A DNA stretch of 36,835 bases from Chloroflexota bacterium. GTDB taxonomy: Bacteria; Chloroflexota; Anaerolineae; Ardenticatenales; JAADHH01. The translations under genes were made by a program, and so were the position numbers. Below, piece by piece: positions 1 through 36,835 of this stretch (the first letter of the stretch is position 1; every line of letters starts with the position of its first letter). The notes under the pieces are model-generated. The model was not told the DNA's origin. It saw nothing but the letters and a program-made list of their open reading frames with translations, and ran no database searches. The DNA is taken from the NCBI GenBank assembly GCA_013151955.1, contig JAADHH010000047.1, positions 1 through 36,835 of the forward strand, in the 5' to 3' direction.

Positions 1-90
1 GTGTTCCTCGTCCTTTTGTCAACTGTCCCGTCAGGGACCCCGTTTTCCGATCAAGGTCTCGGACAGTCGTAGGAATTTTGAAAAGCCCTG
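1..90 (+). repeat. Copy 1 of an exact 90-bp direct repeat, truncated by the window start
   Basis: Base-for-base identical to 25336-25425 (GTGTTCCTCGTCCTTTTGTCAACTGTCCCGTCAGGGACC...GGAATTTTGAAAAGCCCTG); the copies diverge right after position 90/25425. Confidence 0.97.
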
Positions 91-107
91 CAAGCAGGGT
101 CACAGAA

Positions 108-136
108 TTGACGAGATAGCGTATCACTGTTATACT
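108..136 (+). promoter_or_regulatory. Sigma70-like promoter for the acyl carrier protein gene
   Basis: TTGACG (108-113), 17-bp spacer, TATACT (131-136); start codon at 241. Confidence 0.7.
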
Positions 137-240
137 ACGGGATACCGAGTGGCACAGTACATTTGTAAAGCCGAAAACGATCTTTCAGACCGGTTCGCTG
201 GTTAGCAATCGCACAGGATAAGCAAGAAAGGAGAACCACA

Positions 241-480
241 TTGAGCACCGTTTTTGACCGCGTAAAGGCAATCATTGTTGATCAATTGGGTGTGGATGAA
301 GGACAGGTTACACCAGAGGCCCGTTTTCGGGAGGATTTGGAGGCCGACTCACTCGATTTGGTCGAGCTGATCATGGCCTTCGAGGAAGAATTCGGAGGTA
401 ACATTTCCGATGATGATGCGCAAGCAATTGCCACTGTTGGAGATGCTGTAAGTTATTTAGAAGGACATAAAGACGGATGA
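241..480 (+). CDS. acpP: Acyl carrier protein
   Basis: 79 aa with the phosphopantetheine site motif [21 protein letters not shown] start with AAAGGAG upstream. Confidence 0.95.
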
Positions 481-543
481 CAGGACGAGCTGCCAATCGT
501 TGTTGGTAGTTCGTTCATTGTTGGAACAAGCGGATAAGCCTCA

Positions 544-609
544 CCCTTGCGAAGGTTTTGCCGCCTTCGCAAGGGCTGTTGAATCGGTCTCGTCCGGGAC
601 CGATTCAAC
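544..609. other. Twin perfect 12-bp hairpins
   Basis: CCCTTGCGAAGG/CCTTCGCAAGGG (544-555/564-575) and GTTGAATCGGTC/GACCGATTCAAC (578-589/598-609); each has an 8-nt loop. Confidence 0.85.
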
Positions 610-735
610 GTAGTGGGCGCGTAACCCTGCCTGGCCGGCATTGGGCTTGCCTTGCGCGTGGCATTGTGTACAGAAGAATGGTGCGCTATGTCCAACGCAT
701 TGCCCTCACCGGCTTTACGCTTCCGGGAGAATTTC

Positions 736-1614
736 ATGCTACGTGGCGTGTTCCCTGCAGTTGTTACACCATTCTCTCCAGACGGAGACATAGACGAAAA
801 AGCCTTTCGCAGCAATTTGCGACGTTGGAACCAATACGATCTGGCGGGTTATTTGGTGGTCGGGTCAACCGGAGAATCCGTTTGTTTGTCCACCGATGAG
901 CGGGCACGGCTCGTCGCTTGGGCGCGAGAAGAAGTTCCGCCCGAAAAGACGCTGATCGTCGGCACCGGCCAAGAATGTACGCGGGCGACGATTGCCTCTA
1001 CGCGCCAAGCCGCCGACTTGGGCGCAGATATAGCGCTCGTCGTAACCCCCAACTACTTCAAACCAACCCTCGACGCCGACGCCTTCGTGCGCCACTATCT
1101 GGCCGTAGCGGATGCGTCACCGGTTCCAATTTTGTTATACAACGTCCCTATTTTTACCGGTGTTCGTTTGCCCGTTGCCGCAGTACGGACCCTCGCAGAA
1201 CACGCCAACATCCTGGGCATGAAAGATAGCGAAGGGAATATCGGCCAAATTGTGGAGATAGCCAGCAGTGTGCCTCGCGAGTTTCAACTCTTGGTTGGGG
1301 CTACATCCAGCTTTCTCTCTGCCCTGGTGCAGGGTGCCGATGGCGCGATCCTGGCCATTGCCAACATAGCGCCGCAAGCGTGTGTGGATGTGTATCGAGC
1401 AGCGGGGGAAGATGATTTGGCAGCGGCCCATGATTTGCATGCCCGGCTGCTTTTGCTCGGGCGCGCCATCGCCCCGTTCGGGATCGGCGGATGGAAGGCG
1501 GCCTTGGACGTGTTGGGCTATCAGGGAGGTGTGCCGCGATTGCCCCTGGTCTACCCGGACCCGGCCGGTGTCTCTAATATTCGGAGGGCGCTGCAGCAGC
1601 TTGCGTTTCTATAG
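736..1614 (+). CDS. Dihydrodipicolinate synthase/N-acetylneuraminate lyase family aldolase, specificity uncertain
   Basis: [11 protein letters not shown]-terminus, GSTGE, LLYNVP and GMKDSEGN Schiff-base lysine motif. Start chosen at 736 (GGGAGA upstream); 688 is an alternative. Confidence 0.88.
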
Positions 1615-3010
1615 CCGGCAGCCAGAGAGTGAAGCGGCTGCCTTTTCCTTCTTCACTTTCCACCTCTATGCGTCCCCCGTGCGCTTCTGCGATTTCCTTG
1701 GCGATGGCAAGCCCCAGGCCAGAGCCACCTCTCAATCGTGACCGGCCTTTGTCCACACGATAAAACCGCTCAAAGAGATGGGGGATTGCCTCCGCAGGAA
1801 TGCCGATCCCTGTATCCTCGATGACCACGCGGGACCACCCTTTGTCACGGAAAAGGGAAAGCGTAACCTGTCCCCCCTTGGGGGTGTATTTGAGGGCATT
1901 GTCCACAAGATTGAGGAGCACCTGTCGAAGACGGTCTGGGTTTCCCATGGCCAGTGCTTGGTCTTCGTGGCCCAGAGATAGAGAAACATCCTCACCCAGA
2001 ATCTGTGCTTGCCGGAAAACATCCAGCAGGAGGGTGTCCAGCTCCACCGGCTGGTGGCTGGTTTTTGTCGCCGTGTCACTGCGTGCCAGGAAGAGGAGAT
2101 CGTTGACCATGCGAGAAAGGCGCGCCACCTCGCTTTCGAGGGCCGCCAGCGCGGCGTGACGGTCCTCCGGATTGTCGATTGCTCCGATGCGCAGCAGATC
2201 GAGATTGCCCTGGATCGCGGTCAAGGGGGTGCGGAGTTCGTGCGAAACATCGGCCACAAACCGCTGTTGCGAGCGAAAGACCATTTCCAGGCGGTCGAGC
2301 ATTTCGTTGATAGCCGCGACCAGTCGTCCAAGTTCATCGGCCGGGCCGGGAACGGCCAGCCGGCGGTGCAGGTCCTCGGCGCGGGTTATGTGCAAAGCGG
2401 CTTGCGTCACCTGATCGACCGGGGCAATGGCTCGCTGGGCCAGGAACGATCCCATGCCGGCGGCCAACACCAAAGCGCCGGCAACGACGAGTGCCAGGAT
2501 CGTAGAGAGTTTCCGTAAGATATGATCCACTTCGCCGAGGTACTCGCCCACTTGCAGATTGGCTACGATTACACCTCCAAGGGAAAGGGGTGTGGTGTAT
2601 ACGCGCAATTGGGCTGCTCCATTTTGCCACGTGTTCCAGGTGGTCCGCCCTTGACGGGCTCGCTCTAGCGCTTTGTTCGAGATGGGTAGATGCCGTCCTC
2701 CTAGATTTGCAGAAGTATCCCGGATCTGTCCATCGAGTGTGAGAATCTGGATGTAGAGATCGGGGCCAGAAAAGGTTTCCAGCGGAGGGGCCAGGATTTT
2801 TGTCTGAGACATCATAATCTCGGGGTCTAGACGGGCGCTGAATACTTCTTGAAAGGAGTGCTGTATTTGGCGGGCTCGGGACTCTATGTTGCGATCCACT
2901 TCATTGTGCAAGCTATACCGGACGGTGAAAAACATCAGCAGGCTGGAAAGTACCAGGGTGATTCCCAGTAGGCTGGTGTACCAAAGGGTCAAACGTAGGC
3001 GAATAGACAC
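1574..3010 (-). CDS. Sensor histidine kinase (two TM, HAMP, HisKA, HATPase)
   Basis: [24 protein letters not shown]-box, [15 protein letters not shown]-box, DTGIGIP and [14 protein letters not shown]-boxes. Confidence 0.95.
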
Positions 3011-3022
3011 ACGGGCACTTTC

Positions 3023-3703
3023 TCAATCTTCACGGAGGACATAGCCAACACTACGGACCGTATGAATCAGGCGTGGTTCGCCGAACTCTTCCAATTTTCC
3101 CCGCAAGTAACGGACATAGACCTCGATGATATTCGATTCGCCGCCGAAGTCGTAGCCCCATACCCGATCATAGATCACGTCTCGGGTGAGAACCTGGCGC
3201 GAGTTTCGCAGGAAAAGTTCCAGCAGGTCGTACTCTTTCGCGGTGAGTTCGATCCGATGATCCCCTCGCCATACTTCCCGTGAGTTTGTGTTCACGGTTA
3301 CGTCCGCGAAGTGCAGGATTTCCTGTTCGGCGTCTGCTTTGTGGCGGCGAGACAACGCGCGTAAACGGGCAAGAAGCTCCTCGAAGGCAAAGGGTTTCAC
3401 CAAATAGTCGTCTGCACCTGCATCCAGGCCGGCCACCCGGTCGGAAATGGTGTCTTTGGCCGTCAACATGAGGATGGGGGTATCACTGGCCGCACGAAGT
3501 CTGCGACAGACCTCCAGCCCGTCTATTTTTCCGGGAAGCATCCAGTCCAAGACAACGATATCTGGTGGACGATCTCGAGCGGCGGTGAGGCCTTCTTGAC
3601 CATCCATTGCTAATGAAACCTGGTAGCCTTCGTAAAGCAGTCCCCTGCGCAGGAAATCAGCGATCTTTGGATCGTCCTCGATAACGAGAACACGCTCTCC
3701 CAT
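3023..3703 (-). CDS. OmpR/PhoB-family response regulator
   Basis: Receiver domain ([32 protein letters not shown]) plus winged-helix C-terminus ([10 protein letters not shown]...[13 protein letters not shown]). Confidence 0.96.
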
Positions 3704-3724
3704 TTCAGGTTCCCTGAAGGTGAC

Positions 3725-3847
3725 TTAGCGATAGAAAAGGGGCGCCAGCAATAGGACAATCATGCTGACTGCTGTAAGCAGTCCAATGACGAAGATTGCT
3801 TTTTCGCTGGTACTGTACCGCCGTCTTTTTGGTTTTCGACGTGCCAT
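3725..3847 (-). CDS. 40-aa basic single-TM microprotein
   Basis: Hand translation: MARRKPKRRRYSTSEKAIFVIGLLTAVSMIVLLLAPLFYR*. AGGAGG Shine-Dalgarno just upstream. Below the ORF-track size cutoff. Confidence 0.7.
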   Translation of the reverse strand: MARRKPKRRRYSTSEKAIFVIGLLTAVSMIVLLLAPLFYR

Positions 3848-3873
3848 GTTTTCCTCCTTTTATGAAAATAACG

Positions 3874-3922
3874 TGTCAGGTGTCAGGTGTCAGGTAAAAC
3901 GTGATGCGTAAGACGCAATACG
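3874..3922. repeat. Word-like intergenic repeat, copy A, with three tandem TGTCAGG units
   Basis: TGTCAGG x3 at 3874-3894; 3887-3922 is an exact 36-bp inverted match to 10217-10252. Confidence 0.9.
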
Positions 3923-4144
3923 TTTCACGTCCCGCCATTTTCATCCTTGGTGGCGAGCAGCCGCTCATGGGCACTGTTTTGAAAAAACGCCTTGGTGCTG
4001 TCCACACAAGCATCTTGTCCTATAGGTAGTCTACCACATTTTATGCAGGTATGTCAAATGGATGCCGGGTGTCCGGCAAGGTTTTGTGTCTGGAGAGCCA
4101 ACCCCCGTTCGCTCGCGGGGAATGACAATCCGCCGCCGGCACCC

Positions 4145-6118
4145 CTATTTCGGCTCCTGCCTCGCTTGGGTCAGCACAAGCTCTAATGAGCGGTCTTGGT
4201 CCAGGCGACCTTGGAATATTACCCTACCCTGATCGTCCACCGTGGAGCCAGCCTGCGTGGTGTGGAGGGTCTTGCCCTGTTCGGCACGCACCTGTACGCG
4301 AAAAGGTATCCCCACGGTACCAGATTGCTTCTGCCAGAGCAGGCGATACAGAGTATCACGGCTCTCTTTCTGGAGTATGTCTGGTGGCAAGGCATATTGA
4401 ATCTCGACGGTTTGTTCTTGGCCTGGACGAAGTACGAAGGTGCCGGCAAAGACGGTTTTGCCGGACTCTACCGTCGTTGTAATCCCGTCGACTTGAAGCC
4501 CCTTCATGCTCAACAATTTGCTGCCGTCCGGCACATAAACGCGCACAAAATCCCAGTAGCAGCGGCCCATCATCTGCTCGTAGGTGGGGTCATAACGCGG
4601 CTTCTGAGTGCATTTTTGCTCGGAGGGGGGGGCTTGGTGGCGATAGTGCAGGTTTAGGGTTGCGCGAATGTCCTTGTCACTGTTCATTCGGACCCGGTAC
4701 TCGATTGTTTCAGCGATTCTCCCGTTGGCTTTGTTATAGCCAACGTTTGTGTCGACAATTTGCAAGTAGTCGCCGGTAAAAGGCAAGACCGCCCCGTCCC
4801 ATTTTTGGTTAGTGAAAACGTGTTGCGCCTGCTCATCGAACAGATAGACCAATAGGTGTCTGTCGTTTAGCGTGCGCAAAACCGATCGTGTAATTTTCAG
4901 TAGCTTCCCGTTCGATACGCTGGTCGTGAGCCCTTTCAATAAGTTCTTTGTTACCTTGTTGACGAAATCCTTGCGGTGGGGGAACCAAAGGCGGGCTTTT
5001 TCCTCCCACGGCATCTTTTCCCATTGGTCCAGCGTAAAGCCCATAGACAAGGGCCCCCAGTAATAGCGCATCAGATCGATCAGGTTGTCGCCGGTAATCT
5101 CTTCCGAATAACCTTTGAGGTGCAAGGGGCCGACGGCACCAACGAACGATTGCAAAGCAATCATGTCCACCGAGACCACGCCATCCAGGTGAACTTCTTG
5201 GTCGGTCTCATAGATCTGGGCAGCCGTACGAGCCGCGGAGGGAAAATCGGGAAACCAATTTGCGTCACGAACGACCCATAGTTCAATGCCCATGGTTTGT
5301 TTCATGGAGGGGGGCGACAAGAGTTGCGGCTTACTAAAATCATCCACCGCATAGCTATCATGAAACTCCAGGCTGGTGATCTTGCCAGAATCGAGCGTGG
5401 CCAGGCCCACACCGGCGATAAACCCTCCTGTGGCGCGCAGTTCATCATTGTTCTGGGCCAGAATCAGATAGTGTCGAACGCCCTCGAAGCCCAACAGCGA
5501 TGGAGACCGGCTGCCCAGTCGCAGGGACCCGGCAGCCAGCGGCAGATAGCGATTCAGTCGTTCGACGGCTTTCTTCGCGCGAGGGTCCAGTCCCTCGGTT
5601 TGCACAGTGGAGAGTACCGTTTGCGCATGTTCCACCCTGTCTGCTGCTTTCGCCAACAAGTCCGCGTTATCTGCCACGGCGCGCAGGGCCTGTGGCAACG
5701 GGTCGCCGCGTGCTGGGGCGTTGCCCTGCGCTGGGGCGAGCCCTTGTTGCACCCCGTGCATCACGGTGCCCACTTCTGCACCGGCACCCATCAAGTCTTC
5801 CGCGGCCTCGAGCAAAGCGGGTGCGGCGCGCAGATTGCGGCTTACGGGGGCACCAAGAACCCAAAGGGGCGTCAGGTCAATACGAATCGCGTGTAAATCT
5901 TGCTCCATTCCCTGCAGATCGTCATGAAAACGCACCCAGTTCGTAGTGAAGATGTCCGGGGTTTTGTTGTCTGACCAGGTTGCCCATTGTGACCGTCCTC
6001 GTATGACCAAATCCGCACTGTGCCATACCAAATCAACTCCCCAGGAAGAAATGAGCACAAGCGCTAGTATGATCAAGTGGGAAGAGAATAGGCTATGAGA
6101 TTTCGACGATTGATTCAT
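4145..6118 (-). CDS. DUF4012 domain-containing membrane-anchored protein
   Basis: 657 aa with N-terminal TM; the LLGFEGVRHYLILAQNNDELRATGGFIAGVGLATLDSGKI region is typical of DUF4012. Confidence 0.85.
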   Translation of the reverse strand: MNQSSKSHSLFSSHLIILALVLISSWGVDLVWHSADLVIRGRSQWATWSDNKTPDIFTTNWVRFHDDLQGMEQDLHAIRIDLTPLWVLGAPVSRNLRAAPALLEAAEDLMGAGAEVGTVMHGVQQGLAPAQGNAPARGDPLPQALRAVADNADLLAKAADRVEHAQTVLSTVQTEGLDPRAKKAVERLNRYLPLAAGSLRLGSRSPSLLGFEGVRHYLILAQNNDELRATGGFIAGVGLATLDSGKITSLEFHDSYAVDDFSKPQLLSPPSMKQTMGIELWVVRDANWFPDFPSAARTAAQIYETDQEVHLDGVVSVDMIALQSFVGAVGPLHLKGYSEEITGDNLIDLMRYYWGPLSMGFTLDQWEKMPWEEKARLWFPHRKDFVNKVTKNLLKGLTTSVSNGKLLKITRSVLRTLNDRHLLVYLFDEQAQHVFTNQKWDGAVLPFTGDYLQIVDTNVGYNKANGRIAETIEYRVRMNSDKDIRATLNLHYRHQAPPSEQKCTQKPRYDPTYEQMMGRCYWDFVRVYVPDGSKLLSMKGLQVDGITTTVESGKTVFAGTFVLRPGQEQTVEIQYALPPDILQKESRDTLYRLLWQKQSGTVGIPFRVQVRAEQGKTLHTTQAGSTVDDQGRVIFQGRLDQDRSLELVLTQARQEPK

Positions 6119-6324
6119 GTCATCTTTCTACCGCACATCATTCTACCTTCTTTCCCCAGAAATCTTGAGGGGGTACGAGTAGTTTAGCAAGTTTTCCCCA
6201 AAAGTCAATGTGGTGGTCGTGACGGGGGTGTGCGTCCTATTTTTGCGTTTTGGGTTGCCCGACTCGCCCCTATGGGCACGCCCTTCCGCACCCTTTTGCA
6301 GCATACCCGACGAGAGTGACGGAT

Positions 6325-6353
6325 TTTACAATTAAGGGGTTTTGTGTTATTAT
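6325..6353 (+). promoter_or_regulatory. Sigma70-like promoter for hppA
   Basis: TTTACA (6325-6330), 17-bp spacer, TATTAT (6348-6353). Confidence 0.7.
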
Positions 6354-6365
6354 AGTGGCGTTGCT

Positions 6366-6431
6366 CACAAGCGTCCCCCGCATGACACAATAAACTATTC
6401 ATCGCCCTCTACCGTGTGGGGGATGCTTGTG
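6366..6431 (+). promoter_or_regulatory. Predicted 5'-leader hairpin upstream of hppA
   Basis: CACAAGCGTCCCCCGC (6366-6381) pairs with GTGGGGGATGCTTGTG (6416-6431) over 16 bp including two G.U wobbles; 34-nt loop. Confidence 0.65.
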
Positions 6432-6506
6432 AACTCACAGGCTCGCAAATGTCTGTTTGGAGTGCAGGCACAATCTTTAATTTGAACTGAAGAGAGGAGG
6501 AGTTTT

Positions 6507-8633
6507 ATGGGAGCTATACTGTTGGTCCCCATCGCGGCCTTGATTTCCCTTGTCTTTATCGTGTGGCTCGCTTATGATGTGATGTCACGGGATACAGGGA
6601 CAAAGGAAATGAAGGAAGTGGGGGACATGATCTTCGAAGGGGCGGTGGCCTTCCTCACCCGGCAGTACGGCACGATAGCCATACTCGCTTTGATAACGGC
6701 TGCCGTTGTCACCGTGTTGATCGCCCTCTTCGAGAAGAATTCCGAGACGGCAATCACGGGGTGGAATCTGGGTATGCGCACCGGCATCGCCTTCCTGGTT
6801 GGAGCGGCAGCTTCTGCTCTCTCGGGCGTTATCGGTATGTACGTAGCGGTGAAATCCAACGTACGTACCGCCAGTGCAGCGCGTGGCGGCGTGGGGCCGG
6901 CGCTGAAAACCGCATTACACGGCGGTGCGGTATCTGGCTTCCTGGTCGTAACCCTCAGTCTGGTCGCTGTTTACGGTATGTTCCTGCTTTATGGGGGAAC
7001 CAGTCACCCTGAACAGGCACCCTTCCTGATCGTTGGTCTTGGGTTTGGGGCCAGCTTTGTAGCTCTCTTTGCCCAACTGGGTGGCGGCATCTACACGAAA
7101 GCGGCCGATGTTGGAGCAGACCTGGTCGGCAAGGTCGAAGCCGGCATCCCCGAGGACGACCCCCGTAACGCCGCCGTCATTGCCGACCTGGTCGGTGACA
7201 ACGTCGGGGACTGCGCCGGCCGTGGAGCAGACCTGTTTGAATCTACCGTAGCCGAGAACATCGGCGCGATGATCCTTGGTGTTGCCATCTGGAAAGTTAC
7301 GAATAATCCAGCGTGGATCCTCTTCCCCCTGATTGTACGTGCAGTCGGTCTCATCACTTCCATGATCGGGTTGTTCTTCGTGAATTATCGGGATGGCGAA
7401 GAGCCGATGAACGCCTTGAGCCGTGGCTACGTCGTGGCGGTCATCCTATCCATCGCCGCGCTGTACCCAGTGGTGCAAATTACCATTGGCAACATCTGGT
7501 TCTTCTGGTCCGGTGTTGTCGGATTGGTAACCAGCGTGTTTTTCGTGCTCATCACGATGTATTACACCGAGGCACGCTGGCGTCCGGTCAAGACCATCGT
7601 AGAAGCCTCCCGGACGGGAGTAGCCACCAACATTATCTCTGGGCTGGCCATTGGATTTGAAAACACGGCCGCCCCGGCTATCCTCATTAGTGTTGCCTTA
7701 CTGCTCTCGGCCTGGACCGGCACAAAGAGTGGCGTGGAACATGGTGCCGTCTACGGTACAGCCGTGGCGACAATGGGTATGCTGATGACCGCTGCCTACA
7801 TTCTGGCCATGGACACCTTCGGCCCCATCGTGGACAACGCCGGCGGGATTGTCGAAATGACGGGAGCACCAGAGGAGGTGCGTGCCGGCACCGACGCCCT
7901 GGATGCTACCGGCAACACGACGAAGGCGCTGACCAAGGGGTACGCCATTGGCTCCGCGGCTCTGGCCGCCTTCCTGCTGTTCGCAGCCTACTTGGACAAG
8001 ATCGAGCTGGTCCGTCAAGCCAAAGGATACTCGGAAGCCATCGTGAAATCCTCACACACCGTTGACCTGGCCAAGGTGGAGGTCTTCGTGGGGGCGACAC
8101 TCGGTATCATGCTCATCTTCCTGTTCAGTTCCCTGGCCATGCAGGCCGTTAGCAAAGTGGCCGGCGACATTATCGAAGAAGTACGCCGGCAGTTCCGCGA
8201 GATTCCCGGTCTGATGGAAGGCACGGCGCGCCCCGATTTTGCCCGCTGCGTAGACATCACCACCACCGGGGCACTCAAATCCATGGTCTTGCCGGGCCTA
8301 TTGGCTGTGGGCATGCCCATTGTCGTTGGCGTCTTGCTCAAGGCGGAAGCTGAGGGCGCACTGTTGATGGCCGGAACCATTGGCGGCATCATGATGGCGA
8401 CGGTGATGAACAACGGCGGTGCCGCTTGGGACAATGCCAAGAAGTTCGTAGAATCTGGAGCAGTCCACGACGCGGAGGGCAACGTGTTGGGTAAGGGTTC
8501 CGAATTACATGCCGCCACAGTTGTGGGCGACACCATTGGCGATCCTTTCAAGGATACGGCCGGGCCCTCCTTGCACGTCGTTATCAAGCTCTTGGCCACC
8601 ATCACACTTGTTCTAGCGCCTATCTTTATTTGA
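6507..8633 (+). CDS. hppA: Membrane-bound H+-translocating inorganic pyrophosphatase, K+-independent type
   Basis: 708 aa polytopic; GIPEDDPRN, DNVGDCAGRGADLFES and GNTTKALTKGYAIGSAAL signatures; AGAGGAGG Shine-Dalgarno. Confidence 0.96.
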   Translation: MGAILLVPIAALISLVFIVWLAYDVMSRDTGTKEMKEVGDMIFEGAVAFLTRQYGTIAILALITAAVVTVLIALFEKNSETAITGWNLGMRTGIAFLVGAAASALSGVIGMYVAVKSNVRTASAARGGVGPALKTALHGGAVSGFLVVTLSLVAVYGMFLLYGGTSHPEQAPFLIVGLGFGASFVALFAQLGGGIYTKAADVGADLVGKVEAGIPEDDPRNAAVIADLVGDNVGDCAGRGADLFESTVAENIGAMILGVAIWKVTNNPAWILFPLIVRAVGLITSMIGLFFVNYRDGEEPMNALSRGYVVAVILSIAALYPVVQITIGNIWFFWSGVVGLVTSVFFVLITMYYTEARWRPVKTIVEASRTGVATNIISGLAIGFENTAAPAILISVALLLSAWTGTKSGVEHGAVYGTAVATMGMLMTAAYILAMDTFGPIVDNAGGIVEMTGAPEEVRAGTDALDATGNTTKALTKGYAIGSAALAAFLLFAAYLDKIELVRQAKGYSEAIVKSSHTVDLAKVEVFVGATLGIMLIFLFSSLAMQAVSKVAGDIIEEVRRQFREIPGLMEGTARPDFARCVDITTTGALKSMVLPGLLAVGMPIVVGVLLKAEAEGALLMAGTIGGIMMATVMNNGGAAWDNAKKFVESGAVHDAEGNVLGKGSELHAATVVGDTIGDPFKDTAGPSLHVVIKLLATITLVLAPIFI

Positions 8634-8668
8634 CGCAATACGCTGCTGGGCACCGATATCTGTAACGA

Positions 8669-8706
8669 AGGGGCGGCCTCTGGGGTCGCCCCTCTGTATA
8701 ATTTTT
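8669..8706 (+). terminator. Intrinsic terminator-like hairpin after hppA
   Basis: AGGGGCGGCC-TCTGG-GGTCGCCCCT (10-bp stem with one G.U) followed by a T-rich stretch ending ATTTTTG. Confidence 0.6.
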
Positions 8707-8725
8707 GGGGGAGGATGCGGACCTC

Positions 8726-9763
8726 GTGCGCATACTGGTAATTGGTGCGGGAGCTATTGGCTGCCTTCTGGGAGGACGACTGGCCAATTCCGGACACGAT
8801 GTAACCCTGGTCGGCCGGCCGTGGCTTGTGGAAGCGGTAAAAGCGTATGGCCTCGATATCGCCCAAGAGCCGGGGGAGCACATACATATCCGCGACATTC
8901 AGGTGACGGAAAACATTGCCGGGGCCTTTGCACTCCAACCAGAATATGACCTGGCCCTCCTCACTACAAAAGCACACGATGTCTTGCCCCCCATCATCAA
9001 TCTATCCGAAGAAACTGATACACTTCCGCTGGTCGTTACTTTCCAAAATGGGGTAGGCACAGAAGAGACCATCGCCGAAATCATCGGGGAAAACCGTATG
9101 ATCGCTGGCATCATCAGTGTCCCGGTCAGCATGACCGGGCCGGCGGTTATCGAGACCGTGCAACGGGGTGGGATCGGCATTGCGCCGGTGACCAACCAGG
9201 TCGTCGCGACGCCCATCGTCGAAGCCCTGCGTGGAGCGGGCTTCGAGGTGGCCGTTTATGACGATTTTCGGGCCATGAAATGGTCCAAGCTGCTCTTGAA
9301 CATCATCGGCAACGCGACTTCTGCGATCCTGGGCTGGCCACCTGAGCGCGTGTATGCAAACCAGAGCTTGTTTGACATGGAACGCGCCACTTTCCTGGAA
9401 GCCTTGCAGGTCATGGCCGCGATGAATTTGCACCCGGTCGCCTTACCCGGTTACCCTCTGCCAACCCTGGTGCCCTGGATACGTCGCGTGCCTTCTTTCA
9501 TCCTGCGGCCCATCGTTCGACGCGCCGTTCGCACCGGGCGTGGCGGAAAAATGCCCTCGATGTATGTAGACCTGGTCGCCGGAAAGAAACAGTTAGAGGT
9601 GGGTGTGTTGAACGGGGCCGTTGCCAAACAGGGTGAACAATTGGAAATCCCTGTGCCCATAAACAAGAAGCTCACCGATATTTTGCAGCAGATAGCTGGT
9701 GGGAAGATTCCACGCGAAAAATATTGTGATCATCCACAAGTACTATTGGACGCTGTTTTGTAG
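8726..9763 (+). CDS. panE: 2-dehydropantoate 2-reductase (ApbA/PanE) family protein
   Basis: MRILVIGAGAIGCLLGGRLANSGHDVTLVGR NAD(P)-binding N-terminus, FQNGVGTEE, KWSKLLLNIIGNATSAIL. GTG start with GGGGGAGG upstream. Confidence 0.88.
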   Translation: MRILVIGAGAIGCLLGGRLANSGHDVTLVGRPWLVEAVKAYGLDIAQEPGEHIHIRDIQVTENIAGAFALQPEYDLALLTTKAHDVLPPIINLSEETDTLPLVVTFQNGVGTEETIAEIIGENRMIAGIISVPVSMTGPAVIETVQRGGIGIAPVTNQVVATPIVEALRGAGFEVAVYDDFRAMKWSKLLLNIIGNATSAILGWPPERVYANQSLFDMERATFLEALQVMAAMNLHPVALPGYPLPTLVPWIRRVPSFILRPIVRRAVRTGRGGKMPSMYVDLVAGKKQLEVGVLNGAVAKQGEQLEIPVPINKKLTDILQQIAGGKIPREKYCDHPQVLLDAVL

Positions 9764-9772
9764 GAAAACAAG

Positions 9773-10111
9773 ATGGATCGCATTGCCCGGCTTGTTGTCA
9801 CCGCATTAGTTCTATTTTGGATCGTCGCTTTGGCGAGGACTTGTGGCCTGCTTGGTGCTCCCTCGACCCCCGCAGGCAATACCCCGACACCCGAGGTCAC
9901 TGCCACCTTGCGCCCGACCCATACACCGCGCCCCACACTCACCGCTACACCGGTCATGGAGATTCACGTCGTGCAGGCTGGCGAGTCGTTATGGTCCATT
10001 TCTCAGCAATACGGCATCACCGTGGAGGACCTGATCATGGCCAATGACCTCATTGACCCCAGTCGCCTGCGGGTTGGAGACGAGTTGCGGATTCCCCCCA
10101 CTAAACCATAG
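9773..10111 (+). CDS. Membrane-anchored LysM domain protein
   Basis: N-terminal TM, Pro/Thr-rich linker, LysM domain (IHVVQAGESLWSISQQYGITVEDLIMANDLIDPSRLRVGDELRIP). Confidence 0.92.
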   Translation: MDRIARLVVTALVLFWIVALARTCGLLGAPSTPAGNTPTPEVTATLRPTHTPRPTLTATPVMEIHVVQAGESLWSISQQYGITVEDLIMANDLIDPSRLRVGDELRIPPTKP

Positions 10112-10154
10112 TTCTTCCAGGCCAAATCACAGAACGGCCACCGCTCCGCGAGCG

Positions 10155-10252
10155 GGGAGCGATGCTGAAACGATGAATGCAGAATGATGAATCGTGTGAA
10201 ACGTGAAGGCGTGAAGCGTATTGCGTCTTACGCATCACGTTTTACCTGACAC
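10155..10252. repeat. Word-like intergenic repeat, copy B
   Basis: 10217-10252 is an exact 36-bp inverted match to 3887-3922. The 5' part (GGGAGCGATGCTGAAACGATGAATGCAGAATGATGAATCGTGTGAAACGTGA) matches the reverse complement of 14881-14940, apart from a few substitutions and a 7-nt indel. Confidence 0.9.
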
Positions 10253-10316
10253 GTGACACTTGACACCTGATAGCGGGGAGCGACGGAATACGCAACACGC
10301 AATACGCATTGGGCCG

Positions 10317-10349
10317 AGAAGTTCAACTTCTCCGAGAAGTTGAACTTCT
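10317..10349. repeat. Nested palindrome family, copy 1, between convergent genes
   Basis: AGAAGTTCAACTTCTC-C-GAGAAGTTGAACTTCT: perfect 16-bp inverted repeat; each half is itself a palindrome. Confidence 0.93.
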
Positions 10350-10357
10350 GAGCATCA

Positions 10358-11344
10358 TCAGTCGTTCAGCTCGCGAATGGCCTCGCGCAGTGCCGGCACG
10401 ACATCGAACAGATCACCGACGATCCCGTAATCGGCCACCTTGAAAATTGGTGCATCCGCATCCTTGTTGATCGCCACAATCACCTTCGACGTGCGCATAC
10501 CGGCCAGGTGCTGGATGGCGCCCGAAATGCCGCAGGCTACGTACAAGCTGGGCGAAACCGTCTTGCCGGTCTGCCCCACCTGGTCGGAGTGGGGCCGCCA
10601 GCCGGCATCCACCGCCGCGCGCGAAGCGCCCACCGCCGCGCCCAACGCATCGGCCAGCGCTTCGATGACCACATAGTTTTCCGGACCGCCCATTCCGCGC
10701 CCACCGGAGACGATGATGTTCGCCTCGGTCAACTCGGGGCGATCTCCCCCTTTCGCCTGGAACTCTTCCACCACAGCGCCCGCGGCGATCTCTCCCACGG
10801 CAACAGGTTCGATGGTCGCCTCCTGCCTGTCCGGAGCAACCTCTGCCGGCGGAAAGATGTTGGGGCGCACGGTAGCCATCTGCGGGCTACTTTGCAACGC
10901 GACCTGGGCGATTGCCTTCCCGGCGTACATCGGGCGGGTGATGACCAGCCGGCCATCCTTCACGGCGAAACCGGTGCAGTCGGAAGCCAGCCCGACCCCC
11001 AACTTTGCCGCCACACGCGGGGCCAGATCGCGCCCACGGGCCGTCGCCCCGAACAGCACCACGGCGGGGTCCGCGCGGCGCACCGTGTCGGCGACCACCT
11101 GCGCAAATCGTTCGGGGGCATAGTCTTGCAGCGAACCGTCGTCGGCAGTGAAGACCGTCTGTGCGCCGGCCTGCCCCAATTGCTCAGCCAGTGCCGCCGG
11201 CAACGACGTTCCCAATACCATCGCCTGCACTTGCCCGCCAAGGCTACCGGCAATCTCCGCAGCAGCGGTAACACACTCGAACGAAATTCGTTTCAACTGG
11301 CCGTCGAGGTGTTCGGCGACCACCAGTACATTGTTCGTGGACAT
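10358..11344 (-). CDS. etfA: Electron transfer flavoprotein alpha subunit
   Basis: C-terminal FAD-binding region [40 protein letters not shown]...[25 protein letters not shown]. Confidence 0.97.
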
Positions 11345-11369
11345 GAAGTTCTCCTTTGTCAGCCTGTCG

Positions 11370-12155
11370 TTAGATCACTTTGGCTTCTTCCCGCAGCAAG
11401 CGGGCCAGTTCGCGCGCCTTCTCCTCCACCGTTTCACCCTCCACAATGCGGCCGGCCTGTCGCTGCGGGGGCAGCGTGACCGAAAGGATTTCCTGTACCG
11501 GCTGCAACCCGGCGGGGTCCAGCCCCACATCTGCGGCAGACCAAGTTTGGAAGGGCTTCTTCTTGGCGCCCATGATTCCGCGCAGCGTGGGGTAGCGGGG
11601 CTCATTTTCGCCCTTTTGCGCGGTGAAGACGGCCGGCAGGCTGGTGCGCACCAGCTCATGGCCCCCCTCCACCTCCCGTTCGACACGTGCTTCGCCATCG
11701 CCGATATCGTCAATCTTCACGACCATGGAAACGTGCGGCAGGCCCAAAAACTCCGCCAGATAGATTCCCGTTTGGCCGTGATCCTCGTCCACACCCTTCC
11801 AGCCGGTATAGACGAGATCGAAATCGCCCACCTTCTGGATTGCCGCCGCCAGCACCTTTGCCGCGCCGAGGGGGTCTAGACCGGCGAAAGCATCGTCGAC
11901 CAGGTGTACAGCCTCATCGCACCCCATAGCCAACCCTTTGCGGATCGTTTCCTGGGCTTCCGGCGGCCCAATGCTGACCAACGTGATCTTGCCTTCCCCT
12001 GCCCGATCTCTCAGTTGCAAAGCCTCTTCGATTGCGTATTCATCGTAGGGATTGATGATCCACGTATCCAGGCAGGCCGGGTCGATCTGGCCGTCCTTGA
12101 CGGCGATCTTCGTGGCTGTGTCCGGGGTACGCTTCATGCAGACAATGATGTTCAC
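11370..12155 (-). CDS. etfB: Electron transfer flavoprotein beta subunit
   Basis: MNIIVCMKRTPDTATKIAV...INPYDEYAIEEALQLRD...DLVYTGWKGVDEDHGQTGIYLAEFLGLP. Confidence 0.97.
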   Translation of the reverse strand: MNIIVCMKRTPDTATKIAVKDGQIDPACLDTWIINPYDEYAIEEALQLRDRAGEGKITLVSIGPPEAQETIRKGLAMGCDEAVHLVDDAFAGLDPLGAAKVLAAAIQKVGDFDLVYTGWKGVDEDHGQTGIYLAEFLGLPHVSMVVKIDDIGDGEARVEREVEGGHELVRTSLPAVFTAQKGENEPRYPTLRGIMGAKKKPFQTWSAADVGLDPAGLQPVQEILSVTLPPQRQAGRIVEGETVEEKARELARLLREEAKVI

Positions 12156-12161
12156 AGACCG

Positions 12162-13304
12162 TTACCTCCTCAATAGATTGCGCGCGATGACCAGGCGTTG
12201 TATTTGGTTTGTGCCTTCGTAAATCTGCATCAACTTGGCGTCGCGCATATATTTCTCGACCGGGTACTCCTTGATGTACCCGTACCCGCCGAAGATTTGC
12301 ACTGCGTCGGTCGTCACTTCCATAGCGATGTCGCTGGCGTAGCACTTGGCGATGGACGATTCCAGGCTGTTTGGCCGTCCGTTGTCGGTCAGCCATGCCG
12401 CCTTCCAGACCATGAGGCGTGCCGTTTCCACTTTCATGGCCATGTCCGCCAGCATGAACTGGATGGCTTGGAACTGGGCAATCGGCTGGCCAAACTGCTG
12501 GCGTTGCTGTGCATATTCCAGGGCCGCTTCCATCGCTGCGCGGCCCACACCGAGGGCCAACGCCGCCACGCCGGCCCGTGCGCGGTCCAGCGTCTTCATG
12601 GCGATGAGGAACCCTTCGCCCTCCTGGCCGAGCCGGTTGGCGACCGGAATGCGCAGATTGTCAAAGATGACCTCCCGCGTATCCGAGGCGCGCTGGCCCA
12701 TTTTGTCCTCTTTTTTCCCGAACGAGAGGCCCGGCGTATCCCCCGGAACAATGAAAGCGCAAATCCCTTTGTGCTTGAGCGACGGGTCCAACGTGGCGAA
12801 GACCGTATAGAGCGACGAAGTGCCGCCGTTGGTGATGAACCGCTTGCTGCCGTTCAGGACATATTCGTCCCCTTCGCGGCGAACGGTAGTGCGCATACTG
12901 GCCACGTCCGATCCGGCGCCGGCCTCCGTCAGGCAGAAGGCGGCCAGGTTGGGCGCGGCGCAAAATGGGGCGACGAACTGCTCCAATTGTTCCGGCGTGC
13001 CGGCCAGAACGATCGGGGTCAGGGCCAGCGAATTGCCCATGATCGTGGTGGCGACACCGGCGCAGCCGGCCGCAAACTCCTCGGCGACGAGGCAATCCTC
13101 CAGCGCCCCCAGCCCTCCACCATTGTATGCCTCGGGAACGGTCAGGTTCATCAGCCCCAAATTGTGCGCGCCGTTGATCAGGTCTTGCGGATGGGTCGAG
13201 GTTTGGTCATAATCCTGTGCTACGGGGGCGATCTTGTCGCGTGCGAAATCACGGGCCAGGTCGCGCAAGGCTTGTTGCTCTTCGGTGAGCGAGAAATCAA
13301 TCAT
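12162..13304 (-). CDS. Acyl-CoA dehydrogenase (1)
   Basis: MIDFSLTEEQQALRDLARDFARDKIAP...CLTEAGAGSDVASM...YEGTNQIQRLVIARNLL; AGGAGG before the ATG at 13304. Confidence 0.96.
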   Translation of the reverse strand: MIDFSLTEEQQALRDLARDFARDKIAPVAQDYDQTSTHPQDLINGAHNLGLMNLTVPEAYNGGGLGALEDCLVAEEFAAGCAGVATTIMGNSLALTPIVLAGTPEQLEQFVAPFCAAPNLAAFCLTEAGAGSDVASMRTTVRREGDEYVLNGSKRFITNGGTSSLYTVFATLDPSLKHKGICAFIVPGDTPGLSFGKKEDKMGQRASDTREVIFDNLRIPVANRLGQEGEGFLIAMKTLDRARAGVAALALGVGRAAMEAALEYAQQRQQFGQPIAQFQAIQFMLADMAMKVETARLMVWKAAWLTDNGRPNSLESSIAKCYASDIAMEVTTDAVQIFGGYGYIKEYPVEKYMRDAKLMQIYEGTNQIQRLVIARNLLRR

Positions 13305-13567
13305 TGATTTTCCTCCTTTTGTGTGGGTGATAAGCCGTTCATAAAACGTAAGGCGTGTTACGTAGTGCGTCACTTTCCGGTGGTGCGGTCTCACGCAATA
13401 CCGTTCACATTCGATTGTACCACAAACTTCCCAGCCTGTCAATCCCCTACCTACCGGTCGGTCGGGAAGCAAAGGGGGGCGCGGGAACTACCATTCCGGC
13501 CCGGGCTGCGGCCACGCTCCCCAACTCCTCCCTTCTCCCAACTCCGTTATTCATCGTTCTGCATTCA

Positions 13568-14794
13568 TCATTCCAGAGTTGCTTCCCCCTCCTCCTGCCA
13601 ATACGACCGGTCGTAAGCGGGCAGCTCACAACGCAGCGGCTTGTCCTGGCGATAGCCCAGGGCATACGCGCCCTGCACCAGCTCGTGAATCTGCGTTGTG
13701 CCTTCGTAAATGACTGCGCTCTTGGCGTTGCGCAGATACCGCTCCACGTTGTACTCATCGGAATAGCCATAAGCGCCGTGGATCTGCACCGCATCGTTGG
13801 CCGAAGCGAGTGCTGCTTCGGTGCAATACCACTTGGCCATGGACGTCTCGCGCGTGTTGCGAATGCCCCTGTTCTTGAGCCAACCCGCTTTGGCGACCAG
13901 CAACTCTCCCGCATCCCGCCGCTGGGCCATCCGCGCGATCATCTGTTGCACCAGTTGGTGTTCGCCGATCTTCTGGCCGAACGTCTCTCGTTGGTTGGCA
14001 TATTGGACCGATTCTTCGAGGCAGGCCTTGATCACCCCCACCGCGCCGGCGGCCACGGTGTAGCGCGCATTGTCCAGCGCGCTCATGGCGATCTTGAACC
14101 CTTCCCCTTCGCGTCCCAGCCGGTTTTCGGCCGGCACCTCGGCATCTTGCAGCGCAATCCAGCCGGTGTTGCTGGCACGCACACCCATTTTCCCGTGGAT
14201 CGTACCCGTTGTGACGCCGGAAAACCCGCGCTCCACAATGAAAGCAGAAATCCCCCGGTGCCGTGCGGCCGGATCGGTCTTAGCAAAAATGAGAAAGTGA
14301 TCGGCCACATCGGCCAGCGTGATCCACATCTTCTCGCCGTTCAGAATGTAGCGGTCGCCGGCCCGGCGCGCGTGGGTGGATAGATTGGCCACATCGGAGC
14401 CGGCCCCCGGCTCGGTCAACCCGAAACAGGCGATTTTGTCGCCGCGCGATTGCGGAACAAGATACTTTTGCTTCTGTGCTTCGTTGCCCCACTGGAAAAG
14501 GGGTAGACCGTTGAGCCCGACGTGTACGGCAATCGTCTCCCGCACAGACGAATCGGCCCATTCCAGCGCCTCGCAGAGGATACCCAGCGAAACATAGTCC
14601 ATACCCGCGCCGCCATAACGCATCGGAATGCAGACTCCCAAGAAGCCGAGCGCGGCCATTTTGGGCAACAACTCCTGTGGAAATTCCGCGCGGCGGTCAT
14701 ACGCCTTGATGAGCGGACGCACCTCGTTCCGCGCAAAGTCGTAGGCGATTTCACGCAGCATTTCCTGTTCTTCGGTAAATTGCATGAAATTCAT
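13568..14794 (-). CDS. Acyl-CoA dehydrogenase (2)
   Basis: [27 protein letters not shown]...[15 protein letters not shown]...[25 protein letters not shown] before the ATG at 14794. Confidence 0.96.
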
Positions 14795-14880
14795 TGCACC
14801 TCCTGGTTGATGCCAGATGTCAGTCGCCAGATGCCAGTCGTCAGATGCCTGTCGTGCTGCGTTTGAACGTTGGCACGTTT

Positions 14881-14940
14881 TCACGTTTCACACGATTCAT
14901 CATTCATTGTTCTGCATTCATCGTTTCAGCGTCGCTCCCT
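14881..14940. repeat. Word-like intergenic repeat, copy D (inverted relative to copy B)
   Basis: Reverse complement AGGGAGCGACGCTGAAACGATGAATGCAGAACAATGAATGATGAATCGTGTGAAACGTGA aligns to 10155-10205. Confidence 0.88.
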
Positions 14941-14983
14941 GTTAATTATACGACAGCCGAACGCACAGAGCAAATCACGCTAT

Positions 14984-15012
14984 TTGCACATCCTCAGGTG
15001 GTGTGGTAGAAT
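14984..15012 (+). promoter_or_regulatory. Sigma70-like promoter for the phosphohexomutase gene
   Basis: TTGCAC (14984-14989), 17-bp spacer, TAGAAT (15007-15012). Confidence 0.65.
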
Positions 15013-15070
15013 TCTCCCATCCTGTCCCCTTGGGAGCTGCGTTGTGCAATGAAAATCAAAGGACAATCTC

Positions 15071-16639
15071 ATGACAATCAAACTTGGCATTGCTGGACTA
15101 CGTGGAACGACAAAAGCGGGTAGCGGAGAGATATTAGGCCCGGACGTGGTGCTCGACTGGGTGCGCGCCTATGGGACCTATCTCGTCCGCGAAACCCAAA
15201 CGGCTCCCGTCGTGGCCATTGCTCGTGATGGACGGCGATCATCCCCCCTGCTCAATCGTTTGGTGATGGCCGGCCTGCTCTCTGCCGGCTGTCCGGTCAT
15301 TGATCTCGGCGTTGCCCCGACCCCCACCCTGCAATTCCTGGTGCGCGCGGACCGGTCTTTGCAGGGGGGCGTAATGATCACAGCAAGCCACAATCCCGCC
15401 CAATGGAACGGATTAAAATTCCTGACGCCCGATGGGTTTCTTTTTCCCATGTCCGGCTGGAATACCCTGCGAGAAATCCGCGAAAAAGGTGATTTCGCAC
15501 AAGTCGACCTTCGACAAATACCCTGGACTCAGGACGCCAGCAAGGATGCCCTGGACGCCCACGTCACCATGATCGGGCACTGGATCGATGCCGAAGCCAT
15601 ACGCAGTGCGGAACCGCGCGTGATCATAGATGCGTGCAACAGCACGGCCGGCCAATTCGCCTCCGAGCTTGCGTCTCGCAGCGGATGCCGCGTTATCGTG
15701 ATCCACGGCGAAGTCACCGGCGACTTTTCCCGACCGCCGGAACCCTTGCCCCAGAATCTCGTTTCCCTCAGCCACATGGTCCAGCGTGCGGAGGCCGACG
15801 TTGGGTTTGCTTTCGACCCAGACGGTGACCGGTTGGCGCTGGTCGATGAACAGAGCCACCCCATTGGCGAGGAACGGACCATCGCCCTCTGTGCGCGATA
15901 CCTCTTGCGCCGTTCCGAAGGCGATACGATCGTCACGAACGTCTCCACAACGCACGCCATCGAGGACTTGGCCAACGACGCAGACCGTCCGGTGCAAGTG
16001 ATTCGCACGCCGGTGGGTGAAGCCTTCGTCGTCTCTGGCGTTTTGCAGGCAGGACCGGAACGCGTGATCGTTGCCGGCGAAGGGAGCGGTGGCGTAATCA
16101 TTCCGTCGGTGAATCTGGCCCGCGACGGCATTGCGGCGATGGGCGCTATCCTCAGCCTGATGGCGACGGAGAAGAAGCCATTATCCCAACTGGTGGCTGA
16201 ACTGCCTCAGTGGCAAATGGGCAAGGCTCGCTGGGACTGTAGCGATTCCCAGGCCCAAGCCCTGCGCGCGCTCACCGCTCGCTGGAAGCAGAGCGGAGCC
16301 TCCCCCTTGGTACAGTCCGAAACAGGGGAGAACCCGGCCCTCACCCTGAGCAGCCAGGGGGAAACGTTGCGCTTGCAGGGAGATGGGAGCAAGTGCACAC
16401 TCACCGTTGGCGAGCAAAGTGCCGACGAGCTTCTTCTTTCTATGACCATGCCGGCCCCTTTGCCCCATGTCCTGCAACGAATGGTGGTGGCAAGGGCCTG
16501 GAATGTGTATCTGGTTGACGGAATCAAGATCGTCGCTCAGGATGAAGACGGTTCGCCTGGAGACGCCTGGGTACACGTGCGACCTTCCAATACCGAACCG
16601 ATCATTCGCTTGTTTGGGGAGGTGCGCGAAAATGCGTGA
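15071..16639 (+). CDS. Phosphoglucosamine mutase/phosphomannomutase family protein
   Basis: Active-site loop MITASHNPAQWNGLKF, metal loop FDPDGDRLALVDE, GEGSGGVI, C-terminal RPSNTEPIIRLFGE. Confidence 0.93.
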   Translation: MTIKLGIAGLRGTTKAGSGEILGPDVVLDWVRAYGTYLVRETQTAPVVAIARDGRRSSPLLNRLVMAGLLSAGCPVIDLGVAPTPTLQFLVRADRSLQGGVMITASHNPAQWNGLKFLTPDGFLFPMSGWNTLREIREKGDFAQVDLRQIPWTQDASKDALDAHVTMIGHWIDAEAIRSAEPRVIIDACNSTAGQFASELASRSGCRVIVIHGEVTGDFSRPPEPLPQNLVSLSHMVQRAEADVGFAFDPDGDRLALVDEQSHPIGEERTIALCARYLLRRSEGDTIVTNVSTTHAIEDLANDADRPVQVIRTPVGEAFVVSGVLQAGPERVIVAGEGSGGVIIPSVNLARDGIAAMGAILSLMATEKKPLSQLVAELPQWQMGKARWDCSDSQAQALRALTARWKQSGASPLVQSETGENPALTLSSQGETLRLQGDGSKCTLTVGEQSADELLLSMTMPAPLPHVLQRMVVARAWNVYLVDGIKIVAQDEDGSPGDAWVHVRPSNTEPIIRLFGEVRENA

Positions 16640-17909
16640 GCAATCTATGGCCCTGGTTCTCTTCGAAGACGAAGGTGTGGAGAATTTCTTGCCCCTCACA
16701 TGGACCCGCCCGGTATGGGACCTCCGTTGCGGATTGAGCACCCTGGGAGAGAAGCTGGTGGCCGCTTATCCGGAAAATCAGGTGATCAAGGCCTGCCGCA
16801 GACTTCTCGAACCGGTTACCCTGGAGCGTAGTGCCGGCCTTGCCGTGAATCGCATCGAAAGTGAGCGTGCGCTCTTCCTGAACGGTCGCCTCCTCGCCAG
16901 GCCGGGGTTGTCCCAGCGCATCCCCCTGGATGGCCCCGACGGCCTTTTTGTGCAGGGAGAGGCAGTCGTCGCCGCGCGCCTGGGTGGAGCCAACCTGGAG
17001 CGCATCGGCGAACGGCTGGGCAACCCCTTGCGCCGCAAAGACTTCGGCGATTTGCCGGCCCAGGAAGTGGAAGCCGAAATGGTACAATATCCCTGGAACC
17101 TGGTGCATCGCAATCCGCATCGCATCGAAAGCGAGGCGGCAGAAGCCGGCATCCTGGGCCAAATCGAGGGCAACGTGAACAAAGGGGCACACCTCATCAA
17201 TGCGCACCACATCGCCATTGCCAGAGACAGTGTCATCAAGCCGGGGGTCGTTCTGGATGCGAGCAGCGGTCCGATTATCATTGGGCGCGACGTCCTGGTC
17301 ATGTCCCACGCCGTGATCGAAGGGCCAACCTATATCGGCGACGGATCTAAGATCAAGGTGGGGGCCAAAATCTATGCGGGGACGACGATTGGACCGGTCT
17401 GCAAGATCGGTGGCGAGGTAGATGAATCGATCTTTCAAGGCTACAGCAACAAACAACACGACGGATTCGTCGGTCACAGCTACATCGGTAGTTGGGTGAA
17501 CATCGGCGCGGATACGAACACCAGCGATTTGAAGAACAATTACAGCACGGTAAAAGTGCCCATCAACGGGATAGAAGTTGACAGTCAATCCATCTTCGTG
17601 GGCCTGATTGCCGGCGATCATACGAAAACCGGCATCAACACCATGTTCAACACCGGTACGGTGGCAGGAGTAGGGTGCAATCTCTTCGGGGCGGGATTCC
17701 CGGCAAAATGGATTCCCAGTTTCTCCTGGGGAGGGGCCGACCGGTTGGTGGAACACCGGCTGGAAAAAATGCTCGATACGGCCCGCCGTGTCACCGCCCG
17801 CCGGGGGGTCGATCTCACCCAGGCCCAAGACGCTTTGCTGCGCGAGGTGTTTCGTGCCACCGCGTCGGCACGGTCAGAAGCGGGAATAACCGGTGCAACC
17901 CGAAGCTGA
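16632..17909 (+). CDS. GlmU-family sugar nucleotidyltransferase/acyltransferase-like protein (left-handed beta-helix)
   Basis: MALVLFEDEGVENFLPLTWTRPVWDLRCGLSTLGEKL N-terminus, hexapeptide repeats and ADTNTSDLKNNY, as in the alternative bacterial GlmU family. Start overlaps the mutase stop by 8 bp. Confidence 0.85.
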   Translation: MREQSMALVLFEDEGVENFLPLTWTRPVWDLRCGLSTLGEKLVAAYPENQVIKACRRLLEPVTLERSAGLAVNRIESERALFLNGRLLARPGLSQRIPLDGPDGLFVQGEAVVAARLGGANLERIGERLGNPLRRKDFGDLPAQEVEAEMVQYPWNLVHRNPHRIESEAAEAGILGQIEGNVNKGAHLINAHHIAIARDSVIKPGVVLDASSGPIIIGRDVLVMSHAVIEGPTYIGDGSKIKVGAKIYAGTTIGPVCKIGGEVDESIFQGYSNKQHDGFVGHSYIGSWVNIGADTNTSDLKNNYSTVKVPINGIEVDSQSIFVGLIAGDHTKTGINTMFNTGTVAGVGCNLFGAGFPAKWIPSFSWGGADRLVEHRLEKMLDTARRVTARRGVDLTQAQDALLREVFRATASARSEAGITGATRS

Positions 17910-18327
17910 AAGCCGGCGGCCTGTCCGGACTTCATTCCGAACGGTGCTGCGGCTGTGGGGGCGGGTGATCCTCTGGATGGGCGTGATCTTTTGGTTCTCG
18001 GCGCAGCCGAACCTCCCTCGGGCATCCCAGACCTGGCTCGACTTCATCATCAAAAAGGGTGCACACGCCTTTGTCTATGCTGTGCTGGCCGCTTTGGTCT
18101 GGCGGGCCCTGCGGGAGCAGGTCGCGCATCGAATAGGTGCATATAGCTTCGCGCTGGCGCTGCTCTACGCCATCAGCGATGAGTTCCACCAGACCTTCGT
18201 TGCCGGACGGCATGGCCGTCCTTTTGACGTCTTGGTCGATGCCTCAGGAATCCTGATCGGCATTTTCCTCATCAGCAGGCGTCGAAGGCGGATCCGGAGC
18301 CAGCTCGATGGTAATTTCTCCGAATAG
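17893..18327 (+). CDS. VanZ-like family protein
   Basis: WMGVIFWFSAQPNLP...KKGAHAFVYAVLAAL...YAISDEFHQTFVAGRHGRPFDVLVDASGILIG. Confidence 0.9.
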   Translation: MQPEAESRRPVRTSFRTVLRLWGRVILWMGVIFWFSAQPNLPRASQTWLDFIIKKGAHAFVYAVLAALVWRALREQVAHRIGAYSFALALLYAISDEFHQTFVAGRHGRPFDVLVDASGILIGIFLISRRRRRIRSQLDGNFSE

Positions 18328-19023
18328 ATGCTCTTGATGCACAACGAGATTCTGTCGTTTGATCATCTCTAGCATGGCCAGGAACGTGGCTATGACCTCT
18401 TGCCGCGTCGAGGTACGGCGCAGGAGCTGGTGAAAGTGTACGCGCTTTCGTTTCGCCAGAATTTTTCCCAGCAGCTCGATCTTTTCGGCGACGGTCACCC
18501 GCAGCGGGCGTATGACCTTGTTTACTGAAGCCACCTGCGGACGCTGAGACAGCAGCGTTTGCAGCGTCTGGGCCAGATCGGCCGGCACGATCCCTTCCAA
18601 AAGGGGACGGGTCGGGAAGTCCGGCAGCGGCCCGCCACGTTTGTACGCGCGCAACCCCTTCGATTCCCTGTCTCGAAGTCCGGCAGCCACTTGTTTGAAT
18701 TGCCGGTACTCTTCCAGCCGTCGTGCCAGGGCTTCCGCCGGGTCCTCTTCCTCGGGAACGTCTTCTGCTTCCGGCTGGGGAAGCAACAGGCGCGATTTGA
18801 TGAGCATGAGTTGCGCGGCGACGGTCAGAAACTCTGCCAGCGTACTGGGTTCTATGGCCTCCAGCTTTTCGACGTACTCCAAATACTGGTCGGTAACAGC
18901 GCCCAAAGAGATCGCGGTGATGTCCAATTCGCGGCGTTCGATGAGATGCAGCAACAGGTCCAGTGGCCCTTCGAAAGCGGGCAACCGGACCGTGTAGTCT
19001 GTATTCGGCACGGGGTTAGCCAC
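18244..19023 (-). CDS. scpA: Segregation and condensation protein A
   Basis: YTVRLPAFEGPLDLLLHLIERRELDITAISLGAVTDQYLEYV...AEFLTVAAQLMLIKSRLLLP. Confidence 0.96.
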   Translation of the reverse strand: MANPVPNTDYTVRLPAFEGPLDLLLHLIERRELDITAISLGAVTDQYLEYVEKLEAIEPSTLAEFLTVAAQLMLIKSRLLLPQPEAEDVPEEEDPAEALARRLEEYRQFKQVAAGLRDRESKGLRAYKRGGPLPDFPTRPLLEGIVPADLAQTLQTLLSQRPQVASVNKVIRPLRVTVAEKIELLGKILAKRKRVHFHQLLRRTSTRQEVIATFLAMLEMIKRQNLVVHQEHLFGEITIELAPDPPSTPADEENADQDS

Positions 19024-19783
19024 CGGCCTGAAATTTTACGATGCGGGCGAAGCTGTCCACTTTCAGGGAAGCTCCGCCGACAAGGGCGCCATCTATGTCT
19101 GGTTGGGACATGAGCGTATCCACGTTGGCCGGTTTCACACTGCCGCCGTAGAGGATGCGCACGGCGTTGGCCACGTCGCGGCCGTGCAGTTCTGCGAGTA
19201 GCGCGCGGATGGCGGCGTGCATGGATTGTGCATCGGCCGGCGTGGCCGTGCGACCCGTGCCGATGGCCCAGAGCGGTTCGTAGGCAATCACCAAGTTGGC
19301 TACATCCTGGCCGGAGAAACCGTCCAGACAGGCCCGTCCCTGGGCGGTTACGACCGCTTTGGCCTGTCCGGCCTCACGCTGGTCCAGTGATTCGCCGACG
19401 CAGATGATCGGGCAAAGTTGGTTGTCCAGGGCTGTGCGAATCTTGCGGTTGATGAACGCGTTGCTTTCGCGGAAATATTGGCGGCGCTCGCTGTGCCCGA
19501 CGATGACGTAGGTGCAGCCGGCGTCGCGGAGCATGGCCGGCGAAATCTCGCCGGTGTAGGCCCCTCCCTCGGCCGGGTAGAGATTCTGCGCACCGAGCCG
19601 GACCGGCGCGTTCGATTTGCGAATCATGCGGCCCAGGGGATAGAGGGCCGTGAACGGTGGGCAGATCAGCACTTCACGGTCGACCGGGTTGCCCACCTCC
19701 TCGACCAGAGAGTCGAAGAATTGAATCGCTTCGCTGGCCGTCTTGTTCATCTTCCAGTTTCCTGCCATCAAGGGCGTACGCAT
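19016..19783 (-). CDS. tpiA: Triosephosphate isomerase
   Basis: MRTPLMAGNWKMNKT, VIVGHSERR, IAYEPLWAIGTG, ILYGGSVKPAN. Confidence 0.98.
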   Translation of the reverse strand: MRTPLMAGNWKMNKTASEAIQFFDSLVEEVGNPVDREVLICPPFTALYPLGRMIRKSNAPVRLGAQNLYPAEGGAYTGEISPAMLRDAGCTYVIVGHSERRQYFRESNAFINRKIRTALDNQLCPIICVGESLDQREAGQAKAVVTAQGRACLDGFSGQDVANLVIAYEPLWAIGTGRTATPADAQSMHAAIRALLAELHGRDVANAVRILYGGSVKPANVDTLMSQPDIDGALVGGASLKVDSFARIVKFQAGG

Positions 19784-19787
19784 GGGG

Positions 19788-22217
19788 TCACCTCCTTAGT
19801 TCACGTTTTTCAATATCTTCCTCACATTGGGTACAGTGTGCCTGTCGTTTGTTCTTTTCGACGAGCATTCCGCCGCACTTGGGGCAGGGTTGCGGCAGGG
19901 GTCGCTTCCAGGAGCTAAAATCGCACGTCGGATAGGTCGAGCAGCCATAGAAAATCCGCCCTTTGCGCGTGCGCCGCACAACCAGGTCGTGACTACACTT
20001 GGGGCACGAAACACCGATCGGTTCGAGGAGGGGTTTTGTGTTGCGGCAGGCCGGGTAGTTGCTGCAAGCGATGAATTTGCCGAAACGTCCGCGTTTGATG
20101 ACCAGGGGGTGTCCGCATTTTTCGCACATCTCACCGGTCGGCTGGTCCTCGACTTTTATCTTCTCGATTTGTTGCTCCGCCTGGGCCAATTGTTTGGAAA
20201 AAGGGCCATAGAATTCGTGGATGACTGGCACCCAGGCTATCTCCCCCTCGGCGATGCGGTCCAGGTTTTCTTCCATCTGAGCCGTGAATCCATAATCGAC
20301 GATGTTGGGGAAGTGCTTCACCAACAGGTCGTTGACAATGAAGCCCAGTTCGGTGGGGTGCAGTCGTCGCTGTTCTTGCTCCACATATCCCCGTGCTTGG
20401 ATCGTGGCCACGATCGGGGCGTAGGTGCTGGGTCGCCCGATGCCATACTCCTCCAAGGTTTTCACCAGCGAAGCTTCGGAATAGCGGGGCGGGGGCTGCG
20501 TAAAATGCTGTTCGGGAAGCAGCTCGATGAGGTCGGTGACTTCGCCGGCTGTGAGTGGCGGCAAAATCTTGTTCTTGGCCGAAGTTTTGTCCTCTTTATC
20601 CGAAGATTTTCTGGCCTGGGTCTCTTCGTAGATGCTCAGGAACCCCGGAAACTTGATGATCGAGCCGGTAGCACGAAACAGGTAATCCGGTTTTTTGGCC
20701 AGAGTGGAGAGTAGCGGCGCTGGCACGTGATCGGCATCGGGCGGGACGCGGCCTTCGGTATCCGCTACAACGTCTACGGCAGTTTGATCGTAGATCGCGG
20801 AGGCCATCTGGCTGGCGACGAATCGATTCCAGATCAATTGGTAGAGCCGCATTTGGTCTTTGTTCAGAAAGCCCTTGACGGAGGCGGGTGTGCGAAACAC
20901 ACGGGTCGGGCGAATGGCCTCGTGCGCTTCTTGGGCACGTTTGGCGCGTGTCTTATAAAAGTGTGGTTTCTTGGGCAAGAACTCCGGCCCATACTGATCG
21001 GCGATGAGTTTGCGGGCTGCTGCCTTTGCCTCGGCGGAAACATTCACCGAGTCGGTCCGCATATAGGTAATCAGGCCGGCCCGGCCCTCCGGTCCCAGGG
21101 CAATGCCTTCGTACAATTGTTGGGCCAAGCGCATCGTCCGTCGCGCACCGAAGCCCAGACGGCGAGAGGCTTCTTGCTGCAAGGTGCTGGTGGTGAAGGG
21201 GGCGGCGGGCCGGCGTGTCCGCTCCTTGCGTTTGACCGCGGTGACGACGTAGGACGCGCCCTCCAGGGCATCAACCAGGGCCTGGGAATCGGTTTCGTTC
21301 TTCAGGTCGGGTTTATTGCCGCGCAGGCGGTGCAACGCGGCCAAGAATGCACGTTTGGCCTTGGGCAACGCCGGGTCTCGCTTGGATAGGCGTGCTTCCA
21401 GGGACCAGTATTCGACCGGTTCAAAGGCTTTGATCTCTCGTTCTCGTTCGACGATGATGCGCAGGGCGACAGATTGCACACGCCCGGCCGAAAGTCCTCC
21501 CTGCACGTTGCGCCACAGCAACGGGGTGATCTGGTAGCCGACGAGGCGGTCCAATACGCGACGGGCTTGTTGGGCGTCCACGAGCTGGGCATTGATCTGG
21601 CGTGGATTGGCAAAGGCTTCTTCCACCGCCTTGCGTGTGATTTCATGGAACACGACGCGCTGGACAATGTCGCTGGGAATCTTCGCCGCCTCCACGACGT
21701 GCCAGGCGATGGCTTCCCCTTCCCTGTCGGGGTCTGTGGCCAGGTAGATTTCGCTGGCCTGTGCGCCAAGTTTTTGGAGTTCTTTGACGATCTCTCGTTT
21801 TTCTTTGGGTACGCGATAGGTGGGGGCGAAGTCATTTTCAATGTCCACGCTCAACCGGGATCGGAGGAGGTCGCGTACGTGTCCGACAGAGGCTTTGACG
21901 GCGTACCCTCGTCCTAGGAACTTGCCAATGGTTCGCGCCTTGGCCGGCGATTCGACGATGACCAGTTTGTCGCCGCCTCGTTTCCCTTTTCCGTTACGCG
22001 CCGCGCGCCGTTTGCGTTTGGGCCGCGCTTCGGGGGGCGGGGGGGTCATACCTTCGTGTGCAGGCGTCTTTCCCATGCGGAACATGCCCGTGCCGCAAAC
22101 AGAGCACACCCCTCGCGTGGCCGGTGTGCCGTTGGCGGTAAAGACGGGTTGCGCATCGTTCATCGGACGTTTCTCTTTACACTTCATGCAGTACGCTATG
22201 GTTTTGTCTTCAGACAT
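19788..22217 (-). CDS. topA: DNA topoisomerase I with an N-terminal DUF5679-like zinc ribbon and C-terminal topoisomerase zinc fingers
   Basis: KLVIVESPAKARTIGKFLG Toprim, LATDPDREGEAIAWH, GLITYMRTDS active site, C-terminal four-Cys fingers; N-terminal AYCMKCKEKRPM...GTPATRGVCSVCGTGMFRMG. Confidence 0.97.
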   Translation of the reverse strand: MSEDKTIAYCMKCKEKRPMNDAQPVFTANGTPATRGVCSVCGTGMFRMGKTPAHEGMTPPPPEARPKRKRRAARNGKGKRGGDKLVIVESPAKARTIGKFLGRGYAVKASVGHVRDLLRSRLSVDIENDFAPTYRVPKEKREIVKELQKLGAQASEIYLATDPDREGEAIAWHVVEAAKIPSDIVQRVVFHEITRKAVEEAFANPRQINAQLVDAQQARRVLDRLVGYQITPLLWRNVQGGLSAGRVQSVALRIIVEREREIKAFEPVEYWSLEARLSKRDPALPKAKRAFLAALHRLRGNKPDLKNETDSQALVDALEGASYVVTAVKRKERTRRPAAPFTTSTLQQEASRRLGFGARRTMRLAQQLYEGIALGPEGRAGLITYMRTDSVNVSAEAKAAARKLIADQYGPEFLPKKPHFYKTRAKRAQEAHEAIRPTRVFRTPASVKGFLNKDQMRLYQLIWNRFVASQMASAIYDQTAVDVVADTEGRVPPDADHVPAPLLSTLAKKPDYLFRATGSIIKFPGFLSIYEETQARKSSDKEDKTSAKNKILPPLTAGEVTDLIELLPEQHFTQPPPRYSEASLVKTLEEYGIGRPSTYAPIVATIQARGYVEQEQRRLHPTELGFIVNDLLVKHFPNIVDYGFTAQMEENLDRIAEGEIAWVPVIHEFYGPFSKQLAQAEQQIEKIKVEDQPTGEMCEKCGHPLVIKRGRFGKFIACSNYPACRNTKPLLEPIGVSCPKCSHDLVVRRTRKGRIFYGCSTYPTCDFSSWKRPLPQPCPKCGGMLVEKNKRQAHCTQCEEDIEKRELRR

Positions 22218-22235
22218 AAAGGCTCCTTTTACGGC

Positions 22236-22490
22236 CTAGCAGCTTGTCGGAGAAAGAATCATGGGACACAGATTTGCAGGATAAACACAGATTGTGCGAT
22301 GATTTGGGTATCTTCTCAATATTCCGGGGCGAAGAAGTTCGACTTTTACCAAAAGTCGAACTTCTGGGTCGCCCCACCCCGTTTTATTGAGATTATTGAG
22401 AAGATACTGATTTGGCCTGAAAATCTGTGTGTCTCTGTGATAATCTGTGTCCTGATAAGGGAAAAACAGACCTCTCCGACAGCCTGCTAG
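22236..22490. repeat. Giant imperfect inverted repeat (~255 bp), MITE-like or terminator-like
   Basis: Ends CTAGCAGCTTGTCGGAGA and TCTCCGACAGCCTGCTAG, internal paired GGACACAGATT and TATCTTCTCAAT blocks, core AGAAGTTCGACTTTT-ACC-AAAAGTCGAACTTCT (22333-22365). Confidence 0.85.
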
Positions 22491-23554
22491 AGATATTGAT
22501 CCTGTTTCTTGCGGGCCAGTTCATCGACTAGTTTTTTTACATCTTGCGCGCGGTCTTTCGGGCAAATCAGCACGACATCATCGGTGTCTACAATGATCAG
22601 GTCTTCTACGCCCAACGTGGCGACCATGCGGCCGGCGGAATAGACGAGTGTTTGGCGTGTGTCCATTGCCAGGTGGTCACCAAGCGAGACGTTGCCATCG
22701 GAGTCGCTGGGCAGGATGTTGAGCAGGGCGGCCCAACTGCCCACGTCACTCCACCCGACGTCCGCCGGCACGACGACAACGTTGTCGGACCGTTCGAGGA
22801 TTCCGACATCAATTGATTCTGACGGTACAGTTTGCCAGAGGCGGTCGAGTACGGTTTCTTCCGCTTCGTCCACGCAGGCCGCTTCGATATCCAGCAGGCT
22901 CTGGTGTAACGCCGGCATCCAGCGGGCCATTTCGTCCATGATTGTCGAAGCCTGCCAGGCAAAGATGCCGCTATTCCAAAGGTAGCGCCCGCTTTCTACA
23001 AATTGGCGCGCGGTCTCTGGGTTTGGTTTTTCGGTGAACCGGGCCACGCGGAACGCCGGGTGTCCACCGGGGTGTCCAAGGGCGCGGCCCTTCTCGATGT
23101 ATCCGTACCCTGTTTCTGGGTGGGCCGGTTGGATGCCTAGCGTGACCAGGAACCCGTCACGTGCTACGTCCGCAGCGGCTTGCAACGTGTCTCGAAAATC
23201 TTTGTCGCGGAGGATGTGGTGGTCGGCGTGAAGGGAGAAGAGGACAGCGTTCGGGTCGCGACGGCGCACCTGTAAGACGCCGAGGCCAATGGCCGGTGCT
23301 GTGCCCCGGCCCATTGGTTCCCCGACCACTTGACCGGCGGGCAAATGGGGCAATTGTCCGCGGACTTCGTCCACGTAGGCACGGCCGGTGATGACAAAGA
23401 TGTTCTCCGGAGGAAAGAGGGGGGCTATGCGGTCATAGGTCACCTGCAACATCGTGCGCGTGGCGAGCAGGTCGAGCAATTGTTTGGGTCGTGTGCGACG
23501 ACTGCGCGGCCACAGACGGGTGCCCACACCGCCGGCGAGAATCAGAGCATACAT
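22487..23554 (-). CDS. manC: Mannose-1-phosphate guanylyltransferase
   Basis: MYALILAGGVGTRLWPRSRRTRPKQLLDL, EKPNPETA, YLWNSGIFAW, DVGWSDVGSWAAL. Confidence 0.95.
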   Translation of the reverse strand: MYALILAGGVGTRLWPRSRRTRPKQLLDLLATRTMLQVTYDRIAPLFPPENIFVITGRAYVDEVRGQLPHLPAGQVVGEPMGRGTAPAIGLGVLQVRRRDPNAVLFSLHADHHILRDKDFRDTLQAAADVARDGFLVTLGIQPAHPETGYGYIEKGRALGHPGGHPAFRVARFTEKPNPETARQFVESGRYLWNSGIFAWQASTIMDEMARWMPALHQSLLDIEAACVDEAEETVLDRLWQTVPSESIDVGILERSDNVVVVPADVGWSDVGSWAALLNILPSDSDGNVSLGDHLAMDTRQTLVYSAGRMVATLGVEDLIIVDTDDVVLICPKDRAQDVKKLVDELARKKQDQYL

Positions 23555-23642
23555 AGCTTTCTCCGTTCATTGTTGTGTGTGATGAAAATAGACAACAGGC
23601 TGCGGACGACCTCATATTGTCTATCGCCCGTTTTCGCGATAC

Positions 23643-25169
23643 TCAACCGAGAGATTCCTGAAAAAGCATCATTTGATGCGCTTGATTTGAGTAACGCGAC
23701 ATCTGTCGTTCCGCTAGCCGCCTTGCAACCGGTGTCCAGCGGTCGAGCGTCTTTGCAAGGGCTGCCAGATCAAGAACATTGAGAAGCTTGGCCGTTATAG
23801 GCCGCTTCGAATCCCAGAAGATGAGTGACGACCAGAACTCAGTTGCAAGCGAAGAAGTGACCAGTTCGTAGAGGACATCACACTCCGCTTCCGAGTCGCA
23901 TGGAAACAAGTAGCAAGTATCGTCCAGTACAATGGGCTGTCCATCGCAAGGGCCGACCTTGGAAAACTTGAGCTCCTTATAAAGTCCAGAAATTGCTACC
24001 TTCCATGCCGTAAGCGAATAGGGGCCGATTCCAAAGATTGAAAACGGAGGTCTTTTCTTGTAGATCGAGCTTCCGCGCTTGTCGAGGATGTCGGAGTGGG
24101 AGAGCAGGTATTGCCAAGCGAGCGGAGCGCGGCGCTCAAGGTCCAGAGGCGATTCCTCCATAGACCGGTGAGGGATCAAGACGAACTTACGTGGCTTACG
24201 CCCATGAACAACGTCGGAACTTTTCAGGAGAGGAAAAACAACGTCGGCTTCAATAGAAACGCGCTCCCCCAAGCCATTGATGAGGATGCCTTGTTTCTGT
24301 GAGAATACAAACACCCGACTACTGTCATGCTTGACGCCCGAGCGCCATCCAACGAGTCCGTCGCGGTACAAGAAGGCGAGACGGTCGTATGCCTTTGGGT
24401 CGGCCACAAGGCGGCCCTCGCGCATACCAAATCGCGATGAAGGCGTTGTAGAGTGCAAGGTCTCGTAGACATCGCAATCTGTCGTTCTCGAACCTGGGTT
24501 CAAGCGCACTACAAGTAAGCAGGCATCAACCGAAGCACCGAACTCTTGAAAAGCGTTTATTCGATAGATTGCGGCCGACTCAATTTGAGTGCGCCTAGAC
24601 CAGGAGAAGTAGAGAATCTTTCTGGCGACAGTGGTTTTACAGAGAACGGCCATCGCCCCCACTCGACCCTCCAGCCACCTCATGGACTCACGCAGCATCC
24701 ACTCAGAAATGTCGAAGTTAGATCGGCCAGTGAGAGCATCGATTCCGCGCAGGCCATCCATATTGATTTTTTGTGGTAGGTTCGCGCCGCCGAGTGATCC
24801 CACCGCAGCGTTAGTTACCCAAGGAGGATTGCCAATTACAAGGAGGGGGTCGGGCAAATTGGACAGCACACGATCCCAAGGCACCTTGAAGAAATCACCG
24901 CACTCGACCCGCGCGTTCGGATGATTGGCAACAATCTCTTGGGAAACCTGCACATACGTCGGGTTGCGGTCGAGACCCCGCACAGTAGTCGCATTGGGGA
25001 AGGCATGGAGGGAGGCATCCAGAAACGCACCCTTCCCGCACGTAGGTTCCAGTATGGAGGAGGGTGACAGGCCTGTATGTACCAGTAGCCTGCAGACCTC
25101 ACGTGCAAGGCGAGAGGGGGTTTGAAAATCCCCAAACTCAACCTTCTGCTTCGCTTGTCCCATGCTCAT
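23643..25169 (-). CDS. N6-adenine DNA methyltransferase-like protein (NPPW), orphan
   Basis: Motif I ILEPTCGKGAFL, catalytic LLVIGNPPWVTNA, long C-terminal region that could hold the target-recognition domain (inferred). Confidence 0.85.
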   Translation of the reverse strand: MSMGQAKQKVEFGDFQTPSRLAREVCRLLVHTGLSPSSILEPTCGKGAFLDASLHAFPNATTVRGLDRNPTYVQVSQEIVANHPNARVECGDFFKVPWDRVLSNLPDPLLVIGNPPWVTNAAVGSLGGANLPQKINMDGLRGIDALTGRSNFDISEWMLRESMRWLEGRVGAMAVLCKTTVARKILYFSWSRRTQIESAAIYRINAFQEFGASVDACLLVVRLNPGSRTTDCDVYETLHSTTPSSRFGMREGRLVADPKAYDRLAFLYRDGLVGWRSGVKHDSSRVFVFSQKQGILINGLGERVSIEADVVFPLLKSSDVVHGRKPRKFVLIPHRSMEESPLDLERRAPLAWQYLLSHSDILDKRGSSIYKKRPPFSIFGIGPYSLTAWKVAISGLYKELKFSKVGPCDGQPIVLDDTCYLFPCDSEAECDVLYELVTSSLATEFWSSLIFWDSKRPITAKLLNVLDLAALAKTLDRWTPVARRLAERQMSRYSNQAHQMMLFQESLG

Positions 25170-25262
25170 TTAACGCGATCCACCCCTTGGACTGTGCCCG
25201 CTTTGTCAAGCACTCGCCGGTATTGGACGGGGCCTTTCAAAGTTCTTATGTTTGTTTTTGTA

Positions 25263-25342
25263 GGACACAGATTTTCACAGAAAAACACAGATAAAACATG
25301 TAGAAAAAATCTGTGTGCGAAGCCTGTGTACATCTGTGTTCC
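25263..25342. repeat. ACACAGATT-type intergenic repeat cluster with inverted arms
   Basis: GGACACAGATTTTCACAGAAAAACACAGAT ... AATCTGTGTGCGAAGCCTGTGTACATCTGTGTTCC. Confidence 0.85.
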
Positions 25343-25425
25343 TCGTCCTTTTGTCAACTGTCCCGTCAGGGACCCCGTTTTCCGATCAAGGTCTCGGACA
25401 GTCGTAGGAATTTTGAAAAGCCCTG
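25336..25425 (+). repeat. Copy 2 of the exact 90-bp direct repeat
   Basis: Identical to 1-90; can fold with ACTGTCC/GGACAGT and GGGACC/GGTCTC stems. Confidence 0.97.
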
Positions 25426-25570
25426 GGTATTGGAGCCGCCATTGCAAGGCATTGGAAATCGTCAGGTACCCAATCTGATGTCTGCAAACACCCTCGCCTC
25501 GCTTTTGAGGCGCTCCACTGTTAACTTGGTCACTCGTGCTCGTCTTTCTGCCGCAACGACAACGCCCCGG

Positions 25571-26203
25571 TCACGGGGCGCTCGTCGCTGACGGCGTGGC
25601 GATGGCTTCTGGTGTGGCGGTTTGCGTGACGGCCGGCGTTGCGGTGAACGTCGGCGTGGGCGTTGGTTTGCGCGGTGGCTTGGTAATCAGCCGGCGTAGG
25701 TCGTCAATCAGGCTGCTGGTTACCAGGTAGATCGCCGGGTTGTCATTTTGCTGCACGTAGTAGGAAAATCCTTGCGGGTTTTTGTCCCCAACCTGTAGGG
25801 TTTGGGTTTGGTTCTCGGTCAGGCCGATATCCACGGTCATTGTATGGGTGACGAGTCCGAAGGGGGCGAGGTCGGCCGGCGGGTTGGTGATCACCCGGCT
25901 GGCCGTGATCTTCGCCAAGCGGCTCGTCAGGCTGTTCAACCGTGTGGCGTCGGCTGTATCTGTGATGGGGGCTTCGATTTGCCACGTCCCGCCGGAATCT
26001 TTCACCAGCCGGGCCTCCTGCTTCGTTTGCAGGTCGTGTACTTCGAGGCGATTGATGTGGTCGGCGGGAAGGCTCCACAATGTGGAGACGCTGGGTGTCG
26101 GGGTCGCGGATGGCGTTTGCCCGCTGCCCATTTCGCCAAAGTAAACGTATGCTCCCAAAGCGATGAGCACAACCACCAGGATGATCGTGTTTCTTGTGTT
26201 CAT
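25571..26203 (-). CDS. DUF4340-like protein of the ABC operon
   Basis: N-terminal TM then WSLPADHINRLEVHDLQTKQEARLVKDSGGTWQIEAPI...QTLQVGDKNPQGFSYYVQQNDNPAIYLV. Confidence 0.85.
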   Translation of the reverse strand: MNTRNTIILVVVLIALGAYVYFGEMGSGQTPSATPTPSVSTLWSLPADHINRLEVHDLQTKQEARLVKDSGGTWQIEAPITDTADATRLNSLTSRLAKITASRVITNPPADLAPFGLVTHTMTVDIGLTENQTQTLQVGDKNPQGFSYYVQQNDNPAIYLVTSSLIDDLRRLITKPPRKPTPTPTFTATPAVTQTATPEAIATPSATSAP

Positions 26204-26213
26204 TATTCCCTCC

Positions 26214-27782
26214 TCAACGCCGTCGCCACCAGATAACCCCGCCCAGGATCAGCACCAGGGTCGGAATGAGGATCGTGGTCACAACGAAAATGAAGTTGCT
26301 CTGCGGGCGGGTGAGGATGAGCGAATGTTGTGCGGGAGGCTTCGGACGGATGGAGATCAGCGTTTCCTCCTCGCTCAGCCAGTTGATGGCGTTCAGGAAC
26401 AGGTCGGTATTTCCAAACGCTCCGCGCACAGACTGCAACACACCATTTGAAACGAAGTCGGAATCGCCGATGACGATCAATCTCGCTTTGGGGGCCTGTG
26501 TTTTCCCGTTGGTCGCGGGTGCGTTGCTGCCTCCCTTTTCGATGACGGCAGCGATTGTGAGGGGTCCCTTGGTGTCTTTTCCGTTGTCGAACCTGACTTT
26601 CTGGTTTTGGAAGTCGGTCTCTCCCCAACTGTCCGGTGATGTCTGGATCAGTGGGGTGACGAGCACGTCGGCGGGTTTGTCCGCCGGCAGGTTGAGCGAA
26701 CGGGCCAGGGGGAAGAAGCTGGTAAGGCCACCCATGTCTTTGGTGATCTGGTGGAATGGGTAATGAGAGACGAGCGGCGAGCCGACATCTCCGAAGAAAG
26801 AGCTCGAGGGGTCAATCACGGCGTCATTGCGAAAGGCGACCCCATACTTGGTCAGAAGGTCTCCCAACGGGTCGGGAAGTTTGGGGTCGGACATGACCAA
26901 CAGGTTTCCCCCCTTGTCCACGTAATCTGTCAGCCGTTGCAACTCTTCGTTCACCAGGGGGAGTTGCGGGGCCGCCAGCACAACCACGGCAGCATCGCTG
27001 GGCACGGTGTTGGTCACGGCCAGATTGAGCGATTTGACCGTATAGTTGTCTTTCTGCAAAAGGCCGCTGATCTGGCTGTAGCCGCCTTGGGCGCTCGATT
27101 TAGGGTCTCGTTCTTGATGGCCGGTGACGAAATAGACGACCGGGCTCTGGTCTCGCGAGACTTTGATGATGGCGCTGGTGAAGTCTTGTTCTTGCAGGCC
27201 AAAGATGTTCTGTTTCTTGTCGCCGCGCTGGAAGACCAACGTCCCATAACTGGTGATCTGGAACTGGCGAGCCAGGGCCGGTTTCAAGTCCGGGTCTACG
27301 AACTCGTAGGTAAATTTGTCGGTGCGGGCGGCATATTCCTTGAGCAGGTCTTCGGCGTCTTGCCGGCGATTGTTTGTTTGTTGGAAGAAGGCCGTCACAT
27401 GAATCGGCGCTTTCAGGTTGGCCAGCACCTGCGTTGTTTGCGCGGAGAGGGAGAACTTCTTTTCGGCTGTCAGGTCGATCCGTTTGGCGTGTCGTACGCC
27501 CAGGAAGTTCAGCAAGGCGATGATACCCAGAAAGGCCACCGACATGATGACGGCGTTCGACCCGTAGCGCGCCTGGCGACCGGTGACTGCTGCGCGTACG
27601 GTGGCCGGATTGGTGAGCACGGCCAGGCCGATGAGAGCGGCCCCGATGACCAGCGGAGCTTCGGCGCGCATGTTGAACTGGCCGGTGATGACCCAGATGA
27701 GCAACCCCACGACGAGGAGCGCCACCCCTCCCAGGCCGAGGGAAAGGCTTGCCTTTTTGACGTTTTCGTACAGTCTGTTCAC
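26214..27782 (-). CDS. GldG-family ABC transporter auxiliary protein
   Basis: KRIDLTAEKKFSLSAQTTQVLANLKAPIHVTAFFQ...EYAARTDKFTYEFVDPDLKP; N- and C-terminal TMs. GTG start at 27782 is preferred to the longer track ORF. Confidence 0.9.
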   Translation of the reverse strand: MNRLYENVKKASLSLGLGGVALLVVGLLIWVITGQFNMRAEAPLVIGAALIGLAVLTNPATVRAAVTGRQARYGSNAVIMSVAFLGIIALLNFLGVRHAKRIDLTAEKKFSLSAQTTQVLANLKAPIHVTAFFQQTNNRRQDAEDLLKEYAARTDKFTYEFVDPDLKPALARQFQITSYGTLVFQRGDKKQNIFGLQEQDFTSAIIKVSRDQSPVVYFVTGHQERDPKSSAQGGYSQISGLLQKDNYTVKSLNLAVTNTVPSDAAVVVLAAPQLPLVNEELQRLTDYVDKGGNLLVMSDPKLPDPLGDLLTKYGVAFRNDAVIDPSSSFFGDVGSPLVSHYPFHQITKDMGGLTSFFPLARSLNLPADKPADVLVTPLIQTSPDSWGETDFQNQKVRFDNGKDTKGPLTIAAVIEKGGSNAPATNGKTQAPKARLIVIGDSDFVSNGVLQSVRGAFGNTDLFLNAINWLSEEETLISIRPKPPAQHSLILTRPQSNFIFVVTTILIPTLVLILGGVIWWRRR

Positions 27783-27798
27783 GACGAAACCTCCACGA

Positions 27799-28509
27799 TT
27801 AGCTCCACCGTCTGCTTTCCAAAGAGCGCACAGACAGGAAGAGGAATGCAACAACAAGGCTCAGGTAATAGATCACATCTTTGGTGTCTATCACACCCCG
27901 TGTCAGGTCCGATGTGTGACTGGAAAGGGAGAGATAGCTGAGTATACTGCTGAGACTCCCCCCCATGAAACTCCCCGCAGCATCGGCCAGCCAGAGGACG
28001 AGCAGCAAAACGATGCCCAAAACGGCGGCCACGATTTGGTTGCGGCTCAGAGAAGAGGTGAATACTCCGACCGAAAGGTAGCCGGCGCCGGCCAGGATCA
28101 GCCCCAAATAGCCCGAAAGGATCGGCCCGCCGTCTGGATGGCCGAAAGCGAACAGTACCAGCGGGTAAACAAGGGTCAGGGAAATCATGGCCAGGAACAG
28201 GGTCAGGCTGGCCAGGAACTTGCCCAAAACGACTTCCCAATCTCGCACCGGCGAAGTGAGCAGCAGCTCGATGGTTCCGGAGCGGTGCTCTTCTGCCAGC
28301 AGGCGCATGGTGAGCATGGGGGCAATGAGCAGAAAGATGAAACTCAAGTTACCAAAGATAAAACGCATAGTGGCTTCGCGGGAAAAGTACAGGATCATAG
28401 AGAACAGGTAACCCCCGATGACCAGAAAAGCGGCCGTGACAATGTAGGCGATGGGGGAAACGAAGTAGGCATAGATTTCCCGTTGGGCGATGGTGAATGT
28501 ATTGCGCAT
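27799..28509 (-). CDS. ABC-2 type transporter permease, GldF-like
   Basis: MRNTFTIAQREIYAYFVSPIAYIVTAAFLVIGGYLFS...EEHRSGTIELLLTSPVRDWEVVLGKFLAS. Confidence 0.93.
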   Translation of the reverse strand: MRNTFTIAQREIYAYFVSPIAYIVTAAFLVIGGYLFSMILYFSREATMRFIFGNLSFIFLLIAPMLTMRLLAEEHRSGTIELLLTSPVRDWEVVLGKFLASLTLFLAMISLTLVYPLVLFAFGHPDGGPILSGYLGLILAGAGYLSVGVFTSSLSRNQIVAAVLGIVLLLVLWLADAAGSFMGGSLSSILSYLSLSSHTSDLTRGVIDTKDVIYYLSLVVAFLFLSVRSLESRRWS

Positions 28510-28615
28510 ACGTCACACCTCCAAGAAAGAGTGAGAACCGTAACTGGCCGCGTAGTTGTAGAAGCAGGGTGCGTAATACGTGATGTGTTGCGCAGGGTGC
28601 TCTACGTTGCTGTTG

Positions 28616-29563
28616 CTACGCTGCGTCTTCGTCTTCATCTTCATTTGTGTCTTCTTCAGCGGTGAGTTGCAGGAAGACATCTTCCAGGCTGGCCCCGAGC
28701 GCGCGCATTTCCAGGAGGCCCCAGCCGTTTTGTACGGCCGCGGCAGCGATCTCCGGCCGGCAATCGGTTGCGCTGTCACAGGTGATTTCGAAGCCGTTGT
28801 CCCCGGCCGGCTCTACCGATGTTACGCCCCCGATGTTACCGAGCAGTGCCGGCGTCTCTTCGGCCGGTTGCTGGAGCTTTAGGAGGACCCGTTCTGCGCC
28901 CTCGGCGCGGGCGCTGAGGCGCTCCGGCGAATCGACTGCGACCAGGTGTCCTTTGTTGATGATGATCACGCGGTTGCAGATTTGGCTGACTTCGGGGAGG
29001 ATGTGGGTGCTGAGGATCACGGTGTGCTCTTTTCCCAGCTCCTTGATCAGGCCGCGAACTTCGATGATCTGTTTGGGGTCCAGCCCGATGGTCGGTTCGT
29101 CGAGGACTAACACATCGGGGTTGTGGATCAGTGCCTGGGCCAGTCCGACGCGCTGGCGGTACCCTTTGGAGAGTTGGCCGATCAGTTGGTCGGCGCGATC
29201 CTCGATCCAGCACGTGTCCATGACATCCCAAACGTGGTCCTCGCGGTCATCCACGCCACGAAGTTTGGCCACAAAATCGAGGTAGGCATAGACCGTCATC
29301 TCGGGATAGAGGGGGACCGTTTCGGGCAAGTACCCGACATGGCGGCGCGCCTCCAGCGATTGTGAGAATACGTCGTAGCCGGCGATCTTCACGGTGCCGT
29401 CGCTGGGGGGCATGAAACCGGTGAGGATGCGCATGGTGGTCGTTTTCCCTGCACCGTTCGGGCCGAGGAAGCCCAGCACCTCACCCTTCTCGACATGGAA
29501 GTTCAAATCCTCGATAGCTGTGAAGTCTCCGTAGTACTTGGTTAGGTTTGATACTTCGATCAT
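28616..29563 (-). CDS. ABC transporter ATP-binding protein, GldA/CcmA-like
   Basis: GFLGPNGAGKTTTMRIL Walker A, LSKGYRQRVGLAQALIHNPDVLVLDEPTIGLDP signature and Walker B; acidic C-terminal tail. Confidence 0.96.
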   Translation of the reverse strand: MIEVSNLTKYYGDFTAIEDLNFHVEKGEVLGFLGPNGAGKTTTMRILTGFMPPSDGTVKIAGYDVFSQSLEARRHVGYLPETVPLYPEMTVYAYLDFVAKLRGVDDREDHVWDVMDTCWIEDRADQLIGQLSKGYRQRVGLAQALIHNPDVLVLDEPTIGLDPKQIIEVRGLIKELGKEHTVILSTHILPEVSQICNRVIIINKGHLVAVDSPERLSARAEGAERVLLKLQQPAEETPALLGNIGGVTSVEPAGDNGFEITCDSATDCRPEIAAAAVQNGWGLLEMRALGASLEDVFLQLTAEEDTNEDEDEDAA

Positions 29564-29592
29564 AGTTCACCACCCTATCGAATTGCAACAAG

Positions 29593-29658
29593 AAAAAAAT
29601 CTCGCAAATCGGGCTCTGCTGGTTGCAACGGAGCAGAGTCCGGCCCAATTTGAGAGAT
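29593..29658 (-). terminator. Intrinsic terminator-like hairpin inside the 5' leader of the ABC operon (candidate attenuator)
   Basis: Minus strand ATCTCTCAAATTGGG-CCGGA-CTCTGCT-loop-AGCAGAG-CCCGATTTGCGAGAT followed by TTTTTT; the ABC ATPase starts at 29563. Confidence 0.7.
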
Positions 29659-29713
29659 ATAGATTGCTTCGCTCCTCTTGGTGGACAGAAACCTTCTGCC
29701 CTAATTACGGGAC

Positions 29714-29742
29714 ATTTTACCACAACGGAATGTGCTTGTCAA
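29714..29742 (-). promoter_or_regulatory. Sigma70-like promoter for the ABC operon
   Basis: Minus strand TTGACA, 17-bp spacer, TAAAAT. Confidence 0.75.
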
Positions 29743-29863
29743 AAAAGGCACCGGTGCGGGGGGGCGTGTGTGGGGGCGGGCGGCGTTCTTCCTTGCGCAA
29801 TCGGGCATACCCAGGTCTTGTGCCCCTCTTGCCTTGCCCCTCCGCGTCCGGTGCCTCTCGCTC

Positions 29864-29892
29864 TTGCCGATCGTGCCAGGCTCTGCTATACT
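29864..29892 (+). promoter_or_regulatory. Sigma70-like promoter for the UbiA-family gene, leaderless geometry
   Basis: TTGCCG (29864-29869), 17-bp spacer, TATACT (29887-29892); ATG at 29900. Confidence 0.65.
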
Positions 29893-29899
29893 GTGGATT

Positions 29900-30733
29900 A
29901 TGAAAGCTAAGCGGGTAATCGCGCTAATCGAGGTAACAAGACCGCACAGCGCGCTGGCTGCGGCGCTGGCTACAGTGGCCGGAGCCCATCTGGCGCAGCC
30001 TACGCCCTCGGTCGTCTGGTTTCAGGCGGCAGCAGTGACCTGGCTCCTGGCTGCCGCCGGCAACAGTTTCAACGATAGCCTCGATGGTGCGGTAGACAGG
30101 ATCAATCGGCCTGGCCGTCCCATCCCTTCCGGACGGCTGTCCGCCGGCACCGCGCGCATGTTGGCACATCTGTGTGCCCTTTTTGCCCTGCTTCTGGCGA
30201 TCCCTTTGGGGGCCCTGTCCGTGTTGGGGACGGCAACGGGTATCTTGCTGCTGTACGGCTACTCGTTGTGGCTGCGAAATGTCCCGTTCGTTGGCAATGC
30301 CGTTGTGGCCTTGTTGTCGGGAATGGCTGTGGTTTATGGAGGGATCATAGGAAATCAGGTATCGGTCGTGTGGGGAGGGGCCGGACTGATTTTTCTCTTC
30401 ATGTTCACGCGCGAAATTTTGAAGACGGTGCCGGATGAGGTGGGCGACCGCCTGGCCGGACTGCGCACGGTGGCGACTGTCTTCGGTGGCCCGGTGGCGA
30501 TGAGCGTGTGTTGGTGGGGGGTGCTGCTGATGGGCACCTGGCCGGCTTTGCTGTGGCTGGTCCATCCGGCATTCTCGACGGGGGTTGTTGTCGCGGGCGT
30601 GGTGTACTATGCCGGCGTGGGGTATGGCCTGTGGCAGATTCGCCAGAATCCAGGCCGCGAACTGTCACAGCGCCTTATCGTGACCAGCAAAATTTGGGGG
30701 ATGGTCATGTTGGTGGTCGTGTTGGCACGCTAG
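29900..30733 (+). CDS. UbiA-superfamily prenyltransferase
   Basis: VTRPHSALAAALATVAGAHLA, NSFNDSLDGAVDRINRPGRPIPSGRLS Asp-rich motif, polytopic. Track start at 29732 lies upstream of the promoter. Confidence 0.9.
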   Translation: MKAKRVIALIEVTRPHSALAAALATVAGAHLAQPTPSVVWFQAAAVTWLLAAAGNSFNDSLDGAVDRINRPGRPIPSGRLSAGTARMLAHLCALFALLLAIPLGALSVLGTATGILLLYGYSLWLRNVPFVGNAVVALLSGMAVVYGGIIGNQVSVVWGGAGLIFLFMFTREILKTVPDEVGDRLAGLRTVATVFGGPVAMSVCWWGVLLMGTWPALLWLVHPAFSTGVVVAGVVYYAGVGYGLWQIRQNPGRELSQRLIVTSKIWGMVMLVVVLAR

Positions 30734-31002
30734 GGGGTGGTGGCCCTCTTTCCCTGAAGGCATTTACCCCCCTTTCCCCCGAAAAATGACACCGTTCCTG
30801 GCTCTTGTTTATGTAAACCAAACGCTTTCTGGACGCCTGATCCAAGCCACCAGGACAATATTCAAGTAACCATTATGTCAATTCAACTTATTACCGTGTG
30901 CTTTTCTGGCGGAGACGTGCCGGGGGGCTGGTCATGATGAATCTGGACAAATTTTCCGACCAAAAGAACGTGAATTCAAGTAACAGGTATGGTTGATACT
31001 GT

Positions 31003-31020
31003 TGTGGATAGTGTGGATAA
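31003..31020. promoter_or_regulatory. Two tandem DnaA-box-like 9-mers
   Basis: TGTGGATAG (31003-31011) abutting TGTGGATAA (31012-31020); the second is the exact reverse complement of TTATCCACA. Confidence 0.35.
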
Positions 31021-31025
31021 GTGCG

Positions 31026-31062
31026 AAGGCCTGCCCTTCACCGAGGTGGCAGGGCAGGCCTT
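31026..31062 (-). terminator. Terminator-like hairpin downstream of the 49-aa zinc ribbon gene
   Basis: AAGGCCTGCCC (31026-31036) / GGGCAGGCCTT (31052-31062), perfect 11-bp stem; no strong T-run. Confidence 0.55.
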
Positions 31063-31083
31063 AAAGGAAGAGGAAATGGGAGT

Positions 31084-31233
31084 TTACTTGAGTGGGAGGA
31101 AACGCATTACTGCTGTGCCGCAAGTGGGGCAGGCACCCTTTGCGGCCGGCCGCCCGTTCTTCGTTGTGACCTGCTTCGCGTTCGTGATGTCACGGTGGGC
31201 CCGACATTTGACGCAATATCCCTTTACATCCAT
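31084..31233 (-). CDS. 49-aa DUF5679-like zinc-ribbon protein
   Basis: Hand translation MDVKGYCVKCRAHRDITNAKQVTTKNGRPAAKGACPTCGTAVMRFLPLK*; AAGGAGGT Shine-Dalgarno upstream. Absent from the ORF track (too short). Confidence 0.85.
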   Translation of the reverse strand: MDVKGYCVKCRAHRDITNAKQVTTKNGRPAAKGACPTCGTAVMRFLPLK

Positions 31234-31339
31234 TTGGTCTTTGACCTCCTTCTTGTGTTATAAGGCGAAAACATAATACTGATTAGTTGAAAACAGTATA
31301 TCACATTACGCGCAGATTGTCAAGGGGGTTTTGCATTTT

Positions 31340-32005
31340 TCAACGATTCTGCGCGCGGCGCTCCACAGTCAGCACGACCCGGTGCCAGTTGCCCACACCT
31401 TGCAGTGCGGAGAGGAGGCCTCGTATCGTGCCACCAATCACCTGCACGGCGAATGGCTTCCACAGGGGCACCTGCTCCCCGTCCACCAATAGGGATACCC
31501 GCAGGTCGGCTGTCTCTTGCGGTTGGAGTATCTCTGCCTCGATCAGGTCTGCCAAGCCGGCGGTATCCTCCAGCCCGAAAGCAGGGACGTCCACATCCAC
31601 GGGATGATCGGCGGCAATGGCCAACAGTTCCGCAGGATCGCAGATCAGTTCGGTGCTGCGCTCTTGGCGGGATACTTCAATCTTCGGTGCGCCGGCTCGC
31701 TTGTAGCCCTCCGTCAGAATCAAGTCCACCCCGGTCAGCCCTGCGGCGATCTCGCGCAGCGATGGTTCACGTTCGACGCGCTGCACCCGGGCCACTTTCA
31801 CGGGCGAGGCGATGATCACCACATCGGCGCCGGCCTGGGCATGCCGCCAACTATCTTTGCCCGGCTGATCTACCTCGAACTCGCCGTGTGCATGATGCTT
31901 GATCACGGCCACCCGGTGCCCTCGAAGCTTCAGCTCGGGAATCAGTTTTTCCAATAGCGTCGTCTTGCCAGAGTTGGACTTTCCTACAACAGAAACGATA
32001 GGCAT
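31340..32005 (-). CDS. mobB: Molybdopterin-guanine dinucleotide biosynthesis protein B, with C-terminal extension
   Basis: MPIVSVVGKSNSGKTTLLEKLIPELKLRGHRVAVIKHHAHGEFEVDQPGKDSWRHAQAGADVVIIASP. Confidence 0.92.
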   Translation of the reverse strand: MPIVSVVGKSNSGKTTLLEKLIPELKLRGHRVAVIKHHAHGEFEVDQPGKDSWRHAQAGADVVIIASPVKVARVQRVEREPSLREIAAGLTGVDLILTEGYKRAGAPKIEVSRQERSTELICDPAELLAIAADHPVDVDVPAFGLEDTAGLADLIEAEILQPQETADLRVSLLVDGEQVPLWKPFAVQVIGGTIRGLLSALQGVGNWHRVVLTVERRAQNR

Positions 32006-32061
32006 CAATTTTCTACTCCTCTTGTGTGTATGGGCGGAAATTGGTTTCCGCGTTCTGTGCC

Positions 32062-33228
32062 CTACGCCTTTGCCGGCGCGCGGGCAGATGCTACGAATGG
32101 ACTGGTCACAGCGCGGCGTTGCCATCGTACATCTACTTCAGGAAGTACGTGGATTGCCCCTTTCTTCAGCGAAACTTGTTCCTGTTTTCCGACAGCCAGT
32201 CCCAAACGCTCGAATACCGGGTGGGGCAGCAACACTTCCAGATGATAGCCCTTTTCATCCGGCATGTCGTCGATATGGAAGAAGAGTAGATGCTCCGTCC
32301 CCCGCGAAATCTCTCCGACCACCTGGCCTGCGAGGATGTTTTCTTGCAGACCACGGCGTGGCGGACGGTCGCGTCGGATGAACATCACCTCCTCAGGCCG
32401 GATTCCGAAAGTGACCTGTTCTCCGGCTTTTCTGGGTTGGGGCGGTGCCTGGATGACACGCCCGTTCCAGCGGATGTACAGGCTCTCATCGTCCGTAGAG
32501 AGCACCTCGCCGTCGAACAGGTTGCGCATGCCCATGAACTGCGCTACCGAAGGGCTGCGCGGTTTGCGCAGCACCTCCTCACGGTCGCCCCCTTGGAGCA
32601 CTGTCCCGTCGTCCAGCACGATGATTTGGTGGCCCATCGCGTATGCTTCGGCGAGGTCGTGCGTCACCAACAGAATGGGGATGCCCAAATGGGCCTGCAA
32701 CACCAGCAACTCCCGCTGCAGGGTGCTGCGAATGCCGCTATCCAGCGCCGAGAAGGGCTCGTCCAGCAGCAGAATGTCTGGACGGGTGACGAGCGCGCGT
32801 GCCAGGGCCACTCGCTGCTGTTGCCCCCCCGAAAGTTCGCGGGGGTAACAGGCTGCTTGGGACGAGAGTCGCATGAGCGTGAGCATCTTCTCCACTTCCT
32901 CCCGGCGACGCTGTGCCGGAAGATGGTGCAGCCCGTAGGCCACGTTCTTGGCCACAGTGATGTGGGGAAACAGGGCATATTGTTGGGGAACATAACCGAC
33001 CCGTCTTGCTTGTACCGGAAGGTCCGTGCCCGCAGACGAATCGAACAGCGTGCGCCCGTTCAGGACGATGCGCCCTTCATCGGGCCGGGTCAGCCCGGCG
33101 ATGGCTCGCAGCGTCTGACTCTTGCCGGCTCCCGATGGCCCGAAGACCACGACCATCTCGGAGCCGGCGGTGAACGTCACGTTCAGGTAAAACGAGCGGA
33201 ACCGTTTGCGGGCGGAAACTTCTAGCAT
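32062..33228 (-). CDS. modC: Molybdate ABC transporter ATP-binding protein
   Basis: VVFGPSGAGKSQTLRAIAGL, LSGGQQQRVALARALVTRPDILLLDEPFSALD; C-terminal TOBE-like region; next to modB and modA. Confidence 0.92.
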   Translation of the reverse strand: MLEVSARKRFRSFYLNVTFTAGSEMVVVFGPSGAGKSQTLRAIAGLTRPDEGRIVLNGRTLFDSSAGTDLPVQARRVGYVPQQYALFPHITVAKNVAYGLHHLPAQRRREEVEKMLTLMRLSSQAACYPRELSGGQQQRVALARALVTRPDILLLDEPFSALDSGIRSTLQRELLVLQAHLGIPILLVTHDLAEAYAMGHQIIVLDDGTVLQGGDREEVLRKPRSPSVAQFMGMRNLFDGEVLSTDDESLYIRWNGRVIQAPPQPRKAGEQVTFGIRPEEVMFIRRDRPPRRGLQENILAGQVVGEISRGTEHLLFFHIDDMPDEKGYHLEVLLPHPVFERLGLAVGKQEQVSLKKGAIHVLPEVDVRWQRRAVTSPFVASARAPAKA

Positions 33229-33235
33229 GGCCGCA

Positions 33236-33901
33236 TCACCAGGGGATGTACCGGGTGCTGCGGCGGGCAACAACCAGCAGCCCGACCGCAACTACCGTCA
33301 CGATGCCGGCGAGCAGGTTTGCTTCCGACTGGTTGCCCCCCTGAACGGCATCATAGATGGCAATGGGCATCGTCTGTGTGCGTCCGGGAATGTTACCGGC
33401 AACCATCAGCGTGGCTCCGAACTCGCCGAGTGCGCGGGCAAAGGCCAGAATCGCGCCGGCAAGGATGCCCCGCCAGGCCAGGGGTAACGTAACGGTGAAG
33501 AAAACCGCCGGCTCCGAACGGCCCAACGTGCGCGCCACTTCCTCCAAGTCTTGATCGATGGCAGACAGGGCAGCCTGGGCCGATTGGACGACGAGGGGCA
33601 GTGCGACTACGGTTGCGGCAATGACAGCCCCCCGCCAGGTGAAAACGAGGGACATTCCGTGCCGGGCCAACCACCGTCCCAACGGGCTTTGCTGTCCCAA
33701 GGCCACCAGCAGATAATAGCCCAGGACCGTTGGTGGCAAGACCAAAGGCAACGCAGTCAACGCGCTGAGCACATCCCGACCGGGCAGGTCGCTGCGTGCG
33801 ATCACCCAGGCCAGGAATATGCCAATGAGCAGGGCCAGCAGGGTAGCCATTCCGGCCACGCGCAACGAGAGAAATAAAGGAAACAGTGGGTCAGAGTTCA
33901 T
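33236..33901 (-). CDS. modB: Molybdate ABC transporter permease
   Basis: [23 protein letters not shown]...[66 protein letters not shown]. Confidence 0.95.
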
Positions 33902-34706
33902 CGGGCAATAGAAAACCGTACTTCTTCATGACCGGCCGGCCTTGCGGCCCGTTGACGAAGGCAATGAACTGCCGGGCCAACGCTTCCTGCTTCGTCCGCT
34001 TGAGGATGGCCATCGCTTGGTTGATCGGGGCGTGCAAGGATGGGGCGATGGGTACGCTGTGTACTTCTGGCACGCCGGCGATGGAGATGGAAACGATCCC
34101 GGCCTGGGCATCACCGGTCTGTACAAATTGCAGTGTCTGGCGCACGTTTTCGCCGAAGACAATTTTGGGTTGCAAAGCATCCCACAGGCCGGCGGTCTGC
34201 AGGGCCTGTTGGGCGGCCACGCCGTATGGCGCATGAGCCGGATTGGCAATGGCGATCCGTTGAATGTCGTTGCTTCGCAAATCGGCCAGCGTGGTGACCA
34301 CTACGCCGGCTTGCCGGTTGACCACCAGCACGATGCGGCCTTGTCCGTAAAGTTGTTCGCTGCCGGGGATGATCAAGCCCTTCTCGCGCAACCGGTCCAC
34401 GTACGAAACGTTTGCCGCGGCCACCACGTCGAATGGTGCGCCATTCTCAATTTGCTGGGTCAGCAGGCCGGTGGACCCGAATGCGAACTTCACCTCGCGG
34501 CCCGTTTGCTCCAAAAACAGGGTGCCAATATCGGTAAACGCAAACTGTAAGTCGGCAGCGGCGGCGACCAGCAGCGGGTCTGCGTCCGCTGGTTGAGTCT
34601 GGTGAGTGCCGCTATTTGCGCAAGCCGCGAGCAAGAATGTTGGCAGCAACATCAACGGTATGGCAAGCCACTTTCTTCCTCGTCGTCTACCGTGGCGTGC
34701 GTCCAT
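33891..34706 (-). CDS. modA: Molybdate ABC transporter substrate-binding lipoprotein
   Basis: Lipobox [59 protein letters not shown]. Confidence 0.93.
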
Positions 34707-34790
34707 CTGGGCCTCACCTCTTCATTCTTGATTCGGCAATCTTTCTATCCAACAGGCCTGCCGCAAAAGGCAGATTGTGTCCCGGCAACC

Positions 34791-34819
34791 AGTATAACAT
34801 GAAATGAGATAGTAGGCAA
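34791..34819 (-). promoter_or_regulatory. Sigma70-like promoter for modABC-mobB
   Basis: Minus strand TTGCCT, 17-bp spacer, TATACT. Confidence 0.6.
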
Positions 34820-34847
34820 AGACGTGAGTGAAAACGTTGGATATCTT

Positions 34848-34876
34848 TTGACAAGACCCGCTTCGCCCGTTATAAT
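34848..34876 (+). promoter_or_regulatory. Perfect-consensus sigma70 promoter for nnrE, leaderless geometry
   Basis: TTGACA (34848-34853), 17-bp spacer, TATAAT (34871-34876); ATG begins at 34883. Confidence 0.85.
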
Positions 34877-34882
34877 GAGCGT

Positions 34883-35620
34883 ATGAAAACGTACGTGTAC
34901 ATCACCACTGACCAAATGCGCGAAGTAGACCGGGCCATGATCGAGGACTTCGGTATCCTCCTCATCCAGATGATGGAGAATGCCGGTCGCAACCTGGCGG
35001 AACTGGTCAGACGCTCGCTGGGCGGCAGTGTGCGGCACCGCGCGTTGGTCGTTTTGGCCGGCGCGGGAAACAACGGGGGAGGCGGCTTGGTGGCAGCACG
35101 ACACCTGAGCAATTGGGGCGCTGCGGTACGTGTGGTGCTTTCGCAGCCGGCCGGCCGCTACCGCGACGTGCCGGCCCACCAACTGGCCATCCTCCAGTCC
35201 ATGTCGGTGCCGCTCGCCGTGGCCGGGGCGGGCGACCTTGCCTTCTTGCCGGATGCGGCGGGCATCGTAGACGCGCTGATCGGCTATGGCCTGCGCGGCA
35301 ACCCGCGGGAGCCGGTCGCCGGCCTCATCCGTGCCGCCAATGCCAGCGGCCGGCCAATCTGGTCGTTGGACGCCCCTTCCGGATTGGACACAACCAGCGG
35401 CGTGGTCTATGACCCTTGCATACGCGCCGAGGCGACCCTGACGTTGGCTTTGCCGAAGACAGGTCTGCAGACGCCCGCAGCCCAAGAAGTCGTCGGGCAG
35501 CTTTACCTGGCCGACATCAGCGTGCCCCCGCTGCTCTACGAACGCATGGGAATCGAGATCGGCCCCCTGTTCGAGCGGGACACGATCGTTGCCATCGGCG
35601 TGAAGGACTCATCCGCATGA
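34883..35620 (+). CDS. nnrE: NAD(P)H-hydrate epimerase (YjeF N-terminal domain only)
   Basis: QMREVDRAMIEDFGILLIQMMENAGRNLAEL, AGAGNNGGGGLVAARHL, DALIGYGLRG, SLDAPSGLDTTSG. Confidence 0.88.
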   Translation: MKTYVYITTDQMREVDRAMIEDFGILLIQMMENAGRNLAELVRRSLGGSVRHRALVVLAGAGNNGGGGLVAARHLSNWGAAVRVVLSQPAGRYRDVPAHQLAILQSMSVPLAVAGAGDLAFLPDAAGIVDALIGYGLRGNPREPVAGLIRAANASGRPIWSLDAPSGLDTTSGVVYDPCIRAEATLTLALPKTGLQTPAAQEVVGQLYLADISVPPLLYERMGIEIGPLFERDTIVAIGVKDSSA

Positions 35621-36123
35621 TCAACATCGAGATCAAGGCGCGTTACCCGGACCATGCGCAAGCCCGTACCCACCTGGAACGGCTGCAGGCGCGGCGCGCC
35701 GGCGTCGAGCACCAGCGGGACACCTATTTTGTCGTGCCAAAGGGCCGGCTGAAGCTGCGCGAGCGGGACGCCGGCCCCGACCAACTGGTCTATTACGAGC
35801 GGCCCAACCAGGCCGGCCCCAAACGCAGCGACTACGTCCTCGTTCCGGTCGAAGATTCCACGGCCATGGGAGCGCTGCTGGAGCGCGCGCTCGGTGCCTG
35901 GGTGATTGTGGACAAACGGCGCGACGTGTGGCTCCTGGACAACGTGCGCATTCACCTGGACGATGTGAAAGGACTGGGAGCCTTTCTGGAATTCGAAGCT
36001 GTGTGCGAGGATGAAGAGGTATCCGCAGAATACGAGAAAGTACATGCCCTCATGAATGCCCTTGGAATCGGAGAGCAAGACCTGATCGAAGGTTCCTACA
36101 GCGATTTGCTGCTAGACCGGTGA
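35617..36123 (+). CDS. CYTH domain protein (class IV adenylate cyclase/CyaB-like)
   Basis: MINIEIKARYPD (ExExK), DTYFVVPKGRLKLRERD, LDDVKGLGAFLEFEAV; start overlaps the nnrE stop (ATGA). Confidence 0.9.
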   Translation: MINIEIKARYPDHAQARTHLERLQARRAGVEHQRDTYFVVPKGRLKLRERDAGPDQLVYYERPNQAGPKRSDYVLVPVEDSTAMGALLERALGAWVIVDKRRDVWLLDNVRIHLDDVKGLGAFLEFEAVCEDEEVSAEYEKVHALMNALGIGEQDLIEGSYSDLLLDR

Positions 36124-36126
36124 TCG

Positions 36127-36702
36127 GTGAAGAAACGCATCCGCGAAGCCCTGTCCCACCACCATTCCCGCGCTATCCATAGCCAGCGGTTTCGAGCCTC
36201 TGCCGTTTTGGTCCCGATTCTGGAAGGCCCTGTCTGGAAGGTGCTATTCACCAAACGGACCGAGAATCTGCGCAATCACAAAGGCCAAATCTGTTTTCCC
36301 GGCGGGTCTCGCGATGAGGGTGACGCGAACCTGCAGGTCACAGCTATGCGCGAATTGTACGAAGAGCTTGGTATCCTGGCGGATGATGTAGAGATTCTGG
36401 GACACCTGGACGATTACTCCACGGTGTCCGACTTTGTCATCACCCCCTTTGTGGGAGTCTTGCCCAAGGACTACGCATACCGCGTCAACCACGACGAAAT
36501 CGCCGAGCTGATCGAGGTTCCCCTGGCCTTCTTTCTCAACCCAGAAAACTGCCGGCGCGAATGGTGGGTGCGGAGCAATCGCCGGGGGTGGGTCTATTTC
36601 TATGACTATGGGGAGCACACCATCTGGGGGGTGACTGCACACATTTTGAAAAACTTCGTTGACCTGGTGTTTCAAGATGAGCCCCTCGCCGCCGGGCCAT
36701 AA
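36127..36702 (+). CDS. NUDIX hydrolase, CoA pyrophosphatase-like
   Basis: LFTKRTENLRNHKGQICFPGGSRDEGDANLQVTAMRELYEELGI; GTG start. Confidence 0.9.
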   Translation: MKKRIREALSHHHSRAIHSQRFRASAVLVPILEGPVWKVLFTKRTENLRNHKGQICFPGGSRDEGDANLQVTAMRELYEELGILADDVEILGHLDDYSTVSDFVITPFVGVLPKDYAYRVNHDEIAELIEVPLAFFLNPENCRREWWVRSNRRGWVYFYDYGEHTIWGVTAHILKNFVDLVFQDEPLAAGP

Positions 36703-36706
36703 GATT

Positions 36707-36739
36707 AGAAGTTCAACTTCTCTGAGAAGTTGAACCTCT
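36707..36739. repeat. Nested palindrome family, copy 3, 5 bp after the Nudix stop
   Basis: AGAAGTTCAACTTCTC-T-GAGAAGTTGAACCTCT, one mismatch from a perfect 16-bp inverted repeat. Confidence 0.9.
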
Positions 36740-36773
36740 TGGGTACTGGACTCTGGCGTTTTTTCTGTTTTTG

Positions 36774-36835
36774 CCACGGATTACACAGATTTTCACAGAA
36801 AAAACCTGGGAATCTGTGGAAATCCGTACCATCCG
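36774..36835. repeat. ACACAGATT-type repeat at the window end
   Basis: CACGGATTACACAGATTTTCACAGAAAAAACCTGGGAATCTGTGG shares the 21-mer ACACAGATTTTCACAGAAAAA with the 25263-25342 cluster. Confidence 0.85.

Follow-up and report, generated by a model that had tools for sequence, protein, structure and literature searches.

The leader of a GldA/F/G-type ABC transporter operon in an Ardenticatenales bacterium carries a transcriptional stop signal that is real, and the layout in which it stands is recurrent and specific to this operon. Many relatives have such a stop at the corresponding position of this operon, which makes its control by early transcription termination probable. From the comparisons below we judge it reasonably probable that an operon-specific leader terminator, that is, an attenuator, serves many Anaerolineae as a regulatory or throttling device. 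The first-pass annotation of this DNA had proposed a candidate attenuator with an upstream sensor; the attenuator reading is likely, being backed by a strong terminator that recurs at this operon in Anaerolineae, but the sensor part found no support. We regard the element as a previously unrecorded case of a known kind of leader attenuator; our search found no literature that treats attenuation in Anaerolineae or the regulation of GldG/DUF4340-type operons. Operons of the GldA/F/G ABC type are widespread, and a leader terminator that comes back at a single operon in many families offers a handle on the stimuli to which the transporter responds.

A promoter and a terminator hairpin precede the ABC operon

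We analysed a window of 36,835 nt (contig JAADHH010000047.1 of assembly GCA_013151955.1; Chloroflexota, Anaerolineae, Ardenticatenales, JAADHH01). The named best relatives of the genome likewise point to Anaerolineae. On its minus strand an apparent operon encodes a GldA-like ABC ATPase (28616-29563, with the ATG at 29563), a GldF-like ABC-2 permease (27799-28509), a GldG-like (ABC_transp_aux) protein (26214-27857) and, as final gene, a DUF4340 protein (25571-26203). The GldA, GldF and GldG models all match under their own NCBIfam cut-offs. Upstream lies a sigma-70 promoter with an extended -10 element (29742-29714, minus strand; TTGACA-17-TAAAAT, 11 of 12 consensus positions), with the -35 hexamer at 29742-29737, the -10 hexamer at 29719-29714 and a TG ending the 17-nt spacer. 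The strong promoter annotated about 145 nt before the start codon is thus borne out, the distance from the end of the -10 hexamer to the ATG being 150 nt.

Within this leader, a hairpin at 29657-29600 (minus strand) is built of 5 bp, a 1x1 mismatch, 10 bp, a 5-nt bulge and an apical stem of 6-7 bp, and is followed immediately on its 3' side by a run of seven T (29599-29593). Hairpin and T-run lie about 36 nt 5' of the operon ATG, and a T-run 3' of the stem is present on the minus strand only. The hairpin has a folding energy of -27.1 kcal/mol (z -4.4), which none of 200 shuffles equalled. Its terminator score d, a form of that of d'Aubenton Carafa et al., is +24.1, and 40 dinucleotide shuffles of the stretch from promoter to ATG gave at best -13.8. 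A stable, G+C-containing hairpin with a U-run directly after it, as in intrinsic terminators, is therefore present, and the bulged, terminator-like structure described at first stands. A consensus terminator scan of the window did not pick up the hairpin, because that scan permits short loops only and no bulge.

The neighbouring UbiA family gene upstream of the leader is on the plus strand and divergent from the ABC operon, so that the hairpin is not the terminator of the upstream unit, and this possibility was ruled out. As had been annotated, the hairpin comes before the gene and not after it: the terminator follows the promoter and precedes the first operon gene, rather than standing behind an upstream gene, and this is the position of an attenuator. 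The leader also holds a small hairpin, GGGCAGAA-GGU-UUCUGUCC (29701-29683, minus strand), originally noted as CAGAA-GGT-TTCTG; it is genuine, with a stem that reaches 8 bp, and DNA homologue searches of its own genome and 397 genomes of the class gave no sign of its conservation. The leader as a whole had only chance-level short matches in the same genomes. A stretch of it, GAGCGAAGCAATCT, looks like common REP-like palindromes, yet it is unique in the window's genome and was rejected as an interspersed repeat; REP-like palindromes are present in leaders L020 and L060.

The layout recurs before orthologous operons in Anaerolineae

Orthologues were found at E<=1e-100 in 115 of the 397 class genomes, and upstream regions were read for about a hundred of them. 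A consensus promoter, a short leader, a terminator hairpin, a Shine-Dalgarno sequence (SD) and an ATG recur in this order, and of 105 orthologue leaders 23% have a hairpin with d>0, the figure being 0.8% for shuffles and 2.9% for the reverse strand. The arrangement is conserved in the family f29 (d>0 in 18 of 22 leaders, 0.12 expected) and in some other families, and many families are without it. All 23 f29 leaders that were read have a promoter of the form TTGA(C/A)N-17/18-TATAGT and then a hairpin (L184 is a weak case), which in most of them is GGCAC...GTG(C/T)C with TTTTGTTT; most also have a T-run directly 3' of the stem. The pattern GGCACN{8,24}GTGYCTTTTNTTT had 17 matches in 24 f29 genomes, 16 of them in this leader, and its reversed control had 0. 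The basal stem GGCAC/GTGCC is nearly invariant, which may reflect a general terminator preference; the inner stem varies in sequence and keeps its pairing, arm swaps between species being as low in mean energy in 142 of 10,000 permutations. The f29 hairpins start 2-22 nt past the likely transcription start, and as terminators they are middling in strength, their T-tract being interrupted. At the f29 locus L027 the upstream gene is divergent as well.

Beyond f29, leader terminators of differing sequence are found. In families f8, f11, f7, f35, f37, f54, f60 and f36, a hairpin resembling GAGCAC...GTGCTC, with a more or less T-rich tail, comes after the promoter. Among the 16 promoter-bearing leaders outside f29, the window included, three have d>0 (0.03 expected) and six have d>-10 (0.10 expected), and most non-f29 orthologues have a leader that does not score as a terminator. 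The promoters of terminator-bearing leaders are close to consensus. Orthologues outside Chloroflexota showed no clear excess of leader terminators. A generic AGCAC...GTGCT pattern was discarded as evidence, its matches being ordinary terminators and 0 of them lying at an orthologue. On a tree of the ATPase, leaders with the strict terminator label group together (9 changes, against a mean of 19.4 after shuffling): there is a large clade around f29, and other cases, such as the window, stand apart from it. The nearest orthologues of the window are without a leader terminator. The arrangement of stem and T-run recurs at orthologous operons; the window's own hairpin has no sequence homologue in the genomes searched. 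Two individual leaders differ in layout: L160 has two terminator-like hairpins in succession between promoter and ATG, GGGCCGCC...GGCGGCTCTTT and GAGCACAC...GTGTGCTC, and L203 has a palindromic insert of about 90 nt between leader terminator and ATG when compared with its near relative L196.

Leader terminators are rare within single genomes

As a control we sampled 427 kb of the same assembly, the window included, for genes separated by 80 nt or more from a divergent neighbour (n=76). Leader terminators with d>0 precede two of these genes, this operon and L254. The latter match sits behind an apparent tRNA gene and so is no true leader terminator, leaving that of the ABC operon as the only one in the sample. 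Across 800 kb sampled from a single f29 genome, a promoter with a d>0 leader terminator was found at only 2 of 122 divergent genes. In the f29 genome G213, a leader terminator at L352:6295-6330, GCGGTGAAC...GTTCACCGC followed by TTTT, stands behind a promoter about 66 nt 5' of a gene reading like dTDP-glucose 4,6-dehydratase (rmlB), and is a candidate second attenuator.

Possible mechanisms and alternative explanations

We infer from the sequence both that termination takes place in vivo and that it is conditional. The strong promoter would fire, and polymerase would meet an intrinsic terminator about 110 nt past the likely transcription start. Many polymerases would halt at the T-run, with a default stop near 29593 and release of a short RNA, and the GldA/F/G-DUF4340 operon would be transcribed only by polymerases that pass the terminator. 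Relief would most likely come through a trans-acting factor or an altered, regulated termination efficiency and not through a leader aptamer or competing antiterminator; beside these two routes, a fixed throttle is the one other mechanism left.

The sensor in the original proposal was a segment of about 50 nt ahead of the terminator, and an RNA switch would have this segment sense a ligand and pair with the 5' arm of the terminator as antiterminator. Such pairing exists in the window (-23.5 kcal/mol) and is seen transiently at 75 nt in stepwise folding, but dinucleotide shuffles show it to be no better than chance (p=0.10). With values of 0.15-0.96 in ten further leaders, antiterminator pairing was significant in 0 of 11 leaders. 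An Rfam scan, as suggested with the annotation, returned no riboswitch or T-box match for the window leader or 20 relatives, in agreement with the first impression that no such motif was recognisable. The segment has no homologue in the 397 class genomes by which covariation could be seen, and f29 leaders have no such segment: with the hairpin starting 2-22 nt past the likely start, there is no room for an aptamer. Nor does the window leader contain a leader peptide, a short ORF whose SD and start codon would lie ahead of the terminator 5' arm or overlap it; in f29, an ATG lies 5' of the hairpin in 3 of 23 leaders and an SD with a start codon in 0 of 23. The riboswitch-like sensor reading is therefore weak, and we consider the RNA switch improbable.

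A constitutive throttle, by which a fixed fraction of polymerases passes and a transporter that is costly in abundance is kept low with no signal, would fit a terminator that recurs, leaders in which no relieving element was found, and the middling strength and interrupted T-tracts in f29. A weaker promoter would suffice for this purpose, however, and the near-consensus promoters of terminator-bearing leaders make the throttle rather unlikely, if less so than the RNA switch. The pairing of promoter and terminator is also the typical look of a small RNA gene, here of about 110 nt and in f29 of about 50 nt, which would act in trans and for which read-through into the operon would be secondary; dual roles as small RNA and leader have been reported elsewhere (PMC11394854). 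Such an RNA would, in f29, consist almost entirely of the terminator hairpin, the f29 pattern is nearly confined to the leader of this operon, and inspection by eye revealed no second promoter between T-run and ATG, all of which make this very unlikely. Hairpins at the 5' end can protect mRNAs, and the hairpin in the window, with a sequence that is not conserved, might be a 5' stabiliser, a pausing structure or a chance fold that does not terminate. We give this the least credence, for here, as in most f29 leaders, the stem runs straight into a T-run, with scores that far exceed those of shuffles.

Comparison with known systems

The attenuator that we favour shares with the trp/pyr-type, T-box and transcriptional riboswitch attenuators a strong promoter, a short leader and an intrinsic terminator before the first gene. 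Unlike in those systems, no aptamer, specifier loop, leader peptide or antiterminator was found, and f29 leaders have no room for them. A short leader terminator that depends on a protein, as with TRAP, PyrR and LicT/BglG, would fit f29, but we found neither a RAT-like hairpin that overlaps the terminator nor a candidate protein. Lacking space for a sensor, the f29 version would allow attenuation by a trans-acting factor to be tested cleanly. Processive antitermination by LoaP and RfaH, which are NusG paralogues, resembles the present case in that a small leader hairpin would suffice and the targets are envelope or export operons. A NusG paralogue does not, however, accompany the element wherever it occurs. 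One NusG match each was found in G033 (one contig, 99% complete, f29, element present) and G178, and NusG paralogues are present also in genomes without the leader element. The element can do without a NusG paralogue, as the case of the single-contig G033 shows. The sole NusG match of the window's genome (G000:C116:6144-6419) scores 6.4e-20, compared with about 1e-30 in relatives, and this incomplete assembly may lack the standard NusG. Promoter-proximal 3' ends mapped by Term-seq and 3'-end mapping, for instance in E. coli (PMC7815308), share with it early termination in the 5' UTR as a widespread means of regulation; unlike our case, the papers found concern other organisms and genes, and omit this operon and class.

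A direct-repeat box precedes many terminator-less orthologues

Direct repeats of the form TTAATCT-N4-TTAATCT stand before the ATPase gene in many orthologues that lack the terminator. They lie 60-170 nt before the ATPase start with an 11-bp period (L009, L013, L025, L055, L063, L168 and others). The exact form YTAATCT-N4-YTAATCT had seven copies in 19 genomes, six of them at this operon; the seventh, L258 (G113:C22:11201-11218), is before a gene reading like a membrane-anchored PDZ protein. In f29 the repeats are reversed in orientation and upstream of the -35 hexamer, and the window has no such box within 2 mismatches. The repeats look like a site for an OmpR/PhoB-type regulator that would be dedicated to this operon. 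A mutual exclusion of the forward box and the leader terminator (0 leaders with both, of 26 and 31) was not significant given relatedness and was not retained. It is conceivable, though doubtful, that single-operon attenuation extends across Anaerolineae and that the bare f29 terminator, passed only with an RNA- or polymerase-binding factor, would replace the control of initiation that the direct repeats (OmpR/PhoB-type) would provide in other families.

Two further promoters in the window

Two other promoter sequences were noted in the window. On the plus strand, 34848-34876 matches the sigma-70 consensus at 12 of 12 positions (TTGACA-17-TATAAT), and its -10 hexamer ends 7 nt 5' of the ATG of the longest ORF (34883), which is either leaderless or has its start codon later. 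On the minus strand, a promoter at 31323-31295 (11 of 12 positions, with TG before the -10 hexamer) has no evident long minus-strand gene directly 3' of it before the plus-strand UbiA gene is reached, and possibly serves a small RNA.
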